Assembly: GCA_016763855.1 (NCBI GenBank)
Contig: JAESSY010000131.1
Span: 1 to 64,000 of the forward strand
DNA length: 64,000 bases
Source: Pseudomonadales bacterium
GTDB lineage: Bacteria; Pseudomonadota; Gammaproteobacteria; Pseudomonadales; Azotimanducaceae
Reading direction: 5' to 3'
This document shows positions 1 through 64,000 of this stretch, in pieces. The number at the start of each line of letters is the position of its first letter. The stretch's first letter is position 1. The position numbers and the translations under genes are program-made. A model generated the notes under the pieces. It made no database searches, was not told the DNA's origin, and worked only from the letters and a program-made list of their open reading frames with translations.

Positions 1-77
1 AAGAGGTGTCCAGTACCCTCTGCGGATTATTTATAATCTAAGCACTAAACGCTCTCTAACTCCAAACCAAAAAATAT

Positions 78-1439
78 CTAACCAAGCGAAGAAATAGAAT
101 CCGTCAAAGCCTGAACCAATGTATCAATCTCAGACTTACTAATCGTCAATGGCGGAGATATAGCCAAAGTCCCAACAGTCGGAAGCGGCCGCACGATAAC
201 GCCTTTTTCTTTCACAAGATTAGCAACTTTCAAAGGAATCTTTAAGCTCGCATCATGCAGTTCTTTACTATGCTTGTCAGATACAAGTTGTATCCCGGCA
301 ATCAAACCCTGTCCGCGAATTTCCCCAACACTGGGCAGGTTCATTAAGGATTGTAATTGCTCATGAAGATATTGGCCATTAGCTGCAGCCTGAGAAACCA
401 GGTTTTCTTTTTCAATGATATTGATATTCGCTAATGCAACCGCAGCACCAACAGGATGACCACTATAAGTATAACCGTGCATAAAAGCGCCTATTTTTTC
501 TGAGCCTATTTTGAGTACATCCCAAATAGATTCGGAAATAAAGGCAGCTGACATGGGGAAGTATCCGCTCGTAATACCCTTGGCGGTTGCCATCATGTCG
601 GGTTCCAAACCCAGTTGAGGAGAACCGAACCAGGCACCCAGTCGACCAAATCCGCAAATGACTTCGTCGGCAATCAATAGAATATTGTAGCGCGTTAACA
701 ACCGTTTAAGTTTGGGATAATAATCCTCCGGTGGAACGATAATGCCACCGGCACCCATTACGGGTTCGGCAAAGAAAGCGGCGATATTGTCGGCCCCTTC
801 TTTTTCGATGAGTTCTGCGACATTGTTAATCAGTCTGTCGCAAAATTCTTCTTCGGTTTCATCCGGCAACCCGTGGCTGTAGTAGTGAGGGCAATCAGTT
901 CGAAGAACAAAATCCAGAGGAATCGGGAAATCTTTATGAAACCCAGGTAAGCCCGTCAAACTTGCAGTACTAATACTGGTGCCGTGGTAGGCCTGGTCTC
1001 GGGCAATAATTTTTATTTTTGAAGTGTTGCCCTGTAAAGAATGATAATGCCAGGCAATTTTGATGAGAGTATCGTTGCAATCACTACCGGAGGAGCCGAA
1101 AAATACTTTGCTCAATCCGTCAGGGGCATGTGCAATAAGTTTTTCTGCGAGTTCGACTTGCCAAGGATTCGAGGCATTGGCGAAACTGTGGTAGTAGCCA
1201 AGTTGTTCTGCAGAAGTTTTCATGGCTTCTGCGAGTTCGGGTCGACCGTAACCTGCGTTGACGCACCATAATCCGGCGACCGCATCGAGTAGCTCATTGC
1301 CATCCGCATCGGTAATATGACAGCCCTTGGCTGACACAATCATCTGTGGCCCATTTTCAATAAGAGCAGGAATGGATGAGGCAGGGTGGAGTACATATTT
1401 CGCATCTTTCTCGATAAGTGCGCTGACATCTTGGCTCAT
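78..1439 (-). CDS. Class III PLP-dependent omega-aminotransferase
   Basis: The 453-residue protein is a fold-type I aminotransferase. It would move an amino group from a diamine or omega-amino acid to pyruvate or a 2-oxo acid in the cytoplasm. The cofactor-binding GSSGSD stretch is near residue 116. The ADEVICGFGR motif carries the Asp that contacts the pyridine nitrogen, and K287 in ATAKGITSG is the expected Schiff-base lysine. Length and motifs fit the putrescine/beta-alanine:pyruvate group (SpuC-like) better than the roughly 400-residue succinylornithine enzyme AstC. An AAGGA ribosome site sits 7 bases before the ATG. The substrate cannot be read from sequence. Confidence 0.9.
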   Translation of the reverse strand: MSQDVSALIEKDAKYVLHPASSIPALIENGPQMIVSAKGCHITDADGNELLDAVAGLWCVNAGYGRPELAEAMKTSAEQLGYYHSFANASNPWQVELAEKLIAHAPDGLSKVFFGSSGSDCNDTLIKIAWHYHSLQGNTSKIKIIARDQAYHGTSISTASLTGLPGFHKDFPIPLDFVLRTDCPHYYSHGLPDETEEEFCDRLINNVAELIEKEGADNIAAFFAEPVMGAGGIIVPPEDYYPKLKRLLTRYNILLIADEVICGFGRLGAWFGSPQLGLEPDMMATAKGITSGYFPMSAAFISESIWDVLKIGSEKIGAFMHGYTYSGHPVGAAVALANINIIEKENLVSQAAANGQYLHEQLQSLMNLPSVGEIRGQGLIAGIQLVSDKHSKELHDASLKIPLKVANLVKEKGVIVRPLPTVGTLAISPPLTISKSEIDTLVQALTDSISSLG

Positions 1440-1586
1440 AGTAGTTTCCTTAAGCGTGGCAGTTGCATCAATTGCAAATCAGATACCGAAATGAGAGTGT
1501 ACTCCCCACTAGCCTTCTTGAAAAGCGTTGTTAAAACTTCAATTCAGGGTGAGTTTAAAGAGTTTAACTATTGCGTTATAGGTATC

Positions 1587-2750
1587 TTAATTAGCAATGA
1601 TTGATTCTCGCTCGAAGAGCTTCGCGGTAATAAAAGACAGACCTATGCCCAACAGCAAGCAAGAGAATGCTGAGAGAAAATAGCCAATCATCGGTACACT
1701 TTTTCCTCCAAGAATATCAACCAACAATAGATGCTGTCCCAGCATGGGTATGCCAAACATCCAATCCTGAGTTAAGAGTGGTTTGAAAGTCATATAGAGG
1801 GAGGGTATGACAGGGAGTATTGTGAGTATGCCAATGTAGGATTGTGCATCCTTAAAAGATTTCGCAAAGATACCCAAAAACATCTGCATGCTTGCGGCAA
1901 GAAAAGCGAGAGGCAGAGTCGCTATTAACATGGCCAGTATTTGGGTCACCGTAATATTGAAGGTGAGGCCAATTTGATCGAGAGGGACCTGCAACATCGA
2001 AACAATGCAAAGTACAAGGGTCATCGCCATGCCGAGTGATGAAAAGAGGCTGGCAGCAAACCATTTACCCATGACGATTTGATAGCGCTCAACGGGATTT
2101 ATGATTAATGGTTCAAGGGTTTTTCTCTCTCTTTCTCCTGCAGTACTATCAACTGCTATGCCCATACCGGATACAAATGCGGCTAGGATAATGTATAGGG
2201 GAATAAAATTAAGTGCCTGTGCAGTTCGCTCTTGTTTGCTGGCAACGTCAACCTCAGTTTCAACGATGCCGCTCATAACTTCAGGTGAGACACCTCTGGC
2301 GATGAGTCTCAGTGAGGCGACTTCTCGATTATATCTCCGTAACAAGTTACCGGCTTGATTAATTGTGGGTCTAGCGTCTGTGCGGGATCCGTCCAGAACG
2401 ACTTGAATTGAAATTGTTTTTAATGCTTTTAATTTTTCTTGATAGTTAGAGGGAATAATAAAGACGAGTTCCTTGTCTTTATTTTTAACGGCTTCCTTTG
2501 CATCACCGCTGAAGTCTTCAATGGTTACGTCTCTTTCCTCAAGCCATTGAATCAAAGCTGGGGCATATTCAGCACCTTCAACGGGAATGGTGATACTTTT
2601 GCTGCTATCTCTAAGCTCGATGATGGCGGTCAGCATAAAATAAACTAAAGCGGGGGCCATGATCGGGAAGATAAAAGCAGACATGACGGCACGTTTGTCT
2701 CGCCTACCATCGATTAACTCTTTCTTAAAAACTGCCAGTATTGGATGCAT
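1587..2750 (-). CDS. ABC transporter permease, NatB/ABC-2 type
   Basis: The 387-residue inner-membrane protein opens with the cytoplasmic KKELIDGRRDKRAV segment common to NatB/CcmB-like ABC-2 permeases. A first membrane helix at about residues 22-45 is followed by a large extracytoplasmic domain of about 150 residues. A cluster of about five helices runs from residue 180 to the end. The TAGERERKTLEPL motif before the second helix is typical of ABC-2 exporters. It abuts the ATPase gene (its first base, 2750, is also the last base of that gene), so the two form one export unit. The cargo is unknown; Na+/drug export by NatAB homologues is family knowledge only. Confidence 0.85.
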   Translation of the reverse strand: MHPILAVFKKELIDGRRDKRAVMSAFIFPIMAPALVYFMLTAIIELRDSSKSITIPVEGAEYAPALIQWLEERDVTIEDFSGDAKEAVKNKDKELVFIIPSNYQEKLKALKTISIQVVLDGSRTDARPTINQAGNLLRRYNREVASLRLIARGVSPEVMSGIVETEVDVASKQERTAQALNFIPLYIILAAFVSGMGIAVDSTAGERERKTLEPLIINPVERYQIVMGKWFAASLFSSLGMAMTLVLCIVSMLQVPLDQIGLTFNITVTQILAMLIATLPLAFLAASMQMFLGIFAKSFKDAQSYIGILTILPVIPSLYMTFKPLLTQDWMFGIPMLGQHLLLVDILGGKSVPMIGYFLSAFSCLLLGIGLSFITAKLFERESIIAN

Positions 2751-3472
2751 TAAATGACTTTCTCCACCAGTTTTACGAAAGCATCTTCAAGGTTTTCTTC
2801 ACTTGCACTTTCACGTATCTCATCCGTTGTACCTGTAGCAACAACGGTTCCATCGGATATGATGATGATCTTATCGCAGAGTCTTGATACTTCATGCATA
2901 AGGTGGCTGGAAAATAAAACCGCTACACCCTGGTTTTTAAGCTCGGTAATAATTTCCCTTACTGTTCGGGTCGTCATGACATCAAGTCCGTTTGTAGGCT
3001 CGTCCAATAAGACATTGGTGGGATTGTGGATTAGAGAACGTGATAGGCAAACTTTCATGCGCTCCCCTTGTGAAAATCCTTCCACCCGGCGATCTGCGAT
3101 ACCTTGCATGTCCAAGAGCCTTATTAATTCGTCGCTTCTTGTTGCTAGTTCATTTTCATCGACCTGATGCAGCCGTCCAAAATACTGAATGTGTTCCCGC
3201 GCGGTTAAGCGAATATAGAGACCGTGACTGTCTGGCAGCACGCCGATTCTTCGTTGGGCTTCGACACGATGTGTGTGGACATTGAACTCATCAATATGGG
3301 CATCCCCAGAATCCTGTTTTACTAAACCGTAGAGGATTCTCAAAGTTGTGGATTTACCCGCACCATTTGGCCCGAGTAGCCCTGTGACGACACTGTTTTC
3401 TGCGGTGAACGATACATCTTTCACTGCAGTGATTTCATTAAAGGATTTGCAAAGAGATTGGACTTTAATCAT
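2750..3472 (-). CDS. ABC transporter ATP-binding subunit, NatA-like
   Basis: This ATPase energises the adjacent permease. Walker A GPNGAGKS, the signature FSQGERMK, Walker B NVLLDEPTNG and the switch histidine in FSSHLMHE are all visible. I chose the ATG at 3472 (MIKVQSL, 240 residues) over an upstream ATG at 3511. From 3472 the protein starts as usual for the family, and its first bases, ATGATTAA, also hold the stop codon of the hydrolase gene. That 8-base overlap implies translational coupling of hydrolase, ATPase and permease. Confidence 0.9.
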   Translation of the reverse strand: MIKVQSLCKSFNEITAVKDVSFTAENSVVTGLLGPNGAGKSTTLRILYGLVKQDSGDAHIDEFNVHTHRVEAQRRIGVLPDSHGLYIRLTAREHIQYFGRLHQVDENELATRSDELIRLLDMQGIADRRVEGFSQGERMKVCLSRSLIHNPTNVLLDEPTNGLDVMTTRTVREIITELKNQGVAVLFSSHLMHEVSRLCDKIIIISDGTVVATGTTDEIRESASEENLEDAFVKLVEKVI

Positions 3473-5012
3473 TTTGCTTTGCCTCATCTTTCGAATATAG
3501 GGGGCCAGCAAAACTCGTGAAAAATGGCATCCGCTTTAGTTTCTCCGTGCAAGTAGTATCTAAATTCTGTGGGTCTAGTTCGTCCAAAAATTCCTGCATG
3601 AGTTTTGGAATACAACCATGAGGTGTGACTGCATGGCCAATTCCCTCAACAATGATATGGCGAGAGTTGCTCAGTGTTTCTGCGGCCTCAAAGCCATACT
3701 TGGGCGGTGTAATGGGGTCAAGTTCACCGGAGGTGATTAGTGTCGGAACATCAGATACCACTGGATTAAAATATCCATCAGGAATTTCACCCTTGGGCCA
3801 GAACTGACAAATGGGGTTTAGTGTGTTGTACAGCGCATTATCAAAATCCATTGCATCTAGTGGTTCAAGGACAAGATTCATATCTTCTGAGCAAAGCACC
3901 GATGACATCATGCCCATGCTCATACCTAGGCCATCGTCTCCGCCACCAAAGGCATAACCCAAGGTGCTAAGGGGCTGAAAGTTACTTTTATAGGCTTCTT
4001 CTATTGCAAGGGGCAATAATCTGGATAGGGTCCTGTCGTACAGAACACCCCTGATAATTCGACCTATCATTAAAGGGTCTAGTGAACCTGTTATGGATTC
4101 GCCTGTACGGGGGTGTATCACAGTGACATCTTCAGGATGTTGGGTCAATCGATCAACGAGTTCTTGAAGGTGAAGATGTAAGTCAGGATAGGCCTCATGA
4201 CATCCAGCCTGAGCTTTGCAATCTGCCAGTAGTCGTTCAAAAGCAGATTGGGCGTCATTGGCCACATTTTTAGGGATAGCCATGGTCAGTGGCACAACGG
4301 AATCGATGATCATACTTCTAACGGATGCTTCGTGTCGTCTTACATAAACCAATGCGGCTCGGGTGCCATAAGAGATGCCATACAAATTAATCTGGCCGTA
4401 ACCTAACTCTTCTCTTACCTCGTTGAGATCATCCATCGCGATTGGCGTAGTATAAAGACGGGGATCTGCGTCGTATTCGCCCAAACAAGATTTGAGTTTC
4501 TCTGTTTGTTTCTCTTCGAACTCTTTGGTGGTTATGGACATGGATTCACGAATTGAAATGTCGAATTCACAAGCCAATGAATTGGATTCTCCTGTGCCGC
4601 GTTGATCCACAAGAATGACATCTCTTTCACGTCTTACATCCTTCAGAAGCCTGAATAGTGAGGGACCTGAATCCACGGCTGCCTGCCCTGGGCCCCCTGC
4701 TAAATAGAATATTGGATCTGGTTTAACCAGTGGCGAAGTTGCTGGAAGTAACATGATGTTTAAATCGATTTTTCTACCGCTGGCGCTCTTTCGGTTCTCA
4801 AAAACTGAAATCTTGCCACAAAGGGCTTCGTCGATGATGTAAGCGTCATCGGCATCTTCTGATTTTTTGCAATCCGAAAGAAGATGGTAGTTTGGTGAAA
4901 TCTCGTCGGAGGGATTATTTCCGAGTTCGCAGGCTGACAAAAGCAGGCTGCTCAGAATTAGAACAGTCTGAGGAATAGTCAATTTAAGCATGGTGGGAAT
5001 GTACCGTATCAC
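3465..5012 (-). CDS. Lipoprotein alpha/beta hydrolase, TAP/proline iminopeptidase-like
   Basis: The N-terminus has a hydrophobic stretch ending in LLLSAC, a good lipobox, so the mature protein should be a lipoprotein from about Cys28. The body is an alpha/beta hydrolase of the tripeptidyl aminopeptidase/SlpD-like group. It has the oxyanion segment YLAGGPGQAA, the VDQRGTGES strand, nucleophile S214 in GISYGT, and a C-terminal TAP-like region with GELDPITP (acid) and GIGHAVTP (His). It probably cleaves small peptides or amides in the periplasm. It overlaps the ABC ATPase start by 8 bases and follows the thioredoxin-like gene by 11 bases, so all four are likely cotranscribed. An internal start (MLKLTIP) is possible. 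Confidence 0.85.
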   Translation of the reverse strand: MIRYIPTMLKLTIPQTVLILSSLLLSACELGNNPSDEISPNYHLLSDCKKSEDADDAYIIDEALCGKISVFENRKSASGRKIDLNIMLLPATSPLVKPDPIFYLAGGPGQAAVDSGPSLFRLLKDVRRERDVILVDQRGTGESNSLACEFDISIRESMSITTKEFEEKQTEKLKSCLGEYDADPRLYTTPIAMDDLNEVREELGYGQINLYGISYGTRAALVYVRRHEASVRSMIIDSVVPLTMAIPKNVANDAQSAFERLLADCKAQAGCHEAYPDLHLHLQELVDRLTQHPEDVTVIHPRTGESITGSLDPLMIGRIIRGVLYDRTLSRLLPLAIEEAYKSNFQPLSTLGYAFGGGDDGLGMSMGMMSSVLCSEDMNLVLEPLDAMDFDNALYNTLNPICQFWPKGEIPDGYFNPVVSDVPTLITSGELDPITPPKYGFEAAETLSNSRHIIVEGIGHAVTPHGCIPKLMQEFLDELDPQNLDTTCTEKLKRMPFFTSFAGPLYSKDEAKQND

Positions 5013-5023
5013 TGGGTTTTAAT

Positions 5024-5599
5024 CTACTGAGAGAAGAATTTTCTTAGTTTGTGATAAACCTTTCTTGGGTGGTCATTTGCTTTCGCGACGGGGTAGACAG
5101 TTTCTGGGCCGAACTTACTATTTTCGTTTACCTTCATAATCATGGGTAGATGAACCGCTTTCATATTGAATTTTCGCTTAAAAAAATTGTATTCAACCAT
5201 GATGATGTCGTTGTCTTTAAACAAAGCGGTTAAGGGTGGACGATTTGCAGCCTTTCTGAACTCGCGGCAATTCTCCAACCAGTCGGCATATAGGTAAATG
5301 TAAATACCCTTGTTTTTGCTTTGTGCGCTTAGAAACTTCTCATTCAAGTATTCTTCGAATTTAACCTTATAGTCGTAATCATGGTGCCAATGTTTGGGTG
5401 CAAACTTGGGGAGAGCGGGTTTTCGCTTTTGGGCGTGAGCGCTTTCTGAGAGATCTTCTATGGACTTCGATAAGCCGTTGCGAAAATCGTCTTGTAAGAT
5501 TTCACGCTTGTCCCTTGACTCTGGTGGAATGTTCTCTTGAGCGATCGTAGTCGATGCAGCGAACAAACATATGATTAGCAAAAGGTAAGTCTTTTTCAT
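5024..5599 (-). CDS. Exported thioredoxin-fold protein with a single active-site cysteine
   Basis: The 191-residue product starts with a clear signal peptide (MKKTYLLLIICLFAAS...IAQ). Its second half looks like a thioredoxin fold. A beta strand (IYIYLYADW) runs into WLENCREF where thioredoxins have WCxxC, and a cis-proline loop HLPMIMKV lies near residue 152. Only the second cysteine of the motif is kept, so it should not act as a normal dithiol oxidoreductase. It is first in a probable operon with the lipoprotein hydrolase and ABC transporter. I do not recognise a named family. Confidence 0.6.
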   Translation of the reverse strand: MKKTYLLLIICLFAASTTIAQENIPPESRDKREILQDDFRNGLSKSIEDLSESAHAQKRKPALPKFAPKHWHHDYDYKVKFEEYLNEKFLSAQSKNKGIYIYLYADWLENCREFRKAANRPPLTALFKDNDIIMVEYNFFKRKFNMKAVHLPMIMKVNENSKFGPETVYPVAKANDHPRKVYHKLRKFFSQ

Positions 5600-5733
5600 G
5601 ATGGGTCTCTCTTATCGAATTCTCTGTTTATAGATTCTCTGTAAACAGATCGTCTTTTACACAAATAGAGAATGGGCGGTTATCTACCAGTTAAGAGGAT
5701 ATACTATCACTTCAACTTTTCTCGGAGTGAAAA
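5600..5733. promoter_or_regulatory. Divergent promoter region with an inverted repeat
   Basis: This gap separates the minus-strand exported-protein operon from astA. It holds a perfect inverted repeat, CTGTTTA-N11-TAAACAG (5624-5648), overlapping a direct repeat of ATTCTCTGT. A -10-like TATACT lies at 5700-5705 and a GGAGTG ribosome site sits just before the astA ATG, but I find no good -35. The palindrome could be an operator for either direction. It does not match the E. coli ArgR box. Confidence 0.35.
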
Positions 5734-6762
5734 ATGTTAGTCATTCGACCCGTCAGGCATGATGATTTGGATGGATTGTGTCGATTAGCTGAGATTGCCG
5801 GGGCTGGATTCACTTCGTTACCTCGCGATAAAAAAATCCTTGCTGAAAATATCGAAAAAGCAGTGTCAACTTTTTCCCGAAACCAGATGAATCCAAATGA
5901 CTACTTTTTGTTAGTCATGGAGGACGACAACAAAATTGTAGGCACTTCCGCAGCTTATTCGAGGACGGGATCCAGGGAGGCGTTTTATGCTTACCGCTTA
6001 ATGTCTGTGACACACTACTCGCACTCATTGAGCAAAGAAACCAGAAGCAGCCTCTTGCACTTGACGAATGACTATACCGATTGTTCAGAAGTTGGCACAT
6101 TGTTTCTTGATCCAGAATATCGCGGCAATGGACATTGGCTTTCAAAATGTCGCTACATGTTAATGGCACAAAATCTTAATCGCTTTGCGCCCGATGTTAT
6201 CGCTGAATTGCGAGGCTGGATGAATGAGCATCATGAAAGCCCTGTTTGGAATGCCATCGGTGCTCATTTTTTCAACATGAGTTTTGATGAGGCGGATCGT
6301 TTATCCGGTACAGGATCAAATCAGTTTATTACTGAGTTAATGCCTAAATATCCGATATATACCAATCTTTTACCACAAGATGCTAGAGAAGCCTTGGGCA
6401 AACCAAATGCCGCAGGGGTTAGAGCCATGGAGTTGTTGTTAGAGGAAGGGTTCGAATATGAGGGATTGGTTGATATCTTTGATGGTGGTCCTATGGTCAG
6501 AGGGCGCATACAACAATTAAGGTCTGTTCGATCCGCAAGAAAAGGTGTTGCTGTTATCAGTGATGCTATCTCTGATAACCGTAGCGCTGAAAAGAGTAGC
6601 GCTGAAAAGAATAAAAAGGTCATGATAGCGAATCAATCGCTTAAAGAATTTCGGCTTGTATTTCAACTGGCTGAATGCCGTGGTAATGAAATCTTACTGT
6701 CAAAAGAATCTGCCGAGAAGCTTGGAACAAAATCGGGTGATCAGATTATGGTGATGGGATAA
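5734..6762 (+). CDS. astA: Arginine N-succinyltransferase
   Basis: AstA transfers succinyl from succinyl-CoA to arginine, the first step of the ammonia-producing succinyltransferase pathway. The 342-residue length and the start MLVIRPVRHDDLDGL, the AGAGFTSLP segment, GTSAAYSRTG, EVGTLFLDPEYRGNGHW (acyl-CoA loop) and FDGGPMVRGRI all fit the family. astB follows 29 bases downstream; astC, astD and astE are not in the window. A 15-base in-frame tandem duplication (6583-6612, SAEKS/SAEKN) sits in a variable region near residue 288. Confidence 0.95.
   Translation: MLVIRPVRHDDLDGLCRLAEIAGAGFTSLPRDKKILAENIEKAVSTFSRNQMNPNDYFLLVMEDDNKIVGTSAAYSRTGSREAFYAYRLMSVTHYSHSLSKETRSSLLHLTNDYTDCSEVGTLFLDPEYRGNGHWLSKCRYMLMAQNLNRFAPDVIAELRGWMNEHHESPVWNAIGAHFFNMSFDEADRLSGTGSNQFITELMPKYPIYTNLLPQDAREALGKPNAAGVRAMELLLEEGFEYEGLVDIFDGGPMVRGRIQQLRSVRSARKGVAVISDAISDNRSAEKSSAEKNKKVMIANQSLKEFRLVFQLAECRGNEILLSKESAEKLGTKSGDQIMVMG
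6583..6612 (+). repeat. 15-base in-frame tandem duplication inside astA
   Basis: AGCGCTGAAAAGAGT is followed directly by AGCGCTGAAAAGAAT, giving SAEKS-SAEKN in AstA. A perfect inverted repeat, GTTATCAG...CTGATAAC (6553-6579), lies just upstream. Both fall in a poorly conserved linker, so a neutral slippage product is likely. Confidence 0.8.
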
Positions 6763-6777
6763 AAAGGTCCAGCGATC

Positions 6778-6805
6778 ATGGCAATAGACGTATGGCAATA
6801 GAAGT
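6778..6805 (+). promoter_or_regulatory. 14-base duplicated start region with 7-codon upstream reading frame at astB
   Basis: ATGGCAATAGACGT (6778-6791) is repeated as ATGGCAATAGAAGT (6792-6805), and the second copy holds the astB start. The first ATG is out of frame and encodes MAIDVWQ followed by TAG at 6799-6801, which overlaps the astB start. The only Shine-Dalgarno-like AAGG (6764-6767) is 10 bases from the first ATG but 24 from the second, so ribosomes may load on the mini-frame and reinitiate. Confidence 0.55.
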
Positions 6806-8120
6806 CAATTTTGATGGTCTCATTGGGCCCACCCACAACTATAGTGGTTTATCCTTAGGTAACGTTGCTTCGGCAAACCATGCTCAACAGATATCCTACC
6901 CGAAGGCGGCTGCCTTACAAGGCATCGGCAAGATGAGGCGACTAATGTCCCTAGGATATACCCAGGGAATATTACTGCCTCAAATCCGTCCAGACTTGAA
7001 GGTACTTAGAAAAATGGGCTTTTCTGGTACTGATGAAAGTATGATTCAGGTGGTTGCCAAACAAGCACCGGAGTTACTGGCTATGGTTTACTCCGCGTCC
7101 AGCATGTGGGCTGCGAATGCTGCTACTGTATCTCCCTCGGCGGATACCCTAGATGGAAAAGTTCATTTCACCGTCGCTAATTTAATGACGACTGCACATA
7201 GAGCAATCGAAGCGGAACAAACAGCGCGACTATTGCGAATGATATTTTCCGACGATCGTCATTTTAAGGTTCATGACGCACTCATCGGTGGGCCGAATTT
7301 TGGGGATGAAGGCGCGGCCAATCACAGTCGTTTGTGTGAGTCTTATGGCTCAGAAGGATTAGGGTTGTTTGTCTATGGGCAGGCCAAAATGCAGGGAAAC
7401 ATTTTGGCACCTCAAAAGTTTCCAGCGCGACAAAGCCTGAGTGCCAGTATGGCCGTTGCCAGACAACATGGCGTCAATGGGGTTTTCTTACAGCAAAACC
7501 CAAAGATAATTGATGCGGGGGCATTTCATAATGATGTTGTGGCAGTGGCTAACGGACCTGTGCTATTTCACCATGAAGCTGCCTTTATCAAATCTGATCT
7601 CAATACGGCACTTGAGCAACTCAATGCGAGGCTGCCTATACAAACCATAGAAGTCCTTGAGTCTGAGGTCAGTGTACAAGATGCTATATCCAGTTATCTC
7701 TTCAATAGTCAGCTTCTGGCATCGCCCTCCAGCACCTTTGATGAGATGCACCTTATCGCCCCTCATGAATGTAGGGAAACGCCTTCCGTACATGCCTACC
7801 TTGAGAAATTAGTTCAAGACAAGCATCAGGCGATTCGCCATGTCACCTATGTTGATGTGAGGCAGAGTATGAGTAATGGAGGCGGGCCAGCTTGTTTAAG
7901 GCTCAGAGTAGTAATGACAGAAGACGAGCTTGCCGCCGTTCACACTGGATTTATTCTTGATGAGGAACGATTGCGCTTACTAGAAAACTGTGTCGAAGAA
8001 CATTATCGAGATTCCCTGTTGCCAGAAGATCTTGCTGATCCACAATTTATGACAGAATGCTATCAAGCCCTAGAATCACTATCAGAGTTATTTGGGCTGA
8101 ATGATTTTTATCAATTTTAA
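6792..8120 (+). CDS. astB: N-succinylarginine dihydrolase
   Basis: AstB hydrolyses N2-succinylarginine to succinylornithine, CO2 and two NH3. The 442-residue protein begins with the family signature EVNFDGLIGPTHNYSGLS. It also has GGPNFGDEGAANH, AFHNDVVAVANGP (containing a His expected near the active site) and MSNGGGPACLRLRV with the C-terminal cysteine nucleophile region. Length matches E. coli AstB (about 447). It lies 29 bases after astA. See the separate entry on its duplicated initiation region. Confidence 0.95.
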   Translation: MAIEVNFDGLIGPTHNYSGLSLGNVASANHAQQISYPKAAALQGIGKMRRLMSLGYTQGILLPQIRPDLKVLRKMGFSGTDESMIQVVAKQAPELLAMVYSASSMWAANAATVSPSADTLDGKVHFTVANLMTTAHRAIEAEQTARLLRMIFSDDRHFKVHDALIGGPNFGDEGAANHSRLCESYGSEGLGLFVYGQAKMQGNILAPQKFPARQSLSASMAVARQHGVNGVFLQQNPKIIDAGAFHNDVVAVANGPVLFHHEAAFIKSDLNTALEQLNARLPIQTIEVLESEVSVQDAISSYLFNSQLLASPSSTFDEMHLIAPHECRETPSVHAYLEKLVQDKHQAIRHVTYVDVRQSMSNGGGPACLRLRVVMTEDELAAVHTGFILDEERLRLLENCVEEHYRDSLLPEDLADPQFMTECYQALESLSELFGLNDFYQF

Positions 8121-8233
8121 AAATACCTTGGTTTCATTATGAGAGAGCTTACAGAGTTTTGCAGTACAGCAAGTAAAAAAAACAAGCGTCAGTTAGCCCA
8201 TAGACCTGCTATGTTGCTAGCCAACGCTATTCT

Positions 8234-8250
8234 TAAGGGCCCAGCCCTTA
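8234..8250 (+). terminator. Possible weak terminator hairpin after astB
   Basis: TAAGGGC-CCA-GCCCTTA is a perfect 7-bp stem with a 3-base loop between astB and the CoA-transferase gene. It is followed by CTTTA rather than a clean T-run, so termination would be inefficient or the hairpin has another role. Confidence 0.35.
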
Positions 8251-8273
8251 CTTTAGATAGGTCGTGCTAATTA

Positions 8274-9356
8274 ATGAATAAATCACAATTTTTCAAAGGC
8301 CTTAAAGTTATTGAGTTGGCCAGCGTTTTGGCTGGCCCCTCTGTGGGGTTATTTTTTTCAGAGTTGGGTGCCAAAGTAATAAAGGTCGAAAATAAACTGA
8401 CCGAAGGTGATGTTACCCGAAAATGGAAATTACCAAGTGAAAATAAAGAGAGTCCATTTTCAGCATATTACTATTCTATCAATTGGCACAAAGAAGTTTT
8501 GATGATGGATCTAATGGATCCTGAGGATCTCGCAGTATTAATTGAGCTACTCAAAGATGCAGATGTGGTTATTACCAATTTTAAAGCAGGAGGAGCCGAG
8601 AAGTTGGGAGTCGGTTATGAGCAGCTCAAAGCACTGAATCCAAGTTTAATTTATGCCAGTGTAAATGCCTATGGTGAAGACAATCCTAAGCCGGGGTTTG
8701 ATGTTGTGATACAAGCTGAAACGGGCTGGGTCTTTATGAATGGAGAAGAGAAGGGTTTGCCAATAAAAATGCCAGTGGCCTTAATGGATGTGCTTGCAGG
8801 ACATCAACTTAAAGAAGGTGTGTTACTAGCGTTATTAGACCGAGAGAAAACAGGATTGGGAGCCAAAGTTTCTATTTCATTATTTGATGCAGGTGTGGCC
8901 TCTCTTGCGAATCAAGCAACAAATTGGTTGAACTTAAATTCGATACCTCAACGCATGGGCAGCCAGCATCCTAACATTGCCCCCTATGGTGATATCTTTT
9001 ACACCTCAGACAATAAAGCTCTCATTGTTTCGACCGGCACTAATAAACAATGGCAGGACTTATGTGAAATTCTCGGTAACCCTGGGCTCGTGACGGACGA
9101 GCGATTTCAGGATAATAGTCATCGTCTGGCCCACCGAGCAGAATTGTGTGAGGCCCTTGCCAGCGGTTTTAAGGCATACGAAGCTGAAGTCTTAATGAGG
9201 ATATGCGAAGAAAGAAATGTGCCGATCGCGCCCATTAGAAATATGCAGGAAGTATTTGAGCTTCAAGCTGCCAAGGACTTAGTGCTCGAAGAGACCATGC
9301 CTGATGGCACCGTATCCAAAAGAGTCAAAACCGCAGTGTTTAAAATATCTTCTTGA
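8274..9356 (+). CDS. Family III CoA-transferase (CaiB/BaiF type)
   Basis: The 360-residue protein carries the family III start (GLKVIELASVLAGPSVGLFFSELGAK, split here by description) and the KVENK...GDVTRKW substrate loop. It has VITNFKAGGAEKLG, and D172 in LMDVLAGHQ is the expected catalytic aspartate that forms the acyl-aspartyl intermediate. It would move CoA between carboxylic acids. The donor and acceptor are unknown; the position after astAB, which releases succinate pathway intermediates, hints only weakly at succinyl-CoA as donor. Confidence 0.88.
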   Translation: MNKSQFFKGLKVIELASVLAGPSVGLFFSELGAKVIKVENKLTEGDVTRKWKLPSENKESPFSAYYYSINWHKEVLMMDLMDPEDLAVLIELLKDADVVITNFKAGGAEKLGVGYEQLKALNPSLIYASVNAYGEDNPKPGFDVVIQAETGWVFMNGEEKGLPIKMPVALMDVLAGHQLKEGVLLALLDREKTGLGAKVSISLFDAGVASLANQATNWLNLNSIPQRMGSQHPNIAPYGDIFYTSDNKALIVSTGTNKQWQDLCEILGNPGLVTDERFQDNSHRLAHRAELCEALASGFKAYEAEVLMRICEERNVPIAPIRNMQEVFELQAAKDLVLEETMPDGTVSKRVKTAVFKISS

Positions 9357-9418
9357 ATATCCCTATTCGATGATCGTTATTTCAAAATGATACTATGGTT
9401 CTCATGACAAGGGTTCCC

Positions 9419-12400
9419 ATGACAAGTACTCCAACACAAAAACGGAAAGTCGACGTCTACGCAGGATTCCTACCCGAGTTAATCATTGAGAAGGTGTCTG
9501 AGGGAACTCTCGCGGATACTGCGGGTCTTGAACAATTTGATTGCGCTGTCATGTTTGCTGATATATCCGGGTTTACCCCACTTGCAGAGAGTTTCGCAGC
9601 CGAAGGTGCAAAGGGTGCTGAAAAACTAACCGACACACTTAATGCCTATTTCTCCCATTTAGTGGGAATTATTCAAACCCATGGTGGTGATGTCGTTAAG
9701 TTTGCTGGGGATGCTGTGCTTGCACTTTGGAAGGATAGCGGCTCAGCAGAAGATTTAGCTTATGCCAGTTGGCGCGCAGCGCAATGTGGTTTAGCTATTC
9801 AAGAAGCGCTGAAAGATTATCGGGCTGGAAATGTTAGCTTGAGTTTACGGATTGCCATCGGGGCCGGCAGTGTCAATATCATTCATGTCGGGGGGGTCTA
9901 TTCTCGATGGGAATTTTTAGTAGCGGGTAAACCACTTGAGCAAGTAGGAACCGTGAGTGATTCAATTGAACCTGGTTATGTAGGTGTGTCTGCAGAAGCG
10001 TGGAAATACATGCAGGCATATACTATCGCTAACCCAGAAGGTGAAGAAATAGCACCTGATATTCTTCGTCTTGATAAAATTGCAAATCTTGATAGACGAA
10101 AAAACCGACCCGACATACAACTTCGCGAAGAACAGGCGTCCCTTCTTCGACCGTATTTGCCGGCGGCTGTTACACATAGGTTAGATGCTAATCTGGATGC
10201 CTATCTCGGCGAACTTCGTCGACTGACCATTTTATTTGTAAATTTACCTGACATTGACTATCAAACACCTGTCGAAACTGCTCAGGAAATAATGATTGCC
10301 CTGCAAGAATCTTGTTATAAATATGAGGGCTCAATCAATAAGTTAAGCGTCGATGATAAGGGCGTCTCCCTATTGGCTGCTCTCGGATTGCCTCCTCTGG
10401 CTCATGAAGATGATCCTGACAGAGGGATCAAAGCCGCTATAACAATGAATGACCGCCTTAAAAAGCTGGGCATACGCAGCTCTATTGGCGTGAGTTCTGG
10501 GCGAGTCTATTGTGGTGTTGTTGGGAGCGCTGAACGTCGTGAATATACGATTATGGGGGATAGTGTCAATCTTGCTGCGCGATTGATGCAAAATGCCGAG
10601 GACGGTGTCCTATGTGACAAAACTTCATTTAGCCGGGCTGCTGGGGATGTTAGTTTTTCAGAGGCTAAATTTATCAAACTTAAGGGCAAGGTAAATCTGG
10701 AAGAGGTTTATCAAGTTATTGATCTGAACAATAACCAACAAGCATCAGCTCAATCAAGATCCCAGATGGATGCTTTTCCCATCATTGGTCGACAACAGGA
10801 ACGAGACTTGCTCAAAACTAAACTCAATAACCTGCTTGAGAATAGCGAAGAAAGCATCGTTTTCATTGAGGCAGAAGCAGGATATGGTAAGTCCAGGCTT
10901 AAGGAAGACTTTATACAAAGCCTGGAAAACAAATCACTTAGTTTTATTCAGGCGAGTGCCGATGCAATAGACTGTTCAACACCCTATTTTGTGGTACGTG
11001 AATTATTGTTTGATTGTTTTGGTTTTGATGCCAACACAGACGTGGTCGAGTTTCGAAATGCAGTAACAGACCTAATGAAGGGGAGTAAGAACTACAACCT
11101 GTTGCCGCTCTTGAGTTCAATTATCCCGATAGAAATAGACGAAGTAGAATTTACTCTACAGCTTCTGGGAGAGGTGCGAGCTACTCGAACTGCTCGAATA
11201 GTAGTTGATATTATCAAGCGCTCAAAAAAGTATAAACATATGGTGATGGTAATTGATGATGTTCACTGGTTGGATTCTGCATCTTGGAATGTGTTAATGA
11301 CGATGAGTCGAGAGATTGGCCCCCTGATGTTGTTGTTGGTGACAAGGCCGGTGCCTGAACCGACTAAGGAGATGTTAACACTGCAGGGTAGGCATAATTC
11401 ATCCATAATTCAGATGGACAGAATGCCCCCTGAGGATATTATTCGTTTGGTTTGTAGCCGTCTGGGAGTCGACAATCTACCTGATCCCGTCTCAGAATTA
11501 ATTCTTAGTCGAGCGGATGGACATCCCTATTTCAGCGAAGAAATGGCCTACGCACTGCGAGATAACAAAATAGTTGAAATTAAGGGCGGTCAATGCATCT
11601 TGAAGTCTGAGGGCGACACACTCTTTTCAAATGTTGATATACCAGAATCTATTGAAGGTGTTATTACTTCCCGGATTGATCGTCTGTCTGCTGCAGAAGC
11701 ACTGACGATAAAGGTTGCAAGTGTAATAGGTAGGTCTTTTTCTCTGAATCTGCTTCATAAGGTACATCCGGTGAGTCAAAATATCGAAGTTTTACGGCGT
11801 GAGCTAAATGAATGTAGCCGTCTTCAATTAACGCCAGAGGATACTCACGGGAATGACCCTGGTTATATTTTCAAACATAAGATTACCCAAGAAGTTTCCT
11901 ATGGCTTGTTGTTGCATGATCAAAGTAAGCAATTGCACGCGCAGTTAGCTGTGTTATTTGAAAAACAAGATTCAGTGAGCAAGCAACAATACAGCTTACT
12001 TGCCTATCATTGGGAGCGTGCTGATCAACCTCTCAAGGCGCTAGACTGTTTAGTTATGGCAATCGATGAGGCAATCGATGAGTACTCCAATAGCGATGTA
12101 TTGATCCTCTCAAAACGAGCGTTGAATCTAATCGATGCTCATGGTGCTTCAGATTTTACCCACGGACATATACTAAGTTGCCAGGGACAAGCACTTTTCG
12201 AGTTAGGATTTTTGGATGAGGGAGTAGAATATCTTGAATCGGCAGTCCGCATACTTGGTCATGTTATGCCGAAACATACAATTGCACTTGTAGGGAGTTT
12301 GCTGAAAGAAATCTTCATTCAATATCGATATGTAAAGAATCAGCTTGCCGGGATAAAAGTAAAGGTGCCAGAAGATTCAACAGAACAGAAAATGATACTT

Positions 12401-13489
12401 GAAGCGGCTCATGCTCATGCCCAGATTCAGCTTATCTACTATTATAATAGCAATGTACTAAGAACGCTTTACTCCGCGGTAAGAGGGGCAAATTTGGGTT
12501 GCGAATCGGGGGTTGTACCTCGATCCCTAGTAAGAATGAATGCCAATTTGGCGATGGTTGGGGGGTTAATACCCTCTCGTCAAATGGCAGCTTTTTATTT
12601 TGCGCTTGCGGAAAAACAGGCGCTTATACTCAATCATCCTCCGACAACGGCTTGGGTTAATGTGGTCAATGGCACATATAATAATGGCGTCGGTAAGTGG
12701 CAAGAATCAGAAAACAATTTCAATCAAGCTTTTATAGTTGCAGAAGAAAATGCAGATGAAGCATTGATGGCGGTTATTATTACGGCTAGATCAAAGATGC
12801 AACTCATGTGGGGAAAATATGAAGCTTCTCTTGCGGGGTTTAAGAGCCTATACCCGGCCGCTATTCGTCGAGGTGATCCTCAAGCTATCTGTTGGAGTGT
12901 ACTAGGCCAAGCAAGAAATCACTTTCGACTCGGGAAAATGGAAAAGTTGGAAGCGCTTTTATCGGAAGCTGCACCTTTGTTGGATGGACTTCCCTTCAAC
13001 CAAAGAATGGACTATTTGAGTTTAATGGCGCTTAAATCTTTACATGAAAATGATACGGTCGCTGCAAAGGCGGCGGTTTCACATTGTGTTTCGCTTTTGG
13101 ATCGACCGAGTCAAGTCATGATGATATTTGCCTGCACGCAACTAGCGACTGCGATTCTTGAACTGAAAAGACGAGAACCGTCTCTTTCGATCAAAAAATG
13201 GTGGAAGAGAACGCTCAGATTCATTGGCAGCTACGAAAAGATTTTTCCGATTGGGAAACCTCTTTATCATTATCAGAAAGGTCAGTATGAGGATCTATGC
13301 GGAAGTAAAAAACTGGCGATAGAAGAATGGCAATGGGCACTGACTTCGAGCTTGGAAATAGATATACCATATATTTTTGTGATGTCGATTAACGCGTTGA
13401 GAAACACTAAGCAAGGAGTTTTCATGCAATATGAAAAAGAGTATGCAGAAGCGCTAGACCAATTGGGGGTGGATGAAATCTCTAGATAG
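9419..13489 (+). CDS. Tandem class III adenylate/guanylate cyclase with AAA ATPase and TPR-like tail
   Basis: This 1356-residue protein should make cAMP (or cGMP) in the cytosol. Cyclase domain C1 (about residues 35-200) has both metal aspartates in FADISGFTP and GDVVKFAGDAVLALW. C2 (about 255-420) has NKLSVDDKG, SIGVSSGRVYCGVVG and YTIMGDSVNLAARL. An AAA/NACHT-like ATPase follows, with Walker A AEAGYGKSR and Walker B MVMVIDDVHWLD, then about 600 helical TPR-like residues. The order, and phrases such as EFLVAGKPLEQV, match mammalian soluble adenylyl cyclase. In-frame ATGs lie at 9395, 9404 and 9419. Only 9419 has a good ribosome site (AAGGG, 5-base spacing). The 3' end overlaps the converging gene by 8 bases. 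Confidence 0.9.
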   Translation: MTSTPTQKRKVDVYAGFLPELIIEKVSEGTLADTAGLEQFDCAVMFADISGFTPLAESFAAEGAKGAEKLTDTLNAYFSHLVGIIQTHGGDVVKFAGDAVLALWKDSGSAEDLAYASWRAAQCGLAIQEALKDYRAGNVSLSLRIAIGAGSVNIIHVGGVYSRWEFLVAGKPLEQVGTVSDSIEPGYVGVSAEAWKYMQAYTIANPEGEEIAPDILRLDKIANLDRRKNRPDIQLREEQASLLRPYLPAAVTHRLDANLDAYLGELRRLTILFVNLPDIDYQTPVETAQEIMIALQESCYKYEGSINKLSVDDKGVSLLAALGLPPLAHEDDPDRGIKAAITMNDRLKKLGIRSSIGVSSGRVYCGVVGSAERREYTIMGDSVNLAARLMQNAEDGVLCDKTSFSRAAGDVSFSEAKFIKLKGKVNLEEVYQVIDLNNNQQASAQSRSQMDAFPIIGRQQERDLLKTKLNNLLENSEESIVFIEAEAGYGKSRLKEDFIQSLENKSLSFIQASADAIDCSTPYFVVRELLFDCFGFDANTDVVEFRNAVTDLMKGSKNYNLLPLLSSIIPIEIDEVEFTLQLLGEVRATRTARIVVDIIKRSKKYKHMVMVIDDVHWLDSASWNVLMTMSREIGPLMLLLVTRPVPEPTKEMLTLQGRHNSSIIQMDRMPPEDIIRLVCSRLGVDNLPDPVSELILSRADGHPYFSEEMAYALRDNKIVEIKGGQCILKSEGDTLFSNVDIPESIEGVITSRIDRLSAAEALTIKVASVIGRSFSLNLLHKVHPVSQNIEVLRRELNECSRLQLTPEDTHGNDPGYIFKHKITQEVSYGLLLHDQSKQLHAQLAVLFEKQDSVSKQQYSLLAYHWERADQPLKALDCLVMAIDEAIDEYSNSDVLILSKRALNLIDAHGASDFTHGHILSCQGQALFELGFLDEGVEYLESAVRILGHVMPKHTIALVGSLLKEIFIQYRYVKNQLAGIKVKVPEDSTEQKMILEAAHAHAQIQLIYYYNSNVLRTLYSAVRGANLGCESGVVPRSLVRMNANLAMVGGLIPSRQMAAFYFALAEKQALILNHPPTTAWVNVVNGTYNNGVGKWQESENNFNQAFIVAEENADEALMAVIITARSKMQLMWGKYEASLAGFKSLYPAAIRRGDPQAICWSVLGQARNHFRLGKMEKLEALLSEAAPLLDGLPFNQRMDYLSLMALKSLHENDTVAAKAAVSHCVSLLDRPSQVMMIFACTQLATAILELKRREPSLSIKKWWKRTLRFIGSYEKIFPIGKPLYHYQKGQYEDLCGSKKLAIEEWQWALTSSLEIDIPYIFVMSINALRNTKQGVFMQYEKEYAEALDQLGVDEISR

Positions 13490-13967
13490 ATAGGGGCCGA
13501 TAGCGGACAAGAGAACGTTCACCATTGGCGAGCTCTTTCTTAAAAACTGAGCCCCAACGTAACCACCCAAGTGGATATTTCTCTCCAAACATCTCAAGGA
13601 CTTTACGGTGAGTCACAGGGTCTGAACTAATAGAAGAAATTGCGCTAATTCTGGGCAGATTTTTATAGTCGGCCTTTGTCCATATCCCTAAATCACCTAC
13701 CCAGATTCGGGTGCGCTCTAGGCCGAGCTTTGGAGCTTTAGCCCTCCAGCTCTTGGATTTAGTACAGACATAGATATCTACACCGTCCCATACGTACCAA
13801 ATTTCAGATTGGCAGCTACTTTCCTTGCCGTTGGTTTGAATGGGGGTTAAATAAATCAAATCGGATGACTGCAGTTGTGCACTAATTTCTGCTGAAAAAG
13901 CCTTGGGTAAACCAGACAATCCCAGGCCCATGAGTGAAAATTGCAATAGTTCTCGCCGGTTTAACAT
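13482..13967 (-). CDS. Small exported protein, possible split-barrel (pyridoxamine oxidase-like) fold
   Basis: The 161-residue product has a signal with NRRELLQFSLMGLGLSG. The paired arginines before a short hydrophobic run suggest Tat export, and the cleavage region is about AFSAE. The mature part alternates strands (SEIWYVWDGVDIYVCT, RTRIWVGDLGIW) much like flavin-binding split-barrel proteins. I see no diagnostic cofactor residues, so the fold is an inference. It converges on the cyclase gene with an 8-base overlap of the two 3' ends. Confidence 0.6.
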   Translation of the reverse strand: MLNRRELLQFSLMGLGLSGLPKAFSAEISAQLQSSDLIYLTPIQTNGKESSCQSEIWYVWDGVDIYVCTKSKSWRAKAPKLGLERTRIWVGDLGIWTKADYKNLPRISAISSISSDPVTHRKVLEMFGEKYPLGWLRWGSVFKKELANGERSLVRYRPLSI

Positions 13968-14179
13968 GCAGTAGCTCCTAAAGGTCCGGTTTAAGGGTTC
14001 GTTTTCAGATTATTAGCTTGCTATTACTAATAGAGACCGCAAATTATAGCAAGAGTTTCGCATTTGTTTCGTTCTATAGGGAATGCCGTGAAATAAGTAT
14101 TGAATTTCCGAGCTACACCCGTATACTCGCGGCCCTTCATGCCTGCTGAATAATGCAGGTAACTATTCAGGAAACCCCC
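13968..14179. promoter_or_regulatory. Divergent intergenic region upstream of the DEAD-box helicase
   Basis: This AT-rich gap lies between two divergent genes and must hold both promoters. An imperfect inverted repeat, TATTAG...CTAATA, lies near 14010-14031. An AGGA ribosome site (14169-14172) sits 7 bases before the helicase ATG at 14180. Cold-inducible helicase genes of this type often have long structured leaders; nothing here proves one. Confidence 0.3.
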
Positions 14180-15979
14180 ATGTCCGACCCAATCCAATTC
14201 AGTAATCTTAAGCTTCCCGCCCCAATATTAAAGGCTCTCGATGATGTGGGTTATGAAACGCCTTCTCCCATTCAGGCAGAAACAATACCGCCCCTGTTAG
14301 AGGGACGCGATGTCTTGGGTCATGCACCGACAGGAACGGGTAAGACAGCGGCCTTTGCATTACCCTTATTGTCTCGATTGGATATGACAAGCAAGCAAGT
14401 GCAAATCATGATTTTAGCCCCGACCCGGGAACTTGCGATTCAGGTTTCAGAGGCATTAATGAAATATGCTGCCCATATTAAGGGATTTAATGTTTTACCC
14501 ATCTATGGCGGACAACCTTACTCAGGACAAATACACCAGTTAAAAAGAGGTGTACAGGCGGTTGTCGGGACCCCAGGTCGCGTAATGGATCACATGAGAA
14601 AAGGCACACTCAAGCTAAACAATTTGCAAGCCCTAGTATTAGATGAAGCCGATGAAATGCTGCGGATGGGTTTCATTGATGATGTTGAGTGGATACTAGA
14701 GCAGACACCTAAGACGCGTCAGATTGCTTTGTTTTCGGCCACTATGCCAACCCAAATCAAAAAGATCGCCCAACGCTATTTAACAGATCCTGTTGAAATC
14801 AAAATTAAAACTAAAACAGCGACAGCAGAATCGATTCGCCAGCGATACTGGCTGGTCAGCCATTTACATAAGCTCGATGCACTGACTAGGATTCTGGAAG
14901 TTGAACCTTTCGATGCAATGTTGATATTTGTCAGAACAAAAATTGCAACGTCTGAGCTTGCGGAAAAACTTCAGGCACGTGGATATGCGGTGGCGCCTCT
15001 TAACGGAGATATCCTGCAAAAGCAGCGTGAACAAACCGTAGAAAAACTTAAAAATGGCACGCTAGACATTATTGTTGCGACGGATGTTGCCGCTCGTGGT
15101 TTGGATGTCAGTCGCATATCCCACGTCATAAATTACGACATACCTTATGACACTGAAACCTATATTCATCGAATTGGCCGAACCGGTCGCGCGGGTCGTG
15201 AAGGAGATGCCATCCTTTTTGTAGCTCCCCGTGAACAGCGCATGCTAAAAGCGATTGAAAAGGCCACTAGAAAACCCATTGATAGGCTGGAATTGCCGAC
15301 AACTGAAATGGTGAACAATAAACGTATCGCTAATTTCAAACAGAGCATAAGCGATACGATAGCGTCAGGAGAACTTGAGTTTCTACAGAATATATTGTCT
15401 CAATATGAGCAAGAACATGATACGCCGGCGATTGAAGTTGCTGCGGCACTGGCGAAAATGTTTATGGGAGATCGTTCTTTACTGTTAGAAGAAAAGGTAA
15501 GGTCGAAAAAGAAAACTGACAAGGCTAGAAGTTCAGAGCGCGGTGATCGTGGAACGAGAAGATCTAAATCAAAAGCAACACCTGAGGGCTTGGAGCGATA
15601 CCGAATTGAGGTGGGGCATGATCATGAAGTGCAGCCGGGCAATATTGTCGGTGCAATAACCAATGAAGCTGGTTTGGATGCAGATAATATTGGCCATATT
15701 GATATTCAGGATGATCATAGCTTTGTTGATTTGCCAGAAGGTATGCCAAGGGACGTATTTAGAGATCTGAAGAAAGCCTGGGTTTGTGGCAGGCGACTCA
15801 ATATTTCGCGTTTCGATCCCGAGGGTAGAAAGAAACGTGAAGCTAATCAGAATAGTTCTGATGATAGCGTGAAAGGCGGTAGAGCGTCGGGGCTAGGGAA
15901 AAAGAAAGATCGTAAACCCAGAGCTGGAAAGAAAAGCGATAAAAAGGTGAAGAAGAGAAAGCCCAAGAAGGAAGACTAA
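14180..15979 (+). CDS. deaD: DEAD-box ATP-dependent RNA helicase DeaD/CsdA
   Basis: The 599-residue protein unwinds RNA, typically in ribosome assembly and mRNA turnover at low temperature. It contains the Q motif (TPSPIQAETIP), Walker A APTGTGKT, PTRELAIQ, TPGRVMDH, DEADEML, SAT, and the helicase C motifs VATDVAARGLDV and HRIGRTGRAGR. A DbpA-type RNA-binding domain lies at about residues 475-550, followed by a lysine-rich tail (KKKDRKPRAGKKSDKK). ATG 14180 is preferred over 14153 for its ribosome site and normal start MSDPIQFSNL. The next gene begins 2 bases after the stop. Confidence 0.93.
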   Translation: MSDPIQFSNLKLPAPILKALDDVGYETPSPIQAETIPPLLEGRDVLGHAPTGTGKTAAFALPLLSRLDMTSKQVQIMILAPTRELAIQVSEALMKYAAHIKGFNVLPIYGGQPYSGQIHQLKRGVQAVVGTPGRVMDHMRKGTLKLNNLQALVLDEADEMLRMGFIDDVEWILEQTPKTRQIALFSATMPTQIKKIAQRYLTDPVEIKIKTKTATAESIRQRYWLVSHLHKLDALTRILEVEPFDAMLIFVRTKIATSELAEKLQARGYAVAPLNGDILQKQREQTVEKLKNGTLDIIVATDVAARGLDVSRISHVINYDIPYDTETYIHRIGRTGRAGREGDAILFVAPREQRMLKAIEKATRKPIDRLELPTTEMVNNKRIANFKQSISDTIASGELEFLQNILSQYEQEHDTPAIEVAAALAKMFMGDRSLLLEEKVRSKKKTDKARSSERGDRGTRRSKSKATPEGLERYRIEVGHDHEVQPGNIVGAITNEAGLDADNIGHIDIQDDHSFVDLPEGMPRDVFRDLKKAWVCGRRLNISRFDPEGRKKREANQNSSDDSVKGGRASGLGKKKDRKPRAGKKSDKKVKKRKPKKED

Positions 15980-15980
15980 G

Positions 15981-16520
15981 TTGATTATTGCAAAATCTCA
16001 GCGTTTGACGCTTCGACATTTGTCGAGATCAGATGCCGAATTCATTTTGCATATTTATAATACCGAGGGTTTCCTCCGTTTCATTGGAGATAGAAATATC
16101 CGCAGTCTAAGTGACGCGCGAGATTTCTTAACTGGCGGTCCACTCAAGATGTACAAGGAACATGGCATTAGCCTTTATCGTGTTGAGCATAACGACAGCG
16201 GTAAGGTGGTTGGTCTCTGTGGTCTCATCAAGCGGGATACCCTTGATGACATCGATTTAGGTTATGCCTTTCTGCCGGAACACTGCGGTAATGGTTATGC
16301 CCTTGAAGCCGCAAAGTTAAGCCTCGATTATGCTAAGGCCAAACTTGGACTCGACCGTGTTGTAGCGATCACTCAAGTCGATAATCTGGCTTCAATATCT
16401 CTTCTAAAAAAACTCGGAATGCAACGAGAGGGCAGCTATGTCAATGGAGCTGGCCAAAAGGAGGAAGTTGAGATTGATATATACGGTCTTAATCTTCGTC
16501 ATATTAAGGAAGCATCCTAA
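15981..16520 (+). CDS. GNAT N-acetyltransferase, RimJ/RimL-like
   Basis: The 179-residue protein starts at a TTG one base after the helicase stop. It shows the RimJ/RimL layout: SQRLTLRHLSRSDAEFI at the N-terminus, an acetyl-CoA binding loop in FLPEHCGNGYALEAA, and VDNLASISLLKKLGM near the end. It would acetylate a protein N-terminus or a small amine. The stop and the next start overlap as TAATG, so it is coupled to the VOC gene. Confidence 0.82.
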   Translation: MIIAKSQRLTLRHLSRSDAEFILHIYNTEGFLRFIGDRNIRSLSDARDFLTGGPLKMYKEHGISLYRVEHNDSGKVVGLCGLIKRDTLDDIDLGYAFLPEHCGNGYALEAAKLSLDYAKAKLGLDRVVAITQVDNLASISLLKKLGMQREGSYVNGAGQKEEVEIDIYGLNLRHIKEAS

Positions 16521-17098
16521 TGCCATACCTTGATCACATTATGTATTCTTGCTCTGACCTCGATCAGGGTAGCCAATATTTCGCCTCTCTTTTAGGTATT
16601 GAACCCGCCTTCGGTGGCGTGCATCTTGGTAAGGGTACGCAAAACGCACTGTTTTCACTTGATAATAATCAGTACTTTGAAATTATCGCCCCAGACCCTG
16701 CTCAAAATATAAGTAGTGAGTTTATCAAAAGCACAGGTATAAAAACTTGGGCTGTTGCCTCGAATGATTTACTGCGTGACAAAGAGATTGCATCTTCACT
16801 GGGATGGGACTCAAATCTGATCTCCATGTCTCGGGAAACCCCAGACGGAGGCTTATTGAAGTGGGAGCTTCTCTTTGTCTCGGGTCATGATTTTGGCTAT
16901 CATTTTCCTTTTTTTATCAACTGGCTTGGAGAAACTAATCCTTCGCAAAGCACACCGAGGGGATGCACCCTTCAAACTTTTATGATTTCAACAGAGAATG
17001 CAGAAGCATTTAGTGATCTACTCGATCGATTCCAAATTGAAGAAGTGCTTGTTGAGCAGGGATCCCCATTATTTACTGCAACGCTCTCCACGCCCTAA
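16520..17098 (+). CDS. Glyoxalase-like (VOC superfamily) domain protein
   Basis: The 192-residue product begins LDHIMYSCSDLDQGSQYFASLLG, as described in pieces: the YLDHIMY strand and the helix after it are typical of VOC folds. FGGVHLGKGTQNALFSL and YFEIIAPDP follow, a pattern seen in PF13468-type glyoxalase-like proteins. The metal ligand set is not evident and no substrate can be named. The start ATG shares its A with the TAA stop of the acetyltransferase gene. Confidence 0.75.
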   Translation: MPYLDHIMYSCSDLDQGSQYFASLLGIEPAFGGVHLGKGTQNALFSLDNNQYFEIIAPDPAQNISSEFIKSTGIKTWAVASNDLLRDKEIASSLGWDSNLISMSRETPDGGLLKWELLFVSGHDFGYHFPFFINWLGETNPSQSTPRGCTLQTFMISTENAEAFSDLLDRFQIEEVLVEQGSPLFTATLSTP

Positions 17099-17240
17099 GG
17101 AATTGTGCTGATTAACTAGTTTTGAGCATACTCGGTTCTTAGCATCTTTGATCAAGATAGTTATCAATAGTTATCAAGACAGTTGTGTTCATCCCCCGAT
17201 CTTATTAGTCTTCACTTTCTTTTGTGGAACTCAAATAATC

Positions 17241-18119
17241 ATGATGCTAGAGAAGATTTCAAGCAATTACTGTTTTGATGGCGAGCAACTCCGTTTTCGA
17301 CATGATTCAGAAGTTCTTTCCTGCTCGATGAATTTTTCAATTTATCTACCTAAGGCAGCTGTGCGTGCCATAGAAGAGGGCTTGCGAACTTCTTTCCCAA
17401 CGCTTTACTGGTTGTCGGGCCTTACCTGTACGGATGAAAATTTTGTGCAAAAAGCGGGGGCTCAATCAATTGCCTCAGAATTGGGATTGATTCTCATCAT
17501 TCCTGATACTAGCCCTCGGGGTGAAGAGGTGCCTGATGATAAAGCCGCTGCTTACGATTTTGGATTAGGGGCTGGGTTCTATTTGAATGCCACTGAAGCC
17601 CCTTTCAATAAACATTATCAAATGTATGATTACATCTGCCATGAATTGCCGAGTATTGTAGAAGCCAACTTTCCGATTAATAGAGATGCGCAATCTATAT
17701 TCGGGCATTCAATGGGAGGACATGGAGCTTTGACCATTGCTTTAAAGAATGCTGAACGATTTAAGTCTGTCTCCGCCTTTTCGCCTATTTGCGCTACAAC
17801 AAATTGTCCATGGGGTGAAAAGGCACTGAGTCTGTATCTCGGAGATAATAGGAAATCATGGTTAGAGTATGACGCGGCTCATCTAATTCGTCACAGTAAA
17901 AATCACATACCCATGCTAATTGATCAAGGCTCGGCTGATGATTTTCTTAAAGATCAATTGAAACCAGAATTACTATTAGCTGCCTGCCAGGAAGCAGGAT
18001 ATCCAGTCCAATACAATCTTCGTCCCGGTTACGACCATAGTTTCTTTTTTATTGCATCATATATAGAATCTCATATACGATTTCACCACGAAATATTGAC
18101 TGGCTCTAAAATAGTGTAA
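17241..18119 (+). CDS. fghA: S-formylglutathione hydrolase
   Basis: The esterase hydrolyses S-formylglutathione to formate and glutathione, the last step of glutathione-dependent formaldehyde detoxification. Family features include WLSGLTCTDENF, PDTSPRGEEVPDD, GAGFYLNATEAPF and the nucleophile motif GHSMGGHGAL. SADDF carries the acid and PGYDHSFFF the catalytic His. I start at 17241 (MMLEKISSN, 292 residues). The 31 residues coded upstream from 17148 are not typical of the family. The usual partner, adhC, is not nearby. Confidence 0.9.
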   Translation: MMLEKISSNYCFDGEQLRFRHDSEVLSCSMNFSIYLPKAAVRAIEEGLRTSFPTLYWLSGLTCTDENFVQKAGAQSIASELGLILIIPDTSPRGEEVPDDKAAAYDFGLGAGFYLNATEAPFNKHYQMYDYICHELPSIVEANFPINRDAQSIFGHSMGGHGALTIALKNAERFKSVSAFSPICATTNCPWGEKALSLYLGDNRKSWLEYDAAHLIRHSKNHIPMLIDQGSADDFLKDQLKPELLLAACQEAGYPVQYNLRPGYDHSFFFIASYIESHIRFHHEILTGSKIV

Positions 18120-18131
18120 AGGATAATAAAG

Positions 18132-19217
18132 ATGAGTAGAAGATTAAGTAGAGAGATAAAAAGAGATTGCCTGCTCACCATTTTTTTTTGCTTGGTCGTG
18201 TCTCAGGTTCAAGGCGCCAAATTTGATTTTGTTGCACTTGGTGACACGGCCTATAACTTACCTGATGATCTCCCTGTTTATGAAGCTTTGATAAAAAAAA
18301 TAAATCAATCCAAGCCCGCATTTTCTATCCATGTCGGGGATACTTGGGGTGGTGTTTACTGTAGTGAAGAAAATCATTTATGGGTTAAGGAATGGTTTCA
18401 AAAATATGATCATCCCGTTCTATACACGCCCGGTGATAATGAGTGGACAGATTGTCGCAAGCAAGATTTGTTGGATGCCTACAAAAAGATGCTTGCGAAA
18501 ACTGCTTCAAAAGAAGACATGATGTTACTTCAGCAATCCCAAAGCTTTGAGAATTCATTCAATGGAATTGAATTTGAAGATAGCCTTGCCAGTTTGAATC
18601 TGATCAGAAAAATCTTCTTTTCTGAATCCTATAGTCTTGGTGAAAAGAAAATACCGGTGCTGCAACAATCCAAAGTCTCGGATTTCATATCTATGGCTGA
18701 GAATCTGAGGTGGCAGAAAGACAATGTAGTTTTCGCCACTGTTAATGTGCCTGGCAGTGAAATGAACTTTACGATAAATAATTTGAAACGCGCAAAAGAA
18801 GCTATTTTACGAAATGAGGCAGATGTCGCCTGGATTAAAGAGACTTTTGATCATGCTCAAGCCGAAAATTCCAAAGCGGTAGTAATAGCACTCCACGCTG
18901 GTTTGTTTGTAGAAGGCGATGGGGGTAGTTTTTCTAATAAACTATTGCGAGGTGGCACAGGCGGCGCTTATTACTGGATAGCCAGAGCGATCCGAGATGA
19001 GGCAGATAAGTTTGCTCGCCCAGTATTACTCATTAATGGTGATTTTCATGACCTGATTATTGATAGGCCATTTATGGTGTCTCAAAGTGAGGGAGAACAA
19101 CCCCGCTATGCCAATATCACACGTTTACAAGTCTATGGGGCTCCAGAAATGAAGGCCGTTCGAGTAAGCGTTGATACTGACACAGAATGGGTTTTTTCCT
19201 TTTCACCACTTTATTAA
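18132..19217 (+). CDS. Exported calcineurin-like metallophosphoesterase
   Basis: The 361-residue product has an N-terminal membrane/signal segment (LLTIFFCLVVSQVQGA). A metallophosphoesterase core follows: the first metal motif is altered to ALGDTAYN, then HVGDTWGG, TPGDNEWTD (GDNE motif), an ALHAG histidine and INGDFHDL. It is likely periplasmic. The gene lies 12 bases after fghA and converges on the acyl-CoA dehydrogenase gene. The substrate is unknown. Confidence 0.78.
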   Translation: MSRRLSREIKRDCLLTIFFCLVVSQVQGAKFDFVALGDTAYNLPDDLPVYEALIKKINQSKPAFSIHVGDTWGGVYCSEENHLWVKEWFQKYDHPVLYTPGDNEWTDCRKQDLLDAYKKMLAKTASKEDMMLLQQSQSFENSFNGIEFEDSLASLNLIRKIFFSESYSLGEKKIPVLQQSKVSDFISMAENLRWQKDNVVFATVNVPGSEMNFTINNLKRAKEAILRNEADVAWIKETFDHAQAENSKAVVIALHAGLFVEGDGGSFSNKLLRGGTGGAYYWIARAIRDEADKFARPVLLINGDFHDLIIDRPFMVSQSEGEQPRYANITRLQVYGAPEMKAVRVSVDTDTEWVFSFSPLY

Positions 19218-19235
19218 AATAGTTTAAAGACAATC

Positions 19236-20372
19236 CTAGGCAGCGTCATCCATCATTAAAGCTGCCAGTTTGCTTCGTTGATATTTCCCGTCACCAAACA
19301 AAATATGGTTGTGCATCTGTCGTTTAAAGAATAGGTGGACAAAACATTCCCAAGTAAATCCGATGCCGCCATGAAATTGTACTGCTCTACTGGCAGAATA
19401 CACGGCCATATCGCTAGCCGCAGACTTTGCCATGCGAGCGAGTTTTTCGGCTTGTTCAGGCTCATTATCTATGGCGCAGGCGGCGTTATAAGTGAGTGAC
19501 TTTGCGCGGTCTATATCAATCATGACATTCACCAGTGGATGTTTCACTGCCTGAAAAAAACCAAGAGGATGATCAAACTGGACGCGAGTACAAGCGTACT
19601 CAGTCGTCGTTTGTAACAGCCATTCTCCTGCACCGCACATATCTGCTGACAAGATACAAAGAATGGCGGGTCTTGCTTTCTCTATCGCTTGCGCACCTTT
19701 TCCGTGATCTGCAACGAGAACGCCAGTGACATTAGAAAATTCAATATGGGCTTGATCTCGGGTCAGATCGATAATGCCATCTTGCGTAATGGAAATACCT
19801 TCATCCGTTGCCTTGACGATATAAAGTCCTAGCCCTTCTTCTGATTTTACAGACACAACAAATTGTTCAGCTTTGCCAGCGTCTTGTACAAAGTAAGCTG
19901 TTCCGTTAAGTTTGCCATTTGTAAAAAAAACATCTGTGTCTTGCGCTTCCCATGATCCTTTCTTGTTGGTGATGGCGAGTGTACTTGCCATGCCTGTCGC
20001 GATGTCTTCAAGCGCCTTCGTTGCATTGTCTGAGTTACATTCTCGAAGAAGAAAGGTTGCATTAAAGGTTGCGAGTAGGGGAGACGGGAAGGCGACTTTC
20101 CCCGCTTCTTCAGCAATAGCTACTGCAGCGACAACTGGCATACCGATGCCTCCTGCGGCCTCAGGTACACAAGCTGCTGTCCAGCCTAGTTCAGTAATTT
20201 GTTTCCAAAGGTGTTGATCCCAGTGGGATTCAATACTTCGATGAATATCAGGGTCGCCAGCGACGAGTCTGTGAATTTTGTCAGGACTACAATTATCAGT
20301 AAAAAACTTCTTCGCAGAGTCTCTAAGCATGGTTTCATCTTCACCAAAGCCGAAATTTTTAGGTTGAGACAT
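19236..20372 (-). CDS. Acyl-CoA dehydrogenase, small partner of a heteromeric pair
   Basis: The 378-residue flavoprotein has the domain order of acyl-CoA dehydrogenases. The C-terminal motif is HGGIGFTWE, and the last region reads NHILFGDGKYQR, so the canonical YEGT catalytic glutamate is not present. Paired dehydrogenases of this type (FadE/ChsE of actinobacterial steroid degradation) form alpha2-beta2 enzymes with one active site per heterodimer. The partner gene lies 42 bases upstream. An AGGAAA ribosome site precedes the ATG. Confidence 0.85.
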   Translation of the reverse strand: MSQPKNFGFGEDETMLRDSAKKFFTDNCSPDKIHRLVAGDPDIHRSIESHWDQHLWKQITELGWTAACVPEAAGGIGMPVVAAVAIAEEAGKVAFPSPLLATFNATFLLRECNSDNATKALEDIATGMASTLAITNKKGSWEAQDTDVFFTNGKLNGTAYFVQDAGKAEQFVVSVKSEEGLGLYIVKATDEGISITQDGIIDLTRDQAHIEFSNVTGVLVADHGKGAQAIEKARPAILCILSADMCGAGEWLLQTTTEYACTRVQFDHPLGFFQAVKHPLVNVMIDIDRAKSLTYNAACAIDNEPEQAEKLARMAKSAASDMAVYSASRAVQFHGGIGFTWECFVHLFFKRQMHNHILFGDGKYQRSKLAALMMDDAA

Positions 20373-20414
20373 GTTAATTTTTCCTATTTCTAATGAGGTT
20401 CATTATGACTGAGC

Positions 20415-21659
20415 TTATTTCGATTTGGGCATGTTAAGAACACGCTCACCCAGAATATTGCGCTGCACTTCATTAGCGCCTGCGGCGATCGTGATACCAA
20501 AACTATTCATATAGGCAAGTGGCCATTCGCCCCCAGCAGGCGCATTCTCGTCATTGACATAAAGACTTGCCCCTGCGCCTTCAATTTCATAAGCGAGTTG
20601 CGCGATATCCTGGCCAATTTCTGTGGCAACGAGTTTGAATTGCAATGGCACTCGCATGGGGTGATCGTTCAGCGCTTTTACACCTATGCGGCGTTGGTTT
20701 TGCCGAAAGCCTTCTTGCCTTATCACCAACTGCATGATGGCGTCACGAATAACGGGATCTTCTGAGGCGATACTGCCATTTCGATAGGAGTTTTTGGCTA
20801 GATCGATCAAAGAAGTAGCGACACCGATATTTGCGCCTTTTTCCTGCTGTGTAACCATGCCGCCGGAAGACGGCGTTGTGAGTAGACCGGCTCCTCTTTC
20901 ATGGGCCAATGTGGTCATGGCAACTTTCCATCCGGCGCCGACTTCATCCAATCGATATTTGTCTTCTACAACAAGATCTTCAAATATGACTTCGTTAAAT
21001 CCTGTTTCACCCGTCATTTTAATTAAGGGGCGAACGGTTACGCCATTGCCAATGGCAGTTTGAATGGGTACAACGAAATAAGATAAACCATTGTACTTAT
21101 CACTTTTGTCAGTCCTGCAAAGCAGGATCATCCAGTTAGCGAAGTGAGCAAGTGAAGTCCAGACTTTATGGCCATTGATCACCCAAGAATTACCTTTCTT
21201 CTCTGCAAATGTTTGTTGGTTTGCAAGATCCGATCCTGCTCCTGGTTCACTGAATCCTTGGCACCAGATGTCTTCACCGGAGAGTAATTTGGGTAAGAGG
21301 TCTTTTTTAATTTCATCTTGACCATGGAAGTAAACCGTTGGTGCTGCCATACCGAGGCCGATAATGTTTAGCATAAAAGGTGTTTTAGCCCGTTGCATTT
21401 CCTGATTGGCAATGGTTTGACAATTTGTTTTTCCACCGCCTCCACATTCAACGCTATAGTCACATCCTACAAGGTCGGCGTTATACGCAGATTTCTGCCA
21501 GTTTTGGAGCCAGGCAAGCGCATCGGGATCGCTGAGCTCTAAAGCCCCCTGTGGAATCAGAACGGGAGGTGTTCCTGGGTGGTTCTCCTTGAGCCACTCC
21601 CGGCAATAGACTCTAAACTCAGCTTGTTCGGTTGTGTCCTTCTCTTCGGCATCGGACAT
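20415..21659 (-). CDS. Acyl-CoA dehydrogenase, large partner of a heteromeric pair
   Basis: The 414-residue protein carries WCQGFSEPGAGSDLA (FAD/substrate loop), INGHKVWTS and a C-terminal GANEVQRNILGERVL. That ending is typical of FadE26/28-like subunits, in which the usual YEG(T) glutamate is replaced (here AAGANE). It would oxidise a branched or ring-linked acyl-CoA together with the neighbouring subunit. I start at 21659 because AGGAG lies 9 bases upstream; an in-frame ATG at 21710 would add 17 residues. Confidence 0.87.
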   Translation of the reverse strand: MSDAEEKDTTEQAEFRVYCREWLKENHPGTPPVLIPQGALELSDPDALAWLQNWQKSAYNADLVGCDYSVECGGGGKTNCQTIANQEMQRAKTPFMLNIIGLGMAAPTVYFHGQDEIKKDLLPKLLSGEDIWCQGFSEPGAGSDLANQQTFAEKKGNSWVINGHKVWTSLAHFANWMILLCRTDKSDKYNGLSYFVVPIQTAIGNGVTVRPLIKMTGETGFNEVIFEDLVVEDKYRLDEVGAGWKVAMTTLAHERGAGLLTTPSSGGMVTQQEKGANIGVATSLIDLAKNSYRNGSIASEDPVIRDAIMQLVIRQEGFRQNQRRIGVKALNDHPMRVPLQFKLVATEIGQDIAQLAYEIEGAGASLYVNDENAPAGGEWPLAYMNSFGITIAAGANEVQRNILGERVLNMPKSK

Positions 21660-21867
21660 AGAAAGTGGCTCCTGATGGATTGTAAGTGAGTGAAAATTTA
21701 TCAATGGCATGTTGTACAGGATCAGTCAGTGTCAGGAAAGATCAAAATTGACCTAAGGGCTGTTTTGAAAGTGAAAAATGGTTCAGTATGGACACGGTGA
21801 ATAATAATATTGATTAGATCTCTAATTGCTTATGGTTAGGCGTATCTAGAAAAAAAGGAGAACGATT

Positions 21868-24015
21868 GTGCACAAAGTTCATACTTTCTGTCGTGTTTGT
21901 GAACCGTCTTGTGGTTTGGTCGCCGAGGTTGATGGTGAGAAAATAATCTCTCTGAAACCAGATCGAGACCATCCCGTGAGCGCAGGTTATGCTTGCCACA
22001 AAGGACTTGCGACACTTGAAATCCATAATGATCCAGACAGACTGTCTCATCCTTTGGTTCGTAGAGGAAAGGACTTTGAGCAATGTTCCTGGACAGAGGC
22101 GGCGGTAGGTATTTCGAGTGCCTTGAAAAACATACAAGATCAGTACGGGAAAGAATCCGTCGCATCCTACACAGGAAATCCCCTAGCTTTTAACACGCTT
22201 GCAGGTCCTGCTATCAGTTCTTTTCTTATCAAAAATGAAATAAGAAAGAATTTTAGTTCAGGCACCCAAGACTGCACCAATAAATTTGCCGGAAGTGAAG
22301 CAATGTTTGGATCTAGTACCATTCATCCTATTCCCGATATCCACAACACAGATTTTTTACTTCTTTTTGGGACCAATCCGCGAATATCCAATATGAGTTT
22401 TGTTTCTATAGCCGATCCTATGAATGCTTTAAGAGAAGCAAAAAAGCGAGGCGTTGATATTCGATTTGTCGACCCCAGAATAAATGACTCGGTTAAGGGT
22501 ATTGGCGAGATCGTTCATGTCAATCCCGATACTGATGTCTATTTGATGGCAGCGATGTTGCATCACCTGGACCGAAGTCAACGATTTGATGAAGCGTTTC
22601 TCAAAGAACATGGGGATAATGTTGATGCTTTGCGAGCGTTCATTGCCCAATATTCTCCGGCTCGTGTTGCAGGCGTTGTTGGTATTTCAGCACAGGAAAT
22701 TGAAGCATTAGCGAACGATTTTGCGAGCGCTAGTTCTGCTGCTGTCCATATGTCGACGGGTGTGAACATGGGCAGACAGGGTACTTTAGCTTACTGGCTA
22801 TTATTTATGTTGAGTATGGTCACTGGAAATTTCGATAAAGTGGGTGGCAATTTGTATTCCCTCGGTTTTTACGCTGCTGCTAAAGCCGGAAAATCTGGAA
22901 GAGAAGATCCATACTTCGATAGCCCCTTTGGCCAGATGCGAAAAATCCGAGGTGCTCTTCCCGGGAATATGATGGCAGATATGATGCTTGCTGAGGAAAA
23001 CCCCATTAAGGCGATGGTGGTGATCTCGGGTAACCCGCTTATTTCTGTAGGCGATAGCGAACGGTTAAAAAAGGCTTTCAGTTCATTGGAATTGCTAATC
23101 GTAATTGATATTTATCACAACGCTACAGCTGAGTTGGCGCACTACGTACTCCCTGCGACTGGTATGTATGAACGAGAAGATATCAATCTATGTGGCTTGG
23201 GCATGCAGGATCGTCCCTTTGTTCAATATACAAACTATATTGTGCCGCCCCAACTTGAACGTAAACCAGAGTGGTGGATACTCGGACGCCTAGAGCAAGC
23301 ATCGGGGTTTGACTCCATCTTTGATGATAAGGGGCTGGATGATAAGGAGCTCGATAGTAAGGAGTCGATTGTTAAAGGCTCTGATCTATTTGGCCGGACA
23401 GATCACATGCTGCGCCAATCTCATTTAAGCATTGAAGCATTGAAAGAAATGCCCAGCAACACGGCGGTACTGCCCGGAATTCAGTCGGGTACATTCTTCA
23501 CTGACTGGATTCAAACAGAAAGCCAAAGGGTTGATTGTTGCCCTTCACTGTTGTCAGAATCTCGCATTGAATGTGAAAGGTTATTTCTTGAATCGAATGC
23601 GAACATAGAGGCGGACGCGGTTCAACTTAAAATGATTACCAGAAGAACTAATTATATGGTGAATAGCTGGTTCCATAATGTGAAATCTTTAAAAAGAAAA
23701 GCTCAGTTAAGTAATCCGCTTTTTATGCATCCAGAAGATGCAAGAGCGAGAAACTTAGGGGAAGGCTCGAGAGTTCAGATCAAAAATAACAATGGTGCTA
23801 TTGTGTCAACTGTCGCTTTGGATGAAGGGCTTAAACTTGGCACTGTTGCCCTAACCCATGGTTGGGGAAATGATGAAACCCGAATGGAGACCGCGAAGAA
23901 ATTTGCTGGCGTTAATGCGAATATTTTATTGCCATCGGGTCCGGGATCTTATGAAAAAATTAGCAACCAGGCTTTCATGACAGGTATACCAGTCGACGTG
24001 GAAGTTTATAGTTAA
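21868..24015 (+). CDS. Molybdopterin (bis-MGD) oxidoreductase with N-terminal [4Fe-4S]
   Basis: The 715-residue DMSO reductase family enzyme starts at GTG with a strong AGGAG site. CRVCEPSC near residues 8-15 plus a further Cys in YACHKG binds [4Fe-4S]. SSGTQDCTNKFAGS contains a likely cysteine Mo ligand. LLLFGTNPRISN, VDPRIN, STGVNMGRQGT and the C-terminal molydopterin-dinucleotide-binding domain (HPEDARARNLGEGS) complete the set. There is no Tat signal, so it is cytoplasmic. Micro-repeats (DDKGLDDKELDSKES) lie in a loop near residue 490. The substrate is unknown; formate dehydrogenase-like or acyl/aldehyde oxidation are options. Confidence 0.88.
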   Translation: MHKVHTFCRVCEPSCGLVAEVDGEKIISLKPDRDHPVSAGYACHKGLATLEIHNDPDRLSHPLVRRGKDFEQCSWTEAAVGISSALKNIQDQYGKESVASYTGNPLAFNTLAGPAISSFLIKNEIRKNFSSGTQDCTNKFAGSEAMFGSSTIHPIPDIHNTDFLLLFGTNPRISNMSFVSIADPMNALREAKKRGVDIRFVDPRINDSVKGIGEIVHVNPDTDVYLMAAMLHHLDRSQRFDEAFLKEHGDNVDALRAFIAQYSPARVAGVVGISAQEIEALANDFASASSAAVHMSTGVNMGRQGTLAYWLLFMLSMVTGNFDKVGGNLYSLGFYAAAKAGKSGREDPYFDSPFGQMRKIRGALPGNMMADMMLAEENPIKAMVVISGNPLISVGDSERLKKAFSSLELLIVIDIYHNATAELAHYVLPATGMYEREDINLCGLGMQDRPFVQYTNYIVPPQLERKPEWWILGRLEQASGFDSIFDDKGLDDKELDSKESIVKGSDLFGRTDHMLRQSHLSIEALKEMPSNTAVLPGIQSGTFFTDWIQTESQRVDCCPSLLSESRIECERLFLESNANIEADAVQLKMITRRTNYMVNSWFHNVKSLKRKAQLSNPLFMHPEDARARNLGEGSRVQIKNNNGAIVSTVALDEGLKLGTVALTHGWGNDETRMETAKKFAGVNANILLPSGPGSYEKISNQAFMTGIPVDVEVYS

Positions 24016-24045
24016 CCTAAGCATAAAAAGACCAAAGGGATAATA

Positions 24046-24672
24046 GTGTTACTTGATCTACATACGCATTCGATTAAATCTGATGATGGCCGCGCTAAAG
24101 TTAAAAATTATTGTCAGTGGATTAAAGCAAAGAACCTTGAAATAGACGGCTTTGTGTTAACGGAACACCGGCAATTTGACGATGAGTCTGACTATAGTGC
24201 GCTGGCGGAGAAGTTTGGTATTACTATATTGAAAGGAAGTGAAGTCGAAACGGAATATGGTCATGTATTAGTTTTTGGTGTGACGTCAGCATTGCAAAAT
24301 GCTTTTGATTTTACGTCTACTCACCTTGCTATTGCTGAAGTATTGGAACAATCCAAGTTACATGGAGCGATTGCGATTCCTTGTCATCCAGGTCGCCCCA
24401 GAGTAGGGATGTTTGCGCATACAGATCAACTGGGTGTACCGGATGGTGTTGAGATCGTTGAAATTTACAATGGTGGAAGTCGAGACCAAGAAGATCAAAT
24501 TGCCATCGATAACGCGATAAAGTTGGGTTACAAAGGAATCGGCGGTAGCGATTCACATATTGTGAGCCACATAGGTCGTTGTGCAACACGGTTTGAATCA
24601 AAAATAAGTTCGATGGACGATCTGGTGGCTGCGTTAAAGTCAGATAATTTTGAAGCCATTAGCTTAAAGTAG
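24046..24672 (+). CDS. PHP-domain phosphoesterase
   Basis: The 208-residue protein starts at GTG (LLDLHTHSIKSDDG) and has the PHP metal motifs: LHTHS, LTEHRQF, GSEVETEYGHVLVFG, PCHPGRP and GGSDSHI. PHP proteins hydrolyse phosphate esters with two or three metals. No added domain points to a pathway. The gene starts 30 bases after the molybdoenzyme and may be cotranscribed with it. Confidence 0.82.
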   Translation: MLLDLHTHSIKSDDGRAKVKNYCQWIKAKNLEIDGFVLTEHRQFDDESDYSALAEKFGITILKGSEVETEYGHVLVFGVTSALQNAFDFTSTHLAIAEVLEQSKLHGAIAIPCHPGRPRVGMFAHTDQLGVPDGVEIVEIYNGGSRDQEDQIAIDNAIKLGYKGIGGSDSHIVSHIGRCATRFESKISSMDDLVAALKSDNFEAISLK

Positions 24673-24753
24673 AGCCGTTAGCTTAAAGCCTAACTTAATG
24701 TAGTGCAGCCAGCGTAATGTAAAACTAAAGCCGTTAGGGAAAATAACCAACAA

Positions 24754-25209
24754 GTGGAGTGTGTTTTGGACTTTGATAAAGACATCAGCGAACTTAGAGA
24801 AAAATTTCTGAATGATGATTTTGATGAACAAACATTTGAAATAGATCCTGTAAACACTATTGAGTATGCAAAGCTCTGTGGCGAAACAGCATCTCGTTTT
24901 CTTGATCCTGAAGATGAAAACTTTCAAGCATCCCCAACCTATGTTGCCTCTTTAACAGGCAGTAGATCGCTACCCAAAGGTTTCCCTCGCTTTGGTGTTG
25001 GTATGGATGCAGGTAAGGGTGTCGAATGTTTTAGGCCCCTCCGCCCAGGATCAACTATTACAGGACGCACTCACCTACATGATATCTATACTAAAACTGG
25101 TCGCTCAGGTCGTATGGTGTTTACAGTGAGCCGAATCGAATTTTTTGATGAAGCGGGAGCGCATCTTGCTAATTCAGATAGTCGGATAGTGATGAGAGAG
25201 AAACGATAA
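24754..25209 (+). CDS. MaoC/hot-dog dehydratase, N-terminal-type (FAS1-like) subunit
   Basis: The 151-residue protein has the hot-dog layout of the FAS1-like dehydratase half (ASPTYVASL, GMDAGKGVECFRPLRPGSTI, RTHLHDIYTKTGRSGRM). This half usually lacks the catalytic pair and works with a second MaoC subunit. Two starts are possible: GTG at 24754, or TTG at 24766, which has GGAG six bases upstream. Its stop overlaps the next start as TAATG, giving tight coupling and 1:1 supply of the two subunits. Confidence 0.8.
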   Translation: MECVLDFDKDISELREKFLNDDFDEQTFEIDPVNTIEYAKLCGETASRFLDPEDENFQASPTYVASLTGSRSLPKGFPRFGVGMDAGKGVECFRPLRPGSTITGRTHLHDIYTKTGRSGRMVFTVSRIEFFDEAGAHLANSDSRIVMREKR

Positions 25210-25628
25210 TGACGATTTCCAGTATTTCTGATGTTGAGTTTGGTGAAGAACTCCCCGTGTTTGAGCCCGATACTTCCCTTGAAACTGTTAAGACCTTTGC
25301 AAAGATCATTGGCTGGGGAGGCGCAAGGTTTTCTGATCATGAAGCCGCCCGCAAAGAAGGCTTTCCCGGTGCCATTGTGCCAGGTATTTTGAGCCAGGGT
25401 TATCTCGTTGCGATGATTCATCAGTGGGCACCACAGGCAGAAATCAAACAGATCGATACGATCTTTCGTGCTGCAGTTGTTGCGGATGAATCTCACCAAA
25501 TTACCGGGGTTGTCACGGATATTAATGAGGATGAAAATTTAGTAGAAATTGATATCACCGTAGTGAACAGCAAGGGTGAAACCCGCGTCTTTGGCACCGC
25601 GAGTGTCGAAATTGCTTGCGAGAAGTAA
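25209..25628 (+). CDS. MaoC-like enoyl-CoA hydratase subunit
   Basis: The 139-residue hot-dog protein has the catalytic-type segment FSDHEAARKEGFPGAIVPGILSQGY, described in two parts (FSDHEAA and GFPGAIVPG), similar to the aspartate/histidine hydratase motif. It would hydrate a 2-enoyl-CoA as a heterodimer with the preceding subunit, like ChsH1-ChsH2 in steroid degradation. It shares its start codon A with the upstream stop. The gene converges on the DUF35 gene 11 bases later. Confidence 0.82.
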   Translation: MTISSISDVEFGEELPVFEPDTSLETVKTFAKIIGWGGARFSDHEAARKEGFPGAIVPGILSQGYLVAMIHQWAPQAEIKQIDTIFRAAVVADESHQITGVVTDINEDENLVEIDITVVNSKGETRVFGTASVEIACEK

Positions 25629-25639
25629 AAATTCTAAAA

Positions 25640-26053
25640 CTAGATCGGTTCGAACAGAGGGATGTTCAGATTTTCATGAATCTCCCATTCTAGTTTCACT
25701 TCAGTGCCAATTTTGACATCTTCGGCATCGCAGCCCACAACGTTTGACAAAATCCGAGGGCCTTCATCTATATCGATCCAGGCAACAACATAGGGTAATT
25801 GTTGTTTAAAGAAAGGATGATAGCTTAGTCTGACAATGCTAAAGGTGTAGATTTTGCCAAGGCCATTAGACACTTTCCATATCAATTGGCTATTGGTGCA
25901 GCCTGTGCAAGTTCGTCTCGGATAGAAAATGATTTTTTGGCAATTGTCACACTGCTGATATCGAAATTCTTTCTCTTTTGTGCCTGCCCAAAATTCAGCG
26001 GTATCGGCTTCGTCAAATTTTGGTAAGGGACGTGCTACTGGTTTATCGCTCAT
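25640..26053 (-). CDS. DUF35 zinc-ribbon/OB-fold acyl-CoA-associated protein
   Basis: The 137-residue protein has the zinc ribbon CDNCQKIIFYPRRTCTGC (four cysteines at about residues 36-53) followed by an OB fold (GKIYTFSIVRLSYHPFF, PYVVAWIDIDEGPR). DUF35 proteins bind acyl-CoA and form complexes with SCP2-type thiolases or retro-aldolases. The adjacent thiolase-fold gene ends one base before this one starts, as expected for such a pair. Confidence 0.88.
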   Translation of the reverse strand: MSDKPVARPLPKFDEADTAEFWAGTKEKEFRYQQCDNCQKIIFYPRRTCTGCTNSQLIWKVSNGLGKIYTFSIVRLSYHPFFKQQLPYVVAWIDIDEGPRILSNVVGCDAEDVKIGTEVKLEWEIHENLNIPLFEPI

Positions 26054-26054
26054 T

Positions 26055-27244
26055 TTAATCTCTCCCCAAAATTATTGTACCAGCGACATGACGACTGCCT
26101 AGCATGCCACCATTGCCATGCGCTACGGCGAGTTTTGCATTTTCAACTTGAGAAGTGGATTCGCCCCTCAATTGTCTTGCGGCCTCAATCAGCAAAAATA
26201 TGCCTCTCATACCAGGGTGGTTAGAAGATAAACCGCCGCCATCAGTATTAAGCGCAGGCCCGTCATTGGGACGATCGAAACGTAGTCGGCCCCCTTCAAC
26301 CCAAGCGCCACCTTCTCCTTTTTTGCAAAACCCTAAATCTTCTAACAATGTTAGAACAGTGATGCTAAAGGAGTCGTAAATCATCGCGATATCAATCTCT
26401 GATGGGGAAATACCGGCTTCTTTAAATGCAGTGGGTGCTGATTGCACTGCGGCACTGGTGCAGATGTCGCCGCCATTCTCTGGATATTTTGTCGCTTCGC
26501 CGCTTCCCAGAATCCACACCGGTGGTTTTTTACAATCTCTAGCGACTTCAGGTGAAGCAATCACAACGGCGCCGCCTCCATCGGAAATCATGCAGCATTC
26601 TAGAAGGTGCAAGGGGTCTGCAATCATTCGCGAATCAACGACATCTTCTATTGTCGTTTCTCTTATGTTGATAAAGTCTAAATCCTCCATCGCCTTCACG
26701 GCTTCTGGATTACGCATAGCATGAAAACGAGTCGCGACGGATATTTCTGCAAGTTGTTCCGATGTTGTGCCAAATTCATGCATATGTCGTTGGGCCACCA
26801 TGGCGTAATTGGCGATTAAGGTCATACCCGAAAAACGATCCATATTGTCTGCAGGATGCATGCCGCCGTCCCGTCCACCCGCGCCAATCGCGCGGGCATT
26901 GCTATGCGCGGTAGATCCATAGGTGAGGAGGGCGACTTTTGCCTTGCCAGCAGCGATGTCTCTTTTCGCGTGGGCAGCGTGAATCTCAAAAGAGCTGCCG
27001 CCAACATTCGTCATGTCGAGAACATTAGGTTTGATACCAAAATATTCGGCGATATTAAAACCCTGCATGCCGCCGCCGTCACCAGCGTCATATATGGCAT
27101 CAACGTCAGACCAGTTGAGCCCTGCATCTGCCAGGGCCTTTGCAGCGGATTCTGATTTAATTTGAAGTGGACTTAAGCTTCCTCAACATCCCTTGAAGGG
27201 TATTCGTGAATACCAACTATTGCTGCATCGCGCTTCTGGCTCAT
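26055..27244 (-). pseudogene. Thiolase-fold lipid-transfer/SCP2-type protein (Ltp2-like), frameshifted
   Basis: Reading starts at 27244 (MSQKRDAAIVGIHEYPSRD) and hits TAA at 27175-27173. The correct continuation (LSPLQIKSESAAKAL, then DAGDGGGMQGFNIAEYFG) is in another frame, so one base is missing near 27174. The intact part, from 27068, covers 337 residues. The usual nucleophile cysteine region reads VGGSSFEIH, with no Cys, and the end is HGNGGMLGSRH. This favours a retro-aldolase or nonthiolytic role (Ltp2-like) over a true thiolase. It would pair with the DUF35 protein. Recent mutation and sequencing error cannot be separated here. Confidence 0.82.
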
Positions 27245-27325
27245 GTTTTGGATCCTCAATATTTGATCACTGAGTCTATAGAATTTGACTTTTTCTTCAA
27301 TACCGCGGGCGTAATACTCTCATTA

Positions 27326-28237
27326 TTACGCGAAGGCGGTACGTAAGTAATTGAGAAAAGCGGTTGTTTTAACGGGTACATGCTTTCGTTCTGGATAGAG
27401 TCCCGTTATGGCGAAACTCGGCATTTTGTATTGTGGCAATAACACAACAAGCTCACCTCGGGATACCTCCTGCGATACAGCATAGGACGAAATGCGAGCG
27501 ATTCCGGCACCCGCTAAGCAAACTTGCTTGATTGCAGACCAATCGTTGCAACAAAACTGTGGCGTTACCGTCACCACTTCCTCTTGTTGATCTTGGGTGA
27601 AATGCCAGATATTTTTCGGACCCTTGCCCCTAGGCTGCCAAACTAAACAGCTTTGTTGTAATAGTTGTTGGGGGTGTTGTAGCGTATTTTGTGAGCGGTC
27701 ATCTATAAGACCTTGCCGTTTCAAGTAGGCTGGTGTTGCAACCAAAATGACATCCACCGAATACAAAAACTGTCCTATCAAGCTGGAATCAGCGAGTTCT
27801 CCAAGCCTTATGGATAGATCGTATCCCTCAGCAATGACATCACTATAGTCTTCTGAGAGAAATAGATTCACTTTTAACGCTGGATACAATAATTGAAAGG
27901 GCGGTATTAGTCCCGCAATCAGCGTGCTGCCAAATAATGGCGGCGCTGTAATTGTCAAGGTGCCCTGGGGGTGGGTATGAAAATGCGAGGCATCTACCAC
28001 GGCTTGCTCCATCTCCTGAACAACAGCACGTGCGCGCAAATAAATTAACTTTCCCTCTTCAGTAATTCTGAATTGGCGAGTACTGCGTTGTATTAGGCGC
28101 ACGCCCAATTCTGCTTCAAGCTTAGCCAAGTGTTTGCTCACAGAAGATTTTGCTAGGTTCAACTGCTGAGCCGCACCAGAGAAGCTGCCACACTCAACCA
28201 CTTTGGCAAAGATAACCATACCTGTTATTTGCTTCAA
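27326..28237 (-). CDS. LysR-family transcriptional regulator
   Basis: The 303-residue protein has an N-terminal winged helix-turn-helix (FAKVVECGSFSGAAQQLNLAKSSVSKHLAKLE, given here in outline at residues 10-40) and a substrate-binding domain from about residue 90. It is closest in pattern to CrgA/DsdC-like LysR repressors. It is divergent from the nitroreductase gene 109 bases away, so that gene is the likely target. Confidence 0.9.
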   Translation of the reverse strand: MKQITGMVIFAKVVECGSFSGAAQQLNLAKSSVSKHLAKLEAELGVRLIQRSTRQFRITEEGKLIYLRARAVVQEMEQAVVDASHFHTHPQGTLTITAPPLFGSTLIAGLIPPFQLLYPALKVNLFLSEDYSDVIAEGYDLSIRLGELADSSLIGQFLYSVDVILVATPAYLKRQGLIDDRSQNTLQHPQQLLQQSCLVWQPRGKGPKNIWHFTQDQQEEVVTVTPQFCCNDWSAIKQVCLAGAGIARISSYAVSQEVSRGELVVLLPQYKMPSFAITGLYPERKHVPVKTTAFLNYLRTAFA

Positions 28238-28346
28238 ATCGACTCCTCATTGTTCGCATTGGGAAACAAAGATATTCCATGCAGCATGTGTGCATCCTTT
28301 AATATAGGTCATATACTCGAATATTATTTCCAATGAGGTAGTATAA
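28238..28346. promoter_or_regulatory. Divergent lysR-nitroreductase promoter region
   Basis: Near its two ends the gap holds inverted copies of CATTGG(G)AAA (about 28256-28266) and TTTCCAATG (about 28328-28336), which could be regulator half-sites. ATATACT near 28308-28314 is a -10-like match for the plus strand. The assignment as LysR sites is inference from layout. Confidence 0.3.
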
Positions 28347-29021
28347 ATGAATAGTGTGAGGGAAGTCCTTGAGAATCGCAGGTCGGTGCGTGAGTATACA
28401 AATCAGCCAGTAAGCGCTGATCTAGTGCAAGAAATCCTGAGCGTCTCGGGCAAATCGGCTTCGGGTAGTAATTTGCAACCCTGGAAGATTTACGCAATCA
28501 GCGGCTCGGTTAAAAATCGATTGTGTGAAACAGTGATGCAACGTCTCGCTTTAAATCCTAGCGGAGAAAAAGCCGATATTCCTATCTATCCCAAGCCCTT
28601 GCCTGACCCTTTTCGGCAACGGCGTTATGATTGTGGAGAGCTTATGTACCGGGCACTAAATATACCGCGGGAAGACAAAATACAGCGCCTTATGCAGGTA
28701 GCGAAAAACTTCTCTTTTTTTGGTGCACCCGTTGGGTTGATCTTCACCATTAATAGAACGTTGTGCGAATCACAAATTCTTGACACGGGTATTCTTGTGC
28801 AAAGCATCATGTTAATGGCCAAAGAACAAGGTCTGGATACCTGCGCCCAGGCCTCTTGGACGCTTTGGCCACAAACCATTCGTGAAGTATTGGGCATCGA
28901 TGAAGCAGAAATGGTTCTGCTTGGTATGTCTTTGGGATATGCGAAACAAGATGAGCTTGTGAACGAGATTAAGCAGCCACGTATTGTCATGGATGAGTAT
29001 GTAAAGATGATGGGGTTTTAG
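28347..29021 (+). CDS. Nitroreductase-family FMN oxidoreductase
   Basis: The 224-residue protein has the nitroreductase start (RRSVREYTNQPV), FMN-contact segments (SGKSASGSNLQPWKIYA) and GLDTCAQASWTLWP near the C-terminus. It probably reduces nitroaromatics, quinones or a related electrophile with NAD(P)H. The divergent LysR gene suggests inducible expression. Confidence 0.88.
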   Translation: MNSVREVLENRRSVREYTNQPVSADLVQEILSVSGKSASGSNLQPWKIYAISGSVKNRLCETVMQRLALNPSGEKADIPIYPKPLPDPFRQRRYDCGELMYRALNIPREDKIQRLMQVAKNFSFFGAPVGLIFTINRTLCESQILDTGILVQSIMLMAKEQGLDTCAQASWTLWPQTIREVLGIDEAEMVLLGMSLGYAKQDELVNEIKQPRIVMDEYVKMMGF

Positions 29022-29054
29022 GAGATCATGGATTGCACAATCGAATCAGAAATG

Positions 29055-29135
29055 AGGGACATATATGTCCCTATTGATACTCAAGCTGTCAACGACAGAA
29101 TGATAATTCTGTGAGGGAGTACTTGACACTCCCTC
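29055..29135. repeat. Cluster of four small palindromes/hairpins
   Basis: In 81 bases there are AGGGACATATATGTCCCT (perfect 18-base palindrome, 29055-29072), CTGTC-AAC-GACAG (29086-29098), CAGAAT-GATA-ATTCTG (29096-29111) and GAGGGAGT-ACTTGAC-ACTCCCTC (29113-29135). The last could act as a two-way terminator between the converging nitroreductase and hydrolase genes, although no T-run follows. The density is unusual for this window. Confidence 0.6.
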
Positions 29136-29151
29136 TCAATGGTCAAAGTCG

Positions 29152-29971
29152 CTATAAACGTTCTTTAACCCAAGCAACCACCTTTTCGGATTCGCTGTAA
29201 CCCAGCTCATGAGGCGTAGATAAAACTAATAGCTGTTTATCTTTCGCCGCTATTGCTTGATACAAAGCTTTACCCTGTTCGAATGACTACAAACGTCCTG
29301 ATCTGAGATCAAAAGCAAAGTAGGGACAGTGAGTTGTTTGGCGCGAGTCATTGGCTGGATATCCGTTAGCAAATCGGTAGGTGTTTGGATGGGTGAAAAT
29401 ACGGGTACAGCTAGTTTGATACGCGTGTCATCAGTGGCTAAGGCAAAACTATGTATGGCACCAAGGCTCATGCCCAATACACCAATGGGTAGATCTGGAT
29501 AAATCTTTTCTACTTCATCTAATATGGCGCTAAAATCTACCACTGAACCGGCAATAAGTGATCGTAGAGCGGTCCAGTTTTGATTGCCTAGTATCTCTAG
29601 GGGTGATTTAAAATCAGCAGTTGCGATACGTTGATCGTGCCATCTCGCATCCGGTGTCACAATAACATAACCCGCTTCCAATAGTCCCATGCGGTACTCG
29701 CGGGTTTTACCGTAGGGGCCTTCATTTTGCCACCAAACATCTTTACTGCTGGTGATTCCATGGAGCAAAATCATAATACCTTTTATAGTGGTTGATCTTT
29801 CGGCACACTAAGATAGAAAGGGATATCGTCACTAAAATCACGACGTAAGACATTCAGGCTGCGATCATACGTTCCAAAGTCTTTTTGATCATAAATACTG
29901 ACTTCTGCAATAGTCTGCATTGACCATTGCCCGAGTATTGTCAGCCAAATAGCGGCTCTAATTAATTTCAT
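29152..29971 (-). pseudogene. Exported alpha/beta hydrolase, frameshifted twice
   Basis: The ATG at 29971 (AAGG ribosome site) opens a signal peptide, MKLIRAAIWLTILG. The frame ends near 29790, where the product reads SVPKDQP then TAA. The continuation IKGIMILLHGITSSKD is in another frame. It has GMSLGAIHS as nucleophile elbow and LISDQDV as the acid strand. A second shift near 29279 moves the C-terminus (EQGKALYQAI...STPHELGYSE...WVKERL, stop at 29152) to a third position. With two separate frameshifts this is a true decayed gene, once about 270 residues. Confidence 0.8.
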
Positions 29972-30082
29972 TCTGCTTACCTTTTTTTGCGATAATTTAA
30001 TGAACCAGCACAATAGCGAGCCTCAGAAAAACCCGCATTAACATATGTTAATAGTTTTACGATAAGATTCAGATATACAACA

Positions 30083-30673
30083 GTGCATCTTAAACCCATG
30101 ACCTTACAAGAGAGGTTTAAACAGCATATCGGTAAGATCGTTGGTCACGATAGTCAGCATGCATTACTTAACATCAGTAAAACGATTGAATTTAGAGCCG
30201 GTGTTCCGTTTGTAACACAAGGGGATATCAGTGAACATATTTTTTTTATGAGAGAAGGGATTGCGCGATATTATATATCGTCAGAAGATGGGCGGGAAGC
30301 CAATAAGACCTTTGCGCCAGCGCCTAGCCTGTTAGGTTCGACATATGGTTTGGTAACAGGCGAACCCTGTCTGTTGAGTATTGCCCCTCTAGATGATAGT
30401 TAGGCACTTGCGTTATCTTGGTCTGAATTTCGAGTGCTGATGGATGATCGTCATGATATAGATCGGTACTATCGACTTGGTCTAGAAAGGCTTTTTCTGA
30501 TGAAGGAAGCGAGGGAGTCTGAATTTCTACTCAAGTCGGCGGCGCAGCGTTAAAGGCAGTTCATTATCGATCACAAAGGATTCTGGCAACAGATACCACA
30601 ATACCATGTTGCTTCATATCTCGGAATTACACCTGCATCACTCAGTCGCTTGCGTCACAAGAAGGGGGACTAA
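30083..30673 (+). pseudogene. Crp/Fnr-family regulator broken by two in-frame stops
   Basis: One frame runs from 30083 (or ATG 30098, MTLQERFKQHIG) to TAA at 30671. TAG interrupts it at 30401-30403 and TAA at 30551-30553. The first part is a cyclic-nucleotide-binding-like barrel (FVTQGDISEHIFFMREG). After the stops the frame still encodes QQIPQYHVASYLGITPASLSRLR, shown in part: YLGITPASLSRLR is a typical winged-helix recognition helix. Two nonsense codons with no frameshift mark a decaying gene divergent from the broken hydrolase. Confidence 0.85.
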
Positions 30674-30831
30674 TGTAAAAGGGGCAGATTTATTTAACAA
30701 AAATTTAGTTGGGAAGATCGCAGCGTCCCTGTCGATAGTCACGATTTTTTTGTAAGGTAGAATGTCCATAAGCCTTCTGGTGTTGTAAAATACCGTGGCG
30801 GATAAAAACCCATAATCAGGAATTTGAATAA

Positions 30832-31431
30832 ATGAAAATACTGTGTCTAACCGGTGGTATTGCGGCAGGAAAATCAACCGTTGCCATGTTTCTTGAAGAA
30901 CTTGGTGCGAAAACCATTGATGCGGACAAAGTCGGCCATTTAGTTTATGAGCCCGGGGCGCAGGCTTATATCAAAGTCGTAGAAGCTTTTGGTCAGGATA
31001 TTGTCGGAGAGGATAATCACATCAATCGTCGCGTGCTCGGAGGAAAGGTTTTTGGGAAGCCAGAAGCATTAAAGAAGCTTACCGATATCGTTTGGCCAGA
31101 GATTCGCAATCACATCAAATTGGAAATGGCTGGTTATGAAGCAGCCTACCCTGATGGCGTAGTTGTACTTGATGCTGCAGTGTTGTTTGAAGCAGGTTGG
31201 TTCGATATGGGGGATGAGATCTGGGTTGTGGTCGTTGAGCGTGAACTTGCGATTGAGAGAGCAATGGCGCGAGACGCACTTGATCGACAGGCGGTTGAAA
31301 ACAGAATTGATGCTCAGCTTAGTAATGCGGAAAAGAAAGAGAAGGCGGATGTTGTGTTCGAGAATAATGGGACGGAAGAAGCGTTACGAGAACATGTTGA
31401 GAAAGAATGGGCAAGGTTCTGTGCTTTATAA
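30832..31431 (+). CDS. coaE: Dephospho-CoA kinase
   Basis: CoaE phosphorylates the 3'-OH of dephospho-CoA, the final step of CoA synthesis. The 199-residue protein begins ILCLTGGIAAGKSTVA (P-loop). It has IDADKVGHLVYEPG, VVLDAAVLFEAGW and the R-rich lid RAMARDALDRQAVENRI. Length matches the family. Common gammaproteobacterial neighbours (pilD, yacG) are absent; two pseudogenes lie upstream instead. Confidence 0.95.
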   Translation: MKILCLTGGIAAGKSTVAMFLEELGAKTIDADKVGHLVYEPGAQAYIKVVEAFGQDIVGEDNHINRRVLGGKVFGKPEALKKLTDIVWPEIRNHIKLEMAGYEAAYPDGVVVLDAAVLFEAGWFDMGDEIWVVVVERELAIERAMARDALDRQAVENRIDAQLSNAEKKEKADVVFENNGTEEALREHVEKEWARFCAL

Positions 31432-31562
31432 ACAGCCACTTTGAACGCTAGTGCTTATTGTTGCGCTATAGTTAAAGAATAAGCTCGATGTAAGATTTAC
31501 TGAATTCAAAGCCTCCTATACAATACCGCCTTGTTATTAACCTAGCGGTCAGGCAGTACATC

Positions 31563-32658
31563 GTGGAAATTAGTCCCCTTATTAATCAAATCAAAGATCT
31601 TAATGCCAGAACCGAAGTACTTCGGGGGTATCTTTGACTATGAGCAGCGTAAAGAGCGCCTGACTGAAGTCGAACTTGAATTGGGTGATCCAAAGGTCTG
31701 GGATGATCCTGAGTCGGCGCAAAAGCTGGGCAAAGAGAGGTCTTCACTTGAGGCTATTGTCCATACAATAGATTTTATGGATGGTGGTTTGAGCGATGTT
31801 AGTGATCTTATTGAACTTGCTCTGGAAGAATCTGATGAGTCCCTAATTGGGGACGTTGAAGCTGACCTTGCGGCCCTAACAAGTCGAATGGAAGCGCTTG
31901 AATTTCGGCGCATGTTCTCGGGAGAGATGGACCCCAATGGCGCCTATTTGGATATTCAATCAGGATCCGGTGGCACAGAGGCTCAGGATTGGGCAAATAT
32001 GCTACTTCGTATGTATCTTCGATGGGGTGAATCCAAGGGCTTTAAGACCGAAATAATAGAAATTTCTGAAGGAGATGTGGCAGGTATAAAAGGTGCGACT
32101 ATTCGATTTGAAGGTGACTATGCTTATGGTTGGTTACGAACCGAAACGGGCGTTCATCGATTGGTGAGAAAGTCACCATTTGATTCTGGCAGTCGTCGTC
32201 ATACCTCTTTTGCTTCGGTTTTTGCATCCCCTGAGTTAGATGATGATATTGAAATTGATTTGAAGATGTCTGATGTTCGGGTCGATACTTATCGCGCCAG
32301 TGGCGCGGGTGGCCAGCATGTGAATAAAACAGATTCAGCGGTTCGCCTGACTCACATTCCTTCTGGCCTTGTGGTGCAATGCCAGAATCAAAGATCTCAG
32401 CACAAAAACAGAGATCAGGCGGTGAAGCAATTGAAGGCGAAGTTGTATGAGATGGAAGAACAAAAACGACTAGATGAAATGAAGGAAGTTGAAGATAACA
32501 AGTCTGATATTGGTTGGGGCAGTCAGATCCGATCTTACGTACTGGATTCAGCACGAATCAAAGATCTTAGAACTAATGTTGAAACATCCAATACTCAGGC
32601 AGTGTTAGATGGTGATTTAGATCAGTTTATTGTTGCCAGTTTGAAGTTAGGTTTGTAA
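31563..32658 (+). CDS. prfB: Peptide chain release factor 2 with programmed +1 frameshift
   Basis: RF2 ends translation at UGA and UAA. The gene starts at GTG 31563 ([13 protein letters not shown]), reads 24 codons to CTT, meets TGA at 31635-31637, then shifts +1 (slip over T31635) into [13 protein letters not shown]. The full product is about 364 residues, like E. coli RF2 (365). The SPF tripeptide that recognises stops is in [14 protein letters not shown], and the GGQ catalytic loop is in [13 protein letters not shown]. lysS follows 58 bases later, the usual order. Confidence 0.97.
31623..31638 (+). promoter_or_regulatory. prfB programmed +1 frameshift site
   Basis: CGGGGGTATCTTTGAC contains the internal Shine-Dalgarno-like GGGGG, the slippery CTT codon and the poorly terminated TGA-C, the classic autoregulatory site. 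Low RF2 lets ribosomes slip from CTT to TTT and continue. Confidence 0.97.
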
Positions 32659-32716
32659 GAGCACGTAGAAAGACCGAGAATTATTTTTTAACTATTAAAG
32701 CAGAAAGCAAAGCCTT

Positions 32717-34219
32717 ATGTCCGACGACCAGAACACAGAAGTTTCCGAAAGCGAATTAATTACCCTTCGTAAAGCCAAGCTTGAGAAGTTACGAGAAAAA
32801 GGCAACGCCTTTCCCAATGACTATCGTCGAGAAGATTTTGCCGAAGATTTATTGCTGAAACACGGCCAGGAAACAAAAGATTCTCTTGCTGAAACTGCCA
32901 TTCACACGAGTGTGGCCGGTCGCGTTATGTTGCGTCGTGCAATGGGTAAGGCGAGTTTTGTCACGCTGCAAGATATGTCGGGTCGAATACAGGCTTATAT
33001 CCGGCAAAGTGACGTGGGTGAAGATGCCTATGAAGCTTTTAAAGCTTGGGATATTGGCGACATTGTGGCAGTGACTGGGACCGTGATGAAAACCAACAAA
33101 GGTGAGTTGTCAGTTCATGCAAAAGAACTAAGAATGCTCACTAAGTCGCTTCGTCCTTTGCCTGAAAAGCATGCAGGATTAACAGACACAGAAGTTCGTT
33201 ACAGGCAACGTTATCTCGATATCATGATGAACGCAGATAGCCGCGAAGTTTTTGTGAAACGAGCAAAGATAGTCGACTATATACGTCGTTACTTTAGTGA
33301 ACGTCAGTTTATGGAAGTAGAAACCCCCATGATGTTGTCAACACCAGGTGGCGCAACGGCGGCGCCATTTATGACGCATTACAATGCTCTGGATATTGAT
33401 ATGTATCTTCGAGTCGCACCAGAACTTAACTTGAAGCGCTTGGTTGTCGGGGGCTTTGAAAGAGTATTTGAAATTAATCGTAATTTTAGAAATGAAGGTA
33501 TGTCGACCAAGCACAGCCCAGAATTCACTATGCTTGAGTTTTACTGGGCTTATTCAGATTACAACGATTTAATGGATCTCACAGAAGAACTCTTCAAAGG
33601 GGCTGCGGCACATGTTTTAGGTACAACTCAATTTTCCTATAAGGGGACTGAACTTGATTTTGGTTTACCCTTTAAGCGAATGACAATGGCAGAGGCCATA
33701 TTGGAATATACCGATTTCATTACCGCGGATCAGCTAAATGATGAGGCGGAATCTCGCGCCCTGGCTAAGAAGTTAGGCGTTGAGCTAAATGATGTATGGG
33801 GTCATGGAAAAGTTGTAATGGAAATATTTGATGCAGCGGTAGAGGATAAAATCACACAACCTGTCTTTATTACCCAGCACCCCACTGAAGTGTCTCCTCT
33901 GGCACGACGAAATGATCTTGATGGCGATATTACTGATCGCTTCGAGTTGTTTTGCATGGGGCAGGAAATCGCAAATGGTTTTTCAGAGTTGAATGATGCT
34001 GAAGATCAGGCTGAAAGATTTAGAAAGCAGGTCGAAGCCAAAGATGCTGGAGATGATGAAGCCATGCATTACGATCATGACTATGTTACCGCGCTGGAAT
34101 ATGGTATGCCGCCAACAGCGGGAGAAGGCATCGGTATCGATCGCTTGGTTATGTTGTTAACGGATTCTGCTTCTATTCGAGATGTTGTGTTGTTCCCTCG
34201 TATGCGACCGAAGAAATAG
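32717..34219 (+). CDS. lysS: Lysyl-tRNA synthetase, class II
   Basis: The 500-residue protein charges tRNA-Lys. An OB-fold anticodon domain (about residues 65-145; VAGRVMLRRAMGKASFVTLQD in outline) precedes the class II core. Motif 1 lies around FMEVETPMM, motif 2 is FRNEGMSTKHSPEFTMLEFY in outline, and motif 3 is GEGIGIDRLVMLLTD. Length fits E. coli LysS (505). Confidence 0.97.
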   Translation: MSDDQNTEVSESELITLRKAKLEKLREKGNAFPNDYRREDFAEDLLLKHGQETKDSLAETAIHTSVAGRVMLRRAMGKASFVTLQDMSGRIQAYIRQSDVGEDAYEAFKAWDIGDIVAVTGTVMKTNKGELSVHAKELRMLTKSLRPLPEKHAGLTDTEVRYRQRYLDIMMNADSREVFVKRAKIVDYIRRYFSERQFMEVETPMMLSTPGGATAAPFMTHYNALDIDMYLRVAPELNLKRLVVGGFERVFEINRNFRNEGMSTKHSPEFTMLEFYWAYSDYNDLMDLTEELFKGAAAHVLGTTQFSYKGTELDFGLPFKRMTMAEAILEYTDFITADQLNDEAESRALAKKLGVELNDVWGHGKVVMEIFDAAVEDKITQPVFITQHPTEVSPLARRNDLDGDITDRFELFCMGQEIANGFSELNDAEDQAERFRKQVEAKDAGDDEAMHYDHDYVTALEYGMPPTAGEGIGIDRLVMLLTDSASIRDVVLFPRMRPKK

Positions 34220-34233
34220 CTTCTTTCTAATGA

Positions 34234-34950
34234 GTGACTAACATGACAATTAAGTCTGGCGTTAAACTTGAAGCAGGGTGGCTATCTCATCTTGAGTTAG
34301 AGTTTAACCAACCCTATATGAAATCTCTAAGAGCCTTCCTACTTGAACAAAAACAGGAAGGTAAAACGATCTACCCCCGGGGCAATGATGTTTTCAATGC
34401 CTTGAATGCAACACCGTTAAACAAAGTAAAAGTCGTGATACTCGGTCAAGATCCCTATCACGGACCTGGGCAAGCGCATGGTCTTTGTTTCTCTGTTCAA
34501 AATGGGGTCAAAACACCTCCTTCTCTCGTGAATATATTTAAAGAGCTAAGGTCTGATTTAGGGCTTGAAGAAGAGTCTCTAAGCAGCGGCTTTTTATCAT
34601 CTTGGGCCGATCAAGGGGTATTATTGCTTAATAGCGTTCTTACGGTAGAAAAAGCTAACGCGGCATCTCATCAGGGCAAAGGCTGGGAAGTTTTTACCGA
34701 CAAGATAATTGAACTCGTCAATCGTGAGCTCAGTGGGTGCGTATTTTTACTTTGGGGTGCCTATGCTCAGAAGAAAGGGGCAGTCATCGATACTGCAAAA
34801 CATTTGGTGCTAAAGGCGCCGCATCCTTCTCCTTTGTCTGCTCATAGGGGGTTTATGGGTTGTCAGCATTTTTCACAGTGTAATGCTTATTTAAAAAGGA
34901 AAGGAGAAGCAGAGATAGATTGGCGTACAGATATTGCGAAGAAAGGTTAG
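34234..34950 (+). CDS. ung: Uracil-DNA glycosylase, family 1
   Basis: Ung removes uracil from DNA to begin base-excision repair. Motif A is [15 protein letters not shown] with the catalytic Asp, [11 protein letters not shown] is the loading loop, and [13 protein letters not shown] is the minor-groove loop with the catalytic His. Two starts are possible, GTG 34234 or ATG 34243; the ATG gives 235 residues. The gene follows lysS by 14 bases and converges on narI. Confidence 0.96.
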
Positions 34951-35109
34951 ATTTTTTCACCCTCAACTTGCAAAATTCCCGCTTTAATCTTTTGTGCTCA
35001 TGCCTATTGAAATTTGTTGTTGTTTAGACGGGAATCAAGACACTCTTCAATTCTTTATCCATGGCTTTCTTAATTGAAACCTTTCTCCTGCATGAACACT
35101 GTTGGCCAT

Positions 35110-35793
35110 CTAGTTTTTCTGGCGGACAATTTGATAGCTGCGTCCTAGGTACCAAATGGGTGCACTGATCATGTGAACAAGTCTGGTATAGGGAAAAACT
35201 AGTATGAGGGACAGACCAAAAAACACATGCAATTTGTAAAGTATATGTACATTGGCAATTGACTCACTTGCAACAACTGGCCGTAAGAGCACGATATTCT
35301 GTGCCCATTCCGACAACATGATCATTATAGAACCGTCCATATGGCTTGCAGAAACAACGATAGTGCTTAAGCCCAATATCAGCTGGATATATAAGAGCAG
35401 TAGAATAAAAATATCACTAAAACTTGTATTCGCTTTAATACGCGCATCTGTCAATCGGCGATAAAGTAACATCGTTAGTCCTATAAAACACAAGCCGCCA
35501 AAAAAACCACCTGACACCATCGCCAGTAATTGTTTGTTGGGTGTGCTAATCACATGATGATAAATCGACTCTGGTGTTAATAGACCGACAAAATGACCTG
35601 CAAGAATAAAAATTATACCTATATGAAATAGATTGCTAGCCAGAACCATGCCTTTACCTCTGAGGAGCTGGCTTGACCCTGCTTTCCATGTATATTGCTC
35701 TCTGTCAAATCTAATAATACTCACCGCAATACAAATAACGATGGCGATGTAAGGATAGAGCCCGAACAAAAGCATATTTAGAGAAGTATTCAT
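35110..35793 (-). CDS. narI: Respiratory nitrate reductase gamma (cytochrome b) subunit
   Basis: NarI anchors NarGH in the inner membrane, oxidises quinol and passes electrons through two b hemes to NarH. From ATG 35793 the product is 227 residues (E. coli 225), with five membrane helices. Candidate heme histidines lie in ASNLFHIGIIFILAGHFVG (helix 2) and LHVFFGLSLILVFPYTRLVHM (helix 5), both given in outline. The ATG shares its A with the narJ stop (TAATG), so an ATG at 35850 inside narJ is not needed. Confidence 0.94.
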   Translation of the reverse strand: MNTSLNMLLFGLYPYIAIVICIAVSIIRFDREQYTWKAGSSQLLRGKGMVLASNLFHIGIIFILAGHFVGLLTPESIYHHVISTPNKQLLAMVSGGFFGGLCFIGLTMLLYRRLTDARIKANTSFSDIFILLLLYIQLILGLSTIVVSASHMDGSIMIMLSEWAQNIVLLRPVVASESIANVHILYKLHVFFGLSLILVFPYTRLVHMISAPIWYLGRSYQIVRQKN

Positions 35794-36521
35794 TATACTG
35801 CACCTCTGTAAGTTTGATTCAAGATATCTGAGGCCGAAGCTTCTTTCCAACGTAAAGGTTGAGGCTCATCGGGATTAGAACTGGTGATACTGCTATCGCA
35901 AGCCTGATCTTCAGCTCCAAAGGTAACAGCAACTTCTTCCCATTCTTTATCTATTGCTTCCATTGTATTGTCAGGCACCTCGTCACCAATTTCTTTCAGT
36001 TTCGCTTCAAGTGCTTCACTGCGTCCAGCGATAAGTAAGAGGGACTCAAACAAATTGGCGTAAGGACTTTGCCTCTCCTTTAGTCTTGCGCCTAATAAGG
36101 CGAGGATATGACTCACATCAGCCAACCATTCCCTTGCATCTAGATCGGATTGATAAGATAGATACTCCAGAAACATAGGTATGTAGTCTGGCAGTTCTCT
36201 CGATTCAATTTCAAAGCCGTGGCTTGTATATTCTGCCATTAAGTCAACCATCGCCTGACCTCTGTCACGAGACTCGCCATGGACGTGCTCGAACAAGTGT
36301 AATGAGAGACTGCGGCCTTGTTCGAATAATCCGGTGTAGCGCTCTTCGGAATCCATTAAGTCACCCTGATAGATATCGTCCAAAGTGGTGAGTAATTGGG
36401 AGCGATGATCAGGTGAAATCTCTACCGAATCACTAATCAATAAGGCCAGTTCCCCTTTGTGTAAGTAAACTTCTTCCCGTGGGTAATCCAGAAGGCGGGC
36501 AATTACTTTTAGAATATCCAT
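35793..36521 (-). CDS. narJ: Nitrate reductase assembly chaperone
   Basis: NarJ is a cytoplasmic chaperone that guides Mo cofactor insertion into NarG and holds NarGH before membrane attachment. The 242-residue protein has the TorD-like all-helical pattern. The family stretch LFEQGRSLSLHLFEHVHGESRDRGQAM is recognised in the LFEHVHGESRDRGQAM part, and the ending is variable and acidic. It starts 2 bases after narH and overlaps narI by one base. Confidence 0.94.
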   Translation of the reverse strand: MDILKVIARLLDYPREEVYLHKGELALLISDSVEISPDHRSQLLTTLDDIYQGDLMDSEERYTGLFEQGRSLSLHLFEHVHGESRDRGQAMVDLMAEYTSHGFEIESRELPDYIPMFLEYLSYQSDLDAREWLADVSHILALLGARLKERQSPYANLFESLLLIAGRSEALEAKLKEIGDEVPDNTMEAIDKEWEEVAVTFGAEDQACDSSITSSNPDEPQPLRWKEASASDILNQTYRGAV

Positions 36522-36523
36522 GT

Positions 36524-38065
36524 CTATTTCTCCCAGATCTGAATGGTAGGAATAATATCCTTGCGATTGGTTTTCTTGGCACCAAACATATTGACATCAG
36601 TATTCCCATCATCGCATCCGTTACCAAAACTGAACCCACATCCATTGGCTTCTGCCTGGGCATATTTCAATGCCTGTTCCCGGTGGGCGGTAGGAATAAC
36701 AAATCTATCTTCATAGTTCGCTATTGCCAGATAACGATACATTTCTTCAGCCTGTTCGACAGACAAACCCACATCATCCAATACGCTCACATCTAACTGT
36801 TTTTCAACGTGCTCGGCTCTCTTATATGCACGCATGGCCAACAACCTTTTTAAGGCAAGACGGACAGGGGCTTCATCTCCTGCTGTCAACATATTTGCGA
36901 GATATTTAATGGGGATGCGTAGAGAATCAACATCAGGGATAACACCATTCATGCCAATAGTGCCTGAGTCGGCTGCTCCTTGAATAGGGGATAAAGGCGG
37001 TACATACCAAACCATTGGCATTGTTCGGTATTCAGGATGTAGGGGTAAGGCTAACTTCCAATCAACGGCTAACTTGTATACGGGTGATTGCTGTGCGGAC
37101 TCAATGACTGAGTCCGGTATGCCATCGGCTCTGGCCTGTGCGATAACCTCTGGATCATTCGGATCCAGAAAAACCGACAGTTGTTTTTCGTATAGATCTG
37201 TTTCTGATTCTGTGGAAGCTACCTCCTCAATACGATCCGCATCATAGAGTAATATGCCAAGATATCTGATTCGGCCCACACAGGTCTCCGAACAAACAGT
37301 CGGCTGCCCTGATTCAATCCGAGGATAACAGAAGATACATTTTTCCGACTTACCGCTTTTCCAGTTAAAGTATATTTTTTTGTAGGGACAGGCGCTAACA
37401 CACATTCGCCAACCGCGACATTTGTCCTGATCAATCAGCACAATGCCATCTTCCTCCCGTTTGTAAATCGCTCCGCTTGGGCAAGCTGCCACGCAGGAGG
37501 GGTTCAGGCAATGCTCACATAGCCGAGGCAGATACATCATGAAAGTATTTTCATACTCGCCATACATCTGCTTTTCCATTTTGTCAAAATTTTTGTCCTT
37601 AGCTCTTTTTTCAAATTCTCCACCCAGTATTTCTTCCCAGTTTGGTCCTGCTTCTATTTTCTCCATTCGCTTACCGCTGATTAATGATCGTGGTCTAGCC
37701 GTTGGCTGGTGTTTTCCCTGGGGAGCCGTGTGTAAGTGCTGATAGTCGTAATCAAATGGCTCATAGTAGTCATCAATTTGCGGCATATCTGGGTTAGCAA
37801 ATATTTTCGCCAGTACCTTTAACTTACTGCCGATCTTAGGTTGAATGGAACCATTTGATTTTCGTTCCCAGCCTCCCTTCCATTTCTCTTGATCTTCCCA
37901 GTTGTTGGGGTATCCAATACCTGGTTTGGATTCAACATTATTAAACCAGCCATATTCCATACCCTCGCGGGACGTCCAGACATTCTTGCAAGTTATTGAA
38001 CAGGTATGACAGCCAATGCATTTATCGAGATTGAGCACCATGCCTACTTGAGATCTAATTTTCAT
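36524..38065 (-). CDS. narH: Respiratory nitrate reductase beta (iron-sulfur) subunit
   Basis: NarH carries electrons from NarI hemes to NarG through three [4Fe-4S] and one [3Fe-4S] clusters. Four cysteine groups are seen: CIGCHTCSITCKNVW near residue 16, CEHCLNPSCVAACPSG, CRGWRMCVSACPYKK (the Trp replaces a Cys, giving the 3Fe cluster) and CIFCYPR...CSETCVGR. The 513-residue length matches the family. Confidence 0.97.
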   Translation of the reverse strand: MKIRSQVGMVLNLDKCIGCHTCSITCKNVWTSREGMEYGWFNNVESKPGIGYPNNWEDQEKWKGGWERKSNGSIQPKIGSKLKVLAKIFANPDMPQIDDYYEPFDYDYQHLHTAPQGKHQPTARPRSLISGKRMEKIEAGPNWEEILGGEFEKRAKDKNFDKMEKQMYGEYENTFMMYLPRLCEHCLNPSCVAACPSGAIYKREEDGIVLIDQDKCRGWRMCVSACPYKKIYFNWKSGKSEKCIFCYPRIESGQPTVCSETCVGRIRYLGILLYDADRIEEVASTESETDLYEKQLSVFLDPNDPEVIAQARADGIPDSVIESAQQSPVYKLAVDWKLALPLHPEYRTMPMVWYVPPLSPIQGAADSGTIGMNGVIPDVDSLRIPIKYLANMLTAGDEAPVRLALKRLLAMRAYKRAEHVEKQLDVSVLDDVGLSVEQAEEMYRYLAIANYEDRFVIPTAHREQALKYAQAEANGCGFSFGNGCDDGNTDVNMFGAKKTNRKDIIPTIQIWEK

Positions 38066-38077
38066 ATTACGTGCTCC

Positions 38078-41000
38078 TCATACATCTTGGGGTAGTGCTT
38101 GTGGTAACTCGTCAGTATCTGAACCTTCGAGCCAATCAACAGCGGCCATTTTACGTACCACCACCATTTCATCCCGATTACAACCTACCGTGCCATAATA
38201 GTTGAATCCCCATGACTGCTGAGCATATCCACCAATCATATGTGTGGGTTTCATTAGTACTCGGGTGACTGAATTATGATGCCCGCCCCGTGTTCCTGTT
38301 AGAGAAGAACCTGGTACATTGACAATTCTTTCCTGAGCGTGGTACATCATTACCATTCCAGGTTTGACACGCTGACTAACGACAGCGCGACAGGCAATTG
38401 CTCCATTGGCATTGAAAACATCAATCCAGTCATTATCGACAATCCCGGCTTCTCTGGCATCGTCTTCACTCAGCCAGATAATTGGACCGCCCCTAGACAG
38501 GGTCAACATCAACAGGTTGTCAGAATAGGTACTATGAATACCCCATTTCTGATGTGGTGTGAGGAAGTTCAGAACAATTTCCTTATTGCCGTTGGACTTA
38601 TAATCTTTCATTAGTTCCACAGCGCGGGTCTTCACAGGTGGTCGATAACCTATCAACTGTTCTCCAAAAGCCTGCATCCACTGATGATCTTGGTAAAACT
38701 GCTGCCTTCCGGTAATCGTACGCCAAGGTATGTACTCATGAATATTGGTATAGCCAGCGTTATAACTCACATGTTCATCTTCTAAGCCTGACCAAGTGGG
38801 AGAAGATATTATTTTTCTTGGCTGCGCCTGGATATCACGAAAGCGAATTTTCTCGTCATGTTTTGATAATGCCAAATGCGTATGATCCCTGCCGGTTTTC
38901 TCACCCAGTGATTTCCACGCCTTTACAGCAACATTACCATTGGTCTCCGGTGCAAGGGTTAGTACTACCTCAGCCGCATCGATGGCGGTTTCAATTTTTG
39001 GTCGATTCTTGCTGATACCTTCTTCACTTACGGTGTAATTGAGTTGGCCGAGTAATTTAACTTCTTCATCTGTATTCCAACTAATGCCTTTACCCCCATT
39101 GCCCAACTTTTCGAGAGCTGGCCCAAGGGATGTAAATTTCTTATACGTATTGGGATAGTCACGTTCAACAATTGCTATATTGGGAGCAGTCTTACCAGGT
39201 ATCAAATCGCATTCACCTTTGCTCCAGTCTTTTACATCAAAGGGTTGAGCCATTTCTGCTGGCGTATCGTGAAGGATGGGCACGGTCACGATATCGGTTT
39301 CAACCCCCAGATTACCTTCTGTGAGTTCGGAAAATCGTTTTGCAATACCCTTGTAAATATCCCAATCAGAACGCGCTTCCCAGGCAGGGTCAACAGCCTT
39401 TGACAAGGGATGTATAAATGGATGCATGTCGGAAGTATTAATATCGTCTTTTTCGTACCAACAGGCAGTCGGCAACACGATGTCTGAATACATACAGGTT
39501 GACGACATTCTAAAATCTAGGGTCGTCACCAAGTCCAACTTACCTTCTGGAGCATCATCACGCCAATCAACATCCTCTGGGATCAAACCGCCTCGAACGC
39601 CATTGTCATCATTCATTACGCCGTTTTTCGTACCGAGCAGATACTTGAGCATGTATTCATGCCCTTTGCCTGAAGAACCCAGTAAATTTGAACGCCAGAT
39701 AAACATATTACGGGGAAAATTTTCCGGTTCATCTGGCGCTTCACAAGCAAATCGCAATTCACCTTTTTTAAGTTGATCAACTACATAGTCTTTTGTATCA
39801 ACGCCCGCCTCTGCAGCTTGTCTTGCTATTTCTAATGGGTTTTTATTTAACTGAGGAGCGCTTGGTAACCAGCCCATTTTTTCTGCTCGAATATTGTAAT
39901 CGAGCATATGTTCTGGATAACTTTCTTTGTCTGCCAATGGGGAGAGTATGTCTCGGGCATTAACTTTCTCATGTCGCCACTGGGAGCTGTGATTGTAGAA
40001 AAATGAGGTAGAGTTCATTTGTCTCGGTGGGCGGTTCCAATCCAAGCCAAAGGCTAGGGGTAACCAACCTGTCTGGGGTCGCAGCTTTTCCTGTCCGACA
40101 TAATGTGCCCAGCCACCACCACTTTGTCCAATACAACCACACATCATCAACATGTTGATCAAACCACGATAGTTCATGTCCATGTGATACCAGTGATTCA
40201 TTGCCGCACCCACAATTATCATGGATTTACCGTGAGTTTTATCTGCTGTATCTGCAAACTCCCGGGCAACGGTAATGACCTTATCTCTGGATACACCCGT
40301 GATTTTTTCTTGCCATGCGGGTGTATTGACGGCGCTCTCATCGTCAAAATCTGAAGCGACATTGTCACCGCCCAAGCCTCGATCAATAGAATAATTTGCC
40401 ATCATCAAGTCAAAAACTGTCGCCACTTTCGCTTCGCTGCCGTCACCGAGTTGTATGGTACGGGTAGGCACATTGCGAAAGAGCACACTCTCGCCTTCCT
40501 GATGCTCCCAGTAGTCGTGGGCTTCATTAGCAAAGTTGGGGAAGGCAACGGATGAGGTATTTTGTTCTCCGTCAATAAGAGAAAGCCGTAATTTAGTTTC
40601 TCGCCCTTCACCGCCTTCCTTGTTTTCAATATTCCATTTCTTGCTGCCATCCCATCGATATCCGATAGAACCCTGTGGAGAGACAAGACCACCAGATGTT
40701 TCGTCAAATGCAATGGTTTTCCATTCAGGGTTTTCTCCTTGCCCTAGGTTGTCAGTTAGATCACTGGCTCGTAGAAATCGACCGGCGCGATAAGCATTTT
40801 CATAATCTTCAAGGCAAACCAGCATAGGCATATCAGAATAACGACGAATATAATCCGTGAAATATTCACTGGGATTATCCATATGATATTCTTTTAGAAT
40901 TACGTGGCCAAAAGCCATAGCCAGTGCGGCATCCGTACCTTGTTTTGGGTTTAACCAGAGATCAGTTAACTTGGCGACTTCAGAATAGTCCGGTGTAATC

Positions 41001-41839
41001 GATACAGTCTTGGCACCTTTGTAACGCACTTCCGTTAAGAAATGGGCATCAGGTGTTCTTGTCTGGGGGACGTTGGAACCCCAGGCAATAATATAATTAG
41101 AGTTATACCAGTCCGCAGATTCTGGCACATCTGTTTGCTCTCCCCAAACCATGGGTGAGGCCGGGGGCAAATCACAATACCAGTCATAAAAGCTCATACA
41201 GACGCCACCAATTAACGATAGATATCGAGAACCTGCCGCATAGGACACCATAGACATGGCAGGTATCGGTGAAAAGCCGATTATGCGATCGGGGCCATAT
41301 TTTTTAATGGTGTATATATTACTTGCTGCAATTATTTCATTCACTTCATCCCAGTTGGAGCGCACAAAGCCGCCCATACCCCGTGCAGACTTATAAGACT
41401 TTGTATGCTTTGGGTTCTCAACAATAGCTGCCCAAGTATCAACGGGGTTGTCATGAACCTTTCGCAGCTCTCGCCAGAGCTTCAACAAAGGTTTACGCAC
41501 CTTGGGATATTTCAAGCGATTGGCGCTATAGAGATACCAGGAGTAACTGGCACCCCGGGGGCAACCTCTAGGCTCATGGTTAGGCATGTCAGGCCGGGTT
41601 CGCGGGTAATCTGTCTGTTGGGTTTCCCAGGTCACGAGGCCATTTTTCACATAAATTTTCCAACTACATGAGCCGGTACAATTTACACCGTGGGTGGAAC
41701 GTACAATTTTGTCATGTTGCCAACGTTGTCGGTAGCTGTCTTCCCAGGCACGGGATTCATTGCTGACCTCTCCGTGACCGTTAGAAAACTCACCGGTTTT
41801 CTTTTTAAAGAACTGTAATCGATCAAGAAAATGACTCAT
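38078..41839 (-). CDS. narG: Respiratory nitrate reductase alpha (catalytic Mo) subunit
   Basis: NarG reduces nitrate to nitrite on the cytoplasmic side using bis-MGD Mo. The N-terminal HGVNCTGSCSWKIYVKNG coordinates FS0 through one His and three Cys (fourth Cys in PRGCPRGASY). YCDLPPASPMVWGEQTD lies in the expected Mo-Asp region. The 1253-residue length fits E. coli NarG (1247). There is no Tat leader beyond the usual NarG vestige. It is 12 bases upstream of narH. Confidence 0.97.
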   Translation of the reverse strand: MSHFLDRLQFFKKKTGEFSNGHGEVSNESRAWEDSYRQRWQHDKIVRSTHGVNCTGSCSWKIYVKNGLVTWETQQTDYPRTRPDMPNHEPRGCPRGASYSWYLYSANRLKYPKVRKPLLKLWRELRKVHDNPVDTWAAIVENPKHTKSYKSARGMGGFVRSNWDEVNEIIAASNIYTIKKYGPDRIIGFSPIPAMSMVSYAAGSRYLSLIGGVCMSFYDWYCDLPPASPMVWGEQTDVPESADWYNSNYIIAWGSNVPQTRTPDAHFLTEVRYKGAKTVSITPDYSEVAKLTDLWLNPKQGTDAALAMAFGHVILKEYHMDNPSEYFTDYIRRYSDMPMLVCLEDYENAYRAGRFLRASDLTDNLGQGENPEWKTIAFDETSGGLVSPQGSIGYRWDGSKKWNIENKEGGEGRETKLRLSLIDGEQNTSSVAFPNFANEAHDYWEHQEGESVLFRNVPTRTIQLGDGSEAKVATVFDLMMANYSIDRGLGGDNVASDFDDESAVNTPAWQEKITGVSRDKVITVAREFADTADKTHGKSMIIVGAAMNHWYHMDMNYRGLINMLMMCGCIGQSGGGWAHYVGQEKLRPQTGWLPLAFGLDWNRPPRQMNSTSFFYNHSSQWRHEKVNARDILSPLADKESYPEHMLDYNIRAEKMGWLPSAPQLNKNPLEIARQAAEAGVDTKDYVVDQLKKGELRFACEAPDEPENFPRNMFIWRSNLLGSSGKGHEYMLKYLLGTKNGVMNDDNGVRGGLIPEDVDWRDDAPEGKLDLVTTLDFRMSSTCMYSDIVLPTACWYEKDDINTSDMHPFIHPLSKAVDPAWEARSDWDIYKGIAKRFSELTEGNLGVETDIVTVPILHDTPAEMAQPFDVKDWSKGECDLIPGKTAPNIAIVERDYPNTYKKFTSLGPALEKLGNGGKGISWNTDEEVKLLGQLNYTVSEEGISKNRPKIETAIDAAEVVLTLAPETNGNVAVKAWKSLGEKTGRDHTHLALSKHDEKIRFRDIQAQPRKIISSPTWSGLEDEHVSYNAGYTNIHEYIPWRTITGRQQFYQDHQWMQAFGEQLIGYRPPVKTRAVELMKDYKSNGNKEIVLNFLTPHQKWGIHSTYSDNLLMLTLSRGGPIIWLSEDDAREAGIVDNDWIDVFNANGAIACRAVVSQRVKPGMVMMYHAQERIVNVPGSSLTGTRGGHHNSVTRVLMKPTHMIGGYAQQSWGFNYYGTVGCNRDEMVVVRKMAAVDWLEGSDTDELPQALPQDV

Positions 41840-41864
41840 GGTTCATTGCTCTCTATATATACGT

Positions 41865-43481
41865 TTAAGGGTTGTGGAACTCTGCATCTTCACGCAGATA
41901 GAACCACCAATTTATAAAAATGCAAACACCGTAAAAGGCAGCAAATCCATATAATGCTAATTCAGGTGTCGTGGCTTTTATCTGTTCACCAAAGACTTTT
42001 GGAATATAAAATGCACCATAAGCTGCGACCGCTGAAGTCCAGCCGAGAATGGGCCCTGCTTGTTCCTTGTCAAATACCTGGGATATTGTTCGGAATGTAG
42101 AGCCGTTGCCGAGACCTGTGGCAGCAAACAACAAAAGGAACAAGAGGAAGAATTGAATAAAATATTCTTCAGGCGTTTCTGAGTTATAAGCAGCCTTCAT
42201 GTAGTACGCAACACCGAGGGCACAAAACAGCATCACCACAGAAATTACCTGTGTCACCATCGCGCCGCCTTTTTTATCTGCAATCCAACCCCCAAGAGGT
42301 CGAATCAGGGCGCCAATAAATGGACCCATCCAGGCATACATCAATGCGCTCGGTCCATTGGGGTTTAAGGTTGTATGCGTCATCACACCGTCTGGGCCTA
42401 AGATATGGGAATAGCCGAAGATCACTTTGATGGCCAAAGGGAAGGCAGCAGAAAAACCGATAAAAGATCCAAAAGTCATGGTGTAAATTACACTCATTAT
42501 CCAAGTGTGCTTATTGTCAAAAATCTGGTATTGCCGTTTAAGGTTGACTCTAATCTGACCAGGCAAAAATTTAAGCAGGAAAACAGTAGAGGCAATCACA
42601 ATCACTAACACAATTTCTTTTTGAACTCCAAACCCTGAACCATTTGCACTTTCTGGTAACAATAACCACAAACCAAATATCGCTGTAATCATGCCTATAA
42701 ATAACATGGCGCTCATGGTGATCAAGCTCATAAAAAGACCAGGTTGCACCGGGGTAACTTGTGGAGTATTAATATTGTTCATCCCGAACCAGGCTAGAAA
42801 GGTGAGCGGAACCAAGGTGATAATCCAGATAAAACCTGAGTTTTGAATCCACGTTTCAGTGCCGGCAGGGATCTTGCCAATCAAGGTGCCAGACGTAGAT
42901 TGCAAGGTCATTGAATCACCACCCACGGCACCAAAGATGGCAACGGTCATCACCAGAGGCACAATAATCTGCATGGTTGTGACCCCAAAATTACCGAGAC
43001 CTGCGTTCATACCCAGCGCGAAACCCTGCATGCGTTTCGGGTAAAAGAAATTAATATTGGACATGCTGGAAGCAAAATTACCGCCACCAAACCCCGATAA
43101 TAAAGCCAATAATTGGAATACCCATAATGGCGTATTGATATCGCGTAAGGCAAATCCGGAACCAATGGCAGGAAGAATCAACAAAGCCGTTGTAAATGCA
43201 ATGGTATTTCGACCCCCTACAAGTCTGATAAAAAAGCTTGAAGGTATTCTTAAAGTTGCCCCTGTGAGTCCTGCAATGGCCATCAATGTAAATAATTCGG
43301 ATTGTTGAAAGGGAAAACCGAGGTTTAACATCTGCACCGTCACAACACCCCATTGCAGCCATACTGCAAAGCCACAAAGTAATGCTGGAATAGAAATCCA
43401 TAAGTTGCGGGTAGCAACGGATTTCCCCGTATTCTCCCAAAACTCATTATCTTCTACTTCCCATTTAGTAATATTCGACAT
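41865..43481 (-). CDS. narK2: Nitrate/nitrite transporter NarK2-type (MFS)
   Basis: The 538-residue major facilitator protein has about 12 helices plus an extended loop in the middle. The nitrate signature is seen in GLGNFGVTTMQIIVPLVM (in outline GNFGVTTMQ) and AATGLGNGSTFRTI. Position directly before narG matches Pseudomonas narK2, which brings nitrate in and nitrite out. It is 85 bases from narK1 and 25 from narG. Confidence 0.9.
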   Translation of the reverse strand: MSNITKWEVEDNEFWENTGKSVATRNLWISIPALLCGFAVWLQWGVVTVQMLNLGFPFQQSELFTLMAIAGLTGATLRIPSSFFIRLVGGRNTIAFTTALLILPAIGSGFALRDINTPLWVFQLLALLSGFGGGNFASSMSNINFFYPKRMQGFALGMNAGLGNFGVTTMQIIVPLVMTVAIFGAVGGDSMTLQSTSGTLIGKIPAGTETWIQNSGFIWIITLVPLTFLAWFGMNNINTPQVTPVQPGLFMSLITMSAMLFIGMITAIFGLWLLLPESANGSGFGVQKEIVLVIVIASTVFLLKFLPGQIRVNLKRQYQIFDNKHTWIMSVIYTMTFGSFIGFSAAFPLAIKVIFGYSHILGPDGVMTHTTLNPNGPSALMYAWMGPFIGALIRPLGGWIADKKGGAMVTQVISVVMLFCALGVAYYMKAAYNSETPEEYFIQFFLLFLLLFAATGLGNGSTFRTISQVFDKEQAGPILGWTSAVAAYGAFYIPKVFGEQIKATTPELALYGFAAFYGVCIFINWWFYLREDAEFHNP

Positions 43482-43566
43482 TTTTATTCCTCCCAGAGGG
43501 CCAAACTAATGTTTAAGTCGTCTTTAGTTAGTTTTTGTACCAATAATTCATAAGATCCGCTTGCCA

Positions 43567-44832
43567 TTACGCCAGATTGCTCTGTAGTTCCTTTCCCTCG
43601 GCTCTACGCAAATTTCTAATGGCGATGTTCATAGACAACATGCAGATACCTACAACACCAAACAGCAACATAAAGCATGAGGTGCGCACATCCAGGTAGT
43701 CAGATGCTAGGCCGAACATGATGGGTAAAGTGAAACCTCCAAGGCCGCCTATCACACCCACCATCCCGCCTACAGATCCCATGTTGTCGGGGTAGTAGTC
43801 ATGAATAATTTTATAAATACTTGCTTTACCGATACCCTGGGCAATACCAATGATAAAAATAAGCGCTGTAAACACCCAGACATTGGTGCCTGTTGTGAAT
43901 TCGTGATCACTGGTTATGCCATGAACCACGTAGCTGGTTTGAGGGTAGGAGATAAAGAAAAGAGCAATCAGGCAAGTCCAAAAAACAGCCCAGTTGATAT
44001 TTCTTGCGCCATACTTGTCTGAGAGCCATCCGCCGAATGCCCGAATCAGGCCAGAAGGCAAGGTAAAACATAAAGTAATGAATGACGCCGTTTTCAAATC
44101 CATGCCGTACTCACCGACATAATATTTTGGTAACCACAACGCTAGGGCAACGAAACCACCAAAAACAAAGTAGTAATACATACCAAAGCGCCAGACCCTC
44201 AGTTCTTTTAGCGGAGCAAGTTGATCTGCCAATGAAATATGCTTTCCCGTTTCTGCCCGTTTTTGGTGTGCAGGATCTGGGTAGGTGAACAACCAGAATA
44301 TGATGGCCATAACGATCATGGCAATTGAATAGACTTGGGGCACCATTCTCCAACCAAAGGCCACTAGAATCATAGGTGCAACAAGGTTGGTGATGGCGGC
44401 TCCCGCATTACCAGCGCCAAAAATACCCATGGCTGTTCCTTGTCGCTTATCTTCAAACCAGGCAGAGGTATAAGCGATACCAATGGCAAATGACCCGCCC
44501 GCTAATCCAACAAATAAACCGATTGTCAGGTATTGCCAATATTCAGTGGCAAAGGCAAGGCCGTAGGTTGGTATTGCGACCAGAATCATTTGAATCAAGA
44601 AAACAATCCGACCACCAAATCGATCTGTTAGAATTCCCAGTGGCAGACGGGTTAATGATCCCGTAAGAATGGGTGTTGCAACTAATATGCCGAATTGTGT
44701 ATCTGAAAGGCCGAGCTCTTCCTTTATTCTAACCCCGATTATTGAGAACATCGTCCAGACGGCAAAGTTGCAGGCGAAGGCCAAGGTATTCATTGACAGT
44801 ACAGACCATTGTTTATATTGATGAGTAGGCAT
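43567..44832 (-). CDS. narK1: Nitrate transporter NarK1-type (MFS)
   Basis: The 421-residue, 12-helix transporter has the MFS A-motif GILTDRFGGR. It also has the nitrate signatures GAGNAGAAITNLVAP and GMVGVIGGLGGFTLP. It is the first gene of the narK1K2GHJI operon and faces narX across a 206-base promoter region. Family knowledge suggests nitrate/H+ symport for starting nitrate respiration. Confidence 0.9.
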   Translation of the reverse strand: MPTHQYKQWSVLSMNTLAFACNFAVWTMFSIIGVRIKEELGLSDTQFGILVATPILTGSLTRLPLGILTDRFGGRIVFLIQMILVAIPTYGLAFATEYWQYLTIGLFVGLAGGSFAIGIAYTSAWFEDKRQGTAMGIFGAGNAGAAITNLVAPMILVAFGWRMVPQVYSIAMIVMAIIFWLFTYPDPAHQKRAETGKHISLADQLAPLKELRVWRFGMYYYFVFGGFVALALWLPKYYVGEYGMDLKTASFITLCFTLPSGLIRAFGGWLSDKYGARNINWAVFWTCLIALFFISYPQTSYVVHGITSDHEFTTGTNVWVFTALIFIIGIAQGIGKASIYKIIHDYYPDNMGSVGGMVGVIGGLGGFTLPIMFGLASDYLDVRTSCFMLLFGVVGICMLSMNIAIRNLRRAEGKELQSNLA

Positions 44833-45038
44833 GTTTTAACTCTTTATTTTTGAAATAAAATGATTCAAACCAAAATGGTAATTTCTGAATTGGCCGGATC
44901 ATGACAGAAGCTAAATTACCGCCACTTGATCCAAGTCAACTTTTGGTATTAGCTACCGCTTAATAGTTATAGAACTACCACTAAGGTGTTAGTTTAGAAT
45001 GGTCAACTTCAATAAACCCCAAGATGGAAAATTGAATC
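44833..45038. promoter_or_regulatory. Divergent narK1-narX promoter region
   Basis: This 206-base gap must drive both the nar structural operon and narXL. It contains a near-consensus FNR/Anr box (listed separately) and two single-mismatch NarL-like heptamers, TACCGCT (44964-44970) and TACCACT (44986-44992). If the FNR box is at -41.5 for narX, the start would be near 44984 with TAATAG (44971-44976) as a -10; this is inference. Confidence 0.5.
44936..44949. promoter_or_regulatory. FNR/Anr-like binding site
   Basis: TTGATCCAAGTCAA matches the consensus TTGAT-N4-ATCAA with one mismatch (G for A at the first base of the second half). It sits between narK1 and narX, where Anr and FNR control nitrate respiration in pseudomonads. 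Confidence 0.75.
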
Positions 45039-46826
45039 ATGCCTGCAATGGAGCAAAATCAGGCGACTCAGTCGCTGATTAATCGCACGGGTTTTATCCT
45101 TGGCGTTATTATGTTGTTGGCAATCATTAATATGCTGGTCTCTTTTCTCACTGCGGAAAATGCCGAGAATGATGCTGTGCGCATCAACCTTGCAGGTTCA
45201 TTGCGCATGCAAAGTTACCGGATTGCAGAAGCTTTATTCATTCAAGATAAACCTCAGTACAATCCTGAGAACACCGATTTAGTAGCCGTGAGAATTAAGG
45301 AGTTTGAAGATAAGCTCTATCGTGCAGTATTAAGTGGTCACATTAAGTATTCCAAGGATACCGAGTTGGTTCTTGCATTGGATAAAGTGAATGTTAGCTG
45401 GCTGTTATTAAAATCAGAATTGATCAGTACAAACCAAGTGAACCCTGGACTCTTGCAGAAAATTAGTCACCTTGTCGACCTAATTGACGAACTGGTAAAA
45501 GCGCTAGAAGTTCAGACAGAAAATAAGTTTAGGTTCCTGAGGATAATTCAAGGCATTAGTTTGCTTGTTACATTGGTGGTTGTGGCCTTAGGTTTTGTAG
45601 ATATTAATAATATTATTATAGTGCCATTAAGAAAATTACTACAGATGGCTAATAGACTGCAGCATGGTGATTTTACCCAGCGCCTAAAAGTAGAGGGTGA
45701 TGATGAGCTGGCAATGTTGTCTAAAACCTTTAATGATATGTCAGAGAATCTCAATCTTATTTATTCTGACCTTGAACAAAAAATCAGTGACAAGACCAAG
45801 CATCTAAACCAGGCTAAAGATAGTCTCTCGCTACTTTACGAAACATCACAGCTACTTAGCGCAGAAGGTACGGTCATTGAACGCATAGAAAGAAGCCTTA
45901 TTAATATCAATCAATATTTCTCCGAGGCCAATATTCTTGTGGACTTAAGTCAGGACGGGAAAGAAGCCTTTCGTATTTCAGTGATAGGCCAGAACGACAA
46001 TACCAAGCACATTATTTGCAAGCGATTCAATATTGGTCGGGGGACTCATATCTACGGGAATTTATTGAGTTATTCCAAATCTTCACTTGAGGAAGAGAAA
46101 CTAATTTTGCTCCAATCTATTGCCGATAATATGGCCACTGCGCTGAATACTAACTGGCAACAAGACCAACAACACCGTCTTGTGCTCATGGAAGAGAGAG
46201 CCGTCATTGCAAGGGAGCTTCATGACTCGTTAGCCCAATCGTTGTCGTACTTGAAGATTCAGATAAGCCGATTACAGATCTTGCGGAGTAAAGTAGATAA
46301 CCCAGAGGAAATAGAAAATACGATACAACATATTAAAATCGGAATTAATGCTGCCTATGGTGAGTTAAGGGAACTTCTAGCCACCTTTCGGCTACAATTA
46401 TCAAATGATGGCTTGCAGGGAGCGTTGGAAAAAACCACTGCGGAATTTTCAGAAAAAAGTGATATTGAAATAAAACTTGAATATGGTTTATTAAATTTTC
46501 CATTGACGCCCAATGAAGAAATTCACCTACTGCAAATCACACGAGAAGCGATATCAAATGTCGCCCGACATTCAGGTGCGAACTACGCAACAATATCAAT
46601 ACAAGCTGATAACAATAAAGATATTGAATTGCACATTACCGACAACGGCTGTGGTTTTAAGAATCAGGAAAAGAAAACCAATCACTACGGTATGGTCATC
46701 ATGCAAGAGCGTGCCAATAGCCTTGATGGCAAAGTTAAATTTACTGACAATGAAAAAGGCGGCGCCTCAGTGCAATTGTTTTTTACACCGGATGTCGCCA
46801 AGAATAACAACGAGAAAACAGGCTGA
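45039..46826 (+). CDS. narX: Nitrate/nitrite sensor histidine kinase
   Basis: NarX senses nitrate and nitrite in the periplasm and phosphorylates NarL. Two membrane helices (about residues 15-37 and 168-190) flank a P-box-like sensor part, INLAGSLRMQSYRIAEAL in outline (the RMQSYR arginine contacts nitrate in known NarX). HAMP (about 190-245), a GAF-like domain and a HisKA_3 domain follow, with H395 in RELHDSLAQSL. The HATPase has NVARHSG and DNGCGF. narL starts 4 bases after the stop. Confidence 0.93.
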   Translation: MPAMEQNQATQSLINRTGFILGVIMLLAIINMLVSFLTAENAENDAVRINLAGSLRMQSYRIAEALFIQDKPQYNPENTDLVAVRIKEFEDKLYRAVLSGHIKYSKDTELVLALDKVNVSWLLLKSELISTNQVNPGLLQKISHLVDLIDELVKALEVQTENKFRFLRIIQGISLLVTLVVVALGFVDINNIIIVPLRKLLQMANRLQHGDFTQRLKVEGDDELAMLSKTFNDMSENLNLIYSDLEQKISDKTKHLNQAKDSLSLLYETSQLLSAEGTVIERIERSLININQYFSEANILVDLSQDGKEAFRISVIGQNDNTKHIICKRFNIGRGTHIYGNLLSYSKSSLEEEKLILLQSIADNMATALNTNWQQDQQHRLVLMEERAVIARELHDSLAQSLSYLKIQISRLQILRSKVDNPEEIENTIQHIKIGINAAYGELRELLATFRLQLSNDGLQGALEKTTAEFSEKSDIEIKLEYGLLNFPLTPNEEIHLLQITREAISNVARHSGANYATISIQADNNKDIELHITDNGCGFKNQEKKTNHYGMVIMQERANSLDGKVKFTDNEKGGASVQLFFTPDVAKNNNEKTG

Positions 46827-46830
46827 TAGC

Positions 46831-47469
46831 GTGATAAATATTTTACTGGTTGACGACCATCCATTACTTCGCCAAGGTGTTGCCCAACTCATTGAGATGG
46901 AAGAAGGGCTCCGAGTAATAGGCGAAGCAGGGTCTGGACCTGAGGCCATTGCAAAAGCACACGATTTGTCACCAGATATGATTCTACTTGATCTCTATAT
47001 GAAAGGAATGAGTGGTATCGAAACGTTGACTGAAATGCGTCGACAGAAAATCGAATCACGGATAGTGGTATTTACGGTTTCCGATAATCAAGAAGATGTA
47101 TCGGCGGCACTACGGGAGGGTGCAGACGGATATCTATTAAAGGATAGCGAACCCGAAGATCTACTGCCTGCGATTCGCAAGGCAGCCATGGGAGAACAGG
47201 TTTTCAGTCCTCAACTGACGAAAGTACTCGCCATGGCATTGAGCGAAAGGCAGCAGGTAAAACGAGACCTGAAAGCTGCACTAACCAATAGGGAGTTGGA
47301 GATTCTGAAGTTAATTGCCAAGGGATTTACGAATAAACAAATCGGCAGTCAACTTAACATCACGGAAGCGACGGTCAAGGTTCATGTCAAAAACCTGCTA
47401 AAAAAATTGCTATTAAAATCTAGGTTGGAGGCAGCACTGTGGGCTGTTAAGCATAAGGTTATAGTATAG
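46831..47469 (+). CDS. narL: Nitrate/nitrite response regulator
   Basis: The 212-residue two-component regulator has a receiver domain (LLVDDHPLLRQG, phospho-Asp in MILLDLYMKGMSG, Lys in YLLKDSE) and a LuxR-type helix-turn-helix (LTNRELEILKLIAKGFTNKQIG in outline). The GTG at 46831, right after narX, gives a normal N-terminus. Reading the same frame from 46513 would add over 100 non-homologous residues lying over narX. Confidence 0.93.
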   Translation: MINILLVDDHPLLRQGVAQLIEMEEGLRVIGEAGSGPEAIAKAHDLSPDMILLDLYMKGMSGIETLTEMRRQKIESRIVVFTVSDNQEDVSAALREGADGYLLKDSEPEDLLPAIRKAAMGEQVFSPQLTKVLAMALSERQQVKRDLKAALTNRELEILKLIAKGFTNKQIGSQLNITEATVKVHVKNLLKKLLLKSRLEAALWAVKHKVIV

Positions 47470-47571
47470 TCGACAGACTGCAAGAATTTCGTTGTCTAAT
47501 CTTTTTCATCTTCCATACCTTTGTGTAAATGCAGTAAATTGATATAAACTACCAATACTTTCTAGCAAGTG

Positions 47572-48668
47572 ATGAAAGTTATGGGCCAAAAACTCTTTGT
47601 TCTCAGTATTGGTATCGTTTTCTTTCTGGGCCTTTGGGCCAATACGAAATCTCACACGACAATCTTTCTACACACCTGACAACGTCACTTTATCAGGTAT
47701 TGATGCTCTTTTTCTTTGCGGATGACTGGACTTTGGATCTCGCTGTAATCCCTATTCAGATTAAACTAGCCAATTTTCTTGCCCCGTTGCAACCCTGACT
47801 TCTTTGATATTCGACTATGCATCGGCGACTAGAACTTCTCTTGTTAACTACCGCGTTCGCTTTTATAAGGGGCACATTATTGTTGTTGGTTTGGGCGAAA
47901 AATGCTGGCAGTTTATAAGAACTTGAAATGCAGATGACAAAATAGTTGTAGTTGATAGGGAACCAGAAAATTTAACTATTGCCAGGGCCCGAGAACACGG
48001 TGTGAAGGTTCTGGTAGGGGATATTTTTTCAGGATGGTATATTTGAGACGCTTAATCTGCATCAAGCATCAGAGTTGATTGCCTTTACAGGAAATGATGG
48101 CGCTAACGTAGAACTTGCAATAAAAGCCCGAGACCACGCAAGACTGATAAAGCCGAGAGTCAGAGAACTTAAGATTCATATCCATCATCACCAATTTGTT
48201 ATTTTGTCTCCTCTGGCTGAAGGTTCAGACAGGCTGGTTGCTAAGCTTGTCATGCGTGTTTTAAATGCACCCTTACAAGTCCCTCTACCCTTGCCTTATG
48301 ATTTGTATGTGGCGGACTTTAGAGATAATGAATCGATTGAAGAATTCAAAACTTTAGTGGGTAAAGCAGAATACTATTATGAGATGCCGATGAAGTTTGG
48401 GAATATCCGAGAATTGGCTCATATTGATTATTCAGAGGGGAACCAAGCGAGAAACCATCAATATGCACTCGTGGGCGCCTATGTCGCTCAGCGATCAGAT
48501 GAATTGATCGCGCTTTGGGATGGCCTCGGCGGTACTGCTCAGATCGTCCGCTAGTTCGATTCTGGAAAGGTTGATAAATCCTATGCTTTTAACAACCACT
48601 ATTTTCTGCCCCCGGAAAAAACAAAGACCATCGTGATTGATGTATCTCGGCAATCAGAACGCCTTTAA
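47572..48668 (+). pseudogene. Decayed TrkA-N / SLOG-like membrane sensor gene
   Basis: Fragments join in order across at least five lesions. A membrane helix (LFVLSIGIVFFLGLWA) shifts near 47640 to YEISHDNLSTHLTTSLYQV and FFFADDWTLDLAVIP. A second shift near 47790 leads to NYRVRFYKGHIIVVGLGEK (Rossmann TrkA-N start). TGA interrupts at 47924, and an extra T in a T-run near 48024 shifts again. The last long stretch has LSPLAEGSDRLVAKLVM, as in SLOG/LOG nucleotide-binding folds, and QRSDELIALWDG. TAG interrupts at 48552, then the frame ends at 48668. It was once a membrane-linked NAD-binding sensor of about 360 residues. Confidence 0.8.
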
Positions 48669-48772
48669 ACCTTTAACTGTTTTGCTGCATTTTATATGAT
48701 GTGCGCTCCGTTATATGGGTGGTACACCCCTATATATTAGAAAAGTATATTTAAAAAAGAGAGAGCGTTTCC

Positions 48773-50272
48773 ATGACAGAAGTAATTGATGTCTATATCA
48801 ATGGCGGTTTTCGTAAAAGTGAAGGGACAGAGACCATCCCCGTAACCAATCCTGCCACTCAAGAAGTATTGATTGAAGCGCCTTTTGTGACCATGGGTGA
48901 AATAGACGAGGCAGTGGCTGCTGCAAAAACGGCCTTCCTTGAATGGCGTCTTGTCCCGTCTTCAGAGCGGGTCAGATATATGATGAACTATCAGCTTTTG
49001 TTGAAGGAACATCATGATGAGATCGCAGAAATACTGGCAAAAGAGACGGGTAAAACATTTGCAGATGCGAAAGGCGATGTCTGGAGAGGGATAGAGGTCG
49101 TTGAGCAAGCCTGCAATATTCCATCAATGATGATGGGAGAAACCTCTGAAAATGTTGCCCGAGGCATCGACACCTATAGTTTGATTCAGCCCCTTGGAGT
49201 TTGTGTTGGCATTACACCTTTTAACTTTCCTGCCATGATTCCGCTCTGGATGTTTCCGATGGCGGTTGCTTGTGGCAATACCTTTGTTTTGAAACCCTCA
49301 GAACAAGATCCGATGACGCCGAATAAACTCATTGAGTTATTTTATGAGGCAGGTTTCCCTAAAGACCTCGTTCAACTGGTTCATGGTGGTAAGGAACAAG
49401 TTAATGCTTTAATAACACATCAAGATACTAGGACGATTTCTTTTGTGGGTTCGGTTGCAGTGGGTCAGCATGTTTACAGACTTGGGACCGATCACCTTAA
49501 ACGTGTTCAGTGTATGGCAGGGGCAAAAAATCATATGATTATTATGCCTGATGCGGATAAGGCGCAAGTTATCAGTGCGCTTGTTGGGTCTTCCGTTGGC
49601 GCTGCCGGGCAACGCTGTATGGCAATTTCTGTTGCGGTATTTGTGGGTGATGCACAATACTGGATTCCCGAAGTGCGTGAGGCAATGTCTAAAGTTCGAC
49701 CCGGTGCATGGGATGATGAAGACGCAGGTTATGGTCCCCAAATTAGCGCTGCTGCAAAACAAAGAATTCTTGGCTTTATCGATGCTGGCAAAAAGGAAGG
49801 TGCAGTTTGCGAGCTTGATGGCAGCGATTGCAGGGTGGATGGATTGCCCGATGGAAACTTTGTCGGGCCGACACTATTTTCAGATGTCACGACGGACATG
49901 TCCATTTACAAAGAAGAAATATTTGGCCCGGTGTTGGTTGCTGTGAATGCCGACAATCTTGAAGAGGCCATTGTCATTATTAATGACAATCCCTATGGTA
50001 ATGGCACCTCAATATTTACCGCCAGTGGTGGTGCTGCGCGTAAATTCCAAAGTGAAATCGAAGTGGGTCAGGTGGGTATCAACATTCCTATTCCTGTACC
50101 ACTTCCCTTTTTCTCTTTTACGGGTTGGAAGAACTCGTTCTATGGTGATCAGCATGCTTATGGTAAACAAGCTGTTCGCTTCTATACCGAAACGAAGACG
50201 ATCACTGCTCGTTGGTTCTCGACGGAATCAAGTGAGCCCGTTGCCTCTAATATGACAATAGAACTCAAGTAG
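48773..50272 (+). CDS. mmsA: Methylmalonate-semialdehyde dehydrogenase (CoA-acylating)
   Basis: MmsA oxidises methylmalonate semialdehyde to propionyl-CoA with NAD+ and CoA, the end of valine catabolism. The 499-residue ALDH has [10 protein letters not shown], catalytic C282 in [10 protein letters not shown] and KEEIFGPVL. The C-terminal region [18 protein letters not shown] is typical of MmsA ([10 protein letters not shown] part). It leads a plus-strand cluster with acyl-CoA dehydrogenase, two crotonase-fold enzymes and mmsB. Confidence 0.95.
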
Positions 50273-50289
50273 CGCTTGGAAATTAAGAA

Positions 50290-51449
50290 ATGAACTTTAA
50301 TCTAAGCGAAGAGCAACAGGCATTTCAGGAAGCAGCGCGATCTTTTTCAGATAAGGAATTTGAGCCTAATGCTGCTGCCTGGGATGCCGGCAAGATATTC
50401 CCGAAAGATATTATTGGCAAGGCGGGGGACCTTGGTTTTTGTGGCCTTTATTGTTCTGAAGACGTGGGTGGTCTGGGTCTCTCTCGCCTCGACACCAGCA
50501 TTATTTTAGAACAGTTGGCGATGGGTTGTACCTCAACAACAGCATTTATCTCCATCCACAATATGGCGACTTGATGATCACTGAATTTGGCAGTGACGCA
50601 ACCCGCGAGGATTTTTGTCCTGATCTTGTTGTAGGTGCTACTTTAGCGAGTTATTGCCTAACGGAGGTAGGCTCGGGTTCTGATGCGGGATCTATCAGAA
50701 CAAAAGCCCTGCGTCAGGGAGAGAAATACATCGTTAACGGCAGCAAGATGTTTATCTCAGGCGCGGGCAGTACAGATGTCTTGGTCGTGATGGTTAGAAC
50801 TGGGGAGTCGGGCTCGAAGGGAATCAGTACCTTAGTCATACCCGCTGATACACCGGGAATTACTTATGGTGCGGATCTTGAGAAAATGGGCTGGCATAGT
50901 CAACCAACAAAAGAAATCAGTTTTGAGAATGTAGAAGTGCCCCTTGGTAATCGACTTGGTGAAGAGGGCGATGGATTCAAGATTGCCATGCGGGGTTTGG
51001 ACGGAGGTAGAATTAATATCGCAACCTGCTCCATTGGTACAGCACAGGCGGCGCTCAACAGAACGCAAAAATATATGTTAGAAAGAGAACAGTTTGGCCA
51101 GAACTTGGCTCAATTTCAGGCGCTTCAATTTAAGTTGGCAGATATGGCAACAGAGTTAGTTGCCGCGCGACAACTGGTTCGCCTGGCTGCATTTAAAGTT
51201 GACGAAGGGGATGCAGAGGCAGGGGTCTATTCAGCCATGGCGAAACGCTTTGCTACGGATGTCGGTTTCGAAGTCTGTAATCAGGCACTTCAGCTGCATG
51301 GTGGTTATGGTTATATGCAAGAATATCCGCTTGAACGCTATTTGAGAGATACTCGGGTTCATCAGATTCTTGAGGGAACAAATGAGATCATGCGCCTGGT
51401 GATTTCTCGACGATTACTGTCATTAGCAGATATAGAAACTATTTTATAA
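50290..51449 (+). pseudogene. Isobutyryl-CoA dehydrogenase-type acyl-CoA dehydrogenase, one-base frameshift
   Basis: The first frame (50290-50574) ends TTAFISIHNMAT then TGA. The family continuation WMITEFGSDATREDFCPDL requires ACTTGGATGATC where the sequence has ACTTGATGATC, so one G is missing near 50572. The rest, to 51449, is intact: YCLTEVGSGSDAGS, VNGSKMFISG, LQLHGGYGYMQEYPLER in outline, and catalytic Glu in ILEGTNEIMR. Joined length is about 386 residues. It would convert isobutyryl-CoA to methacrylyl-CoA between the mmsA and echA-like genes. A single lesion may be an error or a recent loss. Confidence 0.88.
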
Positions 51450-51485
51450 AAAACAGGCAATTGAAAAGATAATAAGGAACAATTT

Positions 51486-52262
51486 ATGACAGATAAACTA
51501 TTGGTTGAGATGCGAGATCATACGGCGCTTATCACCATTAATAATCCAGCAGCAAATACTTGGGACACAGAAAATTTATCAGCTTTGAGAGATTTAGTGA
51601 ATGAGTTGAATGCAGATACTAATTGTTATTCCTTAGTCATTACAGGTCAGGGCGAGAAGTTCTTCTCAGCCGGCGCCGACTTAAAACTATTCGCCAGTGG
51701 TGACAAGGGCGTAGCAAGAGAGCTTGCTGACCATTTTGCTCAAGCCTTCGAAGCCTTGAGTAATTTCAGAGGGGTTTCAATTGCTGCGATCAATGGATAC
51801 GCAATGGGTGGGGGGCTTGAATGTGCCATCGCCTGTGATATTAGAATCGCTGAGTCTCAGGCAGTGATGGCCTTACCTGAGGCGAGCGTTGGATTGATAC
51901 CAGCCGGTTTAGGGACACAGCACTTATCCTGGCTCGTTGGAGAAGGTTGGGCAAAGCGAATGATACTATGTGGTGAACGCGTTGATGCCGCGATGGCTGA
52001 AAAAATTGGCTTGGTTGAAGAAGTGGTTGATCAGGGACAAAGCCTTGACGTGGCCTTAAAATTAGCACAGAAAGTCGAAAAACAAAGCCCAAAGAGTGTG
52101 TCTGCCAGTAAGATCCTAATCCAAAAAGCGCGTTCTGGTTCCATGACAGATGCATACCAAAAAGAAGGAGATGCATTTGTCGACTTGTTTGATACTCTGG
52201 ATCAAAAAGAGGGTGTGCAGGCCTTCTTAGAAAAGCGCAAACCCGTTTGGAAAAATGCTTAA
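51486..52262 (+). CDS. Enoyl-CoA hydratase (crotonase family)
   Basis: The 258-residue crotonase-fold protein has the oxyanion segment FSAGADLKLFASG and NGYAMGGGLECAIACD. LPEASVGLIPAGLGTQ carries the Glu expected for hydration. In this cluster it would hydrate methacrylyl-CoA to 3-hydroxyisobutyryl-CoA. The stop overlaps the next start as TAATG. Confidence 0.88.
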   Translation: MTDKLLVEMRDHTALITINNPAANTWDTENLSALRDLVNELNADTNCYSLVITGQGEKFFSAGADLKLFASGDKGVARELADHFAQAFEALSNFRGVSIAAINGYAMGGGLECAIACDIRIAESQAVMALPEASVGLIPAGLGTQHLSWLVGEGWAKRMILCGERVDAAMAEKIGLVEEVVDQGQSLDVALKLAQKVEKQSPKSVSASKILIQKARSGSMTDAYQKEGDAFVDLFDTLDQKEGVQAFLEKRKPVWKNA

Positions 52263-53416
52263 TGTCTGATGTTGTTTTATTTGAAAAGCTACCTTTAGGT
52301 CAAGATGCTCTGAATGAAAGTAAGTTCATCGGTCAGGTTACGCTAAATGTAGAATCGACACTCAATAGTCTCAGTCTTCAAATGATTGAGTTGTTGACAG
52401 AGCAACTGACTAAATGGCGAGAAGACGATTCAATTCTTGCGTTATTTTTTCAAGGTGCAGGAAGCAAGGCATTTTGTGCAGGAGGTGATATTCAGGCGCT
52501 TTATCATGCGATGGTAGGGCAACCTGGTGAACCCGTACCCTATGCTGAATCTTTCTTTGAGCAAGAATATCGTCTCGACTATCTAATTCATACTTATCCT
52601 AAGCCAACAATCGCATGGGCACACGGAATCGTCATGGGTGGTGGTTTGGGGATAATGGGTGCGTGCGACTATAGAATAGGAACTCAAAGAACAAGAATTG
52701 CGCTACCGGAAATTACAATAGGATTGTTTCCAGATGCTGGGGCGAGTTGGTTTTTCAGTAAGATGGAACTGCATTGGGCGCACTTTCTCGCGTGGACGGG
52801 TTGTTCCATAAATGCCCGTGATGCTCAATTAGTAGGGTTAGTGAACCATCTTCTGCAACATGATCAAAAAGATGAATTTGTCAGAGAGCTTCAATCTGCT
52901 GATTGGTTCGCTGAATTTGAAGGAATAGATGGTCAAGGGGTGATAGCCGATGTCATTCTTAAGCTTGAAGCGCCTTCAGCAGGCTTCCCGCCGAGTAAAT
53001 TGCTTGAACACGAAAATTTAATTGAAGGGATGATGAGTGATTGTTTAGCAAATGAAAACCCCGTTGCCGCATTTGTGAAAGCATTACCAAAACTTGAAGG
53101 AGATACCTGGTTAGAAAAAGCAGCTTCTTCCTTTTCTCGCGGAACGCCGACCACCGCTCAAATTATAGAACGACAGTTTCGATTAACCAGGAACATTTCC
53201 CTTAAGGAGATGTTAAAAATTGAGTTAATTATTGCGGTTCAATGTGCTCGTCATCCTGATTTTACAGAGGGTGTCCGCGCACTATTGATAGAAAAGGATA
53301 ACAAACCCTTGTGGCAATATAACGAAATGGGAAAAGTACCCGAAAGTTGGATTGATGAGCATTTTTCTGCGCCTTGGGACAGACACCCATTGGATGATTT
53401 GCCAGAGCTAGGCTAA
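52262..53416 (+). CDS. 3-hydroxyisobutyryl-CoA hydrolase-like crotonase
   Basis: The 384-residue protein is longer than hydratases and has the HIBCH pattern: FCAGGDIQALYHAM, AHGIVMGGGLGIMGACDYRIG in outline, and LPEITIGLFPDAGASWFFSKM in outline (PEITIGLFPDAGAS). The C-terminal region ends HFSAPWDRHPLDDLPELG. It would release free 3-hydroxyisobutyrate from its CoA ester for MmsB. I start at 52262, where the TAATG overlap lies, rather than at 52247. Confidence 0.9.
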   Translation: MSDVVLFEKLPLGQDALNESKFIGQVTLNVESTLNSLSLQMIELLTEQLTKWREDDSILALFFQGAGSKAFCAGGDIQALYHAMVGQPGEPVPYAESFFEQEYRLDYLIHTYPKPTIAWAHGIVMGGGLGIMGACDYRIGTQRTRIALPEITIGLFPDAGASWFFSKMELHWAHFLAWTGCSINARDAQLVGLVNHLLQHDQKDEFVRELQSADWFAEFEGIDGQGVIADVILKLEAPSAGFPPSKLLEHENLIEGMMSDCLANENPVAAFVKALPKLEGDTWLEKAASSFSRGTPTTAQIIERQFRLTRNISLKEMLKIELIIAVQCARHPDFTEGVRALLIEKDNKPLWQYNEMGKVPESWIDEHFSAPWDRHPLDDLPELG

Positions 53417-53467
53417 CGATAGCCTTCTTTGGTGAAGCAAAGTAATTTTTGATTAAGGAACGATATC

Positions 53468-54361
53468 ATGGGAGCAAAAATAGGATTTATTGGTCTAGGC
53501 AATATGGGCGGACCCATGGCCCAGAATTTGTTGAAAGCGGGTCATGATGTTAAGGGCTATGACCTTGTTCCTGAGACGTTAAGTGTATTTGCATCTCATG
53601 GCGGTGTGGTTTGTGCAGCGGCAAAAGATGTCGTTGTAGATGTCGACGTTTTGATTTCAATGTTACCTGCTTCTTCTCATGTTGAGAGTCTCTATCTGGG
53701 AGAAGGTATTATGAGCTTGATTGATGCCAGTACATTGGTGATTGATTGCAGCACAATAGCCCCGGCCTCGACTCGCGTGGTATCTGAAGCTGCGAAAGCA
53801 CGGGGAATTCAAATGTTGGACGCGCCGGTTTCTGGCGGTGTGGGTGGCGCAGTTTCAGGAACGCTAACATTTATAGTAGGTGGTGAACTTACTGCCTTAG
53901 GTGCAGCAAAACCTATCTTGCAAGATATGGGCAAAAATATATTTCATGCCGGAGAGGCGGGGGCAGGTCAGGTTGCCAAAATTTGTAACAATATGTTGCT
54001 GTCTGTTCTCATGTCAGGAACTGCGGAAGCGTTACAACTGGGCGTTGATAATGGCCTTGACCCAGCAGTGCTATCGGAAATTATGCGTAAGAGTTCTGGG
54101 GGCAACTGGGCGCTCGAAGTCTACAACCCTTATCCTGGTGTTATGGAAGGCGTACCAGCAGGAAACAATTACGAAGGAGGCTTCCTTGTAGATCTAATGA
54201 TTAAAGATCTAGGCTTGGCGATGGAGGCAGCGCAAGATAAAGGGGCATCAACTCCGATGGGGTCTTTAGCAAGAAATTTATACATAAATCATCGTAAACA
54301 AGGTAACGGCCGTCTGGACTTTTCTAGTATTCAAAAGGTCTATAACCGTGAAGATGAATAA
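53468..54361 (+). CDS. mmsB: 3-hydroxyisobutyrate dehydrogenase
   Basis: MmsB oxidises 3-hydroxyisobutyrate to methylmalonate semialdehyde, the MmsA substrate. The 297-residue protein has the NAD motif IGFIGLGNMGGPMAQNL, the substrate-binding DAPVSGGVGGA and the catalytic lysine in GQVAKICNNM. It closes the valine cluster; the APH-like gene starts 12 bases later. Confidence 0.94.
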   Translation: MGAKIGFIGLGNMGGPMAQNLLKAGHDVKGYDLVPETLSVFASHGGVVCAAAKDVVVDVDVLISMLPASSHVESLYLGEGIMSLIDASTLVIDCSTIAPASTRVVSEAAKARGIQMLDAPVSGGVGGAVSGTLTFIVGGELTALGAAKPILQDMGKNIFHAGEAGAGQVAKICNNMLLSVLMSGTAEALQLGVDNGLDPAVLSEIMRKSSGGNWALEVYNPYPGVMEGVPAGNNYEGGFLVDLMIKDLGLAMEAAQDKGASTPMGSLARNLYINHRKQGNGRLDFSSIQKVYNREDE

Positions 54362-54373
54362 TCGAGAGGACTA

Positions 54374-55306
54374 ATGCTCGAATTCCCCCTGGATCGTCGG
54401 TCTGCGATTCTGAAATCGTTTCCCGATTCAGGTCTAGCTTGGCTGGATACCTACTCTGAACGACTAGAAGCCTGTCTTGATCGTTGGCAATTATCGATAA
54501 CAGGCTCCGTGACAAACGGATTGCCTATCAATATGATTTACTTTGTCGAAACATCTTCAGGTGAGGCAAGGGTGCTAAAAATCGGACATCCCCACCCTGA
54601 GCAAAAAACCGAGATTCTTGCATTAAGATATTTCAACGGAAAATATTCAGTACCACTCTTGGATGTATATCGGGACGCGATATTACTTGATCGTATATTT
54701 CCTGGCTCAACCTTCCGAGCAGAATACTTAAAAACGAATCACCAGCTGCCTGCGCCGTCTCTCTTTGCTGACCTCCCACAGCCAATAAAAAATAAAGAGT
54801 CGAAATTGTTCCCCAGCTATTCAAGTTGGATGACAAAGGCTTTTTTAGAATATCGAAGATTGAGTAGAGAAAGTGATTCGATGAGTAGATATCTGCTTGA
54901 AGCTGAGAGTTTGTATCGTGAAATTGATGATGGGAATACTTTTTTGCTTCATGGAGACCTTCACCATGAGAATATCTTACGCAATATAAGAGGTGGCTGG
55001 ACGGCTATCGACCCCAAAGGCGTGGTAGGACCAAAAATAATGGAGTGTGGACGCTACATTCATAATTTCATGGAAGATATTTTGGAAAAAGAAGTCCCTG
55101 AGGCTGAGTTGAAAGATCTAATTAAGATCATGGAGAAGAGAATAAATCGAATGAGCGAGGTGCTTTCTTATGAATGCCGCGATTTGGCCAAGGTCGCTTT
55201 TGTCGATATCACACTCAGCACTTGTTGGACGATAAATGCCGGTGAAAATGCGAGCAGCGGACTACAACGAGTCAAAGCCTGTTATGAATTGTTAGACCTA
55301 TTCTAG
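54374..55306 (+). CDS. Aminoglycoside/hydroxyurea phosphotransferase-like kinase (APH(6) type)
   Basis: The 310-residue protein has the APH kinase fold: VLKIGHPHPEQKTE (ATP-binding Lys region), LLHGDLHHENIL with the catalytic Asp, and AIDPKGVVG with the Mg-binding Asp. The pattern matches the streptomycin 6-kinase/hydroxyurea group (PF04655). Its genomic place after mmsB gives no resistance context, so a housekeeping sugar or metabolite kinase is equally possible. Its 3' end overlaps the converging HDOD gene by 4 bases. Confidence 0.82.
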   Translation: MLEFPLDRRSAILKSFPDSGLAWLDTYSERLEACLDRWQLSITGSVTNGLPINMIYFVETSSGEARVLKIGHPHPEQKTEILALRYFNGKYSVPLLDVYRDAILLDRIFPGSTFRAEYLKTNHQLPAPSLFADLPQPIKNKESKLFPSYSSWMTKAFLEYRRLSRESDSMSRYLLEAESLYREIDDGNTFLLHGDLHHENILRNIRGGWTAIDPKGVVGPKIMECGRYIHNFMEDILEKEVPEAELKDLIKIMEKRINRMSEVLSYECRDLAKVAFVDITLSTCWTINAGENASSGLQRVKACYELLDLF

Positions 55307-56130
55307 TGAAAAGCATCAACCGCCGCGGTAACTTCTTCTCGAAGGTCATCGTTGTTGGCTAGTACTACATCAACTTCGATGCCTAAATTCTCGAATGCCT
55401 GAATCCCCGAGTAATCCATTGAAGCCAATGCGTGGTCTGAACCTGCAAGGGTTTGTAGGTTTGCTACCATCACCACATCAACATAATCCGTTTCTTCAAC
55501 AATTCTTGAAAATTCCGTATATCCAAGGGGTATTTGATAGAGGTCTTCAGGGAAATCCCAAGCTTCCAATATCATTTTGCCGAATTCAGGATGGAGGCGT
55601 TCAACTACCTCGTCTATCAGTCTTTCATCCCAATCATGATCGTCTGCCCAGAGTAGAATGGGGAGTGTACCAATTTCATGAACAAGCCCCCCAAGGGTTG
55701 CCTGATCTGGACTCAGATTTGTGAAGTGACGACAGAGTACATGGCTCAATCCAGCAACCTCTGTCGAGTGTTCCCAGGTTCTTCGTAGCCGATCATCCAC
55801 CGCCTCAGATGTTGCCTGAAATAACTGTTCCATAGCGATGCCGATGGCAAGATTGCTGGTGTACGTAACCCCCATTCTGCTAATGGCCATTTGTAAATCT
55901 TCTACGGAAGCAACCCCTCTTACTAAAGGACTGTTTGCGATTTTGATTATTCTGGCGGTGAGTGCGGCATCGCTGCTAATCACAGTAGCTATTCTATTGG
56001 CATCAACATTGGGATCATTAGCGACATCTCGCAATTTCAGGGCGACTTCTGGCATGGTTGGTAAAATGAGTTCATCGTTCTTGATCGCATTCAGGATTTC
56101 GTTACGAATGGTATCTATAGATTGTTGCAT
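55303..56130 (-). CDS. HDOD-domain signalling protein
   Basis: The 275-residue protein is a single HDOD domain (about residues 15-210). It has the typical start LPTMPEVALKLRDVANDPN, DAALTARIIKIANSP and ISRMGV. LGGLVHEIGTLP marks the HD-like helix with the pair degenerate, as usual. HDOD proteins serve in signalling, often with cyclic nucleotides or stress responses; no enzyme activity is expected. Confidence 0.88.
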   Translation of the reverse strand: MQQSIDTIRNEILNAIKNDELILPTMPEVALKLRDVANDPNVDANRIATVISSDAALTARIIKIANSPLVRGVASVEDLQMAISRMGVTYTSNLAIGIAMEQLFQATSEAVDDRLRRTWEHSTEVAGLSHVLCRHFTNLSPDQATLGGLVHEIGTLPILLWADDHDWDERLIDEVVERLHPEFGKMILEAWDFPEDLYQIPLGYTEFSRIVEETDYVDVVMVANLQTLAGSDHALASMDYSGIQAFENLGIEVDVVLANNDDLREEVTAAVDAFH

Positions 56131-56230
56131 ATGATCAGGCTATATCGGATTAGAGGTGATCATTTAGTTATAGCTGATAGATGGTGAAGATCAAGTTCGA
56201 GGCGCGCGATTGCTTGATTGAAGTATTGTT

Positions 56231-56278
56231 TGTTTCGGGAAATGCTTGATTCAGAAAATACCTGTTTCAGGAAATGCT
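56231..56278 (-). repeat. Three tandem 16-base repeats
   Basis: TGTTTCGGGAAATGCT, TGATTCAGAAAATACC and TGTTTCAGGAAATGCT lie head to tail between the ygfZ and HDOD genes. Units 1 and 3 differ at one base. A degenerate fourth unit may precede them at 56215. Confidence 0.75.
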
Positions 56279-56285
56279 CGGCAGC

Positions 56286-57134
56286 TTATTCAGGTGTGAT
56301 CGAGGCGAGGTCACGTACGTTAACCTCAGCGCGATCAGAGAGCCTGAGTTGCAAGTTTGTCTCAGATTTAGCTTGAATCACCGCAAGAAAATGGAATTCT
56401 GAGGCTGCGACAATCTTTCCAACGGACTTTCCGTCCTCGGTTAAAAGCATGTCTCCTATTTGGAATGTGCCCTGAGATTCTCCGCTATAAAGTGTTTTCT
56501 TCAATTTCCCCCTAAATTGCATTCGCGCGACGATTTCTTGGCCAAGATAACAGCCTTTTTCAAAACTTATCCCCTCGAGATTATGGAGGTTGAACGTTTG
56601 CGGTAAGTACTCGCTTTCAGATTGTTCATCGACCCAGGCATAACCTGAATCAATCTCTTTTTTAAACCACACTTGCAAGTCATCATTAGATGATCTTTGT
56701 TTGTTTGACCAAATTTCAAAACGATGACTCAAATCATCAACGCAGATAATCCAGTTGCCTTGATCTTCGATGAATTGTAGCTTGTTCTTTGGATAGTTCG
56801 GTTCTGCCTCAAGGGATCCATAACAAAATAAGCTTGAACTGAGGTTTTCAAGTTTGGCCTTTGAGAAAACGATGTATTTCTTTAGGAATGCTTCAACAAC
56901 CGGAATAAGTTTGGCATTTAAACGAAGTAAAAAGCCTCCTTCATAGGGGGCTACTCTAAAATTTGCTACCATTCGTCCCTGGATGTTACAGATAGCGCCC
57001 ACTAGTGATCGCGAGCTATCTAGCTCGTTGAGGTCGCAGGTGGTGTATCCTTGTAAAAACTTAAGGGCATCTTTACCGGTAACGGATAAAAAGCCAAAAT
57101 GATTCAGGGTGAATAGCTTGTCCATGACGGGCAT
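56286..57134 (-). CDS. ygfZ: tRNA-modifying/Fe-S maintenance protein YgfZ (folate-binding GcvT-like)
   Basis: YgfZ supports assembly or repair of Fe-S enzymes such as MiaB and binds folate. The 282-residue protein has the family signature KGCYLGQEIVARMQFRG with its key cysteine near residue 200. LKFLQGYTTCDLNEL lies at the N-terminus. It is divergent from sdhE by 36 bases, the standard gammaproteobacterial arrangement. Confidence 0.92.
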   Translation of the reverse strand: MPVMDKLFTLNHFGFLSVTGKDALKFLQGYTTCDLNELDSSRSLVGAICNIQGRMVANFRVAPYEGGFLLRLNAKLIPVVEAFLKKYIVFSKAKLENLSSSLFCYGSLEAEPNYPKNKLQFIEDQGNWIICVDDLSHRFEIWSNKQRSSNDDLQVWFKKEIDSGYAWVDEQSESEYLPQTFNLHNLEGISFEKGCYLGQEIVARMQFRGKLKKTLYSGESQGTFQIGDMLLTEDGKSVGKIVAASEFHFLAVIQAKSETNLQLRLSDRAEVNVRDLASITPE

Positions 57135-57170
57135 AGTAACTGAATTTTCTAAATCAAACTGGAATTAAAT

Positions 57171-57428
57171 TTGAAGGAAGCAGAACTTAATCGGCTGAGA
57201 TGGAGAAGTCGTCGTGGACTTTTAGAATTGGATTTGCTCTTGGTACCCTTCTTTGATGAGGAGTTTCGTAGCCTCGATCCTAAGTGCCAAGAAGCTTACG
57301 TGCTTCTGTTGGAGGAGGAAGACCCAGACTTACTTTCATGGATTAGCCAGAAAAGTAAGCCCAAGAATCCTCAATTTGATGCGCTGATACAGAAAATGCT
57401 AAAACGTGTACAGCCCGCTTCAGAATGA
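57171..57428 (+). CDS. sdhE: Succinate dehydrogenase flavinylation factor
   Basis: SdhE promotes covalent FAD attachment to SdhA and FrdA. The 85-residue protein starts at TTG and carries RWRSRRGLLELDLLL with the RGxxE motif, then LLEEEDPDLLSWI. Length and position next to ygfZ and ygfX fit exactly. Confidence 0.94.
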   Translation: MKEAELNRLRWRSRRGLLELDLLLVPFFDEEFRSLDPKCQEAYVLLLEEEDPDLLSWISQKSKPKNPQFDALIQKMLKRVQPASE

Positions 57429-57440
57429 GAGACGCTAAAT

Positions 57441-57866
57441 TTGAATGAAAAATTAAATTTAGATTGCCACCCATCACGATTGCACCTGCTCATTATCATA
57501 GTGAGCCACGGTATTGCCTTGTTGGCACTAAGCTTAATTGAGCAAAATTGGGCGGTTGGCTTGATGGCCTTAGTGATTTGTTTTTCTGCTACATATTACG
57601 GCCTGAGAGCGTTCCATTTTAATCCTCAGAGTATTGTTCGGCTTGAAGCCGTCCGATCTGAATCTCAAACAGAATGGAAGATTGAACTGAAAAATGGAGA
57701 GGTGAAAGTTGTCAGCTTGGAACCCAATGCCGTAGTTTGGACTTGGCTTATTGTTGCTGAGTTCTATGATAAAGAAAGAAGTTACTCCCTTGTTTTACTG
57801 ACTGATAGCCTTAGTCCAAAAAGCCACAGGCATGCGAGGGTTTACTTTTCCCTTTATGGCATCTAG
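57441..57866 (+). CDS. ygfX: YgfX-like inner-membrane protein
   Basis: The 141-residue protein starts at TTG 12 bases after sdhE and has two close membrane helices (about residues 16-34 and 37-55). A soluble beta-rich tail follows, with SQTEWKIELKNGEVKVV. In E. coli the sdhE-ygfX pair was proposed as a toxin-antitoxin system (CptAB); that function is debated. The call rests on position, size and topology more than on motifs. Confidence 0.8.
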   Translation: MNEKLNLDCHPSRLHLLIIIVSHGIALLALSLIEQNWAVGLMALVICFSATYYGLRAFHFNPQSIVRLEAVRSESQTEWKIELKNGEVKVVSLEPNAVVWTWLIVAEFYDKERSYSLVLLTDSLSPKSHRHARVYFSLYGI

Positions 57867-57920
57867 TTAATACGGCTACCATAAGCCTTTAATCTCTCTA
57901 CCCATAAACCCTTTGATTCC

Positions 57921-59531
57921 CTAGCCGAAGCGGGGTGGAACAAGTATCGTGTCTTTTGCATTTTGGTCTAATCTTGGATAGTCCAAAGTGAAGTGTAGAC
58001 CGCGGCTTTCTTTTCTTTGAATTGCGGATTGTATGATTAATTCTGCCACAGTCATCAGGTTTCTGAGCTCAATTAGATCGCTGCTTATTTTATAGTTACT
58101 GTAATATTCAGCGACCTCTTGGTCTAACAGGCGAACTCGTCTGCGGGCGCGTTGCAATCTTTTATCGGTTCTAACAATGCCGACGTAGTCCCACATAAAA
58201 CGTCTGAGTTCTTCCCAGTTGTGCGAGATGATGACGTCTTCATCAGAATTTGTCACTTGAGATTCGTCCCAGTCTGGGATCGACCAATGGGGTTGTTCAT
58301 GGGGGTGTTCATCTATATGTTTCGCTGCGGCAAAACCAAATACCATGCATTCAAGTAGTGAGTTGCTGGCCATACGGTTAGCGCCATGAAGACCGGTAAA
58401 GCTTGATTCACCAATAGCATAAAGATTTGGGATATCTGTCAATCCAGATAAGTCTGTCATGATGCCCCCACAGGTATAATGAGCTGCCGGAACGATAGGT
58501 ATCGCTTCTTTCGTAATATCGATGCCTAATTTCAGGCAGCGAGCATAGATGGTGGGAAAATGCTCCTTCACAAAGTCGGGTTCCTTGTGGCTAATATCAA
58601 GGTAGATACAATCGCAGCCTAATCTTTTCATTTCATGATCAATGGCGCGTGCGACGACATCTCGTGGGGCAAGTTCACCATCGGGGTGAAATTTGTGCAT
58701 AAACTTAGAGCCGTCGGGTAGAGTTAATTTTGCGCCTTCGCCTCGTAGGGCTTCCGAAATTAGAAATGACCTCGCTTCTGGATGATAGAGGCAGGTGGGA
58801 TGAAACTGATTGAATTCCATATTGGCGACACGACATCCAGCTCGCCATGCCATTGCGATACCATCACCGGACGCAGTATCAGGATTACTGGTATAGAGAT
58901 AGACTTTACTAGCACCCCCTGTTGCGAGAACGATGTGTTTTGCTCGAAATAACTCTACATGTTGAGATCTAAGATTTAAAGCGTATGCGCCAATACAGGC
59001 GTTTCCCTTTTGTCCAATACGATCTTTGGTGATCAGATCGACAGCAACATATTGTTCGAAAATTTGGATATTTTCGTAGCTCGCCAGTTTTAGTTCCAAT
59101 TTTGAGGCTATTTCCCGGCCTGTTGCATCTGCTGCGTGAATGACCCGGCGATGGCTATGTCCACCTTCTTTGGTGAGATGAAACTCCTCGGTGCCATCAG
59201 CTTGTACCTCTGTATCGAATTCGACGCCCAGACTAATTAACCACTTTATGATCTAATCGCTTCTCTCAACGGTGAAACGCACAACTTCTTCATGGCATAA
59301 GCCTGCGCCGGCATCCAAGGTGTCATTGATGTGAGACTCTATGCTGTCGTATTCATCTAGTACGGCAGCTACACCGCCTTGGGCGTAGTAGGTAGATCCT
59401 TCGCTGACGACGTCTTTGCAAAGTAAGGCGATGTTGGGATTGCCGTTCTTTGATAGTTGCAACGCGGTGGTCATGCCTGCTGCGCCGCTGCCGATGATGA
59501 GAACGTCTACTGTATGGATGATGGTATTCAA
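57921..59531 (-). pseudogene. nadB: L-aspartate oxidase interrupted by one in-frame amber codon
   Basis: NadB oxidises aspartate to iminoaspartate for quinolinate and NAD synthesis. One frame from TTG 59531 (NTIIHTVDVLIIGSGAAG, FAD motif in IIGSGAAGMT) to 57921 encodes about 536 residues, matching E. coli (540). It is interrupted by TAG at 59255-59253 between FTVERSD and [12 protein letters not shown]. Everything after it is intact: [47 protein letters not shown] and [15 protein letters not shown]. As NadB is usually essential for de novo NAD, this is an error, a recent loss or a suppressed codon. Confidence 0.88.
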
Positions 59532-59609
59532 AATATGAGTTTCTTGTTTTATAGAATGAAAGTCGTGGATTGCAAGACTAACTAAATAGTTTCTGTTGGG
59601 AAAGTTGAT

Positions 59610-59655
59610 TTTTTTGGACCGGTAATTTTTTGGATCGGTAATTTTTGGATCGATG
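59610..59655 (-). repeat. Tandem 16-base repeats upstream of nadB
   Basis: TTTTTTGGACCGGTAA, TTTTTTGGATCGGTAA and a partial TTTTTGGATCGATG lie head to tail just upstream of the nadB start. The unit is also 16 bases, but unrelated to the one at 56231. It may alter spacing in the nadB promoter region. Confidence 0.75.
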
Positions 59656-59692
59656 TAGTCCTTAACAACGAGCTTCATATCGAGTTTTTTTC

Positions 59693-59832
59693 GCAAGGGT
59701 TCGGTGAGATCATTTTCACCCGCTGCTTTGCGGCCCTCCGGGCTTCCCTCTCGGCGTCAGCAGCCTGTAGTCTGCTTCCTTGATCGGCGCTTCTGCTTAA
59801 TGCTCCTTCAAACGATCTCACCAAACCCTTGC
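59693..59832 (-). repeat. Structured repeat element, copy A (140 bases)
   Basis: Read on the minus strand, 23-base closing arms (59832-59810 and 59715-59693) pair with 21 Watson-Crick and 2 G-U pairs. Inside are GGAGCATTAAGC, AGCGCCGATC, a hairpin GCAG...CTGC, and the conserved core at 59748-59721 with the hairpin GCCC-GGA-GGGC (59743-59733). The element is more GC-rich than its surroundings. No protein fits. It shares the core, but not the arms, with copy B. Confidence 0.65.
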
Positions 59833-59959
59833 TAGAAGATTCAATTAAAGTGCTTGAACACATACGACCAGCATATATGTGGAGTTTTTTAGTGTGAGCC
59901 ACTTTAAACGGTCTTTTTTCAGGATAGGTTAGGCCCTACTTTCAATCTTCCAGCATGGA

Positions 59960-60068
59960 GCAGGCGGTGTAGGGTGCTGATTGAAAGAGCATAAAGCGAA
60001 AGCACCGATTGAGGGAATCCCGGAGGGATGCAAAGCAGCGAAAGAGAGCAGTACCCTGCGCCGACTGC
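59960..60068 (+). repeat. Structured repeat element, copy B (109 bases)
   Basis: On the plus strand, arms 59960-59979 and 60049-60068 pair over 20 positions with 16 Watson-Crick pairs, 3 G-U wobbles and one mismatch. Between them are AGAGCATAAAGC, AGCACCGATT and the core 60013-60040, with hairpin ATCCC-GGA-GGGAT (60017-60029). The core is 25/28 identical to copy A in opposite orientation, while the arms differ. The element lies upstream of rpoE in the same direction. Confidence 0.65.
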
Positions 60069-60236
60069 GGCTCAGTTAAAGTTTATACAACCGCCCCAAC
60101 ATACCACTTCCCCAATCCCAATCCCTAATCCCTTCTTGAAACCCTAGACAAACTTAAAAAACAATAGAACCTGTTATCATAGAACTCTCGGATATACCCA
60201 TCGGCGATAAAAATTAAAAAAATATGTATAAAGAAA

Positions 60237-60264
60237 GAACTATTAGAGCCCAGGGTTGTCTATT
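60237..60264 (+). promoter_or_regulatory. Candidate sigma-E/AlgU promoter of rpoE
   Basis: GAACTA-N16-TCTATT resembles the sigma-E consensus GAACTT-N16-TCTGA and lies 76 bases before the rpoE start. Autoregulation of rpoE from such a promoter is well known in related bacteria; this particular site is inferred by pattern. Confidence 0.45.
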
Positions 60265-60339
60265 TGTGCATAGAGAGTACCGGCAGCTGGAACGGATGCA
60301 GAAAGACTTGAAAAAAAGCATCCAAATTAGGGAGTGCTG

Positions 60340-60918
60340 GTGAATTCCCCAAGAGAAACGGATCAGCAACTGGTTGAGCGAGTACAACGGGGCGATAAGA
60401 AAGCATATGATCTATTAGTGTTGAAATATCAACACAAGATAGTGGGTTTGGTGAGTCGCTATCTGAGGGATCAAGATGAGGTCCTCGATGTAACGCAAGA
60501 GGCATTTATAAAGGCTTATAGAGCTTTGCCACGATTCAGGGGTGACAGCGCTTTTTACACTTGGTTGTATCGAATTGCGATAAATACAGCCAAAAATCAT
60601 CTGGTATCCAAGTCGAGAAGACCCCCAGATACCGATCTTGATATAGATGAGAGTGAGTATTTCGAAAGTACTGGTGCATTAAGCCAGATTGAGAACCCAG
60701 AAAATAACTTAGCCACAGAACAATTGAAAACAGTGGTTTACCAAGCAATTGATGATTTGGCGGAGGATCTTAAATCCGCAATAACACTTCGAGAGTTTGA
60801 GGGTTTGAGCTATGAAGAAATAGCTGAAGTGATGGATTGTCCAGTGGGAACAGTAAGATCACGGATATTTAGAGCGAGAGAGGCAATCGAAAAGAAAATT
60901 ACCGCAATTGGTAGCTAG
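60340..60918 (+). CDS. rpoE: Extracytoplasmic stress sigma factor RpoE/AlgU
   Basis: The 192-residue sigma factor directs the envelope stress response. Region 2 includes DLLVLKYQHKIVGLVSRYL in outline and DVTQEAFIKAYRALPRFRG in outline (the QEAFIKAYRALPRF motif). TWLYRIAINTAKNHL follows, and region 4 has LREFEGLSYEEIAEVMDCPVGTVRSRI in outline. I use GTG 60340 because AGGGAG (60329-60334) lies 5 bases upstream; GTG 60334 overlaps that site. Confidence 0.95.
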   Translation: MNSPRETDQQLVERVQRGDKKAYDLLVLKYQHKIVGLVSRYLRDQDEVLDVTQEAFIKAYRALPRFRGDSAFYTWLYRIAINTAKNHLVSKSRRPPDTDLDIDESEYFESTGALSQIENPENNLATEQLKTVVYQAIDDLAEDLKSAITLREFEGLSYEEIAEVMDCPVGTVRSRIFRAREAIEKKITAIGS

Positions 60919-60977
60919 TAGCGGTAGGCGTAAGCAAGTATTGGAACAGATAGATTAGTTCAGGTAGCAAAATAGGT

Positions 60978-61001
60978 AGTAAGATAGACAGTAAGATAGA
61001 A
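60978..61001 (+). repeat. Two tandem 12-base repeats between rpoE and rseA
   Basis: AGTAAGATAGAC is followed by AGTAAGATAGAA in a purine-rich spacer that also contains looser copies (GTAGTAAG, ATAGGTAG). It is probably slippage-derived. It lengthens the rpoE-rseA gap to 120 bases. Confidence 0.6.
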
Positions 61002-61038
61002 AGTTGAGAGTAGTAAGAAGAAATCGAGAGGGAATTGA

Positions 61039-61698
61039 GTGACAGAGAAAATTCAGGAGTCTATTTCTGCCTTTATAGATGATGAGGTCAGCGAAATAGA
61101 ATTACACCGCTTGTTGAGGCAGTTTTCTAATGGAAACGCCGAGCAAAGCTTAATCAAAGAGAGTTGGATTTCATATCAGCAAATTCGCACTGTAACGAGT
61201 GGCGAGCCCAGTATTAGTGCTGCTGATCATTTAGCACTACACAAGCAAATTAGTGTCGCAATAGCTAAAGAAACGATTGAGTTAAAAGCCTCCAAACAAA
61301 CATCACGAAGTTGGATGATGCCAGCAACAGGATTTGCTGTGGCAGCCTCCCTTGTGATTGCCGTCTCTATTGGTATGGATGTCGGACAAAAACAGCGTAC
61401 CGATGTAGTAAGCACCGATGTGATTAGTGCTGATGTTGTTAAATCGGCCGAGGTCATTGATGCCCAAACTGTATCCACCGCCAGTAATTCCAACTCTGCT
61501 AATAATATTGCAGCAAGTGGCAATATTGAAACTAACGCCATTGCTTTTGATAACTCCGGTGATGAGCTGGAACTTCGCGCGTTGGATGCTGAAAAACAAA
61601 ATCGTCTGAGGGATTACCTTAATCGCCACGAGCGCATGACTCGAAATAACCCCCTTGCTCGTACAGTCGTTTATCCAACCAAGCCAAGCGATAACTAA
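61039..61698 (+). CDS. rseA: Anti-sigma-E factor RseA/MucA
   Basis: RseA is a single-pass inner-membrane protein that binds RpoE until it is degraded by DegS/RseP. The 219-residue protein starts at GTG (GAGAGGGA site). It has the anti-sigma N-terminal domain (ISAFIDDEVSEIELHRLLRQ in outline), a membrane helix at about 96-112 (GFAVAASLVIAVSIGM) and a periplasmic tail ending RTVVYPTKPSDN. The TAATG overlap couples it to rseB. Confidence 0.92.
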   Translation: MTEKIQESISAFIDDEVSEIELHRLLRQFSNGNAEQSLIKESWISYQQIRTVTSGEPSISAADHLALHKQISVAIAKETIELKASKQTSRSWMMPATGFAVAASLVIAVSIGMDVGQKQRTDVVSTDVISADVVKSAEVIDAQTVSTASNSNSANNIAASGNIETNAIAFDNSGDELELRALDAEKQNRLRDYLNRHERMTRNNPLARTVVYPTKPSDN

Positions 61699-62684
61699 TG
61701 AACATCTTTCGCAAGGCTGGTTTAACTGGTCTATTAGCGTTTTTCCTGAGTAGCAGTCCTGTCATCGTTGCAGAAACTATTCCTACAAAAACCGATGTCG
61801 TGGCGCGATCAGCAAGCGACTGGCTCGCTATGATGGACACTGCTTTGCGAGAACAAAATTATACAGGCACGTTTGTATTTGCCCGGGGTTCTCATTTTGA
61901 AACCATTGAAATTGTCCATCAATTCAAAGCGGGTGAAGAGACGGAAAGACTCACTAGTTTAAATGGTGAGGAAAGAGAAATTATTCGAGCTAATGGCGAA
62001 ACTGTTTGCTATCACGTTGATAGTGAACATCTTGATCTGTCTCACGCTATGCCTATGGGGCCCTTTTCCCACAGCTTCCGTGAAAAATTAAGTATTAACG
62101 AGAGGATGTATAATGTCACTGCGCATGGCAGTGAGCGAATCGCGGGGCATGATGCAATGCGAATTGCCATTAGTCCGCTCAATGCTGATCGCTACGGTTA
62201 TCGCCTTTGGATAGATGTTAAAACTGGATTACTCCTTAAATCCAACCTTGTTAGTCACGGTCGAGTTCTGGAGTTCTTTCAATTTTCAAGTGTGACAATT
62301 GGAGATGAAATAGCACCGTCAAAATTACTTGCCTCCTTAAGTGGAAATACGGTTCAACACACGCTTTCATTTTTGGAGCAGAAAATTGCCAGACAAAATG
62401 CCGTCAAGCATGATTGGCGTGTCGCCTGGGTCCCAAATGGATTTCGACGTGTTAGAGCGGTTGCAGAAAACAGCATGTCATTTACTGATGGCATTGCGAC
62501 AATTTCGGTTTTCGTTGAAAGCACGCCAAAGTCGTCCTTGGGTAATACTCAAGCTTTGATCGGTGGTACTGTAGTGATTACCCGTCATGTTAAAGGAACT
62601 TCTCAACAAATTACGGTTGTAGGTGAAGTACCGATGGAGACAGCAAAGAAAGTGGCTGAGTCCATAGAGCCTGTTATTTATTAA
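61698..62684 (+). CDS. rseB: Periplasmic sigma-E regulator RseB/MucB
   Basis: RseB binds the periplasmic part of RseA and protects it from DegS; mislocalised LPS or proteins release it. The 328-residue protein has a signal peptide (LLAFFLSSSPVIVAE). A MucB/RseB lipoprotein-like fold starts at WLAMMDTALREQNYTGTFVF in outline (NYTGTFVF). The C-terminal domain ends MSFTDGIATISVFVE and a basic cluster. Confidence 0.93.
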   Translation: MNIFRKAGLTGLLAFFLSSSPVIVAETIPTKTDVVARSASDWLAMMDTALREQNYTGTFVFARGSHFETIEIVHQFKAGEETERLTSLNGEEREIIRANGETVCYHVDSEHLDLSHAMPMGPFSHSFREKLSINERMYNVTAHGSERIAGHDAMRIAISPLNADRYGYRLWIDVKTGLLLKSNLVSHGRVLEFFQFSSVTIGDEIAPSKLLASLSGNTVQHTLSFLEQKIARQNAVKHDWRVAWVPNGFRRVRAVAENSMSFTDGIATISVFVESTPKSSLGNTQALIGGTVVITRHVKGTSQQITVVGEVPMETAKKVAESIEPVIY

Positions 62685-62695
62685 GTGTCTTTTCG

Positions 62696-63094
62696 GTGCA
62701 TACTAAAAAAATGACGTCTATTTACGAGGGTGAAATCATTAGTCGTGATTCCGATGGCGTCACTGTTACTTTCCATTCTCGTTGTTCTGCTTGCCGCCAA
62801 CTATGTTCGAGTAATCAGAAAAGTGAAATCTATGTCGCAAAATCTTTACTGGCTTCATCTGATCAAAATGCTCAAATATTAAATTTTTCAATGGCCTTAC
62901 CTGCCCAGATATTCCTCTTGTTGAATTCTTTGCTCTTGCCATTGGCGGGCTTTTTATTTGCGGCAGCGATAGGAGAATTTTTTAACATGGAAGAAGGCCG
63001 ACTGGTCTTATTTTCCATTTTTGGTTTGTTAGTTGGCATATTATTGTGCCGAGAATTTCCCGGAAATGGATTAAATATTAAAGAGGTTTGTTAG
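62696..63094 (+). CDS. rseC: Sigma-E positive regulator / SoxR-reducing RseC/MucC
   Basis: The inner-membrane protein has an N-terminal cysteine cluster (CSACRQLCSSN) and two membrane helices (about residues 71-92 and 100-118). It starts at GTG 62696 (132 residues) or ATG 62711 (MTSIYEGEI, 127 residues). Its stop shares a base with the mucD start (TAGTG). Confidence 0.88.
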   Translation: MHTKKMTSIYEGEIISRDSDGVTVTFHSRCSACRQLCSSNQKSEIYVAKSLLASSDQNAQILNFSMALPAQIFLLLNSLLLPLAGFLFAAAIGEFFNMEEGRLVLFSIFGLLVGILLCREFPGNGLNIKEVC

Positions 63095-64000
63095 TGATTA
63101 TTCGCATCGTTTTCCTTACGTTTTTTCTTGTTTTTACGATCTCGGTTGAGGCAAGGTCATTTCCAGAGTTTACTACTTTGGTTGAAAAGGTTTCTCCTGC
63201 GGTAGTCAATATAACCGCAACGCGTACCACGTCAGCTAGAAGAGACATTCAAGATCAACAAGTGCCAGAGTTTTTCCGCCGTTACTTTGGCGAGCAGCTA
63301 CAGCGTCCTCGAGAACAACGTCCTCGTTCAAGACCGGCCGCAGGTTCCGGCTTTATCATTTCCTCAGATGGATATATTTTAACGAACAACCATGTTGTTG
63401 AGGGTGCTGATGAGATACTCGTTGCTCTAAGTGATAGACGTGAGAGGGTTGCCAAGGTTGTCGGAACAGATCCCATGTCAGACCTGGCTTTGCTGAAAAT
63501 TGACGAGACAGATTTGCCCAGTGTTCAATTAGGCAGCTCTGAAAATCTGAAAGTAGGTGAATGGGTCATGGCTATAGGTTCGCCTTTTGGCTTCGAGCAC
63601 TCTGTGACTGCAGGCATTGTCAGTGCAAAGAGGAGAAGTTTACCTGATGAAAGTGGCAATTATGTACCCTATATCCAAACTGATGTTGCGATTAATCCTG
63701 GAAACTCCGGCGGGCCGCTTCTGAATTTGGAAGGTAAGGTTGTTGGTATTAATTCCCAAATATTTACACGTTCTGGTGGCTTTATGGGTTTGTCTTTCGC
63801 TATCCCCATCGATGTTGCCATGGAAGTTGTCACTCAACTGAAGGAATCCGGCACAGTATCCAGAGGATGGTTGGGTGTTCTGATGCAACGAGTAGATCGA
63901 GATTTGGCTGAGTCCTTTGGGCTTGATCGACCCGTCGGTGCGTTAATTACACAAATTGTGACGGGTAGTCCAGCGGATCGAAGTGAACTTGAAGAAGGCG
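63094..64000 (+). CDS. mucD: Do-type periplasmic serine protease MucD/DegP, partial
   Basis: Translation begins at GTG 63094, overlapping the rseC stop, and runs off the window edge (302 codons present). A signal peptide (IIRIVFLTFFLVFTISVEA) is followed by the trypsin-like domain. The catalytic triad is visible as ILTNNHVVEG (His), DPMSDLALLK (Asp) and NPGNSGGPLLN (Ser). PDZ1 begins near RGWLGVLMQRV. It degrades or refolds misfolded envelope proteins and dampens AlgU signalling in pseudomonads. Confidence 0.95.
   Translation, partial: MIIRIVFLTFFLVFTISVEARSFPEFTTLVEKVSPAVVNITATRTTSARRDIQDQQVPEFFRRYFGEQLQRPREQRPRSRPAAGSGFIISSDGYILTNNHVVEGADEILVALSDRRERVAKVVGTDPMSDLALLKIDETDLPSVQLGSSENLKVGEWVMAIGSPFGFEHSVTAGIVSAKRRSLPDESGNYVPYIQTDVAINPGNSGGPLLNLEGKVVGINSQIFTRSGGFMGLSFAIPIDVAMEVVTQLKESGTVSRGWLGVLMQRVDRDLAESFGLDRPVGALITQIVTGSPADRSELEEG

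Follow-up and report, generated by a model that had tools for sequence, protein, structure and literature searches.

The window, a 64,000-nucleotide stretch of DNA from a bacterium of the Azotimanducaceae (Pseudomonadales), carries a minus-strand gene at 57921-59696 that matches the Pfam models FAD_binding_2 and Succ_DH_flav_C and that presumably resembles nadB. An in-frame stop near 59253 breaks this gene, reflecting either decay or a sequencing error. Next to it lie two copies of a structured repeat, found at the positions and on the strands where the original prediction had placed them: copy A (140 nt; 59693-59832, minus strand) and copy B (109 nt; 59960-60068, plus strand), head to head across a 127-nt spacer (59833-59959). 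To score them we used two covariance models, R1, built from the five copies of this genome, and R2, built from 89 copies. Copy A scores 139.6 bits with R1, which was built in part from copy A, and 109.3 bits with R2, and copy B is identified by the inverted repeat, the core pattern, folding and matches to both models. Each copy is closed by a stem formed by two pairing arms, a 5' arm at 59809-59832 and a 3' arm at 59693-59716 in A (minus strand) and at 59960-59983 and 60045-60068, respectively, in B (plus strand). The core of each contains a hairpin with a GGA loop, defined by the core pattern and by covariation, with an outer pair that is G-C in A (59733-59743, minus strand) and T-A in B (60018-60028, plus strand). 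The middle hairpin present in most other copies is absent from copy B.

The core shared by A and B, reported in the original prediction as a nearly identical block, is recovered as a 30-nt inverted repeat that is 90% complementary, and the core pattern has 2 matches in the window versus 0.02 expected from shuffles. Over the 26 outermost positions the arms pair with G-U on the core strand (2 in A, 4 in B) and with no A-C in either copy, as first described; the other stem mismatches fall at positions 24-25 in A and at positions 5, 21 and 24-26 in B. Folding places both copies well below expectation on the core strand (RNA z of -5.9 for A and -5.0 for B), compared with -4.3 and -0.9 on the opposite strand. 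With DNA parameters, the z values are -4.8 (A) and -2.1 (B) on the core strand and -3.0 and -0.5 on the other. Part of the spacer recurs in the same genome on contig C95, where 76 nt of the A-side spacer and 29 nt of the A 5' arm are repeated before the sequences depart. A 14-nt direct repeat (86% identical; 59677-59690 and 59877-59890, 200 nt apart) flanks copy A and is possibly an old target duplication, or chance.

A and B are members of an undescribed dispersed family of extragenic palindromes. Its members are about 105-190 nt long and have a conserved branched multi-hairpin core inside a closing stem (about 24-31 bp) whose sequence is almost free. The genome of the window has five full copies (A, B and those on contigs C38, C46 and C104) and one truncated by the start of contig C147. 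Within the taxonomic family, R1 at an E value of 0.01 detects copies in 24 genomes of 200. R2 at an E value of 0.001 detects them both in the order (15 of 390 genomes, spread over six families) and in the class (2 of 369), with our own genome included in all three counts. Copy numbers per genome from these searches are lower bounds drawn from the best 8 or 15 candidates in each. When 110-150 candidates per genome were scored in eight genomes, we obtained 5 matches in G000, 23 in G011, 18 in G048, 50 in G068, 5 in G051, 15 in G245, 15 in G296 and 20 in G554. The original prediction had staked itself on further copies and on covariation beyond a single pair; the covariance-model search of genomes yields many copies in the genome of the window and in related ones, as expected of a dispersed hairpin-forming repeat, and massive covariation. 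That A and B merely resemble each other by chance, or through an assembly artefact, is scarcely conceivable because copies occur in many separate assemblies and the core pattern exceeds shuffles.

In agreement with the initial failure to recognise a known RNA family, Rfam (4227 models) gives no match up to an E value of 1 in 58000-62000 of the window, and nothing above gathering score in 12 loci with copies. The best Rfam hit, MIR844 (35.1 bits versus 70), sits on a different palindrome of locus L346. We take MIR538 over the L067 copy (22.2 bits versus a gathering score of 100), as well as hits that overlap or adjoin the copies of L346 and L350 and stay far under their gathering scores, to be generic long-hairpin matches. 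Three queries against plasmids, one against phages and one exact pattern against viral contigs returned 0 matches, and no description of the family was found in the portions of open-licence PMC papers that were covered. The sole copy found outside the order (G661; L366, 3288-3432) lies just after hsdM-/hsdS-like type I restriction genes, as judged by eye.

The fold is strongly conserved. The order search supplied 39 copies, which give 37 distinct rows aligned to R2; three of the rows are G051 copies that were already part of R2. Among these 39 copies the share of pair cells that form is 95.8%, versus 54.3% when shuffled and 38-54% after sliding. For the same copies, the covariation score is 0.98 versus 0.20, and double changes occur at 30 of 31 pairs. 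The compensatory G-C/T-A exchange in the GGA hairpin, on which the original prediction relied, turns out to be one among many, as all 31 consensus pairs have at least one double change in the 89-copy alignment. In an alignment-free comparison of 81 copies, the two 24-nt arms of one copy match at 90.5% of positions versus 33% for arms of different copies. The stem reaches at most 2 nt beyond the model end in 63 of 82 copies, an end that the model itself helps to set. For a test of strand asymmetry, 167 distinct copies were reduced to 85 non-redundant ones at 80%, of which 78 have arms that pass a strand-symmetric rule. The core strand of these 78 carries 75 G-U versus 14 A-C, counts in which G-U may be favoured since copies were detected with core-strand models, and the core strand is the better folding strand in 75 of the 85 non-redundant copies. 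The G-U excess and the better core-strand folding argue for selection on one folded single strand, either RNA or single-stranded DNA, and together with the covariation they bear out the proposed selection for pairing on the core-bearing strand.

A conserved branched core, strong covariation and a one-strand G-U preference could also be produced by multi-copy small non-coding RNA genes, each copy with its own start and a folded RNA that acts in trans or binds a protein. We consider this explanation possible but unlikely, given that promoter-like scores upstream of copies are no higher than in the mirror flank (6.33 versus 6.44, n = 81), that only one copy of 81 has a terminator-like T-run after its 3' arm, and that no conserved upstream sequence across subfamilies is seen in the copy flanks; weak promoters or processing may nevertheless operate. 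The genomic surroundings bear on a second alternative. Copies are mostly intergenic, and the neighbouring ORFs (191 called, 109 scanned) are unremarkable and varied, with short-chain dehydrogenases (6) as the most frequent family. Among 65 single copies with both neighbours called, 28 lie between convergent, 14 between divergent and 23 between co-directional genes. Both the intergenic placement and the share between convergent genes would suit a cis-acting element of host mRNAs, involved in stability or 3' end protection and spread by rare duplication. However, the core strand is the transcript strand in just 11 of the 23 co-directional cases, and the copies in genomes G373 and G450 lie, by eye, beyond the apparent intrinsic terminator of the upstream gene, making this explanation improbable. 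Because we find no promoter, terminator or transcript-strand bias, we lean towards a role in DNA mobility.

Palindromic repeats are common in bacteria, and to our knowledge the cause of the persistence of inverted repeat pairs is not settled. In the present family stems are nearly free in sequence, and thus genomes can show directly whether equal stems are avoided between inverted neighbours but not between same-direction ones. We compared neighbours within 400 nt and find 45 divergent, 6 convergent and 9 same-direction rows, so that the extragenic inverted neighbour pairs typical of REP elements and REPINs are found here as well; since two divergent rows represent a single locus, the 51 inverted rows stand for 50 places, including some that are orthologous between sister species. 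A second neighbour count, covering the 133 of 151 eight-genome matches left after weak, partial and unlisted ones are excluded, gives 20 divergent, 8 same-direction and 2 convergent. In the rows of the first count, stem identity averages 0.58 in divergent and 0.55 in convergent rows compared with 0.87 in same-direction rows, and the corresponding mean core identities are 0.68, 0.67 and 0.93. No inverted row out of 51 has a stem identity of at least 0.8 (maximum 0.76), compared with 7 of 9 same-direction rows. When members of divergent pairs are re-paired within genomes, about 7 pairs at or above 0.8 are expected, and none of 2000 trials gave 0 pairs. History may account for some of this stem avoidance, because the two members of an inverted pair often trace back to two old subfamilies. 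One pair, in G051, has cores that are 0.93-0.94 alike and stems that are only about 0.55 alike. Within genomes, stems are alike in 230 of 285 pairs with like cores, intermediate in 45 and unlike in 10. The five unlike stems of the five G051 copies had raised the idea that stems are made from target DNA at insertion, which we rejected given that stems travel with like cores in these 230 pairs. Separately, same-direction tandem copies in G068 (L376, L377 and L117) have a constant spacer of 53-54 nt.

These features invite comparison with known repeats. In the sections of PMC3116915 and PMC3733652 consulted, REP elements, REP dimers or REPINs and BIMEs are likewise dispersed chromosomal extragenic palindromes, and REPs and BIMEs likewise occur mostly as inverted neighbour pairs, often with two stem types and with variable spacers. 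Di Nocera and colleagues, in the sections consulted of their paper (PMC3733652), note that the two units of a REP dimer frequently have unlike stems and suggest that this difference protects the dimers from SbcCD clearance. The unlike-stem pattern is sharp in the present family, even though stems are otherwise copied with the core. Whereas REPs and REPINs are short palindromes of 20-40 bp in those same sections, the present family is five times longer (105-190 nt), has a branched conserved core and nearly free stem sequence, and has no RAYT linkage at the 30 Y1 loci examined. The unpaired GTAG or CGTC tag that adjoins the stem of REPs is absent from the flanks of A and B. The MITE-like repeats ERIC, YPAL, NEMIS, RUP and CIR, as described in the sections of PMC2229807 consulted, share with our family a length of about 100-200 nt, an intergenic location and a long stem-loop. 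By those descriptions they are set apart from it, in that the window copies have no recognised terminal repeats and the outer arms are wholly different between copies yet still pair.

We also looked for a partner that could mobilise the repeat. Y1 transposase genes are present in 18 of the 24 copy-bearing genomes; of the 39 matches, 30 loci were examined, all of them lacking a copy within 1.5 kb. Reverse transcriptases were rejected as partner since only 7 of the 24 genomes have one, and a single locus among the 42 Y1 and reverse-transcriptase loci, a reverse-transcriptase locus of G011, is near a copy. Two candidate autonomous elements were likewise discarded. The 3.4 kb between divergent copies in G554 contain three ORFs without a Pfam match and no transposase, and the 1.2 kb between divergent copies in G245 contain an ORF for a dienelactone-hydrolase-like protein and no transposase. 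The lack of a linked mobilising gene at the 30 Y1 loci counts against reading the family as a mobile repeat.

In one lineage the repeat is nevertheless associated with a known type of element. Copies in G011 lie inside units of about 250 bp. The terminal repeats of these units (about 17 nt) resemble those of an IS4-family IS in the genome of the window, where this terminal pattern bounds a 402-aa ORF matching IS4 transposase models. In related genera, copies lie inside IS4-type units with more degenerate ends. The G011 units imply that the structured part has moved as MITE cargo in at least one lineage, and the shared terminal inverted repeats could mean that the whole family is simply MITEs of an IS4-family element with the fold as incidental cargo. 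As a general account this is unlikely, and we give it little credence: the terminal pattern is present in 10 of the 24 copy-bearing genomes, in the genome of the window it is found only on contigs C37 and C115, which are not those with copies, and the fold is conserved across six families. Unlike IS4-family MITEs, the structured part in most lineages examined lacks such ends, and copies A and B have none.

Several copies are stably inherited. Orthologous copies of G018 and G085 (L171/L268 and L073/L263) have kept their stems through paired changes, and the same holds for copies of G003 and G004, which are congeners of the bacterium of the window. In a second example, an array shared by G323 and G296 has conserved orientation and flanks that are 83-87% identical. 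Simple inheritance of several orthologous copies and of one array counts against the mobile reading, and neither a clean empty site nor a target duplication came to light. Three congeners lack a copy in the interval from nadB to the sigma-factor gene, but the intergenic DNA is unalignable and so provides no clean empty site. An orthologous site for the G051 copies was not found in the approximately 217 kb (about 6% of the genome) examined of the congener G022.

Weighing these data, we think that A and B are probably a head-to-head pair of a new REP/BIME-like family, whose non-autonomous members spread and are recognised in trans as the folded core strand. In the mechanism that we propose, a trans-acting factor would recognise one folded single strand, the core strand, and mobilise it. 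The closing stem would be needed as a stem rather than as a sequence, and the multi-hairpin core would carry the sequence signal. Copies would multiply together with their stems, which would then drift by paired changes. Inverted neighbours would survive only if their stems differ, and pairs with equal stems may be lost because they would form a long, unstable DNA palindrome. More speculatively, the family could represent a new class of mobile element in which an unknown trans-acting enzyme copies a folded strand recognised by its branched fold and not by end sequences, while stems evolve freely and are driven apart beside an inverted twin; we hold this idea only tentatively, and were it true, the G051 pair with like cores and unlike stems would be the process caught in the act. 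Under the REP/BIME-like reading that we prefer, the family lends itself naturally to testing how mobile DNA that forms hairpins persists in genomes, and it gives the search for a new mobilising enzyme something concrete to aim at. The structure-based model also allows this hidden repeat to be annotated across an order.

Turnover is fast at one intergenic site whose flanks are 92% and 84% identical: a single copy in G373 stands against an unrelated head-to-head pair with unlike stems in G450, a difference that favours the mobile reading. The G450 pair (L346) is itself flanked by two more long inverted repeats, of a different kind, suggesting that the site collects palindromes. In G082, an extra copy without a 5' arm (L068, 3121-3253) is found where the sister species G065 has one copy (L072, 2989-3136), and the arm that it retains aligns to the opposite arm in the G065 copy, as would result from inversion or inverted duplication. 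Lastly, G388 (L319) and G407 (L329) show 98.9% identity as far as the end of a copy, and their sequences part immediately beyond its 3' arm (1651-1664), a breakpoint at the end of the element.
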